From assembly GCF_018860565.1 (NCBI RefSeq), contig NZ_JAHKPS010000029.1:181652-245651 (forward strand): a stretch of 64,000 nt of DNA, given 5' to 3'. A program made the translations under genes and the position numbers. Of this stretch, positions 1 to 64,000 are shown piece by piece. Position 1 is the stretch's first letter; the number at the start of each line of letters is the position of its first letter. Below the pieces are notes generated by a model, which was not told where the DNA came from, did not search any database, and was given only the letters and a program-made list of their open reading frames with translations. The stretch is from Winogradskyella psychrotolerans (GTDB lineage Bacteria; Bacteroidota; Bacteroidia; Flavobacteriales; Flavobacteriaceae).

Positions 1-11
1 TAACTTCTTAG

Positions 12-19
12 TATATTTG
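12..19 (+). promoter_or_regulatory. Putative -7 box for trkA-trkH
   Basis: TATATTTG is a perfect match to the Bacteroidota -7 consensus TAnnTTTG. Transcription would begin near position 23-26, which puts the conserved leader element (43-119) inside the 5' UTR of trkA. The -33 element would lie outside the window. Confidence 0.5.
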
Positions 20-42
20 TACGCTTATTTCAATGAAGTAAA

Positions 43-119
43 ATGAAACGAGCATGTTCAAAATGAGATCTGCCCAAGGTATGATTAATTGCGAGCCGCA
101 TGTGACTTTTTAAAAACAA
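43..119 (+). promoter_or_regulatory. Conserved leader element, copy 1 (MKRAC leader)
   Basis: Blocks in order are ATGAAACGAGCATG (43-56), ATGATTA (81-87), CGA (92-94), ATGTGAC (100-106) and AAAAACAA (112-119). The same blocks, in the same order and almost the same spacing, recur at 57998-58072 before an unrelated gene. The first block opens a tiny reading frame M-K-R-A-C-S-K-stop (43-66). GCATG (52-56) can pair with CATGT (99-103) counting one G-U pair. The element lies between a perfect -7 box and the trkA start at 133. I do not recognise it as a named riboswitch; a leader-peptide attenuator or other cis-regulatory RNA is an inference. Confidence 0.6.
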
Positions 120-132
120 TAAATGTAAACAC

Positions 133-1482
133 ATGAAAATAATTATTGCAGGTGCAGGAGAAGTTGGATTTCATTTGGCAAAATTGTTGTCTTACGAGTC
201 GCAAGAAATCACCTTAATTGATACCAAAAAAGATAGTCTGAGTTACGCTGCTGAGCACTTGGATATTAGAACTATTAAAGGTGATGCTACGTCTATTGCG
301 GTTTTAAGAGATGCGCGTATAGATACTGCCGCTTTATTTATAGCTGTAACATCCTCGGAAACCACAAATATTACAGCATCTGTTTTGGCAAAGCAGTTGG
401 GTGCGAAACGGACAATAGCTCGTATTTCAAATACCGAATTTATAGATAATAAAGAAACGGTTGGATTTTCTAAATTTGGGATTGATGAATTAATTTCACC
501 AGAATCTTTGGCTGCTTCTGAAATAGGATTACTTTTAAATCAGTATGGTTTTAATGATACCTATGAGTTTGAAAACGGAGCATTAACCATGTTGGGGTTA
601 CGTTTGTCTCGAACAGCAACCTTTGTTGACAAAACAGTAAAAGAAGCTGCAGAAATCTATCCGGAATTAAATTTTATCCCTATTGCAATTCAACGATTGG
701 GAACGCAATATACTATAATACCTCGTGGTGATACTATTTTTAAAGAAGGCGATAAAGTTGTTTTTATGACTTCTAAAAGTGGTGATGAGGAATTATTTAA
801 ATTATCAGGAAAAGTTAAAGTTACGATTAAAAATGTTATGGTTCTTGGAGGAAGTCAAATAGGTTTTCAAACGGCTAAAGATTTGTGTTCGAGTAAGTTT
901 AATGTAAAACTGGTAGAAAGTAGAAGAGGTAAAGCTGAAGAATTAGCAGAAGATATACCAAGTGCTTTAGTTATTTGCGGTGATGGCAGAAATGTGGACA
1001 TTTTAGATGAAGAAAATATTTCAGATATGGATGCCTTTATTGCTGTTACGGGTAATTCTGAAACCAATATTATGTCGTGCCTTTTAGCAAAGTCTAAAGG
1101 TGTAAAGAAAACTATAGCCTTGGTTGAAAATATGGATTACTATCAATTATCGCAATCTATTGGGATTGATACTTTAATTAATAAAAAATTATTAGCTGCA
1201 AATAATATCTTTAGATACATTAGAAAAGGAGAAGTGGTTGCTATGACCAAGTTAACTAACATGAATGCAGAACTTTTAGAGTTTGTGGTTAAGGAAAAAT
1301 CTAAAATTACGAATAAGGTTATTAAAGATGTAAAATTTCCAAAATCCGCGATCATTGGTGGTGTAATTAGAGATGGAAAAGGATCAATTCCATTAGGAAG
1401 TTTCAAAATTCAACCTGGTGACCGTGTTGTAGTTTGTTGTTTGCCTCGGTCTATTTCTGAAGTAGAACGTTTTTTTTCTTAA
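133..1482 (+). CDS. trkA: Trk system K+ transport protein TrkA
   Basis: Cytoplasmic NAD(H)-binding regulatory subunit that gates the TrkH K+ channel. It has the duplicated RCK layout: a first Rossmann TrkA_N domain with GAGEVG at residues 7-12 and a TrkA_C domain, then a second nucleotide-binding half from about residue 235 (VLGGSQIG) and a second TrkA_C domain ending at 449. The length equals that of full bacterial TrkA (about 450-460 residues). The gene ends 7 bases before trkH, so the two are almost certainly one transcript. A conserved leader element precedes it. Confidence 0.95.
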   Translation: MKIIIAGAGEVGFHLAKLLSYESQEITLIDTKKDSLSYAAEHLDIRTIKGDATSIAVLRDARIDTAALFIAVTSSETTNITASVLAKQLGAKRTIARISNTEFIDNKETVGFSKFGIDELISPESLAASEIGLLLNQYGFNDTYEFENGALTMLGLRLSRTATFVDKTVKEAAEIYPELNFIPIAIQRLGTQYTIIPRGDTIFKEGDKVVFMTSKSGDEELFKLSGKVKVTIKNVMVLGGSQIGFQTAKDLCSSKFNVKLVESRRGKAEELAEDIPSALVICGDGRNVDILDEENISDMDAFIAVTGNSETNIMSCLLAKSKGVKKTIALVENMDYYQLSQSIGIDTLINKKLLAANNIFRYIRKGEVVAMTKLTNMNAELLEFVVKEKSKITNKVIKDVKFPKSAIIGGVIRDGKGSIPLGSFKIQPGDRVVVCCLPRSISEVERFFS

Positions 1483-1489
1483 TAAGAGC

Positions 1490-2992
1490 ATGTCTAGAAT
1501 AAAACTTAATTATAAGATTATTTTCCATTTCCTAGGGTTGCTATTACTGTTTAATGGTGGTTTTATGCTTATCGCAACGTTGATAAGTTTTATTTATAAA
1601 GATGGTGTTACGTTTCAATTGTTTTTAGCAGGTGTTACAACATTTTTAATTGGTGTTTTGGCAATGTTTAGAACAAAAAACCATCGTAAGGAAATGAATA
1701 AGCGCGAAGGTTATATCGTCGTTGCCTTCGGTTGGATTGTGATGTCAATAACCGGCGCCTTGCCTTATATTGCTACAGACGCTATTCCTTCGTTCACAGA
1801 TGCTTTTTTTGAAACCATGTCTGGCTATACAACTACAGGTGCTAGTATTTTAAATGATATTGAAATAGTACCAGAAGGTGTTTTGTTTTGGAGAAGTATG
1901 ACCCATTGGATAGGCGGTATGGGGATTATTGTTTTAGCGATTGCGATATTGCCTTTGCTTGGTGTTGGGGGCATGCAATTATTTACAGCTGAAGCTCCGG
2001 GACCGAGTGCAGATAAATTGCACCCAAGAATAACAGATACGGCTAAACGATTATGGCTTATTTACGTTGGTTATACCGTGGCAGAAACATTACTATTGCA
2101 ACTTGCAGGTATGTCTTTTTTTGACGCTGTAAATCATGCATTGAGTACATTATCTACAGGCGGTTTTTCTACTAAAAATGCTAGTGTTGCTTATTGGAAT
2201 GATAATCCGTTAATACAGTATATTATTATATTCTTTATGTTTTTGGCTGGTACTAATTTTGTATTAAGTTACTATCTTTTTAAAGGTAAAGTCTCTAAAA
2301 TTTTAAAAGATGAAGAATTTAAACTCTATTTTAAATTTATTATCATTTTTACTCTAATTGCGGCCGTTTTAATCTATTTTAAAGCAGATGTGTCTCAGTC
2401 CACCATATCGCACCCAATGGTTTTAGGAGAAGCAGAAAGTGCATTAAGACATGCTTTGTTTCAGGTGTTGACAGTGATTACAACAACAGGTTTTGTAAGT
2501 GCAGATTATACTATGTGGACTCCATTTTTGACTGTATTCTTTTTTGGAATGATGTTTTTAGGCGGTTCTGCGGGAAGTACTTCTGGTGGTGTAAAAGTAA
2601 TGCGTCAATTAATTTTAATTAAAAATAGTTTTTTAGAATTTAAGCGTGCTTTACATCCTAATGCTATTATTCCTGTGCGTTATAATGGTAAATCGGTTTC
2701 TAAAGATATTGTATTCAATGTTCTTGGTTTCTTTATTCTTTACATGTTGTCCTTTATTGTAGGGGCTTTAGTGTTTTCAATGTTTCAAATGGATTTTACT
2801 TCTGCCATAGGACTTTCGGCCTCTAGTTTAGGAAACGTAGGGCCAGCATTGGGTGAGTTTGGACCTGTAAATAATTATGCTGCTTTACCGCCTTTAGGAA
2901 AATGGTGGGCTTCTTTTTTAATGCTTATTGGTAGATTAGAATTATTTACAGTTTTGATATTGTTAACTCCTTTTTTCTGGCGTAATCGATAA
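1490..2992 (+). CDS. trkH: Trk system K+ transporter membrane subunit TrkH
   Basis: Inner-membrane K+ channel subunit of the Trk/Ktr/HKT superfamily, 500 residues. Four pore-loop filter segments are visible in order: SGYTTTGAS (about residue 111), STLSTGGFST (about 220), VITTTGFVS (about 329) and SSLGNVGP (about 445), each with the filter glycine. Many hydrophobic helices surround them. It starts 7 bases after the trkA stop and works with TrkA in K+ uptake. The last pore loop is followed by a helix ending RLELFTVLILLTPFFW, typical of TrkH. Confidence 0.95.
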   Translation: MSRIKLNYKIIFHFLGLLLLFNGGFMLIATLISFIYKDGVTFQLFLAGVTTFLIGVLAMFRTKNHRKEMNKREGYIVVAFGWIVMSITGALPYIATDAIPSFTDAFFETMSGYTTTGASILNDIEIVPEGVLFWRSMTHWIGGMGIIVLAIAILPLLGVGGMQLFTAEAPGPSADKLHPRITDTAKRLWLIYVGYTVAETLLLQLAGMSFFDAVNHALSTLSTGGFSTKNASVAYWNDNPLIQYIIIFFMFLAGTNFVLSYYLFKGKVSKILKDEEFKLYFKFIIIFTLIAAVLIYFKADVSQSTISHPMVLGEAESALRHALFQVLTVITTTGFVSADYTMWTPFLTVFFFGMMFLGGSAGSTSGGVKVMRQLILIKNSFLEFKRALHPNAIIPVRYNGKSVSKDIVFNVLGFFILYMLSFIVGALVFSMFQMDFTSAIGLSASSLGNVGPALGEFGPVNNYAALPPLGKWWASFLMLIGRLELFTVLILLTPFFWRNR

Positions 2993-3002
2993 ATTAAATA
3001 GG

Positions 3003-3161
3003 ATGGTTGTAAATAAAATTAAATTATTAGTGGCAGTATTTATAATTCTAGGATCGGTTTTGCTTTTTCTAAATGATTTAGAATTTAATCCATTCATCCT
3101 ACTTCTTAAAATGATAGGTTTAGGACTTTTTATTTATACGTTGGTTAAAGAAAATCAATAA
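3003..3161 (+). CDS. Small membrane protein, 52 aa
   Basis: A 52-codon reading frame begins 10 bases after the trkH stop. It is MVVNKIKLLVAVFIILGSVL, then a short polar stretch LNDLEFNPF and a second hydrophobic stretch, ending TLVKENQ. Two predicted membrane segments form a small hairpin. The tight spacing after trkH suggests co-transcription and possibly a small accessory of the Trk channel, but that is inference; I recognise no family. Confidence 0.55.
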   Translation: MVVNKIKLLVAVFIILGSVLLFLNDLEFNPFILLLKMIGLGLFIYTLVKENQ

Positions 3162-3321
3162 TTCTATTCTTTTTTTTTACTATTTTAAAATTGAGCTAGC
3201 CTATATTCTCATTAATAATTCTGTGATATTAGAGGGTTTGGTGTTGTAATGCTGTGACCTCTAGATTGTAACATTTTAAATGTTAATACGTCATATTTGT
3301 ATAACCAAACAAACATCAATC

Positions 3322-3570
3322 ATGGAATTATCATTAAACTCATCATTAGAATTTGTACCAGAACCCATTGCGGTATCTCATTTTACAACACGTGGCTTAT
3401 TAAATTCAAATTACAAATCTGTAGTAAAACAAAACTTTAAAACTTTAGAGTCAAAATCAGTATTTGCAATTAGACAACGTACAAAGCGTATTCAAAGTCA
3501 CATGGTAAATTATACAGCTGTTATTTTAAAACTATCTGTCTTTGCTATTGCGCTCATCGCTTTGTTTTAA
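3322..3570 (+). CDS. Small basic protein with C-terminal membrane helix (paralog A)
   Basis: Unrecognised protein of 82 residues. I chose the ATG at 3322 because an upstream start at 3280 only adds a poorly coding stretch. A polar, Lys/Arg-rich body ends in one hydrophobic helix at the extreme C-terminus (AVILKLSVFAIALIALF), so it looks tail-anchored, with no signal peptide. The core SHFTTRGLLNSNYKSVVK, then SVFAIRQRTK, aligns with the protein at 4153-4407 (SHLATKGLLNSRYKRVVK, then SIFGVRRRSK). The conserved block and shared architecture support translation. Function unknown. Confidence 0.6.
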   Translation: MELSLNSSLEFVPEPIAVSHFTTRGLLNSNYKSVVKQNFKTLESKSVFAIRQRTKRIQSHMVNYTAVILKLSVFAIALIALF

Positions 3571-3710
3571 TAAAATAAAGCCTTAACAGCTCTTTTTTAA
3601 CTGACCTAATAGACTTGTTTTTTGTGTCTTTTATCTCTACAATCGCATATTACATTAGGTATTGATGCAATTTGTTCTCGCTTATTTTTTTAATTTAAAA
3701 CCTTACTGCT

Positions 3711-3980
3711 ATGCCATCTAATTCAATGAATGTTATTAATTACAATAGGAATCAGTTGCCTAAGCGGGAGAAGTTCAAAAACTTACTTGGTGGTTATAAG
3801 CGTAGCCGTAAAACGGAATATAATTTACCTAAAGCGTCAACAAAACAATTAAAAGAAATTGGCAAGCGCTTAAAAGAAGAGCGAAAAGTTAGAATGCTAA
3901 AAGTAATATTGTTTACTATTATTTTGTTTGTTTTTCTTTTAATAGGCTTTATATATTTAACAGATGTATTAGTTAATTAA
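3711..3980 (+). CDS. Small basic protein with C-terminal membrane helix
   Basis: Unrecognised protein of 89 residues lying between the two paralogs at 3322 and 4153. The first two-thirds is strongly basic (PKREKFKNLLGGYKRSRKTE, and KEIGKRLKEERKVR). A single hydrophobic helix (VILFTIILFVFLLIGFIYL) and a short tail LTDVLVN close it. It lacks the GLLNS block of the paralogs but shares the design of a basic cytosolic domain with one membrane helix near the end. Confidence 0.55.
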   Translation: MPSNSMNVINYNRNQLPKREKFKNLLGGYKRSRKTEYNLPKASTKQLKEIGKRLKEERKVRMLKVILFTIILFVFLLIGFIYLTDVLVN

Positions 3981-4152
3981 AAAAGTAACATAATTTGTGT
4001 TTCTAATTATTTTAATAAATTTTAAATTGCATTGCCTACTTAGAATTGTTAGATTTTATAGTTGTTTATTGTGATAATGACAGAGTTTAGATTCGTTTTT
4101 TGAGATTTAATTAATAATTTGTATTTTATCTGAAATATTTAAATCAACAATT

Positions 4153-4407
4153 ATGAGATTAAAAAAAACAGAAGGTGCAAAAACGAATACGAAGCGTTCT
4201 AATAAGTCTCATTTAGCAACAAAAGGCTTATTGAATTCCAGATACAAACGCGTTGTAAAATATAATTTAAAAAAGGCGTGTAATAAATCGATATTTGGTG
4301 TTAGGAGGCGTTCTAAATTTCCAAAACTGTGTAAGACAAGCCATACAACTTCAATGGCCTTAAAAATAGCGGTGTTTGCATGTGTAGCTCTTGTGGCTTG
4401 TGTATAA
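4153..4407 (+). CDS. Small basic protein with C-terminal membrane helix (paralog B)
   Basis: Unrecognised protein of 84 residues, clearly related to the one at 3322-3570. It shares SHLATKGLLNSRYKRVVK and SIFGVRRRSK in register and a C-terminal hydrophobic helix (MALKIAVFACVALVACV). It is very basic at the N-terminus (MRLKKTEGAKTNTKRSNK). The C-terminal helix contains two cysteines absent from paralog A. No signal peptide; likely inserted in the inner membrane by its C-terminal helix. Function unknown. Confidence 0.6.
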   Translation: MRLKKTEGAKTNTKRSNKSHLATKGLLNSRYKRVVKYNLKKACNKSIFGVRRRSKFPKLCKTSHTTSMALKIAVFACVALVACV

Positions 4408-4451
4408 AGTGTAGTTTAATACTATAGTTCTTTAAAGCTAAAGTTCTGTAT

Positions 4452-4489
4452 AAAAAAATAAGTTGCAACAGTAACGTTACAACTTATTT
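4452..4489 (-). terminator. Intrinsic terminator of the aminotransferase gene
   Basis: On the minus strand AAATAAGTTGTAAC pairs with GTTGCAACTTATTT (14 bp with one U-G pair), followed by a T run. It lies 23 bases after the stop of the gene at 4513-5700. Confidence 0.75.
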
Positions 4490-4512
4490 ATATCTATTAT
4501 AATATGTTTTAT

Positions 4513-5700
4513 TTAGCTTAAAGCAGACTTAATACGCTTAATAGCTTCTTTGATATTGTCTTGAGAAGCGGCATAAGAAATTCTTATACAATCAGGGTTT
4601 CCAAAAGCTTCACCTGTAACAGTTGCCACTAAAGCTTCTTCTAATAAAAACAGAGAGAAGTCAGAAGCGTTGTTTATTGTTTTTCCTTTAATGGTTTTTC
4701 CAAAGTATGATGATACATTTGGAAAGACATAAAAGGCGCCTTCTGGTTCATTTGTTTTAAATCCTTCTATTTCACTTAATAAATCAAGTATAAGTTTACG
4801 TCTTTCCTTGAATTCATCAACCATATACTTTATACGAGATGGATCTGCTTCTAGAGCTGTAATTACAGCGCGTTGAGCAATACAATTAGCTCCACTAGTA
4901 ATTTGGCCTTGCATTTTGTTACAAGCTCTAGCAATCCAATCTGGAGCTCCTATATAACCAATTCTCCAACCTGTCATAGCAAAGGCTTTAGAAACCCCAT
5001 TTACAGTCACAGTTCTATCGTACATATCATCAAATTCAGCCATACTAAAATGACCTCCTTTAAAATTAATATGTTCGTAGATTTCGTCTGAAACGACATA
5101 GATATGAGGATGTTTTTTTAGAACATCTGCTAACGTTCTCAATTCTTCTTTACTATATACAGAACCACTTGGGTTACAAGGTGAGCTGTACCAAATCATT
5201 TTGGTTTTTGGAGTAATGGCAGCTTCTAACTGTTCAGCTGTCATTTTAAAATCATTATCAATTGAGGTTTGAACTTCCACAGGAACTCCATCACTCAATT
5301 TTACAATATCACTGTAGCTTACCCAATAAGGACAAGGTAAAATAACTTCATCACCAGGATTAATCATTACAGCAGCGACATTTGCAAGTGCTTGTTTAGC
5401 TCCAGTAGACACTACAATTTGCGGTAATGAATAGTTGAGGTTATTATCGCGTTTAAATTTGGTGATAATAGCTTCTTTCAATTCTACATAACCATCAACA
5501 GGTGTGTAGCTATTATAATTTTGGTTAATAGCTTCAATCGCAGCCTCTTTAATAAAATCGGGAGTGTTAAAGTCGGGTTCTCCCAAACTTAGTCCAATAA
5601 TGTCTTTTCCTTCTGCACGTAATTCTCTGGCTTTTGCAGCCATAGCTAACGTAGCTGATGTCGCTAGGTTGTTAATTCTATCTGATAGTTGGTTCATCAT
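4513..5700 (-). CDS. aspC: Pyridoxal phosphate-dependent aminotransferase (aspartate aminotransferase type)
   Basis: Class I fold-type I aminotransferase of 395 residues, usual length for the AspC/AAT Ib subgroup. It transfers the amino group between aspartate (or a related amino acid) and 2-oxoglutarate. Visible landmarks are LSLGEPDFNTPDF near residue 37, the NPSG substrate motif (SSPCNPSG), the DEIYEH segment, and the PLP lysine Lys238 in SKAFAMTGWR, with the carboxylate-binding arginine in CIRISYA near the C-terminus. A second ATG directly follows the first, so the start is ambiguous by one codon. It lies 35 bases downstream of the desaturase gene, probably in one transcript. Substrate is inferred from family resemblance. 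Confidence 0.85.
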   Translation of the reverse strand: MMNQLSDRINNLATSATLAMAAKARELRAEGKDIIGLSLGEPDFNTPDFIKEAAIEAINQNYNSYTPVDGYVELKEAIITKFKRDNNLNYSLPQIVVSTGAKQALANVAAVMINPGDEVILPCPYWVSYSDIVKLSDGVPVEVQTSIDNDFKMTAEQLEAAITPKTKMIWYSSPCNPSGSVYSKEELRTLADVLKKHPHIYVVSDEIYEHINFKGGHFSMAEFDDMYDRTVTVNGVSKAFAMTGWRIGYIGAPDWIARACNKMQGQITSGANCIAQRAVITALEADPSRIKYMVDEFKERRKLILDLLSEIEGFKTNEPEGAFYVFPNVSSYFGKTIKGKTINNASDFSLFLLEEALVATVTGEAFGNPDCIRISYAASQDNIKEAIKRIKSALS

Positions 5701-5735
5701 TGTAATTATTCGTTGTTTTTAATCTGCGAAGTGAC

Positions 5736-6830
5736 TTAAGCCATACTTGGCTTTTTACCTAATTCTTTTAATTGCTGATAATGCTCCGAAATAGCTGTCC
5801 AAATAGAATTGTATTCGTTATAAGGTAAACTAAATTCATGAGCAGTTTCTCTTACTATTTTTGCAATATTTTTGTAATGCACATGGCTAATATTTGAGAA
5901 TAAATGATGTTCTACTTGTCTGTTTAAGCCACCAGTGTAAAACTCTACAATCCAACTTTTAGGTGAGAAATTAGAGGTTGTGAATAATTGATGAATAGCC
6001 CAAGTATTTTTCATATTTCCATCTTGGTCTGGTAAAGGCATTTCTGTATTTGGCATTACATGTGCTAATTGAAAAATAACACTTAGAATAATTCCAGCTG
6101 TATAATGCATAATTAGAAATCCAATTAAAACTTGCCACCATGCATAACCTAAAACTAAAGGTAATACCACCCAAATAGAGTAGTATAATATTTTACCAAT
6201 AATTAACTTTGTCCATTGTGTTGCAGGATTAGGAAATTCACCATAAGATAACTTTCTTTTAAGGTATTGGTAGGTTTGTTTAAAATCGGTGGTAATAGCC
6301 CAGTTAACCGTTAATAAACCGTATAATAAAAAGGCATAATATTTTTGATATTGATGAATTTTTAACCATTTAGAATGTTTAGAAAAACGAATAATTCGTC
6401 CTGCATCAATGTCTTCATCATGTCCTTGGATATTTGTATAAGTGTGGTGTAAAACGTTGTGTTGTACTTTCCAGTTATAGTCGTTACCAGCTAGTATATG
6501 TATGCTGCTTCCCATAAGTTTGTTTACCCATTTTTTACTAGAAAATGAGCCATGGTTTGCGTCGTGCATAACATTCATGCCTACACCTGCCATTCCAATA
6601 CCAATAACCATCATGCATATAATCTGTAGCCATGCTGGTAGATCAACTGTCAACAATACAACTAAAGGGCCAAGTAATAAAGCAAACATTATTATTGCTT
6701 TTATGTAGAGTTTCCAGTTGCCTGTTTTTTTAATATTATTTTCTTTGAAGTAGTTGTTAACGCGTTTGTTTAGGGTTTTAAAGAACTTAGCAGAGTCTGT
6801 TCTAGAGAATTTTACGGTTTGTTGTGCCAT
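5736..6830 (-). CDS. Membrane fatty acid desaturase (acyl-CoA/acyl-lipid type)
   Basis: Integral-membrane di-iron desaturase of 364 residues that introduces a cis double bond into fatty acyl chains. The three histidine boxes are clear: HDANH (89-93), HNVLHH (124-129) and QVEHH near the C-terminus. The Q in the third box is typical of front-end and linoleoyl-CoA desaturase relatives. Hydrophobic segments at about 43-62 and 67-87, and two more in the second half, fit the family topology. It heads a minus-strand unit with the aminotransferase gene. The bond position made cannot be told from sequence. Confidence 0.88.
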   Translation of the reverse strand: MAQQTVKFSRTDSAKFFKTLNKRVNNYFKENNIKKTGNWKLYIKAIIMFALLLGPLVVLLTVDLPAWLQIICMMVIGIGMAGVGMNVMHDANHGSFSSKKWVNKLMGSSIHILAGNDYNWKVQHNVLHHTYTNIQGHDEDIDAGRIIRFSKHSKWLKIHQYQKYYAFLLYGLLTVNWAITTDFKQTYQYLKRKLSYGEFPNPATQWTKLIIGKILYYSIWVVLPLVLGYAWWQVLIGFLIMHYTAGIILSVIFQLAHVMPNTEMPLPDQDGNMKNTWAIHQLFTTSNFSPKSWIVEFYTGGLNRQVEHHLFSNISHVHYKNIAKIVRETAHEFSLPYNEYNSIWTAISEHYQQLKELGKKPSMA

Positions 6831-6887
6831 TAGAATATAAATTATTTATTGTTATAACGTAAGGGATTTTAATTCATTATAACAATA

Positions 6888-6914
6888 CAAAGATAGTTAA
6901 TAAATAAAAAGCAA
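6888..6914 (-). promoter_or_regulatory. Putative promoter of the desaturase-aminotransferase unit
   Basis: On the minus strand TATCTTTG (6888-6895) matches TAnnTTTG perfectly, with a TTG (6912-6914) 16 bases upstream as a possible -33 box. It is divergent from the rsmG promoter. Confidence 0.5.
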
Positions 6915-6935
6915 CCATTATTGAAGAATGTTAAA

Positions 6936-6963
6936 TTGTAAATCTTAAAAAGAATTACTTTTG
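6936..6963 (+). promoter_or_regulatory. Putative promoter of rsmG
   Basis: TACTTTTG (6956-6963) matches TAnnTTTG perfectly and a TTG at 6936-6938 sits 17 bases upstream. The start codon at 6978 leaves a leader of only about 10 bases. Confidence 0.5.
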
Positions 6964-6977
6964 CAGAAAGACAACTT

Positions 6978-7607
6978 ATGGAATTGATTCTAAAATATTT
7001 CCCCAATTTAACGGAAAACCAAGTTCAACAATTTGAAGCTTTAGAGCACTTGTACAAAGAATGGAACAGTAAGATAAACGTAATTTCACGCAAGGATATA
7101 GATGAATTGTATCTGAGACATGTGTTACATTCATTAGGGATTGCAAAGGTCATAAATTTTGTTCCAGGTTCTTCTATTTTAGATGTTGGTACAGGTGGCG
7201 GGTTTCCTGGTGTGCCTTTGGCTATTTTATTTCCAGAAAGCCAATTTCATTTGGTAGATAGTATTAATAAAAAATTAAAAGTAATTAATGCTGTTTGCGA
7301 AGCAATAGAACTTACCAATGTAAAAACAACGCATAGTAGAGTAGAAGCTATTGATGAACACTTCGATTTTATTGTGAGTAGAGCTGTTACTACAATGCCA
7401 GAGTTTACTACTTGGGTAAAGGGTAAAATTGCAAAAAACCAAAAAAATGAATTAAAAAATGGAATCCTATATCTTAAAGGTGGTGATTTAACGGAAGAAT
7501 TAAAACAGTACAAAACGGTAAAGGCCTTCTTGTTATCAGACTATTTTAAAGAACCATTTTTTGAAACTAAAAAAGTTATTCATTTACCTTTAAAGTATAA
7601 AGTCTAA
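6978..7607 (+). CDS. rsmG: 16S rRNA (guanine527-N7)-methyltransferase RsmG
   Basis: SAM-dependent methyltransferase (GidB family) that modifies G527 of 16S rRNA. The 209 residues fit the family length. Visible features are the N-terminal YKEWNSKINVISRKD segment, the SAM-binding loop ILDVGTGGGFPGVPLAI (about residues 66-82) and VSRAVTTMPEF, the conserved SRA motif. It is a monocistronic plus-strand gene divergent from the desaturase, with its own -7 box and a downstream hairpin. Confidence 0.93.
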   Translation: MELILKYFPNLTENQVQQFEALEHLYKEWNSKINVISRKDIDELYLRHVLHSLGIAKVINFVPGSSILDVGTGGGFPGVPLAILFPESQFHLVDSINKKLKVINAVCEAIELTNVKTTHSRVEAIDEHFDFIVSRAVTTMPEFTTWVKGKIAKNQKNELKNGILYLKGGDLTEELKQYKTVKAFLLSDYFKEPFFETKKVIHLPLKYKV

Positions 7608-7631
7608 CCAGATTAGTTGTTTTCAGTAATA

Positions 7632-7661
7632 TTAAAACCCCTGAAAACAGTAGGGTTTTAA
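7632..7661 (+). terminator. Probable terminator hairpin after rsmG
   Basis: TTAAAACCC (7632-7640) pairs with GGGTTTTAA (7653-7661). The following sequence is only moderately T-rich, so efficiency is uncertain. Confidence 0.45.
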
Positions 7662-7760
7662 ATCTGTATGTTTCGGAAATTTACAACCTGAAAATAAAAG
7701 CGTGTTTACGTTTTTAGAATTTCAGGCTTACCTAATTATTGATTTTAAATTTATACTACA

Positions 7761-10331
7761 ATGATTTTTATAAAAAAACGCATTAAGACCTGCCTAGTGC
7801 TGGTTTTTGTCGGAATGTTTTTTCTGCCTTCAAAAATAAGTGCACAGCAAGACACTATTTATTACAATATAGCTTGGAAAGAAACGGTAAAAGATAGTGC
7901 AGCTTTTTTTCGTCCACCAGTTAAAAAGGAAGGCAGTTTATTTCGTATTAAAGATTATTATGCTTCTGGGCAGCTTCAAATGAATGGTTTGTCTAAAGAT
8001 TCTGAAAGAACTATTTGGCATGGTAAAGTAAGTTGGTATAATGAAGATGGAGAAATTTATCAAGTGGCTAACTATAAAAACAATAAGTTAGAAGGAGAGT
8101 TTATAACCTTTTTAAATAAAAAGAAATTAGTTGCGAAATATAAGAAAGGTTATGTTTTAGAAGGTGCTACAAATAGAGAACAAGGAAGCAATGGCTATTT
8201 TATGCAAATTGAAAATGATACTATAAAAGAGGTTATTTATAACAACGATCTTAATGGTATTCGTTACGAAAATTATAGCGTGGTTAAAGGCGCTAGATTT
8301 TTATCAAAATACTATGATGAAAACGGTAAACTAATAGGGCAGCTTGAAACTTTGAAAAACGGTTACACTAAAGGCGTAGAAGTGTTTTATTATTACGAAC
8401 CTATGCGTGTGAAACAAATTAGATATTATCCTTATGAACGTTTACTTGGTGAAACTTTTTTCTACGAAAATGGTCAAATAAGAACAAAATTTGAATTATC
8501 TCCCGAATATAAAAGTACTTATTACACAGAAGATGGTACTCTATTAGGAAGCATTACCTATACTATTGAAAACGATTATCTAAAACCAGAGAATGGTACA
8601 GTATATAATTTTTCGTATGGTTATAAGGATACAAAAGCTAATGAGGTAATTTCTGTAAAAACGTATAAGGACGGAAAATTACAGAAAGACGAACAGCGTT
8701 ATAATGATGGTACAGTTAAATCTTTAACCACTTATAAGGATGCTATAAGAGAATTGCAAATCAGTTACAATGAAAAGGGAGAAGAAGTTGCTCGTATGGT
8801 CTATGATAACTATTATCCATTAACGGGCACTGAAATCTCAGCAAATAAAGAAGTTACTTATCTTGATGGAGAGCTCGTTAAAGAGATTCATTTTTATAAT
8901 AGAACTGATATCGTGTTTAGTGAAAAGACGCAAGACAAAGAAAGGTATTACGATAAGCAGGGCAAAATTATGGGTGTTTTAGAAATTGAGTATCAAAATA
9001 AATATGCAAAACCTATAAATGGTAAAAGGTATTATGTGGGCTATGATACAGATATTTCTAGTATTGAAACATATGTAAATGGCTTTGTTAAGGAGCGAAC
9101 AGTGTTTATCTCAAAATTCATGGGAGAAAATGAAAAAGTAGATTTTAAACGAACAGAGTATTTAGAAGATAATGGATATAATAAAATAAGGGAAGTTGTG
9201 TATTACAGTAATGGTTCTAAGCAGAGCGATACTGAATTTAAGGGCTATGACAAAGTTCATGGTAAATTCTATAATGATAACAATGAACAGATTGGTACTT
9301 ATGATTATGTGACTAAAAATGGGACGTTATATGAGTTTTTTCCAGAGTCAAACATTATTCGCCTAATGAAAGAAGAAGTTAATGGAGAGATCGTAAAGTT
9401 AACTCGATATGATTATGGACCCTATAGAAAATATGGAAATATAGAACCTGTATTAATGGAAGAGATTGACGTTGCTTGTTGCTCAAAATCATATAAAAAA
9501 AATGGTGATGTTTTTGCAGAGGCAGTTTATAAAGATGGAAAACCTTGGGAAGGTACTGTATATGATGCGGCACTTAGAACTAAAGTAACAATTAAAGAAG
9601 GTAAGGCAAATGGTGTATATAATATATTTGATTATAATCAAGAAACTATTTTAGAAGTTGGTCAGATTATAAATGGTAAAAAGGAAGGTGTTGTAGAAAA
9701 ATATGATTACAGTGGACAATTACAATCTAAAGAGACCTATTTAAATAATAAGTTGCATGGAGAAACGATCTATTATGATAGCGAAGGAAAGCAAACTTCA
9801 AGTTTAATTTATAAAGATGGTAAGCCTTTCGAGGGAGTCAAAGTAATTGCCTCAGGTTATAACAAAAAACCAACTGAGGAAAGTTATTATAATGGTTTGG
9901 TGACTCAGCGTGTTATATATGATGAAAAAGGAAAGCGGGTGTCTCAATACAAAGATGGTAAAGAAATGCAAACTATAGCTTATTATAAAGATTCAGACAA
10001 AAAGCGATTAAGCTATACTGTAGATGGATATTATATCAATGGTGAAGTCATTCGTTATGATATAAATGGAAAAGTAGAGCACAAAGCTGTATTTAAAAAT
10101 AATGAGTTAGAGTCTGGTGTCGTTTATCTCACGTCTCGAGATTTATACGATAAACGTATTGCTTATATTATTTTTAATAAACAACAAGACAAACTAACGG
10201 TTACAATGAAGACTAGTGAAGATGAAGTCGTGTTCTTTGCAGAAGAAAGGTTAGAACAGGGGTATACAAGTAAGTATATTAATAAGTTAAATTTATACAT
10301 TTATAATTTAACACCTGAATCTTTGTATTAA
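7761..10331 (+). CDS. Large exported MORN/YwqK-like repeat protein
   Basis: 856-residue exported protein. The N-terminus carries a signal peptide (basic MIFIKKRIKT, hydrophobic LVLVFVGMFFLP, then ISAQQ). Most of the rest is imperfect repeats of the MORN/YwqK type, with units resembling YYDENGKLIG, YNDGTVKSL, YKDGKPWEGTVY and YDINGKVEH spaced about 20-25 residues apart. Such repeats form elongated beta sheets. A short non-repeat tail ends NLYIYNLTPESLY, with no T9SS sorting domain. YwqK-like proteins are sometimes labelled antitoxins, but no toxin partner is visible here and export argues against that. Function unknown; location periplasm or outer membrane. Confidence 0.8.
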   Translation: MIFIKKRIKTCLVLVFVGMFFLPSKISAQQDTIYYNIAWKETVKDSAAFFRPPVKKEGSLFRIKDYYASGQLQMNGLSKDSERTIWHGKVSWYNEDGEIYQVANYKNNKLEGEFITFLNKKKLVAKYKKGYVLEGATNREQGSNGYFMQIENDTIKEVIYNNDLNGIRYENYSVVKGARFLSKYYDENGKLIGQLETLKNGYTKGVEVFYYYEPMRVKQIRYYPYERLLGETFFYENGQIRTKFELSPEYKSTYYTEDGTLLGSITYTIENDYLKPENGTVYNFSYGYKDTKANEVISVKTYKDGKLQKDEQRYNDGTVKSLTTYKDAIRELQISYNEKGEEVARMVYDNYYPLTGTEISANKEVTYLDGELVKEIHFYNRTDIVFSEKTQDKERYYDKQGKIMGVLEIEYQNKYAKPINGKRYYVGYDTDISSIETYVNGFVKERTVFISKFMGENEKVDFKRTEYLEDNGYNKIREVVYYSNGSKQSDTEFKGYDKVHGKFYNDNNEQIGTYDYVTKNGTLYEFFPESNIIRLMKEEVNGEIVKLTRYDYGPYRKYGNIEPVLMEEIDVACCSKSYKKNGDVFAEAVYKDGKPWEGTVYDAALRTKVTIKEGKANGVYNIFDYNQETILEVGQIINGKKEGVVEKYDYSGQLQSKETYLNNKLHGETIYYDSEGKQTSSLIYKDGKPFEGVKVIASGYNKKPTEESYYNGLVTQRVIYDEKGKRVSQYKDGKEMQTIAYYKDSDKKRLSYTVDGYYINGEVIRYDINGKVEHKAVFKNNELESGVVYLTSRDLYDKRIAYIIFNKQQDKLTVTMKTSEDEVVFFAEERLEQGYTSKYINKLNLYIYNLTPESLY

Positions 10332-10350
10332 TGGTGTTACCAAAGAGAAA

Positions 10351-10398
10351 ATCATAAAAAAACCGTCTGAAATATATCTCAAACGGTTTTTTTATGAT
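10351..10398. terminator. Bidirectional intrinsic terminator
   Basis: A perfect 16-bp inverted repeat, ATCATAAAAAAACCGT (10351-10366) and ACGGTTTTTTTATGAT (10383-10398), lies between the convergent genes ending at 10331 and 10411. T runs occur on both strands. Confidence 0.9.
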
Positions 10399-10410
10399 TA
10401 TAATAGTAAG

Positions 10411-11142
10411 TTATTGCTTGACTATTTTTTTAATGATACTATTGCCTTCTTCGTTAGTAAAACGAATAATGTAAGGCTGTGCAGATAAATCTGAAATATC
10501 AATAGTGTTGTCACCAGAAACGATGTTAACTTGTTTTATGTTTTTTCCTAATAAATCATAAAAATCAGCAGTTAAATTTTCATTAGAGTTTACATTAAGT
10601 TCATTCTTCGTATTTGTAGGATAAACATCTAGAGTCGCTAATGAAGATTCATTAATACTTAAACTTGGGTCAAAATTATAGATTACACTTAATGGTGTGC
10701 CTATTTCCATGCCACTAGCATTAAATGCTTGAAATCTAAGCGTCCAGCTCATAGGCGTTGTAGTTGTAGGTGGATTTTGATTCCAAAAATTATTACCAGC
10801 ACTATTGGTTGCTCCAGGGGCAATCATAGCTGCTGTATTTGGGTAACCACTATATAAAGTAACATTATTTAAGCATACACCAGCAAAGCATAACTGAAAC
10901 AATGAGCCATCGGTTCCTACAAGATTGTCAACAAAAATTCTCATATATATGTTTTCGGTAGAAGTATTTGTGACTTTAAATTTCCAGTTACAAGGGTCAG
11001 AATAACCACAACCTGCTTCAGAAAAACTGATAGTTTGTCCATCGGTGACAATACTGTCGTCACTTTTGTCTCTAACTTCAAATTGTGCGTTTGCAGAGAA
11101 TGCGGCTAAAACTAAGCCCAAAAAAAGTAATGTTTTTTTCAT
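10411..11142 (-). CDS. T9SS sorting-domain protein, small secreted protein
   Basis: 243-residue secreted protein. A signal peptide (MKKTLLFLGLVLAAFSANAQ) leads to an Ig-like beta domain with cysteines (SEAGCGYSDPCNW, LCFAGVCLN) that could form disulfides. A type A T9SS C-terminal domain follows: VYPTNTKNELNVNS, DLLGKNI and IRFTNEEGNSIIKKIVKQ. It should be exported by Sec, then moved across the outer membrane by the type IX system and the tag removed. Specific role unknown. It lies directly downstream of the Omp28-type gene on the minus strand, separated by a terminator and its own -7 box. Confidence 0.85.
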   Translation of the reverse strand: MKKTLLFLGLVLAAFSANAQFEVRDKSDDSIVTDGQTISFSEAGCGYSDPCNWKFKVTNTSTENIYMRIFVDNLVGTDGSLFQLCFAGVCLNNVTLYSGYPNTAAMIAPGATNSAGNNFWNQNPPTTTTPMSWTLRFQAFNASGMEIGTPLSVIYNFDPSLSINESSLATLDVYPTNTKNELNVNSNENLTADFYDLLGKNIKQVNIVSGDNTIDISDLSAQPYIIRFTNEEGNSIIKKIVKQ

Positions 11143-11177
11143 AGTATTTTGATTTGTTAATATTGAAGATATCTTTT

Positions 11178-11185
11178 CAAAGATA
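11178..11185 (-). promoter_or_regulatory. Putative -7 box for the gene at 10411-11142
   Basis: TATCTTTG on the minus strand is a perfect TAnnTTTG match 36 bases upstream of the start codon. Confidence 0.45.
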
Positions 11186-11202
11186 GTTTTTTTGTGTTTA
11201 AT

Positions 11203-11236
11203 AAAAAAGGGAAGTCTTTTTTGAAGAGCTTCCCTT
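11203..11236 (-). terminator. Terminator of the Omp28-type T9SS gene
   Basis: On the minus strand AAGGGAAG pairs with CTTCCCTT followed by a T run, 24 bases after the stop at 11261. Confidence 0.75.
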
Positions 11237-11260
11237 AATGTTATAGTAGTATACTGTATA

Positions 11261-13180
11261 TTATTTGCTTACTACAAATTTTGAACTGTATGAAGCATTT
11301 CCATCATTAATGTTCATGATGTAATGTCCAGCGTTTAACTGAGATACAGGTAACTCTATGTTTTGAGTTCCAAATAAACCTTCGTAGTTATTGTTGATAA
11401 CGGTTCTTCCTAACATATCAGTTACAGTAATGTTATAATTACCATTTCCATTTTGGAAAGCAATATTAAGTGTATCTGTTGCAGGATTAGGGTACAATTT
11501 AATTGAATCTATTCCTGATACTTTTTCAATACTTAATGCTTGCGCAACAGTACTTTGTTTTGCGCTTACAATAGAGCCGTCGGTTCCATCAATTAATAGC
11601 ACAACAATATTCATATTGTTAACATCACTTGTAGAAGGAACTGTATAGTTAAAATCATAAGATACATTTTCACCAGTATTAATAACTGCTGGTACAGAGT
11701 TTTCTTGTCCATTAAATCCTCCTAATAATGCTCTACCAACGTGGTTGTAAACCATTTGAGTATCAGGAACAGGATCTGCTAAATTTTCATAGCCACCCAT
11801 TGGTCCTTCTGATCCGCCAGAGTAGTAATTTACTTGGTTATATCCCCAACCAGTACCACCTGTACCTGTAACACCATCTTCGGTAATTATAACACCTAAT
11901 CTATAATTAGCAGCACTAAAAGAAGTGTAAAATACAGCTTGAGCAGAAATGGTTAAAGTATTACCAGATTGAATAGCGCTAGATGATAAATCTACAGGAA
12001 CAATTTCATTAATCTGAATATCATAACCTTCTTGTAAAGAAGCTTGTCCTGGATCTACACCTACTAATTTTCTATCAAGACCAGAGTTAGGCCATCCAGA
12101 ACCAATAGTGTTAACTAAATTAGTGTCATATTCTGCTACCGACATTGGATCTGCATTATGAACAGCTATTGCCACAACCGTATTTGGATAAGTTGTAGAC
12201 ATATAATCTAATCCAACAGTACCTCTAGGACACCATCCACACCAAGTACCAGTAGATTCCTCTATAAGTACAGTTTTTGTACCAGATTGAGTCATGGTAT
12301 TAAATTTAGTGTTTTTTGAATTAACTAAAGGACTAGGGTTGGTAGCATTATTAATTTCTGTTATTGTAACATTAATATCTTTTTCTTCAGCAGTTGGATA
12401 GTTAACCATCGTTGGATGATCTATTGTTGCTGTAGCATTTGCTGCAATGTTTGTATTGATAGTAGAGATATGATCTGTAGTACCATCATTCCAGTTAATT
12501 TCTAACGAAGTAATAGGGTTTGTACCTATATTTTTAACATTAACTGATAATTGATTGTCAACAGAAACTAAAGAGTATCTGTTTAGGTTTAGAGATTGTA
12601 AGACCACGTCCGTTGGAGTAGGAATGGTTCTAACAGAAACGTCATCAATATTTAATCTGAATTGGTCAGTAGTATTGTGATGTCTAAAAGCTACATATAT
12701 AGTTTGACCAGCAAAAGAAGATACATCTAAATCTCTCTCAACATACGCTCCTGTAGCTCCAATAACTTCATTGAAAGTCGTTGTAGATGCGCCTAACGTT
12801 GCAATATCTGAAGCTGTTGCTACATAAACTGTGTAATTTTCGTTAGCCCAATCTTGATCTTGTCCATAAGCTTTCCATTGTAATAAAACAGAACCACTTG
12901 CTCCTGTTAAATCGATAGCTTTTGAAACCATCCAGTTATCAGGAAATAATGCTTCTCCTGCAGGAGGTGTAGGGATCCAAGATGCCGATGTGGCGTGTTC
13001 TTCTTGTACTCCGTCATCTAAATCAGCTGAATACCAACCATTGTTATCTCCATCAGCGTCGGTTAATGTCCAGTTGTCCATGTTTCCTGATGAAAAATCA
13101 TCATAGAAGTAAGTTTGTGCTGTAGTAAATTGCAAGAAAGCAAAACTAAGCAAAGTTAAGAGCGTAATTTTTTTAATCAT
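11261..13180 (-). CDS. Omp28-related T9SS-secreted protein with thioredoxin-like CxxC
   Basis: 639-residue secreted protein. After a signal peptide (ending FLQFTTAQ) comes a choice-of-anchor/MAM-like beta domain (FYDDFSSGNMDNWTLTDADG to about residue 185). An Ig-like stretch follows, then an Omp28 domain that opens with a thioredoxin-like active site, EESTGTWCGWCPRG, Cys314-Gly-Trp-Cys317. The end is a T9SS type A sorting domain (LYPNPATDTLNIAFQ, DMLGRTV, FVVSK). The WCxxC motif in a secreted protein suggests thiol-disulfide chemistry at the cell surface. It shares this motif with the lipoprotein at 15683-16738 and lies next to a TlpA-like gene and a DUF6029 barrel. The partner is not known. 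Confidence 0.85.
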   Translation of the reverse strand: MIKKITLLTLLSFAFLQFTTAQTYFYDDFSSGNMDNWTLTDADGDNNGWYSADLDDGVQEEHATSASWIPTPPAGEALFPDNWMVSKAIDLTGASGSVLLQWKAYGQDQDWANENYTVYVATASDIATLGASTTTFNEVIGATGAYVERDLDVSSFAGQTIYVAFRHHNTTDQFRLNIDDVSVRTIPTPTDVVLQSLNLNRYSLVSVDNQLSVNVKNIGTNPITSLEINWNDGTTDHISTINTNIAANATATIDHPTMVNYPTAEEKDINVTITEINNATNPSPLVNSKNTKFNTMTQSGTKTVLIEESTGTWCGWCPRGTVGLDYMSTTYPNTVVAIAVHNADPMSVAEYDTNLVNTIGSGWPNSGLDRKLVGVDPGQASLQEGYDIQINEIVPVDLSSSAIQSGNTLTISAQAVFYTSFSAANYRLGVIITEDGVTGTGGTGWGYNQVNYYSGGSEGPMGGYENLADPVPDTQMVYNHVGRALLGGFNGQENSVPAVINTGENVSYDFNYTVPSTSDVNNMNIVVLLIDGTDGSIVSAKQSTVAQALSIEKVSGIDSIKLYPNPATDTLNIAFQNGNGNYNITVTDMLGRTVINNNYEGLFGTQNIELPVSQLNAGHYIMNINDGNASYSSKFVVSK

Positions 13181-13258
13181 GTTTTTAAGTATTAGTTAAT
13201 ATTTGAGAATAAAAGAGCTTGAAGATACTTAAATAGCTAATTTTTGCAAAAAATTAAC

Positions 13259-13291
13259 ATAAAAAAAACGGTATTTATAAATAAACACCGT
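13259..13291 (-). terminator. Terminator of the DUF6029 gene
   Basis: On the minus strand ACGGTGTTTAT pairs with ATAAATACCGT (one G-U), followed by eight T. It separates the DUF6029/TlpA unit from the Omp28 gene downstream. Confidence 0.8.
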
Positions 13292-13316
13292 CTAAGTACT
13301 ATTATCTCGGATAAAA

Positions 13317-14966
13317 TTAAAAAGCAACAGTTAAGTTGGCGCTAAGTCCTGTGTTTGAAGGTACAAATCTACATACACCACCAATACATATTAGACCACC
13401 ACGTTGTCTTCCATAGTTAATGCCTAATCTCGTATTGCCTTTGCTATAACTTCCTCCAACACTATAATAATGTATTTTGTCTACTCCGCCGTAATTATAG
13501 TTGTCTGCTACATAAAGTGCCAAACGCGTAGAAAAATTATATTCAACAACTCCGGCTGCCCAATTTTTGCGATCGTCTTCGCTCCATAGGTGTTGTACTA
13601 CAAAACGTGCTGCTTTTCCGTTGTCAAATCGTCTTGTAGCTTCAATAACACCAATATTTGCAAGGATAGATTTTTTTCCAAGTGGACCTCCTTCAACAAT
13701 GGCTTTGTCTACTATTACATTTTGATAGGTTAACACAGAACTCCAGTTTTTAGACCATTTCTTTTTAATTTCAAGATTAAAATCTCTGAACAGTTGGTGA
13801 CCTTTGCCAATAAATTTGGCTTTGTACCATCGGTTTTCAATATTATATTCGGCATCTAAACCTCCCCAATAAGAGAAGTTCATCGCTAGTTTTGTTCCGT
13901 ATTTTCCGCCTAAAGATGTGCCTTTTTTAAAAGAGTAAAATAAATCGAATTGTGTGCCGACTTCTCCAGAGCGTTGGTCAAAAGATTCAATAATTAGTCT
14001 TGGTTGCGGATTGTAAACGTAAAGATTTGTTAATAAATAATCTTGCTGTTTGGTAAGTCCAGGTACATAGTTTACAACCTGTTGGTTGTAAATATTACCT
14101 TCGGCAAAGCGGTCTGAATAAAAGCTAAAGTTTTCTAAACGTCTAAACGTAGCATTTATTCCTAATCCTTTTTTTGCATATCCTGCGTTAACTTGTAAAG
14201 CTGTCCCATCATAAAGTTTGTTGGATGAAATCTGTTCTTCATTTACAATAACATCTGGATCTTTTACAATGGCTTCAACACCAGCATAAAAGTTGTCGAT
14301 AATAAAATCTAAACGTCCACCATAAGCTCCAACTGTAGTGGGAAGTGCTTCGTTTCCATTAGTATCTTGATACCTGTCAACATAACTAGCACCTAGTTGT
14401 ATATCTACAGATTCTATATTTAAAGCTCCGCTTAGACTTAAATCGGCATCTATACCTTGAATAGTACCTGCAGATTCTTCAAAACCATAACGTTGTTTTC
14501 CAAAAACAGCTTTAAGGCTTAAGTCTTTAGTTGCATTAAATTTTATGTTCAATCCTTTTATAGCATTATTTAGTCCTAATTGTCTGTCTTCCCATGAACG
14601 CAATATTAATCCACTACCAAATTGCTCGTAAAAATAGCCTGCGGTAATATCTAAATTTTCGTCTTTATAATTAAAATAATAAGTTGCTATATCGTTTTGA
14701 TTATCATAGATAGGGCTATAACCAAGTAATCCAGATGGTAAGTATGATTCGTATTGAGCACCAGCAGTAAATTTACCAAGATTGTAATTCATTAAAACGT
14801 AATTGTTAGCTCTAAATTGGTCTTCTGGTGCCACAAAATTTAAGCCTTTATCTGTTTGAAGCCATTGTGAATTAGATTCTAATCCACCGTAAAATGAACC
14901 GTTTTCTTGAGCATTTATAAGGTAGAGATTTGACAATAGTGTAACTAGAATAACTATTTTTTTCAT
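13317..14966 (-). CDS. DUF6029-family outer-membrane beta-barrel protein
   Basis: 549-residue envelope protein with a signal peptide (MKKIVILVTLLSNLYLINAQ) and alternating beta-strand sequence over its full length ending in phenylalanine (NLTVAF), as in outer-membrane barrels. It resembles the flavobacterial DUF6029 family (for example YFYEQFGSGLILRSWEDRQLG near residue 110). Two cysteines close together near the end, GLICIGGVCRF, could form or exchange a disulfide. The gene follows the TlpA-like gene by 40 bases on the minus strand. Family assignment is from memory of the sequence pattern; the function is undescribed. Confidence 0.75.
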   Translation of the reverse strand: MKKIVILVTLLSNLYLINAQENGSFYGGLESNSQWLQTDKGLNFVAPEDQFRANNYVLMNYNLGKFTAGAQYESYLPSGLLGYSPIYDNQNDIATYYFNYKDENLDITAGYFYEQFGSGLILRSWEDRQLGLNNAIKGLNIKFNATKDLSLKAVFGKQRYGFEESAGTIQGIDADLSLSGALNIESVDIQLGASYVDRYQDTNGNEALPTTVGAYGGRLDFIIDNFYAGVEAIVKDPDVIVNEEQISSNKLYDGTALQVNAGYAKKGLGINATFRRLENFSFYSDRFAEGNIYNQQVVNYVPGLTKQQDYLLTNLYVYNPQPRLIIESFDQRSGEVGTQFDLFYSFKKGTSLGGKYGTKLAMNFSYWGGLDAEYNIENRWYKAKFIGKGHQLFRDFNLEIKKKWSKNWSSVLTYQNVIVDKAIVEGGPLGKKSILANIGVIEATRRFDNGKAARFVVQHLWSEDDRKNWAAGVVEYNFSTRLALYVADNYNYGGVDKIHYYSVGGSYSKGNTRLGINYGRQRGGLICIGGVCRFVPSNTGLSANLTVAF

Positions 14967-15006
14967 TATAATATGGTTGTTAGCGGTAAGTTAGTCTTGG
15001 GTTTTA

Positions 15007-15492
15007 TTATTTAGAAAATTCTTTAATTTTTTCGTACAGTTCTAGTTCTGCACCAGGACTGTAGCCAGAGTGTTTATAAACAATCTTATTGTCTTTTACT
15101 AAAATTGTAAGCGGAATACTTGAAGCATTTAGTGCACGCTTTAAATCATTATTCGTATCTAATAAAACGGTGTAATCCCAACCTTTACCATTTACCATTG
15201 ATTTTACACGCTTTACAGTTCTACTATCATCTACTGATACAGCTAGAAGTTCTACATTGGTTTCTTCTTGCCATTCGTCGTAGATATCATTAATGGCATC
15301 CAATTCTTTTAAACAAGGTACACACCAGGTTGCCCAAAGGGAAATAATGGTAATGCCATCTTTATTAGTGGCATCTTTTAACACTATGGTTTTACCGTCA
15401 ATAGAGGTTAAGTCTACACTAGGAAGGTCGTTTTGAGCCATAGCGTTTAGACTAAATAGACTTAAGCAAAAAATAAAAATTAGTTTTTTCAT
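15007..15492 (-). CDS. TlpA-like thioredoxin-family protein
   Basis: 161-residue exported thiol-disulfide oxidoreductase. A signal peptide (MKKLIFIFCLSLFSLNAMAQ) precedes a TlpA/AhpC-TSA fold with active site SLWATWCVPCLKE (Cys57-Val-Pro-Cys60). The cis-proline loop SIPLTILV is at about residue 127. It acts in the periplasm, usually as a reductant. It is the first gene of the minus-strand unit with the DUF6029 barrel, which suggests it serves that protein or its Omp28 neighbours. Confidence 0.85.
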   Translation of the reverse strand: MKKLIFIFCLSLFSLNAMAQNDLPSVDLTSIDGKTIVLKDATNKDGITIISLWATWCVPCLKELDAINDIYDEWQEETNVELLAVSVDDSRTVKRVKSMVNGKGWDYTVLLDTNNDLKRALNASSIPLTILVKDNKIVYKHSGYSPGAELELYEKIKEFSK

Positions 15493-15682
15493 GTATTTAT
15501 AATTTGTCGTTTTTAACTAGTACATGCTGTTTGTTATAATATATTCCAGAAGGAGATAATACATTTAACAAGCTTGTATAGTAATAATTTTGAAATTGTG
15601 TTTCACAATATTAGTTAAATTATTTTCAAATGTAGTGATGTACTAAAAATTAATTATTTTAGCAAAAAACAATATAATTGCT

Positions 15683-16738
15683 ATGATTTCAAAAAAAATG
15701 CCAAAGTTCTTTTTATTGCTAATTGTTTTAGTAAGTGTCGCATGTAGTAAAACGGAAGATAATGTACCTTTAAACACTCCAACCACTCAAATTGTTGTAG
15801 ATAAGTTGGTGCGTAAAGCGTCATTAATTAATCAAGAGATTCCTTTTACAATTACAAGTGATTCTGAGGCGGGAGAAATTACCGACTTGGTGTTTTATGT
15901 AAATGGTGAGCCTATTGAAGGGACGTCATTCTCTTCTGATACTATTGGAGATTTTGAAGTGTATGCTGTTTATATGCAGGATGGAGTAGAAGTTACTACT
16001 AATACAGAAACATTTAGTGTTATCATACCCAAAAGAAAAGTTGTTGTAGAAGATTACACTGGTACATGGTGTGGCTTTTGTCCGAGAGTTGCAGGTGCAA
16101 TTTATTCATTAAGTGAAGAAACAGATGATATTACGGTTGTTGCCATACATGAAACAAATAACAATTTTCCTGAACCAATGCATTTTGGACAAATACAACT
16201 GTTAAAAGATGCTTTTGGTGTCGATGGTTTACCTGCAGCGAGATTAAATAGAACTGAAGATTGGGCAATACCACACCCAAATAGTGCTGTTACTAGTATG
16301 GCTGGTTTAGATACTAATTTAGCAATAGCAATAAACTCTGAGGTTGAAGAAGGCGAGTTACAAGTTCAAGTCAATGTGGTTTATGAAGAAGGCTCAGTTC
16401 AAGGAGATAAATTGGTAGTTTATTTATTAGAAGATGGTATTATAAGTGATCAATTTAATTATTATAATGATGATGCTACAAGTCCTTTTTATAATATGGG
16501 AGATATAATCCCAGATTTTGAACATAACGAGGTCTTAAGAAACTCTTTATCCAGTCTTTTGGGAGATGCAATTCCTGTAACAGCCGAATTAACTGAGCAT
16601 ATTTGGTCAAATACAATGACGCTTCCTTCAAATTATGTTGAGGAAAATTTGAGTATTGTTGCTATGGTTGTTAGCGCTGATAACACGGCTAAAAATTCAC
16701 AGCATGCACATGTTGGAGAAGATAAGTCTTATGAATAA
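15683..16738 (+). CDS. Omp28-related outer-membrane lipoprotein with CxxC
   Basis: 351-residue lipoprotein. The signal (basic MISKKMPK, hydrophobic FFLLLIVLV) ends in the lipobox SVAC. An Ig-like domain spans about residues 35-110. The Omp28 domain then starts with EDYTGTWCGFCPR, Cys130-Gly-Phe-Cys133, matching the secreted protein at 11261-13180. No T9SS tag is present, so it is likely lipid-anchored. It is divergent from the TlpA-like gene and completes a group of three CxxC proteins around DUF6029. Confidence 0.82.
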   Translation: MISKKMPKFFLLLIVLVSVACSKTEDNVPLNTPTTQIVVDKLVRKASLINQEIPFTITSDSEAGEITDLVFYVNGEPIEGTSFSSDTIGDFEVYAVYMQDGVEVTTNTETFSVIIPKRKVVVEDYTGTWCGFCPRVAGAIYSLSEETDDITVVAIHETNNNFPEPMHFGQIQLLKDAFGVDGLPAARLNRTEDWAIPHPNSAVTSMAGLDTNLAIAINSEVEEGELQVQVNVVYEEGSVQGDKLVVYLLEDGIISDQFNYYNDDATSPFYNMGDIIPDFEHNEVLRNSLSSLLGDAIPVTAELTEHIWSNTMTLPSNYVEENLSIVAMVVSADNTAKNSQHAHVGEDKSYE

Positions 16739-16762
16739 TTTCTTTTGCTGAATTTCTGTAAG

Positions 16763-16815
16763 AAAAAACCTGAACACTAATTTTAGCGTTCAGGTTTTTT
16801 TTTTTTTTTTTATTT
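16763..16815. terminator. Strong intrinsic terminator
   Basis: AAAAAACCTGAAC (16763-16775) pairs with GTTCAGGTTTTTT (16788-16800) and the T run continues to about 16811. It serves the plus-strand gene ending at 16738 and, through the A run, possibly the convergent gene ending at 16835. Confidence 0.85.
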
Positions 16816-16834
16816 ATGCCTAGTATTTAGTGTG

Positions 16835-18508
16835 CTATTTATTTACTATAAATTTTGTTGTAAATATTGAATTATTTTCGCCAATTATATTGAGAATATA
16901 AAATCCAGAAGCTATATCTAAAGGTATTATTGTGCTGTTATCTAATTTTAAATTGGAGTTGTATACAGTTTTTCCTGTTAAATCTGTTATACTAATGTTT
17001 GCGTTAGTACTGCTGTTAGACTTTAATATTAATTCATTTTTTACTGGATTTTTCTCTAATTGAAAAGCAAACAATTCATGGTTAGAAATGTGTAATGGCG
17101 GATTTAATATTTCTTCTAAAGCAAAATTTACATTTTCTTGTGTTAGTAAAACATGAGGTTCGCTTTCTTCTGGTAAATATATGTTTGCAAATGGCGACGT
17201 TGTTAAGTCTATTGTGGCATGCCAATCAATTTCGTTATTAGGAAATTCTAAAGCCAATGCACTAACTGAAGGGATAAAATTAAACTTATCAATATTAAGT
17301 GCATTTATAAAGTCGCCTCCAATTCCTCCACCAGATCCTATGGTTTCTGTTATTCCGCCTAAATCAAATAAGCCTCCTGGTGCAGCATCAATACCATCCG
17401 AATATGAAAACGCTTCGCTTTCTGCAACAGAATCATCAATTTCAACACTAAATAATTGGATGGAAATACTACTTGTCGTATTTGTAATTCCCGCAGCAGG
17501 AGTGAAGTTTATACCTATGATAATATCTGCTGTAAATGTGCCAATAGGCATAGCTATACTTGTGTTTATTACGGAGTAATCATTTGTAACAGTTGGCCCA
17601 GAATTTCCTATTGCAAAGTAAGGGGTATTATTACCACTACCATTAATTATAGAAACATTACGAACATCTTCAGGAAATCCAGAAGGAGTTAATGCATTAA
17701 TTGAAATTTCAAATATGTCTCTAAACGGGTGAGCCGTTGGTAATTTTAATGTAGGATCAAAGGTTACTAAATCTGTTCCTAACAAATGGGCATCTAAGTG
17801 GTCTGTTAGTAATTGTTTGGCTGCAGCCGATTTTAATAAGCCATTAATTAAAGGTTGTACTTCTGTAACCGGATTAGTGTTGTTAAAGGCTAAAAAGTTT
17901 AATTGGTGTTGTAAGCCAATTGGTACATTTGCTCCATGGTGAGGAGAATCAAAAGAGATGTAAAGTCTTGTGTCTGCATTTAGTGAATTTGCCTCCATGT
18001 AGTTTAAGGCATAACGTGAAATTACACCTCCCATACTTGGTCCAATAATGACATTTTGCTCAGGATTGTTGGCTGCTTTGTCGGTATTAATCATATCTAT
18101 TAATTCAACCAAAACCATGGCATTACGTTCCATAAAATCAGCTCCTCCATCAATAATTTCGTTATCAGCAGTTCTTGTGTAAGTTGGGAAATTTAGAACT
18201 ATGACATCAAAACCTTCGGCTCTAACTAAATCTGCTAAATTTTGGGTTCCGGATGTTCCAATAAAGTCTAATGAATTATATAAATCAATAATGCCTCTTG
18301 TATCTCCTGGGTCAAAGCCATCAACAAGAAAAATGGGTTTGTCTAAAATATTATCTGCACTTAAGAATATTTCATATTCACCTTCGCCAGGATAGTTTGT
18401 GGTTTCTCCATAAACAGATAAATTTGGAGTTATACTAGATGTAATTGTGTTTTGTGCTGTTAGAAAAAAAGGTAAAGAGAGTAAGATAAAAAGGTAATTT
18501 TTTTTCAT
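16835..18508 (-). CDS. Secreted alpha/beta-hydrolase (lipase-like) with T9SS sorting domain
   Basis: Secreted hydrolase of 557 residues. I chose the ATG at 18508 (MKKNYLFILLSLPFFLTAQ), which begins a normal signal peptide, over the one 24 bases upstream. An alpha/beta-hydrolase core is seen: VDGFDPGD near residue 57 and the nucleophile elbow VIIGPSMGGVISRY, a GxSxG-type motif as in triacylglycerol lipases, with SFDSPHHGANVP downstream. The C-terminus is a T9SS type A sorting domain (LEKNPVKNELILKS, DLTGKTVY, KFIVNK). It probably cleaves ester bonds of lipids or polymers outside the cell; the substrate is unknown. Confidence 0.82.
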   Translation of the reverse strand: MKKNYLFILLSLPFFLTAQNTITSSITPNLSVYGETTNYPGEGEYEIFLSADNILDKPIFLVDGFDPGDTRGIIDLYNSLDFIGTSGTQNLADLVRAEGFDVIVLNFPTYTRTADNEIIDGGADFMERNAMVLVELIDMINTDKAANNPEQNVIIGPSMGGVISRYALNYMEANSLNADTRLYISFDSPHHGANVPIGLQHQLNFLAFNNTNPVTEVQPLINGLLKSAAAKQLLTDHLDAHLLGTDLVTFDPTLKLPTAHPFRDIFEISINALTPSGFPEDVRNVSIINGSGNNTPYFAIGNSGPTVTNDYSVINTSIAMPIGTFTADIIIGINFTPAAGITNTTSSISIQLFSVEIDDSVAESEAFSYSDGIDAAPGGLFDLGGITETIGSGGGIGGDFINALNIDKFNFIPSVSALALEFPNNEIDWHATIDLTTSPFANIYLPEESEPHVLLTQENVNFALEEILNPPLHISNHELFAFQLEKNPVKNELILKSNSSTNANISITDLTGKTVYNSNLKLDNSTIIPLDIASGFYILNIIGENNSIFTTKFIVNK

Positions 18509-18681
18509 GGCTTTGGAGTTATTGTTCCTCAATGTTTAAAAGTTAATCTTGCATTTAGTGTTTTTGTGCTAATAAAGTTTTGAGGCTGCTTATGGTATGT
18601 TCTAATTAATTGTGTTTGTACAAGATACAAAGTTTAGCTAGGATTCAAGATTTTTTTTTCAATCAACTTTCTATAAGACAC

Positions 18682-18720
18682 AAAAAAAATCCCTAAAAGC
18701 AAAAGCGCTTTTAAGGATTT
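18682..18720 (-). terminator. Terminator of pruA
   Basis: On the minus strand AAATCCTTAAAAGC pairs with GCTTTTAGGGATTT (one mismatch and one G-U), followed by a T run, directly after the pruA stop. Confidence 0.75.
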
Positions 18721-18743
18721 AGTATTTAAAAGATTGTAAAGCC

Positions 18744-20369
18744 TTAGCCTAAGAAAGGATATTTGTAATCTACAGGAGTTACAAAAGTTTCTTTTATTAA
18801 TCTTGGAGACACCCAACGCATTAAGTTTTGTGCGCTACCAGCTTTATCGTTTGTTCCAGATGCTCTTGCGCCACCAAATGGTTGTTGACCAACAACTGCT
18901 CCAGTTGGCTTGTCATTAATATAGAAGTTACCAGCTGCATTTTGTAAGGCTTTTGTAGCTTCTTCTATAGCATAACGACAGGTTGCTAAAATAGCACCAG
19001 TTAAGGCGTATTCGCTAGTTTCATCAACTAATTTTAAGGTTTCAGTAAATTGATCTTCTTCATATACGTAAATGGTTATTATTGGGCCAAATAACTCAGT
19101 ACACATCGTGTCGTATTTTGGGTTAGTGGTAACAATAACCGTAGGCTCTATAAAATAACCTTTAGATTTGTCATATCCTCCACCTACTATTATTTCTGCA
19201 TCACTAGCAGATTTTGCTTCGTCAATGTATCTTGCTAATTTATCAAAAGACCCTTCGTTAATTACAGCAGTTACAAAATTACTCATGTCTTCAGGAGAAC
19301 CTTGTTTAAAAGATTTAACGTCTTCTATTACAAACTTCTTAACATCGTCCCATAAATTATTAGGAATGTATGCTCTAGATGCTGCACTACATTTTTGACC
19401 TTGAAATTCAAAAGCACCACGAGAAATTGCAGTAGCTACTTGCTTTGCAACAGCAGTTTTGTGAGCTACAATAAAATCTTTACCACCAGTTTCTCCAACA
19501 ATTCTTGGGTACGTTTTATAGTTTGCAATATTGTTACCGATTTGTTTCCAAAGGTTTTGAAATACTGGAGTAGAGCCTGTGTAATGTAAACCAGAGAAAT
19601 CTGGACTAGCCATAACGGTATCTGTAATCATTCCTGGATTACCAAAAACGACATTGATAACACCAGCAGGAACACCAGCTTCCTTAAAGACGTCCATAAT
19701 TACTTTTGCAGAATATATTTGGTTGTTACTTGGTTTCCAAACGACAACATTACCCATTAAAGCCATACATGCTGGCAAATTACCTGCAATAGCTGTAAAG
19801 TTAAATGGAGTTACAGCATAGGTGAAACCTTCAAGAGGTCTGTATTCTACTCTGTTCCAAGCATCGCTTGTGCTTTCTGGTTGTTCCATATAAATGTCAG
19901 TCATAAACTGAACATTAAAACGTAAGAAATCAATCAGCTCACATGCAGCATCAATTTCTGCTTGATGAATGGTTTTAGATTGTGCAATCATAGTTGCAGC
20001 ATTAATTTTAGCTCTATAAGGACCAGCGATTAATTCTGCCGCTTTTAAGAAAATACCAGCACGTTGTTCCCATGGTAATTGAGACCATGATTTACGTGCT
20101 TTTAAGGCTGTTGAAATAGCTTCTTCAACATGTTGTTTTTCTGCTAAATGATATTCGCCTACGATATGTTGATGATCGTGTGGAGGAGACATTGTTCTGG
20201 TGTTTCCAGTTTTGACATCTTTTCCATTTATGTACATAGGAACTTCAACCTTTGAGTTATACATAGATTTGTAAGCTTCAGCAACAGCTTTGCGTTCTGC
20301 TGAACCAGGTGCGTAAGCCATAACAGGTTCGTTAACTGCTACAGGTACATTAAAGAATCCTTTTCCCAT
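18744..20369 (-). CDS. pruA: L-glutamate gamma-semialdehyde dehydrogenase (1-pyrroline-5-carboxylate dehydrogenase)
   Basis: NAD+-dependent aldehyde dehydrogenase that oxidises glutamate semialdehyde to glutamate, the second step of proline catabolism. The 541 residues match the stand-alone P5CDH family of Bacteroidota and eukaryotes. Visible are the catalytic cysteine in FQGQKCSAASRAY, the general-base segment IVGETGGKDF, the cofactor region VTPFNFTAIAGNLP and the C-terminal PFGGARASGTNDKAG. It stands alone here; the proline dehydrogenase gene is not in the window. A terminator follows and a -7 box precedes. Confidence 0.94.
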   Translation of the reverse strand: MGKGFFNVPVAVNEPVMAYAPGSAERKAVAEAYKSMYNSKVEVPMYINGKDVKTGNTRTMSPPHDHQHIVGEYHLAEKQHVEEAISTALKARKSWSQLPWEQRAGIFLKAAELIAGPYRAKINAATMIAQSKTIHQAEIDAACELIDFLRFNVQFMTDIYMEQPESTSDAWNRVEYRPLEGFTYAVTPFNFTAIAGNLPACMALMGNVVVWKPSNNQIYSAKVIMDVFKEAGVPAGVINVVFGNPGMITDTVMASPDFSGLHYTGSTPVFQNLWKQIGNNIANYKTYPRIVGETGGKDFIVAHKTAVAKQVATAISRGAFEFQGQKCSAASRAYIPNNLWDDVKKFVIEDVKSFKQGSPEDMSNFVTAVINEGSFDKLARYIDEAKSASDAEIIVGGGYDKSKGYFIEPTVIVTTNPKYDTMCTELFGPIITIYVYEEDQFTETLKLVDETSEYALTGAILATCRYAIEEATKALQNAAGNFYINDKPTGAVVGQQPFGGARASGTNDKAGSAQNLMRWVSPRLIKETFVTPVDYKYPFLG

Positions 20370-20405
20370 AATATATTTTGTTTTTTAGTTTGAATTTTTA
20401 AAGTG

Positions 20406-20413
20406 CAAATGTA
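20406..20413 (-). promoter_or_regulatory. Putative -7 box of pruA
   Basis: TACATTTG on the minus strand matches TAnnTTTG perfectly, 36 bases upstream of the start codon. Confidence 0.45.
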
Positions 20414-20607
20414 CAATTTTTATAAGAAATTATTTCTTTGAAACGTTATAGTTGTATGAAGCTTAGAATTATACTTTCAAAGGGTTAGCTTAAAAAAAAT
20501 AGCAATATTGTCTTGTGTAAAAACGTAGCGCAAATTGTATTGTGCAATGTAATATGTGCTGAGTCTTAGATAGCTATAGTTAATAAGCTTTAATCTGAAG
20601 CTAAATT

Positions 20608-20637
20608 AAGGCACTATAAATGTTTAGTAGTGCTTTT
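20608..20637 (-). terminator. Weak hairpin downstream of apaG
   Basis: GCACTA (20611-20616) and TAGTGC (20627-20632) form a short stem 17 bases after the apaG stop. The T run is on the plus side rather than the minus side, so a terminator role for apaG is uncertain. The remaining sequence between 20414 and 20607 shows nothing I can name. Confidence 0.3.
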
Positions 20638-20653
20638 GTTTTAAGAGAGGAGT

Positions 20654-21040
20654 CTAGTTAAGGGCAAATGGAGCACTTAATTTAAAAGAAGGAATATAAA
20701 CTTTAAACTTATTTGCTTTTGTAAAATTGACCATATTATAATGACCTTGCATAGCACCAAAGGGTGAGGTTAAAAGGCATCCAGAGTTATAAGTGTGGGA
20801 TTCACCTGGTTTTAGAACAGGTTTTTTTCCAATGACTCCTTCTCCTTCTATAATCTCTTCATTATTTAAAGCATCTAAGATTGACCAATGTCTAGAGTTT
20901 AATTGAACAGAATCTTTGCTTTGATTTTCAATAGTTACTTTATAGCCAAATGCAAAGTGCACTTTATAGTTTTTATAAAAAGTGCCTTCAAAATTGGTTT
21001 CTACAGAAATTTTAATCCCGCTTGTAACTTGTTGTACCAT
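20654..21040 (-). CDS. apaG: ApaG protein (Co2+/Mg2+ efflux protein family)
   Basis: 128-residue cytosolic protein of the ApaG/DUF525 family, a single fibronectin-III-like beta sandwich. Visible family segments are FAFGYKVTIENQS, the conserved RHWSILDALN, the glycine-rich VIGKKPVLKPGESHTYNSGC, and PFGAMQGHYNM. In other bacteria ApaG is linked to Co2+ resistance and Mg2+ efflux and it binds pyrophosphate-containing nucleotides; the molecular role is unsettled. It lies near the Plug-like gene on the minus strand. Confidence 0.92.
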   Translation of the reverse strand: MVQQVTSGIKISVETNFEGTFYKNYKVHFAFGYKVTIENQSKDSVQLNSRHWSILDALNNEEIIEGEGVIGKKPVLKPGESHTYNSGCLLTSPFGAMQGHYNMVNFTKANKFKVYIPSFKLSAPFALN

Positions 21041-21199
21041 GTGTATTTAATAATTATTCTATGCTAAAATAACATAATTTTTGAATGAAGCATTATAATT
21101 CGGTTGAGTGGTTGTAATTTTTAACAGTTCTATAATATTAACTGGATTCAAATTAGGAAACATCATATATGACTTAGTATTTTTTGTTTTATGCTATTT

Positions 21200-22453
21200 T
21201 TAATTTGTAATATCTACTGAGCTAGCTTCACCAAAGCCTATAAGTCTATCGTAACGGGCTCCGAGATCTTTATAGTAAACAAGGACTTTATAATTGTTTT
21301 CGGTTTCCCAAAAATTTCCACTAATAGCACCTTCGTCTAATTCGCCAGTTTCTTTATCTACAGCTACAAATTTGTAATTATAAAAACCTTGTTTTAGCAA
21401 TAATGTAGCTTCGTAGCGTTTGCTTTCAGAATTGTATAGCATTTGAGTTAATGGTTCTATGGTGAAATAATTGAAATTTCCATAAATATGTATGTTTTTA
21501 TCTTTTAATTCTTCGTGTAATAATGAAAAATGAATCATAACATAATCTGCTTCAACATCAGGGTTATCTCTATCTATAACTGTGACTAGAAAGTTTCCAT
21601 TAATATCAGGATTGTAGGTGTATGGTCTGTTTTTTCTAGAGATATTAGTATATAAATAGTTGTGATAAATATCTTCTAAGTCTATATGCTGAATGCCAAC
21701 GTTTGCAGCTCTAACATCTTTATTTTCAAAAAATAAATATTCATTTCCACCAAAGAATGCAGATTCGGTGTCGTAGCGATAAATAAGTTCGTTACCTAGT
21801 GTGTATTGTGGCTTTAAATCTGAAATGGCTGTATTAAGGTTGTTATTTTGAATGACTAATGTTTTAACGGTTTCTAAAGGGTTATTTAAATTTAGACCAT
21901 TAGTGGTGATAACCATGTCTACAGATTGTTTTTCGGCAATAACTTTTACGTCTCTAGAACGTTTAACTTTTACACCAACATTGGCTATATTTTCATAAAC
22001 CATAAATTTTCTGCTGAACATTAATTCATCATAATCATCATAGATTGAAATCATATAATTACCACTTTTTAATAACGCACGTGTCTGTGAGTTTGGTATT
22101 GCTAAGTTGTAATGAGAGTATATCTGATAGGTGTTAAATGAGTTTTCGTAACTTAAAATCCTTTGGTTGTCTAATCCTCTTAGATATTCCGACTTTACTA
22201 ATCCAGAAGGAGTCCAGTCAAAATTAAAATGCTCTATAACGTAGTAAAAGTCTTCTTCGTCTCCGGTTAAAGCATCAAATTCTAGTAGTAGAGATTCACC
22301 GAGTTTTAAAACGGGCAATTGGCCTTGTGTGGTGTTGCTTTTAAAAGTAATGGTCTTTATAAAATCAGGTGGATTGAGTTCTTTAGCTACTTGAGAGAGT
22401 AGGATTGTAGGAAATAGTATAAGTACAAAAAGGTTAAGAATGTGTTTTTTCAT
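21200..22453 (-). CDS. Type IX secretion system Plug-like protein (former DUF5103)
   Basis: 417-residue exported protein. The signal peptide is MKKHILNLFVLILFPTILLSQ. The mature part resembles the DUF5103 family, now described as the T9SS plug protein: PPDFIKTITFKSN near the start, the segment YYVIEHFNFDWTPSGL, and the C-terminal beta domain with IHIYGNFNYFT and YNYKFVAVDKETGELDEGAISGNFWETEN. In the F. johnsoniae translocon the Plug closes the periplasmic side of the SprA barrel. Four T9SS cargo genes occur in this window, so the assignment fits the biology. It is divergent from nqrA. Confidence 0.78.
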   Translation of the reverse strand: MKKHILNLFVLILFPTILLSQVAKELNPPDFIKTITFKSNTTQGQLPVLKLGESLLLEFDALTGDEEDFYYVIEHFNFDWTPSGLVKSEYLRGLDNQRILSYENSFNTYQIYSHYNLAIPNSQTRALLKSGNYMISIYDDYDELMFSRKFMVYENIANVGVKVKRSRDVKVIAEKQSVDMVITTNGLNLNNPLETVKTLVIQNNNLNTAISDLKPQYTLGNELIYRYDTESAFFGGNEYLFFENKDVRAANVGIQHIDLEDIYHNYLYTNISRKNRPYTYNPDINGNFLVTVIDRDNPDVEADYVMIHFSLLHEELKDKNIHIYGNFNYFTIEPLTQMLYNSESKRYEATLLLKQGFYNYKFVAVDKETGELDEGAISGNFWETENNYKVLVYYKDLGARYDRLIGFGEASSVDITN

Positions 22454-22549
22454 TTTATTTGAAATCTGAGCGTATAAAGATAATCAAAATCTATACCTTA
22501 AATCGCATATGTTATTTATAATGATTACAAATAAAAAAGTTGCTTCAAA

Positions 22550-22583
22550 TTGCTCCATAATTAAGCATTAATTCGTAAATTTG
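22550..22583 (+). promoter_or_regulatory. Putative promoter of the nqr operon
   Basis: TAAATTTG (22576-22583) is a perfect -7 match and TTG (22550-22552) lies 23 bases upstream. The start codon of nqrA is at 22617. Confidence 0.5.
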
Positions 22584-22616
22584 CACGGATTTTTAGATAA
22601 CTAATCTTTAAGAGAT

Positions 22617-23969
22617 ATGTCAAAAGACATCAAAATAAAAAAAGGCTTGGACATAAAGCTTATCGGTGAAGCCGAGAAAGCAACAGAAAATGCTATTATT
22701 AGTAATTTCTACTCCATTAGACCTGAAGACTTCCATAGTATTATTCCAAAATTAATAGCAAAAGAAGGCACACGTGTAAAAGCTGGTGAGACTTTGTTTT
22801 ATAATAAGGATGAAGAAGCTATGAAATTCGTTTCACCTGTGTCTGGTGAGGTTACAGAGGTGCAACGTGGACCAAGACGTCGTATAGACGCTATTAAAAT
22901 TACAGCAGACAAAGAGCAAACTTATGTTGATCATGGTAAATTTGATCTAGCTTCTGATGCTGAAAAAACTAAAGCTCATTTGTTAGCTTCAGGTTGTTGG
23001 GCTTTTATAAAACAACGTCCTTATGATGTTGTTGCAAAAGCAGATAGCACACCAAAAGCTATTTTTATTTCTGGCTATGCTAGTGCACCTTTGGCAGCAG
23101 ATTTAGATTATACTTTAACAGGGAAAGAAGCTGAGTTACAAGCTGCTGTTACTGCATTATCTAAGCTAACAAAGGGTAGTGTTCATATTTCAGTAGGTAA
23201 AAATTCAAATTCACCTTTAGCAAATTTACAAAACGTTGTAGTTCATAAAGTTTCTGGGCCTCATCCATCAGGTAATGTAGGTACTTTAATTAATAAGGTA
23301 GATCCTATTAATAAAGGAGAAACGGTTTGGACAGTTAATGCGCAAGACTTAGTAATAATAGGAGAACTATTATTAACAGGTAAGTTTAATGCAGAGCGTA
23401 TTGTTGCTTTAGCAGGTTCTTCAGTTAAAAAACCAAGATATTTTAGAACTAAAATAGGTTCTGAAATTGCGACTATGGTTTATGATAATGGTGTTGAAAG
23501 AGATAGTAACGACCGTATAATTTCTGGAAATGTATTAACTGGTAAACAAGTAATGCCAGATGGTAATTTAGATTATTATAGTAATATAATTACTGTGATA
23601 CCAGAAGGGGATGATTATGAGTTATTTGGATGGAATAAGCCCGTTTTTAATAAAATTTCTACATCAAGAGCGTTAACTTTTTCGTGGTTAAACCCTAAGA
23701 AAAAATACGATTTAAATACCAATACAAACGGTGAGCATAGAGCATTTGTTGTAACAGGATCATACGAAGAAGTATTTCCTTTAGACATTTACCCAATGCA
23801 GATTTTAAAGGCTTGTATGTATCAAGATTTAGATGAAATGGAAGCTTTAGGAATGTACGAAGTTGCACCTGAAGATTTTGCCTTAACAGAATTTGTGTGT
23901 GTGTCAAAACAACCACACCAAAAAATTATAAGAGAAGGATTAGACTTAATGCTAAAAGAGATAGGATAA
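22617..23969 (+). CDS. nqrA: Na+-translocating NADH-quinone reductase subunit A
   Basis: Cytoplasmic subunit A of the Na+-NQR respiratory pump that couples NADH oxidation by quinone to Na+ export. Its 450 residues match NqrA. Recognisable parts are the N-terminal IKKGLDIKLIGEAE, the barrel-sandwich segment MKFVSPVSGEVTEVQRGPRRRID, and the C-terminal PLDIYPMQILKACM and QDLDEMEALGMYEVAPEDFALTEF. First gene of a six-gene operon; its stop overlaps the nqrB start by one base. Confidence 0.96.
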   Translation: MSKDIKIKKGLDIKLIGEAEKATENAIISNFYSIRPEDFHSIIPKLIAKEGTRVKAGETLFYNKDEEAMKFVSPVSGEVTEVQRGPRRRIDAIKITADKEQTYVDHGKFDLASDAEKTKAHLLASGCWAFIKQRPYDVVAKADSTPKAIFISGYASAPLAADLDYTLTGKEAELQAAVTALSKLTKGSVHISVGKNSNSPLANLQNVVVHKVSGPHPSGNVGTLINKVDPINKGETVWTVNAQDLVIIGELLLTGKFNAERIVALAGSSVKKPRYFRTKIGSEIATMVYDNGVERDSNDRIISGNVLTGKQVMPDGNLDYYSNIITVIPEGDDYELFGWNKPVFNKISTSRALTFSWLNPKKKYDLNTNTNGEHRAFVVTGSYEEVFPLDIYPMQILKACMYQDLDEMEALGMYEVAPEDFALTEFVCVSKQPHQKIIREGLDLMLKEIG

Positions 23970-25195
23970 TGGGTTTAAAACAAAATTTACATAATTTTAG
24001 AGAGAAGAATAAAGATAAAAAATGGTTGCCAGCATTTTCGGCAATACATACATTCTTATTCTTGCCTAATGAGACCACTCATAACGGAACTCATATTAAA
24101 GCAGCCGATGATTTAAAAAGAACAATGAACACTGTTATTATGGCAATGGTTCCTTGTTTAATATTTGGTATGTTTAATGCTGGATACCAGCATTACTTAG
24201 CTTTTGGAGAAATTCAACAAGCAACAGGTGGTTTTTTAAGTTCAGAGTTTTGGACTTTAGATAACTTCTTAGTTGGTTTTTGGAAAGTAATTCCATTAGT
24301 AATTGTTTCTTACGTAGTAGGTTTAGCAATAGAGATTTTATTCGCTATTAAAAATAATCACGAAGTTGAAGAAGGGTATTTAGTTACGGGTATGTTAGTC
24401 CCATTAATTGTACCAATTGATACGCCTCTCTGGATGTTAGCTGTAGCAGTTGCCTTTGGTGTTGTTATAGGTAAAGAAGTTTTTGGTGGAACAGGAATGA
24501 ATATTCTGAATCCTGCATTAACCATTCGTGCATTCTTATTCTTCGCATATCCAACATGGATGTCAGGAGATAAAGTATGGGTACACGGAGCTGTAGAACA
24601 AGATCAATTAATTGCAGCTGGACAAAATGTAGATGCTATTTCTGGTGAAACAATCTTAGGTAGTTTAGCACAAGGAAAATCTGTCGCTTATGATGTCATG
24701 GACATGTTTTACGGATTAATACCTGGTTCAGTAGGTGAAACATCTACACTATTAATATTATTAGGTGCATTATTCTTAATCTTTACTAAAATTGGAAGTT
24801 GGAGAATTATGTTATCATCTGTAATAGGTGCATTAGTAATGGGTTTAATCTTCAACGGAGTTGTAAGCTCAGGTTGGATTACAGAGTCTAGTAAATTCTA
24901 CGGTTTAATGAGTACAGAATTTTGGCATCACTTACTTATTGGTGGTTTTGCTTTTGGTACTGTATTTATGGCAACCGATCCTGTTACGGCATCACAAACA
25001 ACAAAAGGAAAATGGATATATGGTTTCTTAGTAGGATTTATTTCTATTATGATACGTGTATTCAACCCAGCATATCCAGAAGGTGTTATGTTAGCAATTC
25101 TATTAATGAATGTGTTTGCACCAACAATTGACCATTATGTGGTTCAAGGAAATGTAAAGAAAAGAATGAAACGTTTAAAAGCTAAAGTTGCATAA
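23969..25195 (+). CDS. nqrB: Na+-translocating NADH-quinone reductase subunit B
   Basis: Integral-membrane subunit, 408 residues, with many helices. The ATG at 23969 overlaps the nqrA stop (TAATG) and begins MGLKQNLHNF, so I reject a longer upstream frame. NqrB carries a covalently bound FMN on a threonine and forms most of the Na+ path. The expected flavinylation motif (D-x-x-S/T-G-A-T) appears as DAISGET with Thr228, so the usual alanine is glutamate. The segment FGGTGMNILNPALTIRAFLFFAYP is characteristic; the last residues are basic (KKRMKRLKAKVA). Confidence 0.95.
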   Translation: MGLKQNLHNFREKNKDKKWLPAFSAIHTFLFLPNETTHNGTHIKAADDLKRTMNTVIMAMVPCLIFGMFNAGYQHYLAFGEIQQATGGFLSSEFWTLDNFLVGFWKVIPLVIVSYVVGLAIEILFAIKNNHEVEEGYLVTGMLVPLIVPIDTPLWMLAVAVAFGVVIGKEVFGGTGMNILNPALTIRAFLFFAYPTWMSGDKVWVHGAVEQDQLIAAGQNVDAISGETILGSLAQGKSVAYDVMDMFYGLIPGSVGETSTLLILLGALFLIFTKIGSWRIMLSSVIGALVMGLIFNGVVSSGWITESSKFYGLMSTEFWHHLLIGGFAFGTVFMATDPVTASQTTKGKWIYGFLVGFISIMIRVFNPAYPEGVMLAILLMNVFAPTIDHYVVQGNVKKRMKRLKAKVA

Positions 25196-25197
25196 CG

Positions 25198-25944
25198 ATG
25201 GAAAATAGAACAGATAAAAATTCATATACTATAATTTTTGCCATAGCAATGGTATTAGTGGTAGGTTCTTTATTAGCATTTACAGCAGCTTCTTTAAAAC
25301 CTACAATCGCAGAAAATGAACGTATGGAAAAGCAGCAGAATATTCTGTATGCTATGGGAGTTAATGATAACGATGAAGGTAGTGCTAATTTTATTTCAAC
25401 AGATAAAGTTGGTGATGAGTTTTCAAAATACATTAAAAAACAATTAGTAATTGAAAATGGAATTGCATCAGAAAATGACCAAGCATATTTAATTGATGTA
25501 AAAAAGGAACAAACCAAAGCAAAATCTGGTGAGGCAAGAAGATTACCTTTATTTATAGGTGAAAAGGATGGTAAAACATTTTATATCGCACCAATAAGAG
25601 GTAAAGGACTTTGGGATGCTATTTGGGCTTATGTCGCAATGGATGAAAACATGGTTGTTCAAGGAGCTTATTTTGATCATAAAGGTGAAACACCTGGTTT
25701 AGGAGCAAATATTAAGCAACGTTTCTTTATGGATGACTTTATTGGAGAACATTTATTAGATGCTTCAGGTAATTTTAAAGGAATTACAGTCGCAAAAGGT
25801 AATGCCGATCCTAAAAATTTAGATAAAACAGATAACGAGGTTGATGCTATTGCAGGTGCTACAATTACTGGTGATGGTGTTACAGCAATGATCAAAAAAG
25901 ATTTGAAGCTTTACTGGCCTTATTTTAAAACTTTAAAAAAATAA
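25198..25944 (+). CDS. nqrC: Na+-translocating NADH-quinone reductase subunit C
   Basis: Single-spanning subunit of 248 residues with a large periplasmic domain that holds a covalent FMN. One N-terminal helix (YTIIFAIAMVLVVGSLLAF) is followed by the FMN_bind domain: PIRGKGLWDAIWAYVAM, HKGETPGLGANI, and the flavinylation motif DAIAGATITGDG with Thr222. ApbE, encoded at 41035-42015, would attach the flavin. It begins 2 bases after the nqrB stop. Confidence 0.96.
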   Translation: MENRTDKNSYTIIFAIAMVLVVGSLLAFTAASLKPTIAENERMEKQQNILYAMGVNDNDEGSANFISTDKVGDEFSKYIKKQLVIENGIASENDQAYLIDVKKEQTKAKSGEARRLPLFIGEKDGKTFYIAPIRGKGLWDAIWAYVAMDENMVVQGAYFDHKGETPGLGANIKQRFFMDDFIGEHLLDASGNFKGITVAKGNADPKNLDKTDNEVDAIAGATITGDGVTAMIKKDLKLYWPYFKTLKK

Positions 25945-25947
25945 TTT

Positions 25948-26592
25948 ATGGGACTTTTATCAAAAAAAGACGCCAATTTAATATTAGATCCATTAGCAGA
26001 TAATAACCCAATTACAATCCAAGTACTTGGTATCTGTTCTGCTTTAGCAATTACAGCCGAGCTTAAAGCCTCTATTGTAATGGCCGTTTCTGTATTATTT
26101 GTTTTAGGAATAGGAAACGTAGTCATTTCTTTAATGAGAAATATTATTCCTTCAAAAATTAGAATTATTGTACAACTTGTTGTTGTTGCAGCTTTAGTAA
26201 TTATAGTGGATCAAGTTTTAAAGGCTTATGCTTATGAACTAAGTAAAACACTTTCAGTTTTTGTTGGATTAATCATTACAAACTGTATTATCATGGGACG
26301 TTTTGAAGCATTTGCTTTAGGAAATGGTCCATGGAGGTCATTTTTAGACGGTATAGGTAATGCTGCGGGTTATGGTTTAATACTTATAATCGTTGGATTC
26401 TTTAGAGAACTTTTAGGGTCTGGAACTTTATTAGGATTTAAAGTTTTAGGTGATCCAATTGAAAAAACAGGATTGTATGCAATTGGTTATGAAAATAACG
26501 GTTTTATGTTATTATCTCCAATGGCATTAATCGTTGTAGGAATTATTATTTGGATACAACGTAGTAGAAACAAAGCATTAATAGAAGACTAA
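25948..26592 (+). CDS. nqrD: Na+-translocating NADH-quinone reductase subunit D
   Basis: Integral-membrane subunit of 214 residues, related to NqrE and RnfA/E, with about six helices. It shares the membrane iron-sulfur site with NqrE. Visible family segments are DPLADNNPITIQVLGICSA, TNCIIMGRFEAFALGNGPW and the helix GYGLILIIVGFFRELLGSG. It begins 3 bases after nqrC. Confidence 0.96.
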   Translation: MGLLSKKDANLILDPLADNNPITIQVLGICSALAITAELKASIVMAVSVLFVLGIGNVVISLMRNIIPSKIRIIVQLVVVAALVIIVDQVLKAYAYELSKTLSVFVGLIITNCIIMGRFEAFALGNGPWRSFLDGIGNAAGYGLILIIVGFFRELLGSGTLLGFKVLGDPIEKTGLYAIGYENNGFMLLSPMALIVVGIIIWIQRSRNKALIED

Positions 26593-26654
26593 AAATAGTC
26601 TGCAGTAAATGTCTAGACTAAGGATTTAAAACTGCAAACTGAAGACTTAAAAAT

Positions 26655-27389
26655 ATGGAACATATAGAATTATTTTTCAAATCGATATTTATAGATAACA
26701 TGGTATTTGCAACATTCTTAGGAATGTGTTCTTACTTAGCTGTATCTAAAAAGGTGTCAACAGCTGTTGGTCTTGGTGCTGCTGTAATATTTGTATTAGC
26801 TATTACAGTACCATTAAACTGGTTGTTAGATCAGTATTTATTACAACCTGGTGCATTATCTTGGTTAGGTGAAGAATATGCGAGCTACGATTTAAGCTTC
26901 TTATCTTTTATTATGTTTATTGCAACAATTGCTACCATGGTACAATTAGTTGAAATCATAGTAGAGAAATTTTCGCCATCATTATATAACTCGTTAGGTA
27001 TATTTTTACCTTTAATTGCTGTAAACTGCGCCATTTTAGGTGGTTCATTATTTATGCAATCTAGAGAAATAGCAACCTTAGGCTTAGCCTTAAATTATGG
27101 TATTGGTTCTGGTATTGGATGGTTCTTAGCAATTTTAGCAATAGCAGCTATTAGAGAAAAAATTAGATATAGTAATGTACCACCAGCTTTAAGAGGTTTA
27201 GGTATTACATTTATTATAACAGGTTTAATGGCCATTGGGTTTATGAGTTTTGGTGGTATGTTAACAGGAGGAGATGAAGAAGCACCTGCAGAAGATAAGT
27301 CTGCTGCAATTGAAGTAATAAAAGAAGATATTAATAAAGAAGCTCAACTTAAGTCTGACTTAAATGTAGCTGAAAATACAAACGAGTAA
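26655..27389 (+). CDS. nqrE: Na+-translocating NADH-quinone reductase subunit E
   Basis: Integral-membrane subunit, homologous to NqrD with inverted topology; residues up to about 200 match the family ([49 protein letters not shown]). The protein is 244 residues, longer than the usual 200 or so. The extra C-terminal tail is charged and acid-rich ([20 protein letters not shown] and onward) and would extend from the membrane. A 62-base gap separates it from nqrD; the nqrF reading frame opens directly after it. Confidence 0.95.
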
Positions 27390-27398
27390 TTGATTAGT

Positions 27399-28715
27399 AT
27401 GATGATATTAGCCGCAAGTACAATCGGAACTATAGTCGCAACAGTAGCTGCCTTTTTATTGGTAACTCTATTGTTAGTAGCACTATTATTATTTGTAAAA
27501 CAAAAGTTATCACCTTCAGGACCTGTAAAGATTTTGATCAATGGTGAACGTGAAATAGAAGTGAGTTCAGGAGGTACTTTATTAAGTACTTTAGGTGCTG
27601 AAAAAATATTTTTACCATCTGCTTGTGGTGGAGGTGGAACTTGTATTCAGTGTGAGTGTCATGTTTTATCTGGTGGAGGTGAAGCATTACCAACAGAAAC
27701 CCCTCACTTTTCTAGAAAAGAATTAGCTGAAGGAGCGCGTTTATCTTGCCAAGTAAAAGTAAAGCAGGATATGGAAATTACGATTCCTGAAGAAGTATTT
27801 GGTATCAAGAAATGGGAAGCAACAGTAGTTTCAAACTATAATGTTGCAACATTCATTAAGGAGTTTGTAGTTGAGATTCCTGAGGATATGAATTACAAAG
27901 CTGGTGGATATATTCAAATTGAAATCCCTGAATGTGAAGTTAAGTATGCAGATATGGATATTACTGCACACCCAGAAGATCATCCAGGTGAACCAGATAA
28001 ATTTAAAGCAGATTGGGAAAAGTTTGGTCTATGGCCTTTAGTAATGAAAAACGAAGAGCTAGTTGAACGTGCCTATTCTATGGCTTCTTACCCTGCAGAA
28101 GGAAGAAGAATTATGCTTAACGTTCGTGTTGCAACTCCTCCTTTCGATCGTGCAAAAGGTGGCTGGATGGATGTTAATCCTGGTGTTGCTTCATCTTATA
28201 TTTTTAATCAAAAAGTTGGTGATAAAGTAACAATCTCTGGACCTTACGGTGAGTTCTTTATCAACGAGTCAGATTCAGAAATGTTATACGTTGGTGGTGG
28301 TGCAGGTATGGCTCCAATGCGATCACACTTATACCAATTATTTAGAACATTAAAAACAGGTCGTAAAGTAACATATTGGTACGGAGGACGTTCTAAAGCA
28401 GAACTATTCTATATCCATTATTTTAGAGCATTAGAAAAAGATTTTCCAAACTTTAAGTTCTATTTAGCATTATCAGAGCCATTAGAAAGTGATAATTGGA
28501 AAGTTAAAAAAGATATTAATGACGAAGAAGGTGACGGATTTGTAGGTTTCATTCATAATTGTGTAATAGAAAACTACTTAAATCATCATGAAGCACCAGA
28601 AGATATTGAATTATATTTCTGTGGACCACCATTAATGAATCAAGCGGTTCAGAAAATGGGAGAGGATTTTGGAATCCCTGATGAGCATATTAGATTTGAT
28701 GACTTTGGAGGTTAA
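27399..28715 (+). CDS. nqrF: Na+-translocating NADH-quinone reductase subunit F
   Basis: NADH-oxidising subunit, 438 residues, the entry point of electrons. An N-terminal anchor helix ([19 protein letters not shown]) precedes a 2Fe-2S ferredoxin domain with ligands in [16 protein letters not shown] and LSCQVKV. The FAD domain ([10 protein letters not shown]) and the NADH domain ([21 protein letters not shown]) follow, ending IRFDDFGG. I chose the ATG at 27399 over an in-frame TTG at 27390 that abuts the nqrE stop; a second ATG follows at 27402. Last gene of the operon, followed by a terminator. Confidence 0.96.
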
Positions 28716-28734
28716 TCTAAAGTTAGTATCATAT

Positions 28735-28767
28735 AAAAAAGCCAACTCAAAATGAGTTGGCTTTTTT
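28735..28767. terminator. Terminator of the nqr operon
   Basis: AAAAAAGCCAACTCA pairs with TGAGTTGGCTTTTTT, a perfect 15-bp stem with a three-base loop. The flanking A and T runs let it serve both the nqr operon and the convergent gene ending at 28787. Confidence 0.92.
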
Positions 28768-28786
28768 TATTTTTATAATGTTATGT

Positions 28787-29233
28787 TTATACTAATTCCG
28801 TATTGAGCTTATTACTGTTATAATTAAATAACACAGAACAATCCATAACATCATTTATCTTATCTAATCTACATAGTTCGGTAACAACATTGCATAAACC
28901 ATTAAATAAAATAGTTTCGTTGATGTAACGAGGTCTGTATAAACGCTTCTGTTCAGATAAATGATATCCACATCCCATAAGGAAAGCATTTTCAATTTGT
29001 AATAATTCAATAGCTAAATAGCCATTAAATCGCTGACCTAAATTTTGATGCACTAAGCCTATGTAATTCAATTTGGTTGAGCCATGGATGTCTGTTAATT
29101 GTTTCCAGCTATCTTTGTTATCTAGAATATTACCAACTGCACATTGCTTAAAATCGTCAGGATTTAAAGTCTTATGATGAAATGCTAGATATAATTTATT
29201 AATTGCATTTTCAAAACGAACAGAGGTTTTCAT
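28787..29233 (-). CDS. Conserved flavobacterial protein near nqr (unknown function)
   Basis: 148-residue soluble protein, no signal peptide or membrane helix. It carries a segment CAVGNILDN near residue 32, and GYLAIELLQIENAFLMGCGY near 72. I recall relatives of this pattern that are labelled NADH-quinone reductase subunit F in flavobacteria, apparently by neighbourhood only; it has no ferredoxin, FAD or NADH motif. The gene is convergent with nqrF across a shared terminator. Function unknown. Confidence 0.7.
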   Translation of the reverse strand: MKTSVRFENAINKLYLAFHHKTLNPDDFKQCAVGNILDNKDSWKQLTDIHGSTKLNYIGLVHQNLGQRFNGYLAIELLQIENAFLMGCGYHLSEQKRLYRPRYINETILFNGLCNVVTELCRLDKINDVMDCSVLFNYNSNKLNTELV

Positions 29234-29321
29234 AGCGCAATGATTTTTTGTTTTAAAATAAAAAGATACAAAAAAATGAAATGACTTTGAAAACGTAATG
29301 ATTTCTATTCGTTAGAAGCTT

Positions 29322-29699
29322 TTATTTATACTCCATTATCAAATAAACAGAGGTTGTTTCTCCAATGTTTAAAACCTCATGTGAAGTTATAGAATCTTTA
29401 CTGAATGTATAACCCGTTGGAACATTTACTTCTCGAGTCCCTGTATGATCTGTAATTCTAAATTTACCTCCTACTAAGGTATAGCCAACATGTGGATTGT
29501 GATAGTGTTTTTCATGTCCAACACCGGGTTCAAACGTGCATTTAAGGACTCTAAGTTCTTTATTATCTTCTAACACCTCGCAGACAGCATTGCCTTTCCA
29601 ACCAGCTTCTAAAGGGTCTGGTAATGGATTTTTGTTTTTACAGTTGGAAAGACCGATGGCAATAAGGAAAGCGAGTTTAAAAACATTTTTGTTTTTCAT
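29322..29699 (-). CDS. Cupin-domain lipoprotein
   Basis: 125-residue exported protein. The signal peptide ends in a lipobox-like SNC (FLIAIGLSNCKN), so it is probably lipid-anchored. The rest is a single cupin barrel with the metal-binding pattern GHEKHYHNPHVGYTLVGGK and the second motif ITSHEVLN. Such cupins bind a metal or a small ligand; the specific role is unknown. It stands alone on the minus strand. Confidence 0.75.
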   Translation of the reverse strand: MKNKNVFKLAFLIAIGLSNCKNKNPLPDPLEAGWKGNAVCEVLEDNKELRVLKCTFEPGVGHEKHYHNPHVGYTLVGGKFRITDHTGTREVNVPTGYTFSKDSITSHEVLNIGETTSVYLIMEYK

Positions 29700-29814
29700 T
29701 TAGTTGATTTGCAAGCAATATAGGAATTTCATTAGGATTAGCTATTGCTGTTTTCAGCTTATGAGATAGCATATTTATTATAATATATTCTTTTTTAATG
29801 TCATAATCAAGTTT

Positions 29815-30014
29815 GTAATACGTTTATGAGATCTTGCGATTTTTGTTGTCCTTCTTCTAAAGTTCTGCATTGGCTTCTTTCCAATTGTTGAGTTGTAATG
29901 CAATCAATATACCCATCACTACAAGGATAATTTCACCTATAGCATAGAGCAAATACTTTGAAACGCTATGATCTTTAATCCTATTTTGGCGGTTTTTCGG
30001 AAAAATTTTATCCT
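29815..30014 (-). pseudogene. Degenerate 5' fragment of a DUF6090-type gene
   Basis: Lies directly downstream of the intact DUF6090 gene. Read on the minus strand it encodes IKFFRK, then after a one-base loss in the A run at 29993-29997, NRQNRIKDHSVSKYLLYAIG and GILIALQLNNWKEANAEL, close to the neighbour's N-terminus (SKYLLYAIGEIILVVIGILI). The start codon is AGG instead of ATG (30012-30014), and a TAG stop sits at 29857-29859. Beyond it a shifted frame continues EEGQQKSQDLINVLQT. It is a decayed tandem duplicate. The stretch 29700-29814 holds no feature I can name. Confidence 0.8.
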
Positions 30015-30020
30015 ATGAAA

Positions 30021-30767
30021 TTATAAGTCTCTATTAGTTTCGGCAATGATTCTAGCCATGGTATGTTCAAGATTTTCAAGTGACAGTATATAATTTTTTA
30101 TATCCCAAGCTTGATTATCCATCACATTTTCAAATTCAATATCTTGGAACATTTTGTAATTGGAATGTTTGAGTTTTGATTTTTTATTCCACTCCAAAAT
30201 CCCATAGTTATCTATGTTTTTTAAGGAGGCATGCTTTGTGAGATATGTTAACACAATGGATTGATTAATTTCATCCAATGTATTATAATTTTCTTCGTTT
30301 TTTTCTAAATTGCTAGACCATTCAAAAAATTGCAGTCGCAATGAATCTGAAGAAATTAAATTAAGCTTACCAGATGAAATGACATCTAGAACTACTGATT
30401 GACTTGGCTTATAACTCCAATAATTGATGGATTGTGCTAAGAGACTATCGAGATTGAATTTGTTTAGGACCTCTTCGGGCTCTCCTACTAAATCGATAAG
30501 GACTCTTGTATCAGATAAAATGGTTTTGTGGTGTTTAATATACTCCTGAACACTTATTATGTTCTTTTTAAATTCCAAGTTTAGGTTTTTTATGATTGTT
30601 TGCTCCTCTTTTTTATTGGCTAATTCTTGGTTCCAATTATTAATTTGAAGCGCAATTAAAATACCAATCACCACAAGGATGATTTCGCCAATGGCGTAGA
30701 GTAAATATTTTGAAGCTCTATGTTCTCTAATCATATTTTGACGTAGTTTTCTGAAGAATTTTATCAT
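30021..30767 (-). CDS. DUF6090-family membrane protein
   Basis: 248-residue protein with the typical DUF6090 N-terminus: basic MIKFFRKLRQNMIREHRASK, one membrane helix (YLLYAIGEIILVVIGILIAL) and QINNWNQ, then a coiled-coil-like helical domain rich in Lys, Glu and Asn. It is probably anchored in the inner membrane with the helical part outside the cytoplasm. Members often occur as tandem copies in flavobacteria; here the downstream copy is a pseudogene. Function unknown. It lies 11 bases after the DUF418 gene. Confidence 0.78.
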   Translation of the reverse strand: MIKFFRKLRQNMIREHRASKYLLYAIGEIILVVIGILIALQINNWNQELANKKEEQTIIKNLNLEFKKNIISVQEYIKHHKTILSDTRVLIDLVGEPEEVLNKFNLDSLLAQSINYWSYKPSQSVVLDVISSGKLNLISSDSLRLQFFEWSSNLEKNEENYNTLDEINQSIVLTYLTKHASLKNIDNYGILEWNKKSKLKHSNYKMFQDIEFENVMDNQAWDIKNYILSLENLEHTMARIIAETNRDL

Positions 30768-30778
30768 AATTTAATTAG

Positions 30779-32038
30779 TTATGATTTTCTAATCTTTAAA
30801 AACTTACCATAAGTTAATTGCCTCCAAAGCCATTCTAATGGACCATATTTAAAATAATTGAGATATAAGGTGCTAAATACAACCTGAAGCAGAAAATAGG
30901 CGATAGCACTAAGTGTTATCATGGTAAATCCCATTTTACCAGCCCATCCGAAACCAATACCATAAAAAAAGGTGAGGCCAAAAACAGTGTGTAAGATATA
31001 ATTAGTGAAAGCCATTTTTCCAGCGGGAGCAAGCCACATCAATAGCTTGGGTTTTTTTCTAAAAAGTAATGCAATTAATGCCGCATAACCTAATGCGGTT
31101 GGTACAGTGCCCAAAGCATAGCTTAGCGTGTTAAGAAAGCTGTTGATTTGATTTTGTTCCCCTAAAAATAGAAGGTACGCTCTCCAGCCGCTCATAGGTA
31201 AACCAATAAGTAAACCGTAAAGCGCTATTTTTTTTAGAAGATTTACATTTTGTAAAAGATTTTCATTCAGTATTTTACGTCCAGCCCAAAGACCGATAAG
31301 AAAAATTCCAAAAACTTTAAAAATACGACCTTCTTCGAGGATCATTGACAAGCGTATCCATGAATTGCCAAGGTTCATTTTAAAAAAAGCAGACCAGTCT
31401 TTATTGGTTAATTCAAATTCCACATCATTCCAAAGTTTACCATCCCACTCTACTTGAGGGAAGCCGTAGTTTTGCCATGAATCTATACTTTTTTGATGAA
31501 AAACATCAGGGTAATTTATGCCGAAATAAGAAATAATGAACCAATTTAAAATAGGTAGCAGGATGAGAATGGTGGCAAACATTAATAATTTCTTATTTGA
31601 AACGTTGATGAATGGAATTATAGCAAAGCCCAAAAGCGCATAGAGTGTTAAGATATCACCGAGCCAAAATCCTATTAAATGAATTAAACCAAAAACCATT
31701 AACCAGAACATACGTTTAGCAAAAAATGGAGCAAAAGGCTTGCTTTGACTACTTAGTTTATGGTATTGTACAAAGCAGCCAATACCGAAGAGTAGGGAAA
31801 AAATAGAATAGAATTTACCATCAATTAACATAAAGGAGATAAATCCCAAAATCCCATCAGAAGGACATACAAAAGCAGGATCCCTATAACTTTCTGAGAA
31901 AAAGAAAAGTCCTGAAAAATAAACGATGTTAGCCATAAAAATGCACTGTATGGCAATGCCGCGAAGGACATCTAAAAAATGAATACGCTGGTTTTGTTGT
32001 ATAGGAATAGTATGGTTTTGGTTGGTAGTTTCTATCAT
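30779..32038 (-). CDS. DUF418-domain membrane protein (YeiB-like)
   Basis: 419-residue polytopic membrane protein. The N-terminus reads RIHFLDVLRGIAIQCIFMANI, the signature of the DUF418/YeiB family, related to acyltransferase-3-like membrane acyltransferases. About ten hydrophobic helices follow and the C-terminal DUF418 part has MAFTNYILHTVFGLTFFYG and FKYGPLEWLWRQLTYGK. The substrate is unknown. It ends 11 bases before the DUF6090 gene and follows the DUF885 gene by 27 bases. Confidence 0.82.
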   Translation of the reverse strand: MIETTNQNHTIPIQQNQRIHFLDVLRGIAIQCIFMANIVYFSGLFFFSESYRDPAFVCPSDGILGFISFMLIDGKFYSIFSLLFGIGCFVQYHKLSSQSKPFAPFFAKRMFWLMVFGLIHLIGFWLGDILTLYALLGFAIIPFINVSNKKLLMFATILILLPILNWFIISYFGINYPDVFHQKSIDSWQNYGFPQVEWDGKLWNDVEFELTNKDWSAFFKMNLGNSWIRLSMILEEGRIFKVFGIFLIGLWAGRKILNENLLQNVNLLKKIALYGLLIGLPMSGWRAYLLFLGEQNQINSFLNTLSYALGTVPTALGYAALIALLFRKKPKLLMWLAPAGKMAFTNYILHTVFGLTFFYGIGFGWAGKMGFTMITLSAIAYFLLQVVFSTLYLNYFKYGPLEWLWRQLTYGKFLKIRKS

Positions 32039-32065
32039 AGTTTATCTTTTTCCAATTATTTGTTC

Positions 32066-33880
32066 TCAGTTGTTTTTCTGATGGTTTATCCATTGATTTA
32101 CATTGTCTTCTAGCACGTTTAAAGGAATCGTTCCACTACCTAACACAACATCATGAAATGCTCTGATGTCAAACTGATCTTTTAGGATGTCTTCCGACTT
32201 TTTTCTAAGTTCTTTTATTTTTAGTTCGCCAATTTTGTAAGCTAGAGCTTGTCCAGGCCAAGCAATATACCTATCAACTTCAACCGAAATGTCGTTTTCG
32301 TTTTTACCAGAATTCTCTTTAAAATAGTCGATAGCTTCTTGTCTTGTCCACCCAAAGGCATGGATGCCGGTATCAACTACCAATCTCATGGCACGCCACA
32401 TTTCATAAGTCAATTGCCCGTATTTAGAATACATATCTTGATACATGCCGAGTTCTGGACCCAGACTTTCAGAATACAGTCCCCAACCTTCAATAAATGC
32501 CGTAAACCCAAGCATGGTTCTAAACTCTGGAACATTTTCTAGTTCTTGAGCAAGTGAAATCTGTAAGTGATGACCAGGAACCGCTTCATGAATAGTTAAG
32601 GCTTCCATTTCCCATTTAGGTCTCGATTCTAGTTTATAAGTATTCGCATAGAAATAGCCAGCTACACCAGATTGCAGAGAACCTGGATTATAATACGCCG
32701 TTGTAGTCGCTTGCTCTGAATAAGCTGGCACTTTTTTTACACCATACGGAAGTCTTGGTAGTTTCCCAAAAAGTTGGGGCAAGACAGGATCTATTTTTTT
32801 GCAAATATCACGATAAGCCGAAAGCAATTCCTCAGGCGTGTCAAAATAAAACTGAGGGTCTTCTTTTAGAAAAGTATTAAATGCATTTAAGTCGCCTTTG
32901 AAGCCTGTGTCTGATTTCACCTTTTCCATCTCAACCAATATTCTTGCTACTTCTGATAGGCCGATATCGTGGATTTCCTGAGCGGTCTTATTTGTGGTGG
33001 TATGAAACTTTATTTGCGCATTGTACCATGCCGTTCCATTGGGTAATTCACTTAGTCCATAGCTTTCTCTAGTGTTTGGTAAATAGGTGTCGGTCATGAA
33101 AACTTTGAACTTATCAAAAGCTGGGTTAACACTTTTGGTAATGATAGTTTTAGCCTTCTCTTTTAAGGCATCATGTCCATCTAAGTTGATAAATGGTGTG
33201 TAAAAAATGCTTTCTTCAGGAGTTTCAGCTATCATGCTTTTTAATTGTTCGGGAACTTGCACAACTGTAGTTCGTGGCATCACAATTCCTTTTTCTATGC
33301 CTTCTGACAAGGTTATTTCAATGTTTTTTAAAAGTTCTGAAATACCCTCAATTCTTGCTATAATATCTTCCAATGCCTTTGGCGAATTCGTTGGCATCAT
33401 TTGAATAATTGCAGGTATGTACGAATGAATGCCCTGAATTTGGTCTATTATTAAATATTGTTCTGGAAACTGGCTATTTAAAGCATATTGGTCGCCAACA
33501 GAGCGATTAAAGATGCTGAAGTTGACTTTATCTTCTTCCGTTAAATTTTCAAGATTAAACCAGTCTTTAGAGTCGTTAAAAATCTTTAATACGGCTAAGT
33601 TTTTATTTGTGGCTTCAGGTGAAACATCATCCCATAAATGGTTGTATCCCGGTTTTCCAAAAAAAGTAGCCATTACAGGCGATGTTTCTAATTGACTTTC
33701 GGTATAGACTTCGAATAGCAGCTTTAAACGTTTACTTTCGCTACTAAAATTTTTACTATCCTTAATGTAGCTTAGTTTTTCAGTAATATTACCATTAGGT
33801 AATTTTGTGTTTTGGGCGTGTCCTTGCTTAACAGTTATAAGACATAAAGCTAAGCTTAGAATTAATAAGATGTTCTTCAT
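32066..33880 (-). CDS. DUF885-family exported metallopeptidase-like protein
   Basis: 604-residue exported protein. The signal peptide is MKNILLILSLALCLITVKQGHAQ. The DUF885 domain fills the rest and contains HEAVPGHH at residues 431-438, the metal-ligand motif of this family, within LTIHEAVPGHHLQISLAQ, and later FIEGWGLYSESLG with the likely third ligand. Family members are predicted zinc peptidases, mostly uncharacterised. It lies in a five-gene minus-strand group (35592 to 30779). Confidence 0.85.
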   Translation of the reverse strand: MKNILLILSLALCLITVKQGHAQNTKLPNGNITEKLSYIKDSKNFSSESKRLKLLFEVYTESQLETSPVMATFFGKPGYNHLWDDVSPEATNKNLAVLKIFNDSKDWFNLENLTEEDKVNFSIFNRSVGDQYALNSQFPEQYLIIDQIQGIHSYIPAIIQMMPTNSPKALEDIIARIEGISELLKNIEITLSEGIEKGIVMPRTTVVQVPEQLKSMIAETPEESIFYTPFINLDGHDALKEKAKTIITKSVNPAFDKFKVFMTDTYLPNTRESYGLSELPNGTAWYNAQIKFHTTTNKTAQEIHDIGLSEVARILVEMEKVKSDTGFKGDLNAFNTFLKEDPQFYFDTPEELLSAYRDICKKIDPVLPQLFGKLPRLPYGVKKVPAYSEQATTTAYYNPGSLQSGVAGYFYANTYKLESRPKWEMEALTIHEAVPGHHLQISLAQELENVPEFRTMLGFTAFIEGWGLYSESLGPELGMYQDMYSKYGQLTYEMWRAMRLVVDTGIHAFGWTRQEAIDYFKENSGKNENDISVEVDRYIAWPGQALAYKIGELKIKELRKKSEDILKDQFDIRAFHDVVLGSGTIPLNVLEDNVNQWINHQKNN

Positions 33881-33918
33881 GATTTTTTCATTTTGTAATT
33901 GATTTAAAATTATTTGAA

Positions 33919-34398
33919 TTACACTTTCTCAGCATCTGCCAACTTCTTAGTATCTGCATATTGCTGAAACTGAATTATTTTTCCGTCTTTAAGTGTGTAA
34001 TGATGCGCTACTTGTACAGAATAACTTTCATCATTTTTAGAGACAATTTCGTAGCGCAAAGTAGCCAATACTTGATTATTACTCATCTCATGTAGATTTA
34101 CATCTTTTACTGCGAATGATTTATACAAAGGGCCAATTCGTGCAAATACACCATTTAAGACAGCTTGTGGACCAATGTATGGATTACCATCAGCCAAGGA
34201 ATTTCCTTCAGCTTCGTTCCATACAATTTTTTCATCCATTAAACCAAGTACGGTTGGAATGTCTCCTTTTGCAAACGCTTGGTAAAGACTATCGATTACT
34301 ATTAAATTAATGGTAGCGGTTTTTGTGTCTTGTGCAAATCCATTTAAATTAATGGCAATAAGGAACATTGTGGCTAATATTCGTTTCATAGTTTTCAT
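33919..34398 (-). CDS. Exported SnoaL/NTF2-like protein
   Basis: 159-residue exported protein with a signal peptide (MKTMKRILATMFLIAINLNGFAQ) and an NTF2-like fold of the SnoaL type: FAKGDIPTVLGLMDEKIVWNE near residue 38, PYIGPQAVLNGVF, and HHYTLKDGKIIQFQQYAD near the C-terminus. Such cone-shaped pockets bind or convert small molecules; the ligand is unknown. It lies between the RidA-like and DUF885 genes, 38 and 20 bases away. Confidence 0.8.
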   Translation of the reverse strand: MKTMKRILATMFLIAINLNGFAQDTKTATINLIVIDSLYQAFAKGDIPTVLGLMDEKIVWNEAEGNSLADGNPYIGPQAVLNGVFARIGPLYKSFAVKDVNLHEMSNNQVLATLRYEIVSKNDESYSVQVAHHYTLKDGKIIQFQQYADTKKLADAEKV

Positions 34399-34418
34399 GT
34401 GTAATGGTTTATTAATTA

Positions 34419-34940
34419 TTATTTTGATTTATGCACTTCCAATTCAATCTCTATCATAAATTCTGGTACTGCTAGTTCTGTTACACCAAGCCAAGAACCA
34501 GTAGGGAATTGGGTTTTGTAAATTTCAGTTCTGTAGGCTGCGGCTTCTAAAAATTTGGGCATATCCGTTGTAAAGACATCTTCTTTCACTACATCATCAA
34601 ATGTGCATCCATAATGTTTTAAGATTTTTTCTAAATCAGCATAGCAATTTTTCATTTGTTGTGCCAAATCGCCAACCGCTGTTGGGTTGCCTTCATCATC
34701 CATACTTACAGCTCCAGAAATTTTAATAGAATTGCCGATTTTTACAGCATGCGAATAGCCATAGGCTTTTTCAACTTCGGGTCTTAGTAAGAAGTATTCG
34801 GGTGTTTCGTTTACTTCATTGTGTGCAATGGTTTCCGTTTTTTCTTTTGTGATTTCTGTGGTGACTTTTTCTTCACAATTAAAAAATGATGCTGAAACAA
34901 TAAATAATAGTAGACTTGTAAATAATTTTGATCTGTTCAT
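34419..34940 (-). CDS. RidA-family lipoprotein
   Basis: 173-residue protein: signal peptide with lipobox-like FNC (SASFFNCEEK), a linker, then a RidA/YjgF domain (about residues 50-173) with HAVKIGNSIKISGAVSMDD, the KNCYADLEKILKHYG helix and LGVTELAVPEFMIEIE. RidA proteins deaminate reactive enamines or imines in the cytosol; lipid anchoring outside the cytoplasm is unusual. The arginine normally binding the carboxylate (in the segment before the final strand) is not obvious, so an enzymatic role is unproven. Confidence 0.78.
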   Translation of the reverse strand: MNRSKLFTSLLLFIVSASFFNCEEKVTTEITKEKTETIAHNEVNETPEYFLLRPEVEKAYGYSHAVKIGNSIKISGAVSMDDEGNPTAVGDLAQQMKNCYADLEKILKHYGCTFDDVVKEDVFTTDMPKFLEAAAYRTEIYKTQFPTGSWLGVTELAVPEFMIEIELEVHKSK

Positions 34941-34959
34941 TTTGATTAGTGTTTATTGG

Positions 34960-35592
34960 TTATTTCTTTTTTATCTTTTTTCCTTGTATAAAAACTTCGG
35001 CAATAAATAAGGGTATCGCCCAACAGGCCCAACTCATTAAAACTTGAACTTCTTCCCATGTTCCAATATCAAATGACCTTATAATATCGTATACAAATCT
35101 GAATGTGACGAAAGCTAGCGTAATGACGTAACTTCTAATCATCCACTCTTTATGTAGGTCTATTTTTCGGTTCTTTATAGAAATAAATGCCATTATGGAA
35201 GACGTTGACCACGCAACGCCAAGCATAAATAAACCAACGGCATATGGTAAATTAACATCGGAAGTAACCGCCATATACATACCAGATATTCCTGATAAAA
35301 CAGTAGACATCATATAAACACGGCCTAATTGCCTATGGATTTTGAGATATTTATTTCGAATTTTTGGCATAAATTGAAAAGGCCCAATTATAGTTGCGAT
35401 TATCCCCAAAACAATATGTGGAAATACCCAATACATTCTCGGGAAGTAATACGAGCCGTAAACTGCTTCAGTTGGGATTAGCATGGGGAATGCTGTAGTA
35501 ATTACGTAGTAAATCGTTATTATTCCTGTTAGTATTGCCAGAACTTTTAACGTATATCTATGTAATGCATTTTTATTGTTAGATGAATCCAT
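34960..35592 (-). CDS. DUF2306-family membrane protein
   Basis: 210-residue polytopic membrane protein with about seven hydrophobic segments. Family marks are FPHIVLGIIATIIGPFQFMP, KYLKIHRQLGRVYM (the conserved K-x-HR-x-x-GR) and HKEWMIRSYVITLAFVTFR. DUF2306 proteins are uncharacterised relatives of ferric reductase or cytochrome b-like fold proteins; the histidines could bind heme. First gene of the minus-strand five-gene group, divergent from the propeller kinase gene. Confidence 0.8.
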   Translation of the reverse strand: MDSSNNKNALHRYTLKVLAILTGIITIYYVITTAFPMLIPTEAVYGSYYFPRMYWVFPHIVLGIIATIIGPFQFMPKIRNKYLKIHRQLGRVYMMSTVLSGISGMYMAVTSDVNLPYAVGLFMLGVAWSTSSIMAFISIKNRKIDLHKEWMIRSYVITLAFVTFRFVYDIIRSFDIGTWEEVQVLMSWACWAIPLFIAEVFIQGKKIKKK

Positions 35593-35655
35593 TATTTATT
35601 AGAATCAGTAATTAATAGCTATTGGCAAGATATAAGGTTAAACCAAGGTTATCAA

Positions 35656-35671
35656 TCACATCTTAATGTGA
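35656..35671. promoter_or_regulatory. Palindromic operator candidate upstream of the HisKA_3 kinase
   Basis: TCACAT-CTTA-ATGTGA is an inverted repeat with perfect 6-bp arms, ending 20 bases before the -7 box at 35692. The same arms and spacer length occur at 38916-38931 upstream of the response-regulator gene. The position suits an activator site. Confidence 0.6.
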
Positions 35672-35691
35672 AATTTAGTGCTAACATTTTG

Positions 35692-35699
35692 TATATTTG
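35692..35699 (+). promoter_or_regulatory. Putative -7 box of the HisKA_3 propeller kinase gene
   Basis: TATATTTG matches TAnnTTTG perfectly, 28 bases before the TTG start codon. No clear -33 TTG is present, which fits a promoter that needs an activator. Confidence 0.5.
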
Positions 35700-35727
35700 A
35701 GACTTAGCTATTAATTAAACCATTATT

Positions 35728-38700
35728 TTGAATTCCTTTAAAACACTGAGCACTTTTGTTCTGCAAATGAGCTTACTCTTTGTATGCTATAGTGTGTATG
35801 CTCAAAATCCATCCCAAATTGATGTGCTTACTACAGATGATGGCTTGCCCTTTAGATCCATTACTTGTATGGCTCAGGATAAAAATCAAATGATGTGGTT
35901 TGGTACGGAAGTCGGCTTAATACGATATGATGGTAATAATTTTAAGGTCTATAATTCTGATAGAACTAATCCTTTTTATATTGAAAATGAGCAAATTGGA
36001 GATAATATAGAAATTGATGACACAGCTAATATATTATGGTTTTTTGCGAATTTAAAATTGTATAATTTAGATTTAACCACAGATAAAGTTACTGCATTTA
36101 ATGGTTCTCACGGTATCAAAGGAGACGTTGTAAATTTACTTAGAACTGAAGATGGTAGTATTTGGATAAAGACAGAAGACTATCTCACAGCAAACAAAGG
36201 TGAAGCCAAACATTATCTTCAAAAATTGATTAACGACAAATTTGAAGTTAAGGCCACAGTATCAAGAATTCAAAGTGGTAACAGTACGTTAACTAAAGAC
36301 AGAAAAGGACACATTATACTAAATTTAGATCAAGGTTCTTTTAAGTTTAATGCCAATGGTGAACTGTTAGACACCTACAAATTATCGACTTTTAATTGGC
36401 AAGGGAATATCTCTAATTTTACGCTTTCATATTTTGATAAAAATAATAAACAGTACTTTTTTTCTCAAAAAGAATTTGGGATTTTTACTTTAAGTGAGGA
36501 TGGTTTAAGTTCAAAACACATACTTAATAACGGTGTACTATTTTACCAAGGCATACAAGACGATGAAGATCAGATTTGGTTTTCTGGTGATACGGATCTA
36601 TTTCGCATGGACACAAATGGGGTTTTTAAGGATTATACACAACAGTTGAGGTCTACATTAGAATATTCAAAAATCAATATGCTTTTTATTGATGCTAACA
36701 AACTACTTTGGGTCGCAACAGACAATGGTTTATTTAAAATACGTATAGAAGATGGGCTGTTTACAAGCGTATTCGCATCTAAGAACCAGGGATGGGGAAA
36801 TACAATGCGTGGTATTTTTGAAGATGCCAATGGAACTATCTATGTTAAATCTGAAAGTCAAAACAAAATTCTATTCAAAACTATTGCGGGTAAAATTGAC
36901 ACACTACATCTAAATCTTGAAAAAAACGCTTTAGAGATTTCGCAATATGTGTCCATTTTTTATGCGCTGGATGAAAATAAAAAAAATGCATTCACTTTAG
37001 GTCTGGGCTTAATGAAAATTAATCTAGAAACTGGAGCAACTAAGATTTATGATGAGTTTAAATCTAGCATAGACTTAAGGAGTCAAAATCCAATAATAAA
37101 ACTCAGAAATGGAAAATTATTATTTGGACAGAGTTTGTCGCAACTTATATTATTTGATCCTGAAACTGAAGCGTATAGTATGCTATTTGAAAATAAGAAT
37201 ATAGAAAATGATTTTGCTGATTTTAGATTCTTTAAAGAAAGTAAAACAGATGATGTTATATGGATTGGTACACGCAGTGATGGCTTGCTAAAAGTTAATA
37301 TGAATGGAGGTGTTGAAACCCAGTTTTCTAAAGACACTAATCCGAGAATTTCACGAAATTATATTCTGGCTGTTGATGAAGATTTAGAAGGGAATATATG
37401 GATTGGCACCTATGGTGGTGGTCTAAATTACTTATCAGCAGATGGAAAAACGATAAAAACTTTTACTAAAAATAATGGTTTGCCAGATAATAATGTTGTT
37501 GGTTTTTTATTTGACGATAATCAAAATATGTGGATTAGTACTTACAATGGTTTATGCTATTTTAACCCAACCACAGAAGTGTTTCAGAATTTTTATGCTG
37601 AAGATGGACTCACACATTTTGAATTTAACTATTCGTCGTTCTATAAAGATAGTAATGGGAATTTTTACTTTGGCGGCATGAACGGATTGAATAAGTTTAA
37701 ACCAAACGAAGTTCTAAAGCAATCTGAGACACCAAATATGCGATTTACAGAGTTTTCAGGTTATAATAGCAAAACTAAAACTGATTTTAAAACTGATTTT
37801 AATCAAACTAAATTATCAACTTTAGAAATTTCACCTTACGATCAATATTTTGAGGTCAACTGGACAATGCCAAGCTATTTTCAAAATAATAAAAATACAT
37901 ATAGCACAAAATTAGAAGGTTTTGAAAATCGTTGGTTTTATCATGGAAATAGTTCTTCAATCCGATATAACAAATTGCCGGCAGGAGATTACGTATTAAA
38001 CGTAAAAGGTAAAGATTCAAGAGGAAATGAAAGTCCTTCAATTTTGTCCATACCGATTACAGTTAAACAAATATTTTATAAAAAATGGTGGTTTATAGCA
38101 TTGGCGATATTAGCAGTTATAGCTATCATGTATTCCATTTTTAGGTATCGATTTAAACAGGCTATGGCCATGGAACGCCTTCGGACTAAAATATCTAGTG
38201 ATTTACACGACGATGTTGGGTCACTGTTGTCTGGTTTAGCCATGCAAACCGAACTTATGGAAATTAATGCCAGTGAAGCCGATAAATTGAAACTTCAAAA
38301 GATTGCAGGAATTAGCAGAAATGCGATTTCACAGATGCGAGATCTGGTATGGAGTATTGATAGTAGGCGTGAAACGGTTAACGATTTAATTGAACGTATG
38401 CATGAGTTGGCGGAAGAATTATTGTTGCCAAAAGACATCACATTTCAAATTGTTAGCTCAAGTATTAGAAATCCTAATAGACGTTTAATAGCACAGACTA
38501 AGCAGGATTTATTTTTAATATATAAAGAAGCCATCACCAATATTTTAAGACATTCTGATGCGACACATGTAAAAATAGCTTTAACTAATACGTTCAAGGG
38601 GTGTGAGTTTACCATTAAAGACAATGGCAGTAAAAAGGAGAGTTACAAGTCAACCGGTTTAGGCTTATCTAATATGGTAATGCGAGCAGAAAAGTTAAAA

Positions 38701-38766
38701 GGAGATATAGTATTTAAAAGAGAAAATGGATTTTGCGTTGAATTACATTTACCTTTTAATATGTGA
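35728..38766 (+). CDS. Propeller-type sensor histidine kinase (HisKA_3)
   Basis: 1012-residue membrane sensor kinase. I accept the TTG start because it gives a proper signal peptide (MNSFKTLSTFVLQMSLLFVC, then YAQ); the first in-frame ATG, 13 codons later, does not. Two-component-regulator propeller repeats fill about residues 30-650 (MWFGTEVGLIRYDG, NIWIGTYGGGLNYL), then a Y_Y_Y domain, one membrane helix (WWFIALAILAVIAIMYSIF) and a NarX/DesK-type kinase core with His827 in SSDLHDDVGS and the ATPase motifs KEAITNILRHS and STGLGLSNM. It probably signals to the LuxR-type regulator at 39031. No receiver domain is fused. Confidence 0.9.
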   Translation: MNSFKTLSTFVLQMSLLFVCYSVYAQNPSQIDVLTTDDGLPFRSITCMAQDKNQMMWFGTEVGLIRYDGNNFKVYNSDRTNPFYIENEQIGDNIEIDDTANILWFFANLKLYNLDLTTDKVTAFNGSHGIKGDVVNLLRTEDGSIWIKTEDYLTANKGEAKHYLQKLINDKFEVKATVSRIQSGNSTLTKDRKGHIILNLDQGSFKFNANGELLDTYKLSTFNWQGNISNFTLSYFDKNNKQYFFSQKEFGIFTLSEDGLSSKHILNNGVLFYQGIQDDEDQIWFSGDTDLFRMDTNGVFKDYTQQLRSTLEYSKINMLFIDANKLLWVATDNGLFKIRIEDGLFTSVFASKNQGWGNTMRGIFEDANGTIYVKSESQNKILFKTIAGKIDTLHLNLEKNALEISQYVSIFYALDENKKNAFTLGLGLMKINLETGATKIYDEFKSSIDLRSQNPIIKLRNGKLLFGQSLSQLILFDPETEAYSMLFENKNIENDFADFRFFKESKTDDVIWIGTRSDGLLKVNMNGGVETQFSKDTNPRISRNYILAVDEDLEGNIWIGTYGGGLNYLSADGKTIKTFTKNNGLPDNNVVGFLFDDNQNMWISTYNGLCYFNPTTEVFQNFYAEDGLTHFEFNYSSFYKDSNGNFYFGGMNGLNKFKPNEVLKQSETPNMRFTEFSGYNSKTKTDFKTDFNQTKLSTLEISPYDQYFEVNWTMPSYFQNNKNTYSTKLEGFENRWFYHGNSSSIRYNKLPAGDYVLNVKGKDSRGNESPSILSIPITVKQIFYKKWWFIALAILAVIAIMYSIFRYRFKQAMAMERLRTKISSDLHDDVGSLLSGLAMQTELMEINASEADKLKLQKIAGISRNAISQMRDLVWSIDSRRETVNDLIERMHELAEELLLPKDITFQIVSSSIRNPNRRLIAQTKQDLFLIYKEAITNILRHSDATHVKIALTNTFKGCEFTIKDNGSKKESYKSTGLGLSNMVMRAEKLKGDIVFKRENGFCVELHLPFNM

Positions 38767-38828
38767 TTTTTTTACATTATTATAACTGCAGAATTGAAAT
38801 CATAGTATAATTTTTATTTAAGTAGATT

Positions 38829-38844
38829 GTCCCCTTGAGGGGAC
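38829..38844. repeat. GTCCCC palindrome in the kinase-regulator gap
   Basis: GTCCCC-TTGA-GGGGAC is a perfect 6-bp stem with a four-base loop, followed by TTTAGGGG and then a T run (38855-38860). It is far more GC-rich than its surroundings and may be a dispersed repeat or a terminator for the kinase gene. Confidence 0.45.
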
Positions 38845-38913
38845 TTTAGGGGTGTTTTTTAAAATATATCAAAAGGGAAACTATATAGAATATCTAATAA
38901 TCTGTAAAAGTAA

Positions 38914-38933
38914 AATCACATGATAATGTGATT
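38914..38933. promoter_or_regulatory. Palindromic operator candidate upstream of the LuxR-type regulator
   Basis: AATCACAT-GATA-ATGTGATT has 8-bp perfect arms. It ends about 20 bases before a near-consensus -7 box (TAACTTTA, 38954-38961), the same arrangement as at 35656-35671. A further half-site TCACAT occurs at 38976-38981, and TATCAC/GTGATA arms at 38974-38979 and 38999-39004. Confidence 0.6.
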
Positions 38934-39030
38934 GTAGAGTATTTCTAAAATCATAACTTTACTAATGAAGAATTATCACATGTATAGCTTTTAAAATAGT
39001 GATAACATATAAGACTTTCGCCAATAAAAA

Positions 39031-39663
39031 ATGAGTACAATTAATTTGGGAATTATAGAAGATGATGCGTTAATTCAGGAAAGCCTGAACGACTTTTTTG
39101 ATACCCAATTTGAGATTGATTGTGTGCAAATATCGTCTTCGGTTGAAGATTTTTTAAAGGCTATTAAATCACTTGAAACTTTGCCAGAGATAATTCTTTT
39201 GGATATTAACCTATTAGGTATGTCTGGTATTAAGGGGATTCCATTACTATTAAACGAACTTCCAAAAGTTGACATTATTATGCTGACGACTTTTGAAGAT
39301 AATGATAGTATTTATAAAGCATTATGTGCAGGAGCCTGTTCGTATTTATCAAAGAAAACACCACTTAAAAAAATAAAGGAAGCAATAGAAGTAGTGAGTA
39401 AAGGTGGTTCTTATATGTCGCCGTCCATTGCGAGAAAAATAGTGAATACCTTCGCGCCAAAACAACATCAAAGCAATTTGTTAACGCCAAGACAAAAAGA
39501 CATTGTGGCTGGTATTGTAGATGGAAAAAGCTACAAAATGATTGCCAATGATTTATTTGTTTCCATCGATACGGTTCGTACACACATTAAGAACATCTAC
39601 AAAACGTTAGAAATTAATAGTAAAGCCGAATTGATTCGAAAATCTTACGATAACGAACTATAA
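39031..39663 (+). CDS. LuxR/NarL-family response regulator
   Basis: 210-residue DNA-binding response regulator. The receiver domain has the acidic pair in IIEDDAL and the phosphoacceptor Asp58 in LLDINLLGMSG, with the conserved Thr and Lys in LTTFED and SYLSKKTPLKK. The C-terminal LuxR-type HTH is clear: LLTPRQKDIVAGIVDGKSYK and SIDTVRTHIKNIYKTL. It lies 264 bases after the HisKA_3 kinase gene on the same strand, the normal partner class. The matching palindromes before both genes suggest that it controls both. Confidence 0.92.
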   Translation: MSTINLGIIEDDALIQESLNDFFDTQFEIDCVQISSSVEDFLKAIKSLETLPEIILLDINLLGMSGIKGIPLLLNELPKVDIIMLTTFEDNDSIYKALCAGACSYLSKKTPLKKIKEAIEVVSKGGSYMSPSIARKIVNTFAPKQHQSNLLTPRQKDIVAGIVDGKSYKMIANDLFVSIDTVRTHIKNIYKTLEINSKAELIRKSYDNEL

Positions 39664-39711
39664 TTCAGTCTTCAACATACGAAAATTAAAAACTTTAGCG
39701 TTAGTTTAAAT

Positions 39712-40578
39712 ATGAAAAAAGTTCTACTCGCTATTTTAATCTTAACATCACTTGCCGTTTTAGCGTTTCAGTTTAGACCAGTAAAAAAAGTGGTTAGTAT
39801 CGTTAAATCAAGTATTGAAACACCAAGTCTTATTAATAAAGATAGTTTAACGATTGCATCTAGAGTTAATATTCCTGAAGGTTATATACGGGTCAATTAT
39901 ACCAAAGGAAGTTTTGAAGCGTATCTCAGGAATTACAAATTAAAAGCCTTTGGAAGTAAAATCATTAATTACGATGACACCAACTATTTCTGGCAAGGCG
40001 GCCATATTGGTGTTTTAGAGGTTCCTGTACCTAAAAATGGACTACAACAATGTGCAGATGCACTTATTAGAATACGAAGTGAATACCTATGGGACAACAA
40101 TAGAAAAAACGAAATAGGTTTTAATTTTACATCTGGGCATTATTGTTCTTGGACCAAATATGCTGAAGGGTATAGACCAAAAATTAACGGGAATAAAGTC
40201 ACGTTTTATAAAACGGCAAGGGCCAATACTTCAAAAGACAACTTCTATAAATATTTGAATTTAATTTATATGTACTCTGGGACATTATCGTTGTACAATG
40301 AGTTAGAAACCGTTAAAGCGAAAGATTTAAAAATTGGTGATATGCTTATTAAAGGAGGTTCACCTGGCCATATCGTTATGATTGCAGACGAAGTTATAAA
40401 TGAGAATGGTGAAAAGTTATTTTTATTGTTTCAAGGTAATACTCCAGCCCAAAGTGTACATTTGGTTAAAAATCTACAAGCGCCTTCGATTTCTCCGTGG
40501 TACAAGTTGGAAGACGACGTGATGATTCAGGTGTCAAATTATACATTTGTGAGCTCAAAATATGTGCGTTTTAAATAA
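39712..40578 (+). CDS. DUF4846-family protein
   Basis: 288-residue protein with an N-terminal signal anchor (MKKVLLAILILTSLAVLAF). The rest matches the DUF4846 pattern: SFEAYLRNYKLKAFGS, the segment FNFTSGHYCSWTKYAEGYRP, and later LKIGDMLIKGGSPGHIVMIAD. A cysteine in GHYCSW and a histidine in SPGHIVMI recall the Cys/His arrangement of NlpC/P60-like hydrolases, but this is only a resemblance. It is exported or periplasmic. The next gene starts 20 bases later. Confidence 0.75.
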   Translation: MKKVLLAILILTSLAVLAFQFRPVKKVVSIVKSSIETPSLINKDSLTIASRVNIPEGYIRVNYTKGSFEAYLRNYKLKAFGSKIINYDDTNYFWQGGHIGVLEVPVPKNGLQQCADALIRIRSEYLWDNNRKNEIGFNFTSGHYCSWTKYAEGYRPKINGNKVTFYKTARANTSKDNFYKYLNLIYMYSGTLSLYNELETVKAKDLKIGDMLIKGGSPGHIVMIADEVINENGEKLFLLFQGNTPAQSVHLVKNLQAPSISPWYKLEDDVMIQVSNYTFVSSKYVRFK

Positions 40579-40586
40579 CAAGTTTG

Positions 40587-40594
40587 TATTTTTG
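40587..40594 (+). promoter_or_regulatory. Putative -7 box just before the gene at 40599
   Basis: TATTTTTG matches TAnnTTTG perfectly and ends four bases before the ATG at 40599. If used, the transcript would be leaderless or nearly so. Confidence 0.4.
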
Positions 40595-40598
40595 TATC

Positions 40599-40976
40599 AT
40601 GAGTAAACCATTAACACCGCAAGAAATTCATAATCTCGCCATGAACCATGTTGGTAAAGACCTGGAGGCGCGTGGTTTTGAGTTTGTAGCTATTAATTCT
40701 AAGTTAAAACGTCATCCACAATTTGTGTGTATTGATAAGAATAGTCAATATTACTTTGTGGTAGTCCGTGCCGTGATTTTACCAGATAACCCTAATAATT
40801 ATGATGTAGTTTGGATGGAAACCTTCAAGAAACATGCTTTTGAAAAGGATGCTAAAGTGTTATATGCAGGTGTAGGGTTAGGAAATCCTGACGGTGAAGA
40901 TTTACCCATTTATCTTAACGAAGAGTATCTCATAGAATACAACGGCATTCAAGTTATAGAAATGAATTTAAATTGA
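40599..40976 (+). CDS. Small Nqr-associated protein of unknown function
   Basis: 125-residue soluble protein starting MSKPLTPQEIHNLAMNHVGK. I reject the TTG five codons upstream, which lies in the promoter box. A conserved core is PQFVCIDKNSQYYFVVVRAV with DVVWMETFKKHA. I recall relatives being labelled NADH-quinone reductase subunit F beside apbE in flavobacteria, but no ferredoxin or nucleotide motif is present. The apbE gene follows 58 bases later, with a REP-like hairpin between. A role in Nqr maturation is a guess from context. Confidence 0.65.
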   Translation: MSKPLTPQEIHNLAMNHVGKDLEARGFEFVAINSKLKRHPQFVCIDKNSQYYFVVVRAVILPDNPNNYDVVWMETFKKHAFEKDAKVLYAGVGLGNPDGEDLPIYLNEEYLIEYNGIQVIEMNLN

Positions 40977-40979
40977 CCA

Positions 40980-40999
40980 ATTCCTGCGAAAGCAGGAAT
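40980..40999. repeat. REP-like palindrome, copy A
   Basis: ATTCCTGCGAAAGCAGGAAT forms an 8-bp stem with a GAAA loop. Three more copies with changed loops occur at 63054-63073, 63723-63742 and 63770-63789. Confidence 0.8.
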
Positions 41000-41034
41000 C
41001 TCATTAATAAAACACCAAGATTTTAGTTTTTAAT

Positions 41035-42015
41035 ATGAATAAAATTTTACTTTCCTTTAGCCTTGTATTACTTTTTTTTTCCTGTCAACACGAACCAAAA
41101 AACATCAAATTATCAGGTCCGGTTTATGGAACGTCGTATAGTGTTCAATACCATTCGGAACATGATGTGAACTACCAAAAACAGTTCGATAGCCTTTTTG
41201 ACGTGGTGAACCAATCCATGTCAACCTATATTCCAGATTCTAAAATATCTAGATTAAACAAAGGTGAAGCTATCGTGGTAGATGAACATTTTAAACGCGT
41301 TTTTCAGAAGGCAAAAGAAATTTATAGAGCTACAGAAGGAGCATTTGACCCTACCATAGGATCGGTTGTGAATGCATGGGACTTTGGGCCAGGAGGTAAG
41401 ATAGTGAATATTGATAGCACAACCATAGATAGTTTAATGCGCTCTGTTGGTTATAACCGTATGGGATTGAGAGCGTATAAGGTGGTTAAAAGCTCAAAGT
41501 CGTTTTTAGACTTTAATGCCATTGCAAAAGGGTATGGTGTAGATGTTATTGGTGAATTTTTAGAAAGCAGAAATATTAAAGATTATTTAGTTGAAATAGG
41601 AGGTGAAATAAGAGCAAGAGGCATTAATCTTGAAAAACAATCAACTTGGAAAGTGGGTATTGATGATCCTAATTTTGAAGGTGAACAGTCCTATTCTAAA
41701 GTAATTCCTTTGCAAGATGAAGCGATGGCTACGTCGGGAACATACCGCAAATTTAAAGTTGATGAAAACGGAAATCGCTATGCTCATATCATCGATACCA
41801 AAACAGGCTATCCTTCAAAAACAAATATCCTTAGTGTATCTGTAATTGCTGAGGATTGCATGACCGCAGATGCGTATGCGACGGCCTTTCAGGCTATGGG
41901 AATCGAAAAAGTAACTGAGTTTTTATACAGACATTCAGAGTTAAAAGCGTTTATTATTTTTGAGAATGATAAGAATGAGTTTGAAACTTTGACGTTAAAT
42001 AACTTTCCTGACTAG
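41035..42015 (+). CDS. apbE: FAD:protein FMN transferase (ApbE), lipoprotein
   Basis: 326-residue exported flavin transferase. The signal peptide ends in a lipobox (LVLLFFSCQ). The ApbE fold shows GPVYGTSYSVQYH, the segment AIAKGYGVDVIGEFLESRNI, LVEIGGEIRARG, and MATSGTYRKF with YAHIIDTKTGYP and the metal-site aspartate in CMTADAYATAFQAMG. It moves FMN from FAD onto threonines of NqrB and NqrC (22617-28715). It lies between the two sensor-kinase modules and shares a short unit with the small gene at 40599. Confidence 0.93.
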   Translation: MNKILLSFSLVLLFFSCQHEPKNIKLSGPVYGTSYSVQYHSEHDVNYQKQFDSLFDVVNQSMSTYIPDSKISRLNKGEAIVVDEHFKRVFQKAKEIYRATEGAFDPTIGSVVNAWDFGPGGKIVNIDSTTIDSLMRSVGYNRMGLRAYKVVKSSKSFLDFNAIAKGYGVDVIGEFLESRNIKDYLVEIGGEIRARGINLEKQSTWKVGIDDPNFEGEQSYSKVIPLQDEAMATSGTYRKFKVDENGNRYAHIIDTKTGYPSKTNILSVSVIAEDCMTADAYATAFQAMGIEKVTEFLYRHSELKAFIIFENDKNEFETLTLNNFPD

Positions 42016-42081
42016 AAAAATCGACATTCAGCAGTTAAAAACCCACTTTTAAAAGCTAATAGGCTTTCAGTTTGTAATTTG

Positions 42082-42099
42082 TTGTAGTTTTAGCTACAA
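42082..42099. promoter_or_regulatory. Inverted repeat before the LytS-like kinase gene
   Basis: TTGTAG-TTTTAG-CTACAA has perfect 6-bp arms and lies five bases before the ATG at 42104. It could be an operator or a hairpin at the start codon; it differs from the TCACAT/ATGTGA sites. Confidence 0.35.
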
Positions 42100-42103
42100 T
42101 ATT

Positions 42104-45040
42104 ATGATGCTGAAGAAAATTCTCTTTTTTATATTATTTCAATTGTGCTTATGTTATTCGCAAGCACAAGAGCCTGTATCTGTACACCTCACTGAAAAAG
42201 ATGGATTGCCCGACAAAGAATTCTATAATATTATTGAAGATCGTAAAGGATTTATTTGGTTAGCTGCAGATAAAGGGCTTTTTAGATATGATGGAAAAGT
42301 ATTTAAAAACTACAGCAATCGAGAAAAACGAGGCTTATCTGTTTTTGAACCTGTAGAAGATCAATTAGGGCGTATTTGGTGTAGTAATATTTCCGGACAA
42401 TTCTTTTATGTAGAGGATGATCAACTTATGACGTTTATAGATCTCGGAAAAGAACTTAATGGAGAGCTTTCAGATTTTGTAGTCACAACAGAGCACCTTA
42501 TTGTTTTTACCAAATACAGGATTTATTATGTCGACTTATTAAGTAAGAAAGTCACCACACCATATGAGACTACCCTTGCTTTTGGCGCACCTTTTGAGTA
42601 TAATAATGACATTTTTTTTGGGTCGTTCGTTAACCTATGTAAACTAAGCAAAGGTTATAAAAAAGAAAACCTTTTTGAGTTCGAATTACCAAAACCTAAA
42701 AAGAACGGCGAATATAATGTCAATCAAAAATCAAAGCTCTTTAAGTTAGGATCTATGTTATTCTTTATAAGGGAACACAACGAAAAAAATCGTTTTTTTA
42801 AGCTCGATTTAGATAAGACTCAATATGCTGAAATCCATGATTTCGAGCTGCTTGCCAATCAGCGACATCTCTCGTATTTTGAAAATAATGGACAGTTATG
42901 GGTTGCTACACAAAATGGTGTTTTAGTGTATTCGTATGAAAATGAGGTATTCAAATTAGAAAAGCAGTTTTTACAGCGGTATCATGTTACCAAAATTATA
43001 AAAGATAAAGATGATAATTTTTGGTTTACAACACTTAATAATGGTGTGTTTGTAATACCTAATATTCATATAGAGCAATTAAATATATCGGAAGGAAATA
43101 GAAATATAAGTAATTTAGAAAAGATAGATAATAACACTTTGTTTTTTGGCACTAATAGAGGAGATGTTGGTTTTTATGATGTCATAAATCATACAGAAGA
43201 TATTATAGATTTGCCATCAACAGCGCGAGTTTCAGCCATAAAACACCATGCAAAAGAACAGTTAACTTTTATAAGTAAAGATGATGATGGCTTTTTATTA
43301 GATAATAAAACAAAACAAGTTAATGTTTTTAATAATTTTCATGGAGCAAAGAGTTTGTCTATTATAAATAATGAAAACCTATTGTTTGCAAACTATGCCG
43401 ATGTGCGCTTATTAGATAGTAATAATTTCAATAAAAAAGGTCAGGATATTTCTTCAAATAAAAGGACATTTACCTCATTTTATGATTCAGAATACAAAAG
43501 CACTTATATTGGTTTTATAGACGATTTAGTAATTTACGACTGTGATTGGAAGCCTAAACATATCAGGAATAATGACCAATCTATTTTTGCAATTTCACTT
43601 ACCAAAACTAAAAATGGAATGGTTTGGGTCGCCACATTTAAAGATGGGATTTATGGTATAGCGCATGATAAAGTGGTGTCTCATTTTACAACCGAAAATG
43701 GTTTAGTCTCTAACCGTATTGAAAACATCAAGGCAGATGGCAATACATTATGGATAGCTACAGATAAAGGGATTCAATTGTTAGAGGTAGAAACCAAAAA
43801 AATAAAAACCTTAACGAAGAGAGATGGTATCGTGTCGTATGATATTTCTGGTATAGAAATTTTAGATAATACGGTTGTTTTTTCTTCTAATTTAGGGTTG
43901 TTTAGAATTGACAAAGAGGAAGTATTTAAAACACCAATACAGCATAACGTTTATTTTAGTCAAATAGAAATTAATGAAGAAGCCACAGAAGTAAGACCTA
44001 ATTATGACCTTGATTACGATCAAAATACAATTAACATTGAATTTAATGTGAATGGGTTCCAATTTAATCAGAAGGGAACATATAGCTATCGCTTATTAGG
44101 ATTAAATACCGATTGGGTGTCAACAGAAACAGGAATTAATTCCGTTAAATACAATAGCTTACCTGCCGGAAACTACACCTTTCAAGTAAAACCTGTACTT
44201 GATTTTGAAAGTAGCGATACCACAATAAAAGAACTTAAATTTTCTATTGAAAGACCATTTTGGAAAACATGGTGGTTTTTTTCAGGCTTGTCATTTTTAG
44301 TATTAGGATCGACGGTTTTATACTACCGAAGAAAAATAAAACAAAAGGAACAACAACGGCAATTAGAAATAAAGCAACTGTCCTTAGACAATGAATTGAT
44401 TAATTTGAAATTAGAAAATTTACGGTCTCAAATGAATCCGCATTTCATATTTAATGCGCTTAATTCCATTCAAGAATATATTGTGTTGAATCAAAAAATA
44501 TTAGCAAGTATATACTTGGGTAAATTTGCAGATCTAATTAGAACATACCTAAACCACAGCACCAAAGGATGTATTACGCTTCAAGAAGAAATTGATTGCC
44601 TTGACATGTATTTAGAATTAGAGAAATTACGTTTCGAAGATAAATTAGAGTATGCTATTAATAGTTCTGGGAGTTTAACTACTGGAGAAATTTATATTCC
44701 AACAATGCTCATTCAGCCTTACGTAGAAAATGCACTAAAGCATGGTTTATTACATCGCAAGACAGACCGTGTTTTGAAAATTGATTTTTTTATTAATGAC
44801 AAAACAAAAACAGTCAAATGCGTCATTGTAGATAATGGTGTTGGTAGAGATAAGGCAGAAGCGTTTAAAGCCCGAAAAAACAAAAAGCATAAATCCTTCG
44901 CTACAAAAGCCACTCAAGACCGATTGGCATTATTAAATTATGGTAAACAAAAGCAAGTCGGAGTCACTGTAATAGATTTGTTTGAAGGTGACCAACCATC
45001 AGGAACACAAGTAGAAATTAATATTCCTTTTACAACCTAA
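42104..45040 (+). CDS. Propeller-type sensor histidine kinase (LytS-like)
   Basis: 978-residue membrane sensor kinase. A signal peptide (MMLKKILFFILFQLCLCYSQ, then AQ) precedes propeller repeats (about residues 25-620; FIWLAADKGLFRYDG, TLWIATDKGIQLLE), a Y_Y_Y domain (YSYRLLGLNTDW, LPAGNYTFQVK) and one membrane helix (WWFFSGLSFLVLGSTVLYY). The kinase core is the LytS type: SQMNPHFIFNALNSIQEYI with phosphorylation His780, then an ATPase domain (IQPYVENALKHGL, VDNGVGRD). The LytTR regulator starts 10 bases after its stop, so they form one pair. The signal sensed is unknown. Confidence 0.92.
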   Translation: MMLKKILFFILFQLCLCYSQAQEPVSVHLTEKDGLPDKEFYNIIEDRKGFIWLAADKGLFRYDGKVFKNYSNREKRGLSVFEPVEDQLGRIWCSNISGQFFYVEDDQLMTFIDLGKELNGELSDFVVTTEHLIVFTKYRIYYVDLLSKKVTTPYETTLAFGAPFEYNNDIFFGSFVNLCKLSKGYKKENLFEFELPKPKKNGEYNVNQKSKLFKLGSMLFFIREHNEKNRFFKLDLDKTQYAEIHDFELLANQRHLSYFENNGQLWVATQNGVLVYSYENEVFKLEKQFLQRYHVTKIIKDKDDNFWFTTLNNGVFVIPNIHIEQLNISEGNRNISNLEKIDNNTLFFGTNRGDVGFYDVINHTEDIIDLPSTARVSAIKHHAKEQLTFISKDDDGFLLDNKTKQVNVFNNFHGAKSLSIINNENLLFANYADVRLLDSNNFNKKGQDISSNKRTFTSFYDSEYKSTYIGFIDDLVIYDCDWKPKHIRNNDQSIFAISLTKTKNGMVWVATFKDGIYGIAHDKVVSHFTTENGLVSNRIENIKADGNTLWIATDKGIQLLEVETKKIKTLTKRDGIVSYDISGIEILDNTVVFSSNLGLFRIDKEEVFKTPIQHNVYFSQIEINEEATEVRPNYDLDYDQNTINIEFNVNGFQFNQKGTYSYRLLGLNTDWVSTETGINSVKYNSLPAGNYTFQVKPVLDFESSDTTIKELKFSIERPFWKTWWFFSGLSFLVLGSTVLYYRRKIKQKEQQRQLEIKQLSLDNELINLKLENLRSQMNPHFIFNALNSIQEYIVLNQKILASIYLGKFADLIRTYLNHSTKGCITLQEEIDCLDMYLELEKLRFEDKLEYAINSSGSLTTGEIYIPTMLIQPYVENALKHGLLHRKTDRVLKIDFFINDKTKTVKCVIVDNGVGRDKAEAFKARKNKKHKSFATKATQDRLALLNYGKQKQVGVTVIDLFEGDQPSGTQVEINIPFTT

Positions 45041-45050
45041 ACCTAGAATT

Positions 45051-45803
45051 ATGAACGTAGTAATTATAGATGATGAGCCAAAGGCTAGAAAATTACTAGA
45101 AATTTTAATAAAAGAAAACTGCTCTAAAATTACATCTATTTTTACGGCTGAAGATTTAATAAGTGGTGTAGACATTATTAAAAAAGAGCAACCACAAATT
45201 GTGTTTTTAGATATTGAAATGCCAGAGCATTCGGGTTTAGAAATCTTTGATTTTATTGATAGTGCAACTTCAAATTTTGAAATCATTTTCACAACAGCAT
45301 ATAGCGAGTATGCCATTAAAGCCTTTGAACTTTCAGCTGTAGATTATTTATTAAAACCATTGCGAGCAGATAAATTAGTTGACGCTATTGAAAAAGCGAT
45401 AGCTAATATTGGGAAATCTCATATCAATTTAAAATTAGAAGAACTTCAGAAAAGTCTAAAATCTTCTAACTTCAAAAAAATAGGACTTCCTGTTGCAGAT
45501 GGTATAAAGTTTATCAATTTTGAAGATATTATTCTTTTAAAAGCCGATGGCATGTACACTAAAGTAAGTGTTTATAATGCTTCAGAATTATTAATAAGTA
45601 AGCCGCTTAAACATTTTGAAACCTTACTAGAGTCTATTCCTACGTTCTATAGACCACACCGTTCTTACCTTATTAATCTAAAGTACATTCAAGAATACTG
45701 CAAAAAAGATGGTGGTTATATTATAATGGACAATAATGAAAGCGTCTCTATATCAAAAGATAAGAAAGATGAGTTTTTAACCATTGTGCAGAATATAGGT
45801 TAG
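45051..45803 (+). CDS. LytTR-family response regulator
   Basis: 250-residue response regulator. The receiver domain shows IIDDEPKARKLLE, phosphoacceptor Asp54 in VFLDIEMPEHSG, the T in FTTAYSEYAIKAFE and Lys in DYLLKPLRADK. The C-terminal LytTR DNA-binding domain has LPVADGIKFINFEDIILLKA, TYFRPHRSYLIN-like residues (FYRPHRSYLINLKYIQEY) and the end segment VSISKDKKDEFLTI. It lies directly after the LytS-like kinase. The secreted LamG/beta-helix gene 104 bases downstream is a possible target. Confidence 0.94.
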   Translation: MNVVIIDDEPKARKLLEILIKENCSKITSIFTAEDLISGVDIIKKEQPQIVFLDIEMPEHSGLEIFDFIDSATSNFEIIFTTAYSEYAIKAFELSAVDYLLKPLRADKLVDAIEKAIANIGKSHINLKLEELQKSLKSSNFKKIGLPVADGIKFINFEDIILLKADGMYTKVSVYNASELLISKPLKHFETLLESIPTFYRPHRSYLINLKYIQEYCKKDGGYIIMDNNESVSISKDKKDEFLTIVQNIG

Positions 45804-45870
45804 CGTTTTTTAGAAGTTGAAACGTACATTTCAGAAATCGACATGGTTTTATAATCCCTTCATAATAGAT

Positions 45871-45902
45871 ATTTGGTTCATTAACAACAATTAAAACCAA
45901 AT
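45871..45902. promoter_or_regulatory. Inverted repeat before the LamG/beta-helix gene
   Basis: ATTTGGTT (45871-45878) and AACCAAAT (45895-45902) are perfect 8-bp arms with a 16-base spacer, ending five bases before the ATG at 45908. The left arm overlaps a near-consensus -7 box (GATATTTG, 45868-45875). It could be an operator or a start-codon hairpin. Confidence 0.4.
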
Positions 45903-45907
45903 TTATT

Positions 45908-48139
45908 ATGAAAAAAATTACATGTTTTCACGGACAGTTAAACCATAAAGGTCTCATGTGTAAAACAAGATTGCTTTTAATACTACTTTTTGTAAGTAGT
46001 TTATCCTTTGCTCAAGTTCCTACAGATGCTGTTGCAAAATATACGTTTAATGGTGGAAGTTTAATAAACGTAGCAGATGCAGGAAATGGCGATTTATCTG
46101 GAGCAGCACCGACATTAAGACCAGATCGCTTTGGTGGAGTAGATAATGCTATTAGAGCAAATGCAGTTACTAGAAATGGGTATACGCTTACAGGTTATAA
46201 TGATGAAATTAGTATTAGTTTTTGGATTGCAGGTTCTGCACCTACAGGAACGGCTCAAGAAATTTTTGATATTCGCGAATCAAACGGATCAGGGGATGGA
46301 ATTTCTATGACAACGACTACAAGTAATACGCTAGTAGCCAATTTTATAAATGGAAACACATCACATCAGTCTTCTCAATCCAACTTTTCATCTGTTTTTG
46401 AAGGCGGTTGGCATCATATCGTTTTTACCACAAAACGAGATGCTACAGGTATAGCTTTTGATAATAGTATTTATATTGATGGTACTTTGCATACAACACT
46501 TTCTAATGGAGTAGATTCAAATATTAATCAACCTTTTTTAAATAATAATGCAACATTTAGAATTTCACCAAATGATTATTATGGAAACATTGATGATATA
46601 GAAATTTTTAATAGAGCGTTAACGGCTACAGAAGTTCAAGATATTTATACACATATACCTGAAGCGGATATATTTTATGTAGATACAAGTGCAACGGGTA
46701 ATAATGATGGTACTTCTTGGGCAGATGCTTTTACAGATTTACATAGTGCTTTAGCTATTACAGATTTAAGTGACCAAGTTTGGGTTGCTAAAGGTACTTA
46801 TAAGCCACACGCTTCTGATAGAAATGAAAGCTTTGTAGTAAACACCAATCTTTATGGTGGTTTTGCTGGTACAGAAGCTACTTTATCAGAAAGAGATATG
46901 AGCTTAATCCATACTGCAAATGAAACGATATTAAGCGGAGACTTGTTAGGAGATGATAGTGCAGCGGTAGATTTTAACGACCCTACAAGAGATGATAATA
47001 GTACGCACGTTGTAGAAATTACGACAAATAATTTAACGGTAGATGGTGTTACCATAAAAGATGGTAATGCAGATGCGACATCTGGTGATGATCGTTTTGG
47101 TGGTGGACTTTTTAAAGCAGTTACTGTTGCTAATTTTACTATAAAAAACAGTGTCATTAAAAATAATGTAGCATTTTCAGGAGCTGGTTTATCGCTAACA
47201 ACTACAACCTCAGAGTCTAATATGATTGTAGATGCTTGTGTTATAGAAAATAATTTAGCTAATGCAGCTTCAGGTATCGACTATCATCGTTCTGGTTCTG
47301 TAGGAACAATGAATATTACGGTAACAAATACTTTGTTTAGATCTAATATCACAGATAATGATGCCGTAAAAAACAGAAATGGTGTTGGTGCAGCTGCCTT
47401 GCGTTTGAGGGCTTATTTTACTAGCGTTACGCTTAATGCAGATGTAGTAAATAATACATTTGTTAATAATATTAGTGCCGGTAGTGGTGGTGGAGATTAT
47501 CCTGTAGTAGAAATATCAAGAAATAATGGAGAGTGGGGAACTATTACCGTTGCTAATAATATATTTTGGGCTAACACAGATAACACAGCTACACTAGCAA
47601 AAGCTATTGGTAGAACAGCTACAAATTCTACGAGATTTGGTAATACAAGTGCTAGTAGAATTGTAAAGAATAACACGGATGAAGATGGACTGTCGTTAAT
47701 AACAGGTACTACAGCAACAAGTTCTACAGATCCTAATTTAGATGCAGATTTTAAATTAACCGCTGGTTCTACGTCTATTGATACTGGTGATAATAGTTTA
47801 ATCCCAGCAGGAATTACTACAGATTTATTATTTAACAATCGTATTTTTAATACAACAGTAGATCGTGGTGCTTATGAGTTCGATCCGTCTTTAGGAATTA
47901 ATGATGTGGGGTTACATGAAAACGGCATCAAATTATACCCTAATCCAACCACTTCAATTTTAAATATTGAAATGATTCAAAGCTTAAAACAAGTATCAAT
48001 TTATTCTGTTTTAGGAACTGAAGTTTTAAGAACTCAAAAAGAAACTATTGATGTTTCAGGGTTATCAAACGGAATATTCTTAATTAAAATTGAAGATGAA
48101 AACGGAAACGTTTCTACTAAACGTTTTGTAAAAAAATAA
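45908..48139 (+). CDS. Secreted LamG and beta-helix protein with T9SS sorting domain
   Basis: 743-residue secreted protein. The ATG at 45908 gives an N-terminal extension before the signal peptide; the ATG at 45956 (MCKTRLLLILLFVSSLSFAQ) gives a normal one, so the true start may be there. A LamG/concanavalin-like domain covers about residues 40-235 (GWHHIVFTTKR, IYIDGTLHTTL, YYGNIDDIEIFNRALT). A parallel beta-helix follows from about 250 (FYVDTSATGNNDGTSWADAF, LTVDGVTIKDGNAD). The T9SS tag is at the end (KLYPNPTTSILNIEM, TKRFVKK). Such proteins often bind or cleave polysaccharides or act as adhesins; no catalytic residues are evident. Confidence 0.85.
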   Translation: MKKITCFHGQLNHKGLMCKTRLLLILLFVSSLSFAQVPTDAVAKYTFNGGSLINVADAGNGDLSGAAPTLRPDRFGGVDNAIRANAVTRNGYTLTGYNDEISISFWIAGSAPTGTAQEIFDIRESNGSGDGISMTTTTSNTLVANFINGNTSHQSSQSNFSSVFEGGWHHIVFTTKRDATGIAFDNSIYIDGTLHTTLSNGVDSNINQPFLNNNATFRISPNDYYGNIDDIEIFNRALTATEVQDIYTHIPEADIFYVDTSATGNNDGTSWADAFTDLHSALAITDLSDQVWVAKGTYKPHASDRNESFVVNTNLYGGFAGTEATLSERDMSLIHTANETILSGDLLGDDSAAVDFNDPTRDDNSTHVVEITTNNLTVDGVTIKDGNADATSGDDRFGGGLFKAVTVANFTIKNSVIKNNVAFSGAGLSLTTTTSESNMIVDACVIENNLANAASGIDYHRSGSVGTMNITVTNTLFRSNITDNDAVKNRNGVGAAALRLRAYFTSVTLNADVVNNTFVNNISAGSGGGDYPVVEISRNNGEWGTITVANNIFWANTDNTATLAKAIGRTATNSTRFGNTSASRIVKNNTDEDGLSLITGTTATSSTDPNLDADFKLTAGSTSIDTGDNSLIPAGITTDLLFNNRIFNTTVDRGAYEFDPSLGINDVGLHENGIKLYPNPTTSILNIEMIQSLKQVSIYSVLGTEVLRTQKETIDVSGLSNGIFLIKIEDENGNVSTKRFVKK

Positions 48140-48161
48140 ACGTGCTATTAATCATTTGAAG

Positions 48162-48199
48162 AAAGTTGGACTAATTAATTTTAGTTCAACTTTTTTTTT
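48162..48199. terminator. Intrinsic terminator
   Basis: AAAGTTGGACTAA (48162-48174) pairs with TTAGTTCAACTTT (48181-48193) with one G-U, followed by a T run, 23 bases after the stop at 48139. Confidence 0.85.
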
Positions 48200-48214
48200 G
48201 AAAATATTTAAAGG

Positions 48215-48583
48215 CTATAACGCATTTATCAACACCAACAACCAACCCATTACCAACAACAATCCTCCAATAGGCGACACAGGTCCTAAGAATCGAAGTT
48301 TTTTGCCTTTAGCATCAGATAAAATCAATCCATAAATACTAAAGGAGAATAATACAATGCCGATTGTGAAACACCAATAGGTTGCTGAGGTGATATCTTT
48401 GGCATTAAAACCTAAAGCTAATAATACAATGGCGTGATACAGTTGATATCTTACACCAACTTCAAAACTGTGCAATTGCTCTGTAGATAAAATTTTCTTT
48501 AAGGCATGAGCACCGAAAGCTCCAAAGATCACGGCTAGCATTCCGAATATAGCGCCTGTTGCAATTATAAGGTGTTGCGTCAT
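48215..48583 (-). CDS. DUF423-family membrane protein
   Basis: 122-residue inner-membrane protein of the DUF423 (YgdD) family with about four helices. Visible marks are GAIFGMLAVIFGAFGAHALKK, RYQLYHAIVLLALGF and the C-terminal GPVSPIGGLLLVMGWL. Function unknown. It follows the methyltransferase gene by 13 bases on the minus strand. Confidence 0.9.
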   Translation of the reverse strand: MTQHLIIATGAIFGMLAVIFGAFGAHALKKILSTEQLHSFEVGVRYQLYHAIVLLALGFNAKDITSATYWCFTIGIVLFSFSIYGLILSDAKGKKLRFLGPVSPIGGLLLVMGWLLVLINAL

Positions 48584-48596
48584 TTTAGTAATGGTT

Positions 48597-49361
48597 TTAT
48601 TTATAAACTACAGGAATAATTTCACCCTTAGCCAAACAGTATTTTTCAATATCTTTTTCTGAAAGTTGAGCCGTATAATCTACCTCTTCAACTTTAAAAC
48701 CTATAGAACGAAGCTTATCGAAATAATCTCTACCATACACACGAACATGGTCATATTGGCCAAAAATCTTGGCACGTTCATCTTTATCTGTAATCGAGTC
48801 ATCTTCAAAAGTCACCTCACGATTTAAATCTTGTGGAATCTGAAAAATACCATAACCACCAGGTTTCATCACACGAAATAATTCTAGCATGGCTTTAGTA
48901 TCATCTGGGATGTGTTCTAATACATGATTACATAGAATAACATCATAACTATTATCTTCAAAAGGCAAATCACAAATATCTGCTTTGACATCCGCAATAG
49001 GTGATAATAAATCGGTCGTTGTATACGTTAAGTTTTTAAGGCTTCTAAAACGTTTTAAAAAACATTGTTCCGGCGCAAAATGTAGAACGCTTTTTTCTGC
49101 AGTAAAGAAATCCGTTTCATCTTTTAAGTATAACCACAACAAACGGTGACGTTCTAAGCTTAATGTGGAAGGCGATAATACATTATTTCTTTGCGTCCCG
49201 TAGCCATAAGGTAAAAACGTTTTAAAACTTTTACCGTCAATTGGATCTGTGTATTTATCGCCTTTTAAAAATAGAGCTATTACAGGACGAACCAAATAGC
49301 TTAATCTTATGAGTAAAGGTCTTGGAATAAGATTGAGACAAAATTTAAAAAGCGATTTCAT
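48597..49361 (-). CDS. Class I SAM-dependent methyltransferase
   Basis: 254-residue methyltransferase of the Methyltransf_11 type. The N-terminus has KFCLNLIPRPLLIRLSYLVR. The SAM-binding fold has VLHFAPEQCFLKRFRS, VKADICDLPFEDNSYDVILC, the NHVLEHIPDD motif and ELFRVMKPGGYGIFQIP. The first motif is HFAPE rather than the usual DxGxG. The substrate is unknown. It starts 2 bases after the map stop, so both share a transcript with the DUF423 gene. Confidence 0.85.
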   Translation of the reverse strand: MKSLFKFCLNLIPRPLLIRLSYLVRPVIALFLKGDKYTDPIDGKSFKTFLPYGYGTQRNNVLSPSTLSLERHRLLWLYLKDETDFFTAEKSVLHFAPEQCFLKRFRSLKNLTYTTTDLLSPIADVKADICDLPFEDNSYDVILCNHVLEHIPDDTKAMLELFRVMKPGGYGIFQIPQDLNREVTFEDDSITDKDERAKIFGQYDHVRVYGRDYFDKLRSIGFKVEEVDYTAQLSEKDIEKYCLAKGEIIPVVYK

Positions 49362-49363
49362 TT

Positions 49364-50182
49364 TTAAAGTACTAATGTCTTCTGTCTAAAAGCATCTTCT
49401 TCATTAGAAGTAATTCCTAAAGCTTCATGGACATATCCAAAAGTTGAAAGTATTTCTGGTTTCCCATCTATAATAGCAACATCGTGTTCAAAATGCACAC
49501 TTGGTTTTCCATCTTGAGTCACAATCGTCCAACCATCACTCAATTGTTTGACTTTATGCGTACCTAAATTTATCATTGGTTCAATGGCAACAACCATACC
49601 TTCAATAAACTTTTTACCACGACCACGTTTTCCGTAGTTTGGCATTTCAGGATCTTCATGCATTTTTCTGCCTAAACCATGTCCTACTAATTCTCTAACG
49701 ACACCATAACCTTCCGCTTCCGTAAATTGTTGAATTGCAAAACCTACATCACCAACGCGATTGCCAATTTTTAATTGTTCGATACCTTTATAAAGTGATT
49801 CTTTGGTAATTTGAATGAGTTTTTTAGTCGCTTCAGCAACATCGCCAACTTCAAAAGTATAAGCATGGTCTCCATAAAAACCATTCATAAAAGAGCCACA
49901 ATCTATAGATACAATATCTCCATCTTTTAGTGGTATATCTGTTGGTAAACCATGAACTACAGCTTCGTTAACACTACATAATAATGTAGAAGGGCAGTCG
50001 TAAAGGCCTTTAAAACCAGGCAAAGCACCATGGTCTCTAATAAACTCTTCTGCAATTGCATCTAAGTGGTTGGTGGTAACACCTTCTTTAACTTCTTTAG
50101 CCAACATACCTAAAGTTTTAGATACGATGAGCGCACTTTGACGCATTAATTCAATTTCTTCTGCCGTTTTTACTATAATCAT
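49364..50182 (-). CDS. map: Type I methionine aminopeptidase
   Basis: 272-residue cytosolic enzyme that removes the initiator methionine from new proteins. All five metal ligands are seen in context: IVSIDCGS (Asp), GDHAYTF (Asp), GHGLGRKMHE (His), AIEPM (Glu) and FEHDVAI (Glu). The substrate-binding histidine is in VVHGLP. A perfect -7 box lies 20 bases upstream. First gene of the minus-strand unit map, methyltransferase, DUF423. Confidence 0.96.
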   Translation of the reverse strand: MIIVKTAEEIELMRQSALIVSKTLGMLAKEVKEGVTTNHLDAIAEEFIRDHGALPGFKGLYDCPSTLLCSVNEAVVHGLPTDIPLKDGDIVSIDCGSFMNGFYGDHAYTFEVGDVAEATKKLIQITKESLYKGIEQLKIGNRVGDVGFAIQQFTEAEGYGVVRELVGHGLGRKMHEDPEMPNYGKRGRGKKFIEGMVVAIEPMINLGTHKVKQLSDGWTIVTQDGKPSVHFEHDVAIIDGKPEILSTFGYVHEALGITSNEEDAFRQKTLVL

Positions 50183-50201
50183 GATTCAAAATATTGAGCG
50201 G

Positions 50202-50209
50202 CAAAGATA
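50202..50209 (-). promoter_or_regulatory. Putative -7 box of map
   Basis: TATCTTTG on the minus strand matches TAnnTTTG perfectly, 19 bases before the start codon. Confidence 0.5.
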
Positions 50210-50279
50210 GGTAATTATAACAATTCTAAAATATTTTTAAAACATGATAAATGACAGTTTCTAAATAAACTTTCTATTA

Positions 50280-50287
50280 TATGTTTG
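50280..50287 (+). promoter_or_regulatory. Putative -7 box of the acetyl-CoA hydrolase family gene
   Basis: TATGTTTG matches TAnnTTTG perfectly, 20 bases before the ATG at 50308. No -33 TTG is evident. Confidence 0.45.
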
Positions 50288-50307
50288 CAATATAAAATTG
50301 AACAGCC

Positions 50308-51576
50308 ATGTATAAAACCGTTACCGCAGAAGAAGCTTTAAAAGTTGTAAAATCTAATGATCGTGTATATATTCAAGCAGCCGCAGCAGCTCCTCAGGCA
50401 CTTGTGAAAGCATTGTCTGCAAGACATGAAGAGTTACGAAATGTAGAAGTATGCCATTTGCATACCGAGGGAGAGGCACCTTATGCAGATCCTAAGTTAA
50501 AAGACAGCTTTCACGTTAACTCTTTTTTTATTGGAAAAAATGTAAGACATACTTTAAAAGCAGGTAATGGTTCTTACACTCCTGTTTTTTTAAGTGAACT
50601 GCCAAGACTTTTTCAGCAACACATTTTAAATTTAGATGTCGTTTTAATTCAAGTTTCTGTTCCAGATCGTCATGGATATTGCTCATTGGGTGTTTCTGTT
50701 GAAGCCTCTTTAGCAGCAATAGATAATGCAAAATGTGTTATTGCACAAGTAAATCCACAAATGCCTAGAACACATGGAGCAGGAATTATTCATATGACTG
50801 AAATTGATTATTTTGTTGAGTCAGACGAAGCACTTCCTGTGCATCATATGGCAGAACCTAACGCTATTGAAAGTAAGATTGGAGATTATGTGGCTGGCTT
50901 AGTTGAAGATAGAAGTACATTGCAAATGGGTATTGGTTCTATTCCAAACGCCGTATTAACACGTTTAACAAATCATAAAGATTTAGGTTTACATACCGAA
51001 ATGTTTTCAGATGGTGTTATTGATTTAATCTTAAATGATGTTATAAACGGGAATTATAAAAAGATTAATCGTGGACGTTCATTAGCAACGTTTTTAATAG
51101 GCTCTAAACGCTTATATGATTATGTAGATGATAATCCGTTTGTAGAAATGCGTGCATCAAATTATACTAACAATGCAGCATATATTAAACAAAATCCAAA
51201 AATGGTTGCTATAAATTCTGCGATAGAAGTAGATGTTACAGGTCAAGTTTGTGCAGATTCCATAGGTGCGAGTATGTATTCTGGTGTTGGAGGACAAATG
51301 GATTTTATACGAGGTGCTTCGTTAAGTCAAGGAGGTAAGGCTATTATTGCGCTGCCATCAGTAACTAAAAATGGAATAAGCAGGATTGTACCAGTATTAA
51401 AACCAGGAGCAGGAGTGGTAACAACAAGAGCACATGTACATTATGTAGTAACAGAATATGGTATTGCCAATTTATTTGGTAAAACGATTAAAAATAGAGT
51501 AAAAGCTTTAGTAGATATTGCTCACCCTGATCATAGAGAAGCAATAGATAGAGCTTATTTTGAGATGATAAAATAA
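50308..51576 (+). CDS. Acetyl-CoA hydrolase/transferase family protein
   Basis: 422-residue CoA-transferase of the family of 4-hydroxybutyrate CoA-transferase and acetyl-CoA hydrolase. It moves CoA between short-chain acids or hydrolyses acetyl-CoA. Visible marks are QVSVPDRHGYCSLGVSVE, MGIGSIPNAVL, the catalytic glutamate region HTEMFSDGVIDL (Glu231), the CoA-site loop YSGVGGQMDF and RAHVHYVVTEYG. It stands alone between map and a convergent HAD gene. The acid partner cannot be read from the sequence. Confidence 0.9.
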   Translation: MYKTVTAEEALKVVKSNDRVYIQAAAAAPQALVKALSARHEELRNVEVCHLHTEGEAPYADPKLKDSFHVNSFFIGKNVRHTLKAGNGSYTPVFLSELPRLFQQHILNLDVVLIQVSVPDRHGYCSLGVSVEASLAAIDNAKCVIAQVNPQMPRTHGAGIIHMTEIDYFVESDEALPVHHMAEPNAIESKIGDYVAGLVEDRSTLQMGIGSIPNAVLTRLTNHKDLGLHTEMFSDGVIDLILNDVINGNYKKINRGRSLATFLIGSKRLYDYVDDNPFVEMRASNYTNNAAYIKQNPKMVAINSAIEVDVTGQVCADSIGASMYSGVGGQMDFIRGASLSQGGKAIIALPSVTKNGISRIVPVLKPGAGVVTTRAHVHYVVTEYGIANLFGKTIKNRVKALVDIAHPDHREAIDRAYFEMIK

Positions 51577-51586
51577 GAAGTAAGCT

Positions 51587-51985
51587 TTAAAATTTCCACC
51601 ATTTTTTTGAGGATGCAGGAATTTTTGGTTCTTCGTTGGTAATAAGTTGATACACTTCTCCCCAACCAAGAATACCACCAATGTTTCTATCGTCAATAAA
51701 TAGGTCTGCGTGAATTTTACGGCTTCTGCTGTAATCGTATTTTTCTTCAGGAAAGCTAGCGTTTACAGCATAGAACTCAATGCCATTTTCTTTGCAGAAC
51801 TCAACAGCTTCATCAAGTTTAGCACCACATCTGTAAGTCCAAAGAATTAATCGATGCCCATCTTCTTGGAGTCGTTTTAAGGTTTCAAAAGCAAAAATGC
51901 GCGTTTTTCCTATTTTAGGATAAGCATCTTCCACTATTGTACCATCAAAATCAACGGCTATAATTAATCTATTTTGAAAATTCAT
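51587..51985 (-). CDS. HAD-superfamily hydrolase (BT0820-like)
   Basis: 132-residue compact HAD phosphatase with the catalytic motif AVDFDGTIVED (both aspartates), ILWTYRCG (motif II-like) and the C-terminal DLFIDDRNIGG (acidic motif). It lacks a large cap domain. It resembles the BT0820 family of Bacteroidota. The substrate is unknown. It is convergent with the acetyl-CoA hydrolase family gene and 43 bases downstream of gpmI; a -7 box sits in that gap. Confidence 0.85.
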   Translation of the reverse strand: MNFQNRLIIAVDFDGTIVEDAYPKIGKTRIFAFETLKRLQEDGHRLILWTYRCGAKLDEAVEFCKENGIEFYAVNASFPEEKYDYSRSRKIHADLFIDDRNIGGILGWGEVYQLITNEEPKIPASSKKWWKF

Positions 51986-52006
51986 GCTACTTAATCAAAT
52001 GAAAGG

Positions 52007-52014
52007 CAAAGTTA
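52007..52014 (-). promoter_or_regulatory. Putative -7 box of the HAD gene
   Basis: TAACTTTG on the minus strand is a perfect TAnnTTTG match between the gpmI stop and the HAD start. Confidence 0.4.
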
Positions 52015-52028
52015 CAATAATAAGCGTT

Positions 52029-53546
52029 TTAAACAAGACTTTCTTGTGTCATCGCTGTGGGTTGAGGTAAGCCTATTAGCTTTAAAATAGTGGGTGCCAC
52101 ATCTCCCAAAATACCATCTTTTATGGTTTTTAAATCTTTGTCTATTAAAATGATAGGGACAGGGTTTGTGGTGTGAGCTGTATTTGGTGTGCCGTCAGGA
52201 TTTATCATTGTCTCGCAATTGCCATGATCTGCAATTAATATAGTGGTGTAATCGTTTTCTAATGCTGTATTTACCACATTTTTAACGCATTCGTCAACCG
52301 CTTCACATGCTTTTATGGCTGCTTTCATAACTCCTGTATGACCAACCATATCTCCATTGGCAAAGTTTAAACACACAAAGTCAACATCTCCTTTTTTGAG
52401 TTCAGGAATTAACGCATCGGTTAGTTCATAAGCACTCATTTCTGGTTTTAAATCGTAAGTAGCTACTTTAGGTGAGTTTCTTAAAATTCTAGTTTCTCCT
52501 TCAAATGGTTGTTCTTGTCCTCCTGAAAAGAAAAATGTAACATGAGGGTATTTTTCAGTTTCAGCAATTCTAATTTGTTTTTTATTGTGCTTTTCTAATA
52601 CTTCACCTAATGTTTCAGAGAGGTTATCTTTATTAAAAACTACTTTTATGCCTTCAAAACTATCATCATAGTTAGTCATGGTAACATAATATAGATTCAA
52701 TTTGTGCATGTTATACTCATGAAAATCCTTTTGAGATAAGGCTTCTGTTAATTGACGTCCACGATCTGTTCTAAAATTAAAAAAGATAACGACATCATCG
52801 TCTTTAATAGTTGTTACAGGTTGGTTGTTTTTATCTGTTACAATTAAAGGTTTTATAAATTCGTCTGTAATATCGTTTTCATAATTACTTTGAATAGATT
52901 TTAAAACATTTTGAGTTTTTGTGCCTTCTCCATTAACTAAGCCATCATAAGCCAGTTTTACACGTTCCCATCGTTTGTCTCTATCCATGGCGTAATAGCG
53001 GCCTGTAACGGTTGCTAATTTTCCTGAGGTTTTATGGAGGTGTTCTTCTAATTCTGTAATAAAGCCATAACCCGATTTTGGGTCCACATCTCTACCATCA
53101 GTAAAAGCATGAACAAAGACGTTTTCTAGGCCATAATCGTTAGTGGCATCAAGTAGTCCAAATAGGTGATTGATATGAGAATGCACTCCTCCGTCACTTA
53201 CTAAACCTAATAAATGAACATTTTTATTATTGGTTTTCGCATATTCGAAAGCCGATTTTAAAACAGGTTCTTCACGAAGTGTTTTATTTTTAACCGCTAA
53301 ATTAATTTTTACTAAGTCCTGATATACAATTCGTCCTGCACCTAAATTCATGTGCCCAACTTCACTATTTCCCATTTGCCCTTCAGGTAAACCAACATGA
53401 AGTCCATCAGTTCTTAAACTTGCACTAGGATACTTGGTATAAAGTGAATCTATAAATGGTGTTTGTGCATTGTCTATAGCTGAAACTTTAGGATCGGGTG
53501 ATTTTCCCCAACCATCTAAAATCATTAAAATAACTTTTTTGTTCAT
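52029..53546 (-). CDS. gpmI: 2,3-bisphosphoglycerate-independent phosphoglycerate mutase
   Basis: 505-residue Mn2+-dependent glycolytic enzyme (interconverts 3- and 2-phosphoglycerate). Visible are the alkaline phosphatase-fold start VILMILDGWGKS, the catalytic serine loop GQMGNSEVGHMNLGAGR, HAFTDGRDVDPKSG, and the C-terminal metal ligands in NFANGDMVGHTG and LIADHGNCE, ending with TAHTTNPVPIILI. Full length. A -7 box lies just upstream. Confidence 0.96.
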   Translation of the reverse strand: MNKKVILMILDGWGKSPDPKVSAIDNAQTPFIDSLYTKYPSASLRTDGLHVGLPEGQMGNSEVGHMNLGAGRIVYQDLVKINLAVKNKTLREEPVLKSAFEYAKTNNKNVHLLGLVSDGGVHSHINHLFGLLDATNDYGLENVFVHAFTDGRDVDPKSGYGFITELEEHLHKTSGKLATVTGRYYAMDRDKRWERVKLAYDGLVNGEGTKTQNVLKSIQSNYENDITDEFIKPLIVTDKNNQPVTTIKDDDVVIFFNFRTDRGRQLTEALSQKDFHEYNMHKLNLYYVTMTNYDDSFEGIKVVFNKDNLSETLGEVLEKHNKKQIRIAETEKYPHVTFFFSGGQEQPFEGETRILRNSPKVATYDLKPEMSAYELTDALIPELKKGDVDFVCLNFANGDMVGHTGVMKAAIKACEAVDECVKNVVNTALENDYTTILIADHGNCETMINPDGTPNTAHTTNPVPIILIDKDLKTIKDGILGDVAPTILKLIGLPQPTAMTQESLV

Positions 53547-53565
53547 GTGTAACTGTTTTGAGTAT

Positions 53566-53573
53566 CAAAGATA
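53566..53573 (-). promoter_or_regulatory. Putative -7 box of gpmI
   Basis: TATCTTTG on the minus strand matches TAnnTTTG perfectly, 19 bases before the start codon. The rest of 53574-53809 holds no further feature I can name. Confidence 0.5.
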
Positions 53574-53809
53574 ATACATACAGCACTACAACATATCCGT
53601 AGTTTAAAAAAAATTAAGATGTTAACCTTATTTTAAGTTTTTATAATGAGTAGGTAAGGGAGTGTTTGTGTTTTGTGATGATGTTAACATATTTATTTCC
53701 AAAGCGTTAAAAAAATGTTATAAAATGTTTTTTAGTGTAACAGTTTGGGTAATCTGTCGTCTCTTTAGTATAATCAAAAACAAATCAATTAAATTTAAAA
53801 TCTTTCATC

Positions 53810-54205
53810 ATGAAAAAATCAGTAGTAGTTTTGGCCTTAGCATTAGGCTTTTCAGTTAGTAATTTAAATGCAACAAACAATGTTTTAGCTTCAGACACAA
53901 ATGAAGTTATTGTAAAACCCGTTGAAGTTAGTCCGTTATGCAAGGCTGTTGTCACAGGCAATATTGAAGAAGTAAAACGATTATTAAATAATGGAGTTGA
54001 TGTTAATGCCAAATCTAATGGGATGATGCCAATTCATTATGCGGCAAAATACAATCGAGTAGAAATTATAAAGACGTTAATTACGGCAGGTTCTGAAATT
54101 CATAAACCATGTTCTAATGGTTATACAGCTTTAAAACATGCACAAAAAACAAAGGCCGTTGATGCAGAACTATTTTTAAAGCGTTTTAAAAACAAAAATG
54201 TCTAG
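53810..54205 (+). CDS. Exported ankyrin-repeat protein
   Basis: 131-residue exported protein. A signal peptide (MKKSVVVLALALGFSVSNLN) is followed by about three ankyrin repeats: PLCKAVVTGNIEEVKRLLNN, GVDVNAKSNGMMPIHYAAKY, and GSEIHKPCSNGYTALKHAQK. Ankyrin repeats mediate protein binding. The partner is unknown. A terminator hairpin follows. Confidence 0.85.
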   Translation: MKKSVVVLALALGFSVSNLNATNNVLASDTNEVIVKPVEVSPLCKAVVTGNIEEVKRLLNNGVDVNAKSNGMMPIHYAAKYNRVEIIKTLITAGSEIHKPCSNGYTALKHAQKTKAVDAELFLKRFKNKNV

Positions 54206-54235
54206 GAGTAGACAATTATTTGAGTTAGTTAGTTG

Positions 54236-54262
54236 AAAATAGCGTCTTTAAGACGCTATTTT
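54236..54262. terminator. Intrinsic terminator
   Basis: AAAATAGCGTCT (54236-54247) pairs with AGACGCTATTTT (54251-54262), a perfect 12-bp stem with a three-base loop, 30 bases after the ankyrin gene. Confidence 0.8.
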
Positions 54263-54460
54263 GTATTAATAACAATAGCTGCTAGTTTTATAATTAAGTA
54301 TTTCTAAAAAGTCAGCCAAAGTTGTTAGCGCTACCAAAGTTTGATGCAAAAATTATTTAAAAATCATAGGTTTTATTTAAATAGATATAATTTTGAGTGT
54401 CAGATTAAGGATTAATAACCGTTTAAAAAAGATATACTTTTAGGTATACAATAAGAAGGT

Positions 54461-54886
54461 ATGAAATATGAGTTTAAAATAATTTCAAATAAAAAGATAG
54501 ACCAAATAATTCCTTTAGTTTATGAGCTTAACAATGCTAAAATAAGTATGGATGTGCTTAAATCTCGATTTAATGAAATAAAACAACAAAATTACCAATG
54601 CGCAGGCGTATTTGTTGAAAATGATTTAATTGCTATTACAGGTTTATGGTTTAGTACACGTCATTATATTGGAAAATCTGTAGAGTTGGATCATGTTTAT
54701 ATAAAACCGGAGTACAGAAATAATGGTTTAGGGAAACAATTTATGGGGTGGATTAATAACTATGTTAGAGAACAAGGGTGTAATTCTATGGAGTTAAACA
54801 CTTATGTTCAAAATTATGCATCGCATAAGTTTTATTACAATGAAGGCTATGAAATTTTAGGCTATCATTTTTTGAAAAAAATCTAA
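54461..54886 (+). CDS. GNAT-family N-acetyltransferase
   Basis: 141-residue single-domain acetyltransferase. The acetyl-CoA loop is in VYIKPEYRNNGLGKQFMGWI (R-x-x-G-x-G/A form), with DHVYIKPE before it and SHKFYYNEGYEILGYHF after it, the usual end of the fold. It acetylates an amine of unknown identity. The gene ends 2 bases before the convergent pepE gene with no hairpin between. Confidence 0.88.
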   Translation: MKYEFKIISNKKIDQIIPLVYELNNAKISMDVLKSRFNEIKQQNYQCAGVFVENDLIAITGLWFSTRHYIGKSVELDHVYIKPEYRNNGLGKQFMGWINNYVREQGCNSMELNTYVQNYASHKFYYNEGYEILGYHFLKKI

Positions 54887-54888
54887 AC

Positions 54889-55596
54889 TTATTTTAAAAA
54901 ATCTAAGTTTGAATTTGTTTCTATTTCATACGGCGCTTTTCCATATTCAAAAATTCTGGCATTTAAGGGGCCTTTTAAAGTGAGTTTGTTTGCTTCTACA
55001 GAAATCCAACTGCCTTCTCGTAAGCCAATAACAGGTTGTGTGTTAAAAGCATGAAATTCTTTAATTCGAGTTTCCCTAGTTTCTCCCATATGAGTACTAC
55101 CTTCAATAGGGTCTAAATAATGCGGATTAATATTAAAAGGAACTAAGCCTAGAGTTTTAAAACTTGGTGGATACATAATAGGCATATCATTAGTGGTATG
55201 CATTGTTAAACCACAAATATTACTTCCGGCACTGGTGCCCAAATAAGGGGTACCTTTTTTAATGGCATTCTGTATCGCTAATAAAATGTTGTTTTTATAA
55301 AGTTGCGATACCAAAACAAAGGTATTACCACCTCCAACAAAAATACCTTGAGCATTTTGTATGGCTTCTTGTGTGTTTTCAAATTCATGCAATCCTTTTA
55401 TGGTTTTACCTATCGCTTTAAAAGCTTTAGAAGCTATTTCGGTATAGTCGTCATGAGAAATGCCTCCTGGTCGTGCATAAGGAATGAATAGGATTTCATT
55501 TGCAGATTTGAAATGAATTTTTAGTTCGTCTAATAAATATTCTAAATAACCACTACCATGAATGGTAGATGTGCTAGCAATTATAATTGATTTCAA
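54889..55596 (-). CDS. pepE: Dipeptidase E (peptidase S51)
   Basis: 235-residue cytosolic serine peptidase of family S51 that cleaves Asp-X dipeptides. Visible marks are IIIASTSTIHGSGYLEYLLD, FIPYARPGG, the GIFVGGGNTFVLVSQLY loop, the nucleophile serine in GTSAGSNICGLTMHTTNDMP and INPHYLDP with the conserved histidine. Length fits PepE. It is convergent with the GNAT gene. Confidence 0.9.
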   Translation of the reverse strand: MKSIIIASTSTIHGSGYLEYLLDELKIHFKSANEILFIPYARPGGISHDDYTEIASKAFKAIGKTIKGLHEFENTQEAIQNAQGIFVGGGNTFVLVSQLYKNNILLAIQNAIKKGTPYLGTSAGSNICGLTMHTTNDMPIMYPPSFKTLGLVPFNINPHYLDPIEGSTHMGETRETRIKEFHAFNTQPVIGLREGSWISVEANKLTLKGPLNARIFEYGKAPYEIETNSNLDFLK

Positions 55597-55754
55597 AATT
55601 TAATTCTTTTTGTGTTAAAATATGGATTCTTTACGTGAATGAAAAATTATAATATTAAATTAATAGGTATAAAATCATTTAACAAAAGTTTGACCTCCTT
55701 TTTTATGCTATTACAATTATTAAACCGAACTTTATTAATCTTAAATTAAAGGAT

Positions 55755-56576
55755 ATGAAAAAAATTGTACTTATAATATTTAGCTTCTTTACTATAACGG
55801 TATTTAGTCAAGATGTAAAAAGAATACCTATAAATGGTAAGATCATTGTCGCTTCTGAAGATAAGGAAGGAGTAACAGTTTTTAATTCCTCCTCTAATAA
55901 AGGTACTATTACAGATAAAGACGGTTATTTTCAAATTAATGTAGCTTTAAATGACGTTATTCAATTTGGGGCATTGCAGTTTAAGGATTTTACGGTTTCA
56001 ATTACAGATAAAGTTATTAGCTCTAAACGTTTAACAGTTATCCTTGTAGAAGAGGTTAATAAATTAGATGAAGTGGTAATTCTACCTTTTGATCTTACTG
56101 GAAATTTAAATGCCGATTTAGAAAATGTAAGAACATATAATGTAAGCTTAGACGATGTGTATTTTGGTTTAGATAATATTGAAGATTTTGAATTTTCAGC
56201 CGATTATAAAACTAAAGCTGATAACCTAGCCTTTAACGAGTATAATCCGCAAATGGTGAATATGGTGAATTTAGTTAATGTCGCAGGTTTTTTAATTAAA
56301 CAAGTGGTTAATTTTGATACCGTTAAATTTAAATCAGAAAAAGAAAAGCAATTAGTTAAAAAAACGCCTTTTAAACAAGCATTAGATACATATAGTATTA
56401 ATTATATACATACCAATTTTAATATCCCATTAGATCAAATTGAAGCATTTACAGATTATGTAGAAAAAGAAGGTGTTGACGAAAATTTATTTGAAAAAGA
56501 TAAGGAGTTACAATTGTTAGAGCATATTTCTCAACTGAGTAAGTCGTTCCTAAAAGATATCAGTGAAAAGGAGTAA
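55755..56576 (+). CDS. Carboxypeptidase-like regulatory domain protein (paralog 1)
   Basis: 273-residue exported protein. Signal peptide MKKIVLIIFSFFTITVFSQ. A carboxypeptidase-D-like beta domain (about residues 22-115) opens PINGKIIVASEDKEGVTVFN, then KGTITDKDGYFQINVALND and the strand NKLDEVVIL, the pattern seen at the N-terminus of TonB-dependent receptors. A helical domain follows. It lacks a barrel and catalytic residues. The next gene (56563-57375) is a paralog and overlaps it by 14 bases. Function unknown; this gene order with DUF6702 and M1 peptidase seems conserved from what I recall in flavobacteria. Confidence 0.8.
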   Translation: MKKIVLIIFSFFTITVFSQDVKRIPINGKIIVASEDKEGVTVFNSSSNKGTITDKDGYFQINVALNDVIQFGALQFKDFTVSITDKVISSKRLTVILVEEVNKLDEVVILPFDLTGNLNADLENVRTYNVSLDDVYFGLDNIEDFEFSADYKTKADNLAFNEYNPQMVNMVNLVNVAGFLIKQVVNFDTVKFKSEKEKQLVKKTPFKQALDTYSINYIHTNFNIPLDQIEAFTDYVEKEGVDENLFEKDKELQLLEHISQLSKSFLKDISEKE

Positions 56577-57375
56577 AACATTTTTTTTTATTGCTATATT
56601 TTTTATCCTAAGCGTTGTAAATGCTCAGCGAAAAGATATAAAAGGACAACTCATAGCAGCAGATGAAGTTGAAGGTCTTCATATACTCAATAAAACAGCT
56701 GCAAAATATACCATATCTAATGACGATGGAAGCTTTCTAATACCAGCAAAAGTTTTAGATACATTAATAGTTTCAGGAGTAAAGTATCAAAATCAAGAGA
56801 TTGTTATTAGCACTTCGATTATGGAATTAGGGCAGTTAAATGTAAGACTTATTGAAAAAATAAACGAACTAAACGAAGTTGTTGTAGGTAAGATTTTAAC
56901 AGGCAGCTTAGAATCTGATTTAGAAAACTCAGATGCAGAACCTGATATTAATTTCTATGATTTGGGTATTCCAGGGTTTGTAGGTAAGCCACTCACGCAA
57001 AATGAACGAAAATTGTTTGATGCAGATGGAGGTGACATGGTTGGATTAGTAGGTGGTATTTATGGAGGTGGTCCAAGTGTAAATCTCAATAAATTATTAA
57101 ACACCATTAGTGGCAGAACTAAAAAACTAAAAGCTATTGTAGAATTAGATACCAGAGATGCTTGTTTACAGCGTTTAAAAAGTAGTTATGAATCTTTTCT
57201 TTTTAAAAACGATAGTTTAGCCAAAAATTTAAGAGTAGAGTATTTTCAGTTTTGTCAAGAAGACGATGAGTTTTTATTATTATGCAATAAAAACGATGAT
57301 TTAAAACTGCTTGATTTTTTACAAGAAAAACTAAAAGCTTACAAGAATAATAGAGAATCCGTTACTAAAGATTAA
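56563..57375 (+). CDS. Carboxypeptidase-like regulatory domain protein (paralog 2)
   Basis: 270-residue exported protein starting at GTG (56563), with signal peptide MKRSKTFFFIAIFFILSVVN. It parallels the preceding gene: RKDIKGQLIAADEVEGLHIL, KYTISNDDGSFLIPAKVLD and INELNEVVV, then a segment ending in GIPGFVGKPLTQNERKLFDA and a helical domain. It overlaps the previous gene by 14 bases, which suggests translational coupling. Function unknown. Confidence 0.78.
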   Translation: MKRSKTFFFIAIFFILSVVNAQRKDIKGQLIAADEVEGLHILNKTAAKYTISNDDGSFLIPAKVLDTLIVSGVKYQNQEIVISTSIMELGQLNVRLIEKINELNEVVVGKILTGSLESDLENSDAEPDINFYDLGIPGFVGKPLTQNERKLFDADGGDMVGLVGGIYGGGPSVNLNKLLNTISGRTKKLKAIVELDTRDACLQRLKSSYESFLFKNDSLAKNLRVEYFQFCQEDDEFLLLCNKNDDLKLLDFLQEKLKAYKNNRESVTKD

Positions 57376-57422
57376 CTTTGGAATACGTTTTGGATTCATC
57401 AAAAAAAAGTATTCATATAAAC

Positions 57423-57929
57423 ATGAAATTAATCCCTTTTATACGCGCTTTAATACTATTCTCATTATTTATTTCTAGTAGTAAAAATCACGACTATTAC
57501 GTTAGTGTTACAGAAATTAAATATGTTAAAGAGCAAAAATCGCTTCAAATTATAAGTCAGATTTTTATTGATGATTTTGAAACATTGCTACGAAAACGAT
57601 ACGATGAAAACATTGTCTTAGCACCAGATAACGATATTAAAAATATCGAAAAATACATGCAACGGTATATTGAGGATAAATTAAAAATTAAGATTAATGG
57701 TAATGCTGTAAACTTCAATTTTATAGGAAAAGAATATAAAGAAGATATTACATATTGTTATCTCGAAATAGAAAATATTTCAGATATAAAATCAATAGAA
57801 GTTACTAATTCTCTTTTGTTTGATGTATTACCAGATCAACAAAATATTGTTAGGCTTAAACTTTTTAATGAAAATAAAAGCTTTCTCTTGCTTCCAGATA
57901 ATGATAAATGCGTGTTAAACTTTAATTAA
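57423..57929 (+). CDS. DUF6702-family protein
   Basis: 168-residue exported protein. I chose the ATG at 57423 (MKLIPFIRALILFSLFISSS) because it opens a signal peptide; an upstream TTG at 57378 adds 15 unconvincing residues. The body has YYVSVTEIKYVKEQKSLQII, the IFIDDFETLLRKRY segment and the EIENISDIKSIEVTNSLLFD end, all typical of DUF6702. Function unknown; it lies between the carboxypeptidase-like paralogs and the M1 peptidase. Confidence 0.8.
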   Translation: MKLIPFIRALILFSLFISSSKNHDYYVSVTEIKYVKEQKSLQIISQIFIDDFETLLRKRYDENIVLAPDNDIKNIEKYMQRYIEDKLKIKINGNAVNFNFIGKEYKEDITYCYLEIENISDIKSIEVTNSLLFDVLPDQQNIVRLKLFNENKSFLLLPDNDKCVLNFN

Positions 57930-57997
57930 AAATCTGTTAAAATCATCTTAAAATAGGTATTTTGGGCATTACTAATTAACAACATTAACAATTTAAT

Positions 57998-58072
57998 ATG
58001 AAACGAGCATGCTAGTAAGTTTTGTCATTTATTAGAATGATTATAAACGAACGGTATGTGACATAAAAACAA
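57998..58072 (+). promoter_or_regulatory. Conserved leader element, copy 2 (MKRAC leader)
   Basis: Same blocks as at 43-119: ATGAAACGAGCATG (57998-58011), ATGATTA (58037-58043), CGA (58048-58050), ATGTGAC (58056-58062), AAAAACAA (58065-58072). The distance from block one to block two is 39 bases (38 in copy 1), and from ATGATTA to ATGTGAC exactly 19 in both. The tiny frame is M-K-R-A-C-stop (57998-58015); the cysteine codon is TGC here and TGT in copy 1, a synonymous change. The M1 peptidase start follows at 58088. Confidence 0.6.
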
Positions 58073-58087
58073 CAACAAAAAAAACAT

Positions 58088-60385
58088 ATGAAAATTTTCA
58101 AGTATTTCTTATGCGCAATGTTTTTTACATCTTTTAGTATCCATGCTCAAGATGAAATTAAATCAGAGCGTCAACAAGGTCACACCAATCAAAATAAATT
58201 CAAACAATTGTATGATGAATTTGCTACGCCCAATATGTTTAGGACAGGTTCTGGTGCTCCAGGTCCAGCATATTACCAGCAACAAGCAGATTATAAAATG
58301 GACATTGAAATAGATGATGTAAATGCTAAATTGTATGGTGACGAGATTATTACATACACTAATAATTCGCCAGATGAGTTATCATACCTTTGGGTGCAAT
58401 TGGACCAAAATATGCGTGCAAAAGATTCTAAAACTCCACTAATTAATAGTTCTGGAATTGGCCCAGCAACTACATCGTCTAGGGCTGTTAAATCGTATTT
58501 AAAAGATAGTTTTGATGGAGGTTTCAATATAGAACATGTAAAAGATACTAAAGGCAAAGACTTACCATACATGATTAATCGTACAATGATGCGTGTAGAA
58601 CTTCCAAAAGCACTGAAAACGGGAGAGCAATTTTCATTTAATATAAAATGGTGGTACAATATTAACGATCATGTTAAAGATGGTGGACGTTCTGGTTACG
58701 AGTATTTCGAAGAAAACGACAACCGTATTTATGTTATGGCTCAGTTTTATCCACGTATGGCAGTTTATAATGATGTAGAAGGATGGCAAAATTCGCAATT
58801 TTGGGGACGTGATGAGTTTGCATTACCATTTGGAAATTTTGATGTAAACATTACGGTGCCAGCAGATCATATTTTAGACGGTACAGGGTATTTAGTAAAT
58901 AGAGAAGAGGTATTTACTAAAGCTATGATGAAGCGTTATAATAAAGCAAAAAAATCTTACGACAAACCTGTAATGATTGTAACACAAGCTGAAGCTGAAG
59001 TCACAGAAAAATCTAAAAGTAAAGATAAAAAAACGTGGAAACTATCTGCTCAGATGGTTCGTGATTTTGGTTTTGCAACATCAAGAAAATTTTTATGGGA
59101 TATGATGGCTGTTAAATTAGAGACTAAAGATGTTATGGCTGTATCTCTATATTCTAAAGAAGGTAATCCTTTGTGGGAACAATGGTCTACAAAATCTGTA
59201 GCAAGTACGTTAAAAACATACTCTCGTATGACTTTTGATTATCCATACCATAAAGCTATTTCTGTACATGCACCAATGGGAATGGAATATCCAATGATAT
59301 GTTACAACTTTGGTCGTCCAGATAAAGATGGTAATTATTCTGATAGAACCAAATACGGAATGATTAGCGTTATTATACATGAAGTAGGACATAACTTTTT
59401 CCCAATGATTGTAAACAGTGATGAGCGTCAATGGACATGGATGGATGAAGGTTTAAATACATTTAGTCAGTATGTAGCAGAACAAGATTTTGCAGAATGG
59501 TATCCTGATGCATTATCTCCAAACGATAAAACCTACCCTTCTAGACGTGGACCTGCTAAAAATATCGTAAGATATATGGGAGGTAACCAAGATTATATTG
59601 CACCAATTATGACTAAAGGTTTAAATACCTATCAATTTGGAAATAACGCTTATGGAAAACCAGCGACAGCATTAAATATATTACGTGAAACTGTTATGGG
59701 ACGTGAATTATTTGATTATTCTTTTAAAGAATATGCAAACCGTTGGAAATTTAAGCACCCAACTCCAGAAGATTTTTTCCGTACCATGGAAGATGCTTCG
59801 GCAGTAGACTTAGATTGGTTTTGGAGAGGTTGGTTTTATACAACAGATTACACAGACATAGGAATTAAAGAGGTTAAGAAGTTCGCCGTTACTAATAATC
59901 CAAATGAGAATGGTAAAAAGCTAGCAGAACGTTATAATATGAATCCAAACAGTTTAGTATATTTTATAGAAGAAGGTGCTGAAGGTTATGATGATGCAAT
60001 GAAAGCTAAAACATCTATCGAAGATTTACCTACGGTAAAAGAGTATATCATGGATAATTTTACACCTGAAGAGCAAAAGGCATTAAAAAAGGCACCTAAA
60101 TATTTCTACCAAGTTACTTTTGATAAGCCAGGCGGATTGGTAATGCCACTTATTGTAGAGTACACTTATGGTGATGGTACTAAAGAAAGAATAACCTATC
60201 CTGCACAAGTATGGAGACTCAATGATAAAGAAGTGAGTAAAGCCATTGCTAGTGAAAAGGAAATAGTTTCTATAGTTGTAGATCCCGACTTAGAAACAGC
60301 AGATGTAGATACCTCTAATAATTCTTGGCCAAAAGAAGTTAAGGCAAGTGATTTTGATAAATTTAAGAATAAATCAAAGGATTAA
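58088..60385 (+). CDS. M1-family metallopeptidase
   Basis: 765-residue exported zinc aminopeptidase-type protein. Signal peptide MKIFKYFLCAMFFTSFSIHAQ. The zinc site HEVGH is at residues 431-435 in IIHEVGHNFFPMIVN, with the third ligand Glu454 in WMDEGLNTFSQYV (HExxH-x18-E). The substrate-binding loop is GMEYP rather than GAMEN. It is likely periplasmic and trims peptides. Preceded by the conserved leader element and followed by a strong terminator. Confidence 0.92.
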   Translation: MKIFKYFLCAMFFTSFSIHAQDEIKSERQQGHTNQNKFKQLYDEFATPNMFRTGSGAPGPAYYQQQADYKMDIEIDDVNAKLYGDEIITYTNNSPDELSYLWVQLDQNMRAKDSKTPLINSSGIGPATTSSRAVKSYLKDSFDGGFNIEHVKDTKGKDLPYMINRTMMRVELPKALKTGEQFSFNIKWWYNINDHVKDGGRSGYEYFEENDNRIYVMAQFYPRMAVYNDVEGWQNSQFWGRDEFALPFGNFDVNITVPADHILDGTGYLVNREEVFTKAMMKRYNKAKKSYDKPVMIVTQAEAEVTEKSKSKDKKTWKLSAQMVRDFGFATSRKFLWDMMAVKLETKDVMAVSLYSKEGNPLWEQWSTKSVASTLKTYSRMTFDYPYHKAISVHAPMGMEYPMICYNFGRPDKDGNYSDRTKYGMISVIIHEVGHNFFPMIVNSDERQWTWMDEGLNTFSQYVAEQDFAEWYPDALSPNDKTYPSRRGPAKNIVRYMGGNQDYIAPIMTKGLNTYQFGNNAYGKPATALNILRETVMGRELFDYSFKEYANRWKFKHPTPEDFFRTMEDASAVDLDWFWRGWFYTTDYTDIGIKEVKKFAVTNNPNENGKKLAERYNMNPNSLVYFIEEGAEGYDDAMKAKTSIEDLPTVKEYIMDNFTPEEQKALKKAPKYFYQVTFDKPGGLVMPLIVEYTYGDGTKERITYPAQVWRLNDKEVSKAIASEKEIVSIVVDPDLETADVDTSNNSWPKEVKASDFDKFKNKSKD

Positions 60386-60405
60386 ATCCAATATTTTAAA
60401 AACGG

Positions 60406-60436
60406 AAAGCCGACTTTTTATTAAGTCGGCTTTTTT
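60406..60436 (+). terminator. Terminator of the M1 peptidase gene
   Basis: AAAGCCGACTT (60406-60416) pairs with AAGTCGGCTTT (60423-60433) followed by T residues, a perfect 11-bp stem 20 bases after the stop. Confidence 0.88.
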
Positions 60437-60474
60437 ATTTTCAATTTGAAGTATAATATTTGATAAACTCAGTT

Positions 60475-60482
60475 TATATTTG
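60475..60482 (+). promoter_or_regulatory. Putative -7 box just before the TatA-family gene
   Basis: TATATTTG matches TAnnTTTG perfectly and ends four bases before the GTG start at 60487, implying a leaderless transcript. Confidence 0.45.
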
Positions 60483-60486
60483 CAGT

Positions 60487-60777
60487 GTGATACAACAATT
60501 AACATTATTATTCATAGGAGGTACCGAAATAGTCTTTGTACTATTTATTGTGGTATTAGTATTTGGTGCAGATAAATTACCAGAAATTGCTAGAGGCCTA
60601 GGTAAAGGTATGCGCCAACTTAAAGATGCTACTAATGATATTAAGCAAGAGGTAGCTAAAAGCGCTAAAGAGAATAATATCATTGATTCTGATACTACAA
60701 AAGAGATTCAAGAAGAAATAAACAAAGTAAAAGATGATCTGAAAGACTTCACTGGATCATTAAAACGCGATCGTTAA
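60487..60777 (+). CDS. tatA: Twin-arginine translocase TatA/TatE family protein
   Basis: 96-residue protein. I chose the GTG at 60487; the longer frame from a TTG at 60460 would include the promoter box. One N-terminal membrane helix (GGTEIVFVLFIVVLVFGAD) is followed by the FGxxKLPE-like hinge (GADKLPEIARGLGKGMRQLK) and an amphipathic helix, then a charged tail. It would form the protein-conducting pore of the Tat pathway; no tatC is in the window. The gene symbol reflects family membership. Confidence 0.88.
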   Translation: MIQQLTLLFIGGTEIVFVLFIVVLVFGADKLPEIARGLGKGMRQLKDATNDIKQEVAKSAKENNIIDSDTTKEIQEEINKVKDDLKDFTGSLKRDR

Positions 60778-60818
60778 TTTTTGAGACCATCGTTTACTTT
60801 GTAATTATTTAAATGCCA

Positions 60819-61223
60819 TTAAAAAAGTTTATAACCTAAAATAACACTTAAGGCACTATGATCTGCAGTTGTGTGTAATTTCTTAGAAATAATTTCTCTA
60901 GGAAAAGCAAATCGTCCTTCAATACTATATTTATCATTAGAGATAAAACCTATACCTAGAGCTAAAGAAGCCCTTGAATTTATATCAAAATTTGGGTGAT
61001 CCTCATAGGTAATAGTGCCTGAAAATGGGATGTCAACTAATGCAGATAGGTTAAAAAATAAAGCTGAGTTATCGTTAATAAAGCTATAATACCTTATTCC
61101 ATAAGGAATTTCTAAAGAAGAGTAATCTATACTTACTTTATCTTCTCGTAATATTGAAGATGTCGTATTTAATTGAATAGTTTTTGAGCTGCTAAAACTT
61201 CTGTACGAAGGTTCTACAATCAA
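60819..61223 (-). pseudogene. 5'-truncated outer-membrane beta-barrel gene
   Basis: 134 residues of barrel-type sequence without a signal peptide: IVEPSYRSFSSSKTIQLNTT, LEIPYGIRYYSFINDNSALF, LALGIGFISNDKYSIEGRFA, ending in SALSVILGYKLF with the C-terminal phenylalanine of outer-membrane proteins. Full-length relatives that I recall are about 300 residues or more. The only start is TTG, inside the end of the methyltransferase gene, and the similarity runs a little further upstream (W-S-L-I-V-E-P) until an in-frame stop. It looks like the C-terminal remnant left by a deletion. It might still be transcribed with the methyltransferase gene, but without a signal it could not reach the outer membrane. 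Confidence 0.6.
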
Positions 61224-61885
61224 AGACCATTAGTGTCATCTAATTTTTTTCTTCTACTAATAGTTAAACCATCTCTAATGGGAAGTAAAACTGTTTCTAT
61301 GCGATTATCATTTTTAAGAAGGGTATTATAATCTAAAACAGCTTTAGTGGACTTATCTTTTTCATTTAACGGTTCTACAACTTTTCCATGCCATAATACA
61401 TTGTCTGAAAGAATAATACCTCCTGGATTCAATTTGTCTATAATTAAATGGAAATAATTTGAATAGTTTGGCTTATCAGCATCAATAAAAATAAGGTCAA
61501 ACGTTTGATCTAAACTTGGAATAATGTCCAAAGCATTTCCAGTGTGTTGAATAATTTGTTTTCCAAAATCAGATTGGTCAAAATATTTTCGCTGAAAATC
61601 AACTAATTCTTCGTTAACATCTATAGTGTGAAGCTCCCCATTTTTATCCAAACCTTCAGCTAAGCACAATGTAGAATACCCCGTAAATGTACCTAATTCT
61701 AAAATAGATTTAGGCCCAATGAGCTTAGAGATCATACTTAGTACTCTGCCTTGGTAAGGTCCGCTAAGCATAATGGGTTGTAATACTTTTTGATACGTTT
61801 CTCTAGTCAGTTGTTGTAGTAGTTTAGGTTCTTGTTCAGAATGATCAACTACATATTTGTCTAAGTTTTCAGGCAAGAAATGCAT
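61220..61885 (-). CDS. SAM-dependent O-methyltransferase (class I)
   Basis: 221-residue methyltransferase of the caffeoyl-CoA/catechol O-methyltransferase family (Methyltransf_3). Visible are SILELGTFTGYSTLCLAEGL (SAM loop), LHTIDVNEE, FDLIFIDADKPNYSNYF with the metal-ligand aspartates and ILSDNVLWHGKV. Metal-dependent enzymes of this type methylate catechol-like hydroxyls. The C-terminus overlaps the truncated barrel ORF by 4 bases. Its position after the amidohydrolase gene hints at aromatic metabolites as substrates. Confidence 0.9.
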   Translation of the reverse strand: MHFLPENLDKYVVDHSEQEPKLLQQLTRETYQKVLQPIMLSGPYQGRVLSMISKLIGPKSILELGTFTGYSTLCLAEGLDKNGELHTIDVNEELVDFQRKYFDQSDFGKQIIQHTGNALDIIPSLDQTFDLIFIDADKPNYSNYFHLIIDKLNPGGIILSDNVLWHGKVVEPLNEKDKSTKAVLDYNTLLKNDNRIETVLLPIRDGLTISRRKKLDDTNGL

Positions 61886-61926
61886 ACATGATAATTTTAA
61901 TTATAGGAATAAGGTCTAGGAAACTG

Positions 61927-63015
61927 CTAGGATAAAATTCTATTAACTAATTTCTGTTTTGCGGCTTCATCATCTCCACATAACCACTGAATCACATTGT
62001 CTTCCCAAATGGCATCACCTTCGGTCTCTGTAATTATCTCGCGCTCTATAGCTAAATCTATGATTTTTCCAGGGTAAGAAGACTGCTTTTCGCTTTCCAT
62101 TTCTCCAAGTGGATAAGGATCATCTAATCCCATTAAGACTTGTTTAGAGCCTTGATTTCTAATTAATAGTTCTAGGCCACCTGTGTCGTGTACCAGTGTA
62201 TCAAAGAATATGTTTTTATGACCAACGGCTTTTCTAGGATGGCTTTTGCCTTCAAATAAATCTGGACGACCATCAAAACCTTGAATTCGTCTTCCTAAGT
62301 TAATTTGTGCCAATTGTCCTCCATGTGCAAAGCAAGTTCGCATATTAGGATATTTGTCTTGGTACCCATTTAAAGTTAAGAAATGATACGCATCAGCACA
62401 TTGTGCTAACATCCAAATTAAGTGAAATCTCCAAGACGTATTTTCAAGTTTTATGAATTTTTCACCATCGTAAGGATGAATTTCTACGGCAAGATTATAT
62501 TTGTTTGCTAACTCAAAAATAGGCTCGTTCTCCTCATCAAAAATACAGCGCCAGGTTCCAATCGTATCCATGTAATGAGTTGGTAAACATAGAAGTTGAA
62601 GTCCTAAAACCTCTACACAACGCTCAATTTCCCAGCAAGCTCCTCTAACAAATCCTGGGTGAACAACAAATCCACAGGTAAATTTACTTGGATGATTGTG
62701 TTGAATTTTGGCATTAAAATCATTCTGAAAACGTAAGGCTTGTTTCATCTCCTCAACACGAAGCCCATTTCCATAAAGTTGCGATAGGTTTAAAACAACA
62801 GCATGGTCAATATTAAAACGTTCCATCCATGCTAATTTTTCATTTAGGAAAAAACTAGAATCCGTAATTGGACGGTTCCAATCTTTTTGAAGCATGAATT
62901 TTCGGTCTTTATCTACCCAAAAAATACCTTTGTCTTGCATAAACTGAGGTATTTCCTCTGGATAAGGAAGTAAATGTGAGTGGCCGTTTATTCTAAGTTT
63001 ACGTTTGTTTGTCAT
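61927..63015 (-). CDS. Amidohydrolase, probable 2-amino-3-carboxymuconate semialdehyde decarboxylase
   Basis: 362-residue TIM-barrel amidohydrolase of the ACMSD class. Metal-site marks are RINGHSHLLPYP (H-x-H), AVEIHPYDGE, TCFAHGGQL and MGLDDPYPLG (conserved aspartate). ACMSD decarboxylates the ring-opened product made by 3-hydroxyanthranilate dioxygenase, encoded next door at 63167-63703. Both are on the minus strand with a REP-rich gap of about 150 bases. Exact activity rests on this neighbourhood and on family resemblance. Confidence 0.85.
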   Translation of the reverse strand: MTNKRKLRINGHSHLLPYPEEIPQFMQDKGIFWVDKDRKFMLQKDWNRPITDSSFFLNEKLAWMERFNIDHAVVLNLSQLYGNGLRVEEMKQALRFQNDFNAKIQHNHPSKFTCGFVVHPGFVRGACWEIERCVEVLGLQLLCLPTHYMDTIGTWRCIFDEENEPIFELANKYNLAVEIHPYDGEKFIKLENTSWRFHLIWMLAQCADAYHFLTLNGYQDKYPNMRTCFAHGGQLAQINLGRRIQGFDGRPDLFEGKSHPRKAVGHKNIFFDTLVHDTGGLELLIRNQGSKQVLMGLDDPYPLGEMESEKQSSYPGKIIDLAIEREIITETEGDAIWEDNVIQWLCGDDEAAKQKLVNRILS

Positions 63016-63017
63016 AT

Positions 63018-63045
63018 GTCATGCTGAGCGCAGTTGAAGCATCTC
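63018..63045. repeat. Dispersed palindromic repeat (GCTGAGCGCAG type)
   Basis: The stretch holds ATGCT (63021-63025) and AGCAT (63038-63042) around GAGCGCAGTTGA, a pattern I recall as a common intergenic repeat in Bacteroidota. It joins directly to REP copy B at 63054, so two repeat types lie side by side. Confidence 0.55.
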
Positions 63046-63053
63046 GTTTTGTT

Positions 63054-63073
63054 ATTCCTGCGAAAGCAGGAAT
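63054..63073. repeat. REP-like palindrome, copy B
   Basis: ATTCCTGCGAAAGCAGGAAT, identical to copy A at 40980-40999. Confidence 0.8.
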
Positions 63074-63166
63074 CTTATTAATTGGAATTCAACTTATTAT
63101 TGAACCCTTTAGTTAGTTCTGTTTTATGAATTTAGAGTTTTTCCTTTTCGGAAAATCAACCGACCT

Positions 63167-63703
63167 TTAATTATCGATTTTCACCTTTTCTGGTGGTTCC
63201 ATAATCTCACCGCAATTCGGACATTTACGTTTGTCCTTGTCTCCATAATAGTTATCAAAAATCTTAGGCATATCGGTTTCAATATTTTCAACAGTGAAAT
63301 CTTCTTCATATAGTTTTGTGGTACAATTTTCACAGAACCAAAGTAATGCGTCTTGAACACCTTTGTCTCTTGGATATTCAATAACCAACCCAACCGTATG
63401 AGCTCCACGTTGCGGAGAATGTGGAACTTTTGGTGGTAAAAGAAATATTTCACCTTCTCTAATATGAATGTCTTTAGGTTCACCATCTTCAATGATTTTT
63501 AAAACCATATCTCCTTCAATTTGATGAAAAAATTCTGGCGTCTCATTATAGTGGTAGTCTTTTCTACTGTTAGGTCCACCAACAACCATCACAATAAAAT
63601 CACCATCTTTCCATACCACTTTGTTACCAACAGGTGGTTTTAATAAATGACGGTTTTCATCTATCCATGCTTTGAAATTAATGGGAGGATATATTTTACT
63701 CAT
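63167..63703 (-). CDS. nbaC: 3-hydroxyanthranilate 3,4-dioxygenase
   Basis: 178-residue cytosolic Fe(II) dioxygenase that opens the ring of 3-hydroxyanthranilate in tryptophan/kynurenine breakdown. I chose the ATG at 63703 (MSKIYPPINFKAWIDENRHL); the ATG at 63724 lies within a REP repeat. The cupin core has the iron ligands in DYHYNETPEFFHQIEGDMVL and PPKVPHSPQRG. The C-terminal rubredoxin-like site has two CxxC pairs (CENC and CPNC), as in the bacterial enzymes. Gene neighbours fit the pathway. Confidence 0.93.
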   Translation of the reverse strand: MSKIYPPINFKAWIDENRHLLKPPVGNKVVWKDGDFIVMVVGGPNSRKDYHYNETPEFFHQIEGDMVLKIIEDGEPKDIHIREGEIFLLPPKVPHSPQRGAHTVGLVIEYPRDKGVQDALLWFCENCTTKLYEEDFTVENIETDMPKIFDNYYGDKDKRKCPNCGEIMEPPEKVKIDN

Positions 63704-63722
63704 GGCTATGTTGTTTTTTGTC

Positions 63723-63742
63723 ATTCCTGCGTAGGCAGGAAT
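63723..63742. repeat. REP-like palindrome, copy C
   Basis: ATTCCTGCGTAGGCAGGAAT, an 8-bp stem with GTAG loop. With copy D it forms a larger inverted repeat (63720-63792). Confidence 0.8.
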
Positions 63743-63769
63743 CTATGTTATTATTGCTTTTATTTTTGG

Positions 63770-63789
63770 ATTCCTGCGTTCGCAGGAAT
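63770..63789. repeat. REP-like palindrome, copy D
   Basis: ATTCCTGCGTTCGCAGGAAT with flanking GG on the left and GACA on the right, so that it is the reverse complement of copy C plus its flanks (TGTC and ATC). Confidence 0.8.
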
Positions 63790-63803
63790 GACAAGTCATA
63801 AAG

Positions 63804-64000
63804 TTACAAAGATTTTGTTCTTCCGCCATCAACTGGAAGATTAATTCCGTTAATATAAGCAGCGCGTTCACTTGCTAAAAAGGTAATAGCATCAGCCAAT
63901 TCTTCGGGTTTTGCAAAACGTTTGGCTGGTACAGCACTTTTCATAGCATTGGCCGCTTCTTCTTCTGTATTTCCTGTTTTAGCAGATTTGTTTTTTATGA
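63804..64000 (-). CDS. Short-chain dehydrogenase/reductase, 3' part
   Basis: Partial gene cut by the window edge; only the last 65 codons are seen. The C-terminus reads PAKRFAKPEELADAITFLAS and YINGINLPVDGGRTKSL, the usual end of a classical SDR (NAD(P)-binding Rossmann enzyme). The catalytic motifs lie outside the window. Its position before the 3-hydroxyanthranilate dioxygenase gene suggests a step of the same degradation pathway, without proof. Confidence 0.85.
   Translation of the reverse strand, partial: IKNKSAKTGNTEEEAANAMKSAVPAKRFAKPEELADAITFLASERAAYINGINLPVDGGRTKSL

Follow-up and report, generated by a model that had tools for sequence, protein, structure and literature searches.

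A dispersed unit of about 90 bp at gene start codons in Winogradskyella psychrotolerans, probably a short mobile DNA that becomes a structured 5′ leader

The window analysed here is a 64-kb stretch of Winogradskyella psychrotolerans DNA that opens with the leader of trkA, and a preliminary description had noted five sequence blocks shared by this leader and that of a second gene. All five blocks occur in the same order at 43-119 and 57998-58072. The 14-base block, ATGAAACGAGCATG, matches exactly at 43 and 57998, and allowing up to two mismatches adds no further window match; these two matches compare with a shuffle mean of 0.40 (two or more in 4 of 100 shuffles), and a form of this block, ATGAAACGNGCNTG, has these two places only in the whole 3.9-Mb genome. 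From ATGATTA (81-87; 58037-58043) to ATGTGAC (100-106; 58056-58062) there are 19 bases in both copies, and the ATG start codons at 133 and 58088 lie 26 and 25 nt past the end of the ATGTGAC block, so that the order, the spacing of 19 bases and the position about 25 bases before a start codon are as first described at both places. The features of the window are collected in Table 1. Upstream of the element, TATATTTG at window 12-19 bears what we take to be a resemblance to a promoter −7 box. Within window 1-400, a sigma-70 scan gave one promoter-like match, equal to shuffles, and a search for terminator-like sites gave none. A run of N lies just before window 1-17 (locus L001), upstream of trkA, flanked by the inverted repeat AATATACTAAGAAGTTA / TAACTTCTTAGTATATT.

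Table 1. Coordinates of the three element copies in the window, their parts and the adjoining genes
Feature	Position	Strand	Basis
TATATTTG, likely −7 promoter box of trkA	12..19	+	resemblance to the motif; present in most empty sites too
Copy 1, both ATGAAA flanks included	43..138	+	profile 82.4 bits, E 9.3e-23; empty site in 25/30 congener trkA loci
Native ATGAAA of trkA (start codon and codon 2), which at present opens the MKRAC mini-ORF	43..48	+	empty sites: native leader runs into ATGAAA/G of trkA
GAGCATG block; GCATGTT (52-58) can pair with 97-103 (P1, weak support)	50..56	+	alignment, pairing counts
ATGATTA block, 3′ side of weak middle hairpin P3	81..87	+	alignment
CATGTG, 5′ arm of hairpin P2	99..104	+	covariation, RNAalifold
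CACATG, 3′ arm of P2; ATG 133-135 is the present trkA start codon	130..135	+	covariation, RNAalifold
trkA (TrkA_N/TrkA_C), 449 codons and stop	133..1482	+	domain matches
Thioredoxin/TlpA-like protein (161 aa plus stop), start codon provided by copy 3	15007..15492	-	no NCBIfam model above cut-off
Copy 3, more diverged; P2 arms CATGTA 15526-15521, TACATG 15495-15490	15487..15578	-	profile 26.0 bits, E 3.7e-5
Copy 2; P2 arms TATGTG 58055-58060, CATATG 58085-58090	57998..58093	+	profile 58.8 bits
Start ATGAAA of secreted M1-peptidase-like protein	58088..58093	+	Pfam M1 21.1 bits, under cut-off 27.7

The two window leaders are members of a dispersed family of about 90 bp. A sequence-only profile (R1), built from six copies (alignment A2), detected 21 copies at E < 1e-4 in the source genome (41 places listed overall), before unrelated genes. 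The preliminary view of two copies was right in that both are real, but they are two of these 21, and one more lies within the window. Each of the 21 copies ends in an ATG (ATGAAA in 19 of them) with which an ORF of 63 aa or more begins. The second half of the element, ATGATTANNNNCGANNNNNATGTGAC, was found at 16 places in the source genome when up to three mismatches were allowed; a third exact copy stands before a TraB/PrgY/gumN gene, and near copies stand before tgt, dapD and a DPP IV gene. The host genes, several of whose names are backed by searches and others are our own reading, encode TrkA, the M1-like peptidase, TraB/PrgY/gumN, TGT, DapD, DPP IV, Asd, exonuclease III, a methionine aminotransferase, an NAD(P)H-hydrate enzyme, GldD, an OmpA/PorE-like protein and a thioredoxin-like protein. 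Control of K+ uptake genes, the theme first proposed, does not fit a set in which TGT, DapD, DPP IV, Asd, exonuclease III, GldD and others carry the element, although it is found at trkA itself in 8 genomes. A short non-autonomous unit in many dispersed copies is what a MITE would present.

The preliminary description had proposed a search for further copies in related genomes, and 31 of 36 congeners proved to hold them. Profile R1 at E ≤ 1e-4 gave matches in 34 of 60 genomes, i.e., the source, these 31 congeners and 2 of 23 others of the order; the matching congeners hold 1-35 copies per genome, the range in the genus being 0-35. Eleven genomes chosen from pattern loci contained 76 (Lutibacter MAG NORP71), 50, 37, 37, 27, 18, 8, 2, 1, 1, and 0 copies at E ≤ 1e-3 (for both the 60-genome and the 11-genome searches, individual matches are among the matches listed). 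Over named genomes, a degenerate pattern found at least 119 stretches, which are uninformative on the loss of the 5′ ATG because the pattern fixes ATGAAACGAGCATG. The pattern matches listed come from Winogradskyella, Lutibacter, Lacinutrix, Bizionia, Gelidibacter, Algibacter, Kordia, Aquimarina, Psychroserpens and others, together with a few MAGs labelled Salinivirgaceae, Prolixibacteraceae, Bacteroidales, Chlorobiota and Ignavibacterium, and a MAG may contain foreign contigs. No match to the element was obtained in viral contigs, for which the scan required exact blocks, or in plasmids and phages, for which the single query L123 was used.

The trkA loci were read in 30 of the 38 genomes of the genus. 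The site is empty in 25, where trkA (22 with ATGAAA, 3 with ATGAAG) directly follows its native leader, which usually contains TATATTTG, and filled in five (the source genome, G005, G016, G029, and G026), where the order is leader, ATGAAA or a decayed form of it, element, ATGAAA, trkA. Filled and empty orthologous sites are likewise a MITE property. The comparison indicates that the upstream ATGAAA is the host gene's own, and that MKRAC is an accident of its joining to the first bases of the element; the inserted unit of copy 1 is 90 bp (43-132, equivalently 49-138). A sixth filled trkA of the genus is found in G021 (L081), and trkA is filled also in two other Flavobacteriaceae MAGs (L103, L143). 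The element or a subtype thereof is present at trkA in 8 genomes (L019, L081, L103, L143, L243, L245, L251, and L263); besides L103 and L143, these are six of the 31 congener genomes read. Since these fills belong to different subtypes, trkA was probably hit more than once. Eight cases look like more than would be expected for one gene of thousands, and the apparent excess may be explained by site quality or benefit.

Other sites show the same behaviour. Five metF loci carry the element, and an empty metF site was seen in a distant genome (L102, 66% protein identity). Head-to-tail arrays of two to four units occur, with a single shared ATGAAAC at every joint, and the Winogradskyella MAG G061 contains many near-identical copies. 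At the G061 locus L319, the downstream frame has a weak match, below cut-off (E 0.0014), to the uracil-DNA-glycosylase family that covers its C-terminal end only; it looks as though this copy had split the uracil-DNA-glycosylase-like gene. Terminal inverted repeats, a further MITE property, were looked for in two copies: window copy 1 has none, and L123 has only an internal 7-nt pair. We also compared conservation at inherited sites. In the metF group (5 loci), the element is 85%, the first 150 coding bases 84%, and the upstream 80 bases 55% conserved; the values are 95%, 92%, and 84% in the xth group (2 loci), and 84%, 79%, and 84% in the NAD kinase group (4 loci), whose upstream stretch looks partly coding. 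The conserved 5′ leader first described is borne out here in that the blocks are kept at inherited sites where the upstream flank has diverged (metF, 85% vs 55%). The metF values fit a constraint on the leader after capture; gene conversion could do likewise.

We then classified the insertions by their targets. In 179 non-array copies, the bases before the left ATGAAA are A at −3 (58%), T at −2 (53%), and T at −1 (62%). Among 196 classified insertions, counted with an element pattern that misses decayed copies (only 5 copies in the source genome), 170 are at start-like ATGs, 5 are in frame inside genes, and 21 are elsewhere, compared with 275 start-like sites among 2189 background ATGAAA sites outside elements (12.6%); this background was drawn from locus L053 onward and takes in gene interiors, where insertion would harm, so the start-codon excess mixes target choice and selection. 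In the MAG G061, 14 of 25 insertions are start-like. Our reading of these sequences is that insertion would be sequence-directed and that copies would survive mainly where the ATGAAA of the element can serve as a new start, although there may also be a direct preference for start codons.

The predicted structure of the element was assessed on alignment A4, for which 239 collected elements were reduced to 65 (without N, 84-104 nt, less than 86% alike) and then to 58, with L074, L076, L077, L100, L104, L111:5995-6096, and L136:2863-2952 left out by hand. On the 58 aligned elements, RNAalifold returned exactly six pairs, which join CATGTG, within the ATGTGAC block, to CACATG (P2). In P2, 97.4% of the cells are paired, and 12 cells are changed on both sides in three of the six pairs (7, 4, and 1 cells). 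In this alignment the distant forms were deliberately placed first, which raises the visible covariation: P2 together with the weak P3 has a covariation score of 0.192 vs 0.138 in shuffles and 16 cells changed on both sides vs 4.8, both values being reached by 0 of 500 shuffles. The number of P2 and P3 pairs with double changes, five, is not unusual, as 88 of 500 shuffles and one slid version also reach five. Compensated forms of P2 include CATACG/CGTATG (4 copies), CATATG/CATATG (3) and CATCTG/CAGATG (2), and in the source genome CATGAG/CTCATG (L029) and CATGTA/TACATG (window copy 3, after moving one gap). Against P2, CATGTG is combined with CTCATG in 8 collected copies and with AACATG in 4; as aligned to the model, 12 of the 21 source-genome copies have the complete P2 of six pairs. 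These sequences give good evidence that a covarying hairpin, P2, would form over the new start codon, and the structured RNA leader envisaged in the preliminary description, together with the covariation proposed as its test, finds support in the P2 helix.

The other pairings are less clear. P1 (GCATGYT with AGCATGT) has 90.4% of its cells paired and double changes in one of seven pairs, and covarying structure, as looked for in a cis-regulatory RNA, was found for P2 only. P1 may act as a switch arm, with weak support; as a proven one it was rejected. When folding was compared with shuffles, the distant form L276 gave two separate hairpins, one near each end (z −3.3), and L123, which is near the consensus, gave a P1/P3 hairpin (z −3.1), while the two window copies fold no better than shuffles (z −0.09 and −0.89). 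P2 and P1, if formed, may lower or tune translation.

We consider it likely that the unit of about 90 bp is a short non-autonomous mobile DNA that replaces start codons and afterwards serves as a structured 5′ leader. The dispersal of the copies, their insertion at ATGAAA, the doubled ATGAAA, the start-codon excess, and the covariation of P2 are the observations behind this reading, by which the element is a new family of short interspersed mobile elements replacing start codons. A unit of about 84-91 bp (90 bp here) would insert at ATGAAA, preferably after ATT and mostly at gene start codons. The old ATGAAA would be left upstream, opening a dead-end mini-ORF, most often of 5 codons, while the element would supply a new A-rich initiation region that ends in ATGAAA in frame with the gene, so that the captured gene would stay translatable. 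Once resident, the element would act as a structured 5′ leader whose CATGTG forms P2 with CACATG, the stretch that contains the new start codon. For the CATGT part of this arm, the main type offers a possible second partner, GCATGYT at the other end (P1), and with P1 and P2 as alternatives, the start codon may alternate between masked and free. Transposition would presumably proceed via a folded single strand and a protein.

Two explanations without mobility were weighed against this reading. The preliminary description had raised a leader-peptide attenuator, in which ribosomes on MKRAC sense a cue and switch downstream expression. It was prompted by the short frame that ATGAAACGAGCATG opens, and 193 of 239 collected elements do begin MKRAC, many of them having been found with a pattern that fixes those letters. 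The mini-ORF is correct for both window copies, yet MKRAC is complete in only 3 of the 21 source-genome copies; of the old ATGs, 7 remain as ATGAAA/G and 3 more as ATG (any ATG, 10), and 11 are lost, one as TTG. Its length in the 239 collected elements is 5 codons in 148, 13 codons in 27, and one of 19 other lengths in 50, with 1 open and 13 without an ATG, and we rejected it as a coding unit on the 3 of 21 and on these varied lengths. Another frame, seen by eye only, opens at ATGATTA (MINSEQHV..); it was rejected too, as copies with GAATAG hold a stop. The peptide is thus not conserved, window 1-400 has no terminator-like site downstream, the mini-ORF begins with the host gene's native start codon, and the host genes share no common pathway, all of which makes attenuation extremely unlikely. 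A vertically inherited regulon, i.e., an immobile leader (a riboswitch or protein-binding RNA) under selection before co-regulated genes, would explain the conserved blocks, the P2 covariation, the conservation at inherited metF sites, and the filled trkA of L103, L143, and six of the 31 congener genomes that were read. It is at odds with empty sites that have an intact native leader, with 0-35 copies within one genus, with tandem arrays and near-identical bursts, and with the copy that splits an apparent gene, and we regard it as very unlikely.

If the unit is mobile, as we prefer, a protein would presumably move it, and two transposase families were examined. The first is the IS200/IS605 type (Y1, HUH), which has been proposed to mobilise REP elements by working on a folded single strand. 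Such a transposase would suit a unit with no terminal inverted repeats, a sequence-specific target, tandem arrays and, in L276, the distant form, one hairpin close to either end (z −3.3). Of the 38 genomes of the genus, 12 carry Y1 transposases, as do 4 of the 6 high-copy genomes from outside the congener set, and for REP elements passages of a survey report no obvious correlation of such genes with repeat families (PMC3733652). On the other side, no Y1 gene was found in 3 of the 6 congeners that have 21 or more copies, or in 2 of the 6 high-copy genomes from elsewhere (without Y1: G000, G005, G009, G065, and G066); in G000, the source genome, PF01797 had no match at E ≤ 1e-5, and the RAYT (Y1) gene looked for is thus missing. 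None of 42 Y1 loci scanned is bounded by the element's ends, and one has an ordinary element nearby. A Y1 mobiliser is therefore possible but doubtful.

An IS110-family bridge-RNA-guided recombinase whose guide reads ATGAAAC would be a further candidate, suggested by the MAG G061. There, the left end of an IS110 (Pfam DEDD_Tnp_IS110) immediately adjoins the element's 3′ end in 5 of 5 cases, and the only complete copy of this IS110 carries CACATGAAAC in the 3′ noncoding region, which looks as though its guide RNA had used the repeat as target. The loci are L116 (rc about 6130-7700), L310, L312, L316, L317, and L324, L116 and L312 being one place. The element-linked type was found in 1 of 18 genomes (G061 only), its presence at element copies in all 5 places fits an IS that uses the element as target, and the IS110 genes that 9 of the 38 genomes in the genus contain form a different group, with attC-like repeats next to them in the loci read (30 of 33 fetched), which suggests that these IS110 elements target integron attC sites. 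We therefore judge an IS110 mobiliser quite unlikely. Y1 and IS110 were both set aside as helpers, as neither has a consistent link with the element, and no related autonomous transposon was found among the two families. The attC-like repeats beside IS110 (..TTATACACG..TTGTTG..) occur, among the loci listed, at L365, L366, L368, L375, L377, and L382, and also in the source genome (G000:C30, C21).

Rickettsia palindromic elements sit in frame inside genes and resemble the present element as tiny repeats tolerated at gene-sensitive positions; our element differs in that it sits at, and replaces, the start codon. Classical MITEs are similarly short and gene-free, with insertion polymorphism and direct repeats at their ends, but the element has no terminal inverted repeats, and its 6-bp repeat is a fixed ATGAAA and not a random target duplication. 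The preliminary description left room for a known Rfam family; no family reached its gathering score within the window, and permissive E-values gave nothing at the element in window 1-400 and 12 loci. Among the open-licence PMC papers listed, no title or opening of an abstract describes the element, and no text was found to contain its 13-16 letter motifs. Flavo-1 RNA (RF01705) is, according to passages of PMC2864571 and PMC9723704, also a dispersed structured RNA motif of Flavobacteria, in part in 5′ regions; it is unlike the element in sequence, and its 4 places in the source genome (3 over cut-off) are not among the 41 profile places. Flavo-1 was rejected as an identity for the element, where no covariance model matched over its gathering score. 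REP/RAYT repeats are short, dispersed, structured, high in copy number and probably non-autonomous too, as described in passages of PMC3733652; measured against the same passages, the element, as seen on the alignment, has no GTAG or CGTC tag and is not a 20-40 bp palindrome. It further differs from REP in inserting at ATGAAA, in carrying a start codon, and in having no RAYT tied to it.

The mobile-leader reading has consequences for annotation. The element would explain why unrelated genes across much of a bacterial family have a seemingly conserved leader, and the mapped leaders of many genes in that family would be insertions. We know of no other mobile element that aims at start codons and returns a working one. 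A further-reaching version would make the unit a selfish mobile translational switch that captures start codons with a bistable leader of its own (P1 vs P2) and may move as a folded single strand, which an enzyme of a type new to such repeats would cleave within ATGAAA, or even at the RNA level; we think this unlikely, and if it were true, the spread of the element would rewire the translation of many unrelated genes at once. The dispersed copies also offer a natural set of the same leader before different genes, in which start-codon choice could be followed in bacteria without Shine-Dalgarno sequences. In Flavobacterium johnsoniae, passages of one study report an underrepresentation of AUGs close to start codons, and better initiation where the start codon is surrounded by less structure (PMC6847099); the element adds both extra AUGs and structure.

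Variants of the element were also seen among the collected loci. Two subfamilies, type B (L037, L082, L084, L115, and L204) and type C (L081, L251, and L263), differ in the 5′ half, which reads ATGAAACATCCAT..ATGGATG in type B and ATGAAACCGACATGGTT.. and kin in type C, and have the 3′ half CATGTGACC..ACACATGAAA in common. Other small palindromes (CTGCCTGCGGCAGGCAG, TCCCGATARYTATCGGGA, and alike) are nested in the element at L106, L178, L191, L193, L170, L136, L154, L190, and L144, often at one same place that adjoins GCGAAC/CATGTGAC. A second tiny repeat, ATGAA[CT]TTTAAACATAATTTATTCGTATGAAA, is present in L116 and L322 and is likewise bounded by ATGAA and ATGAAA.
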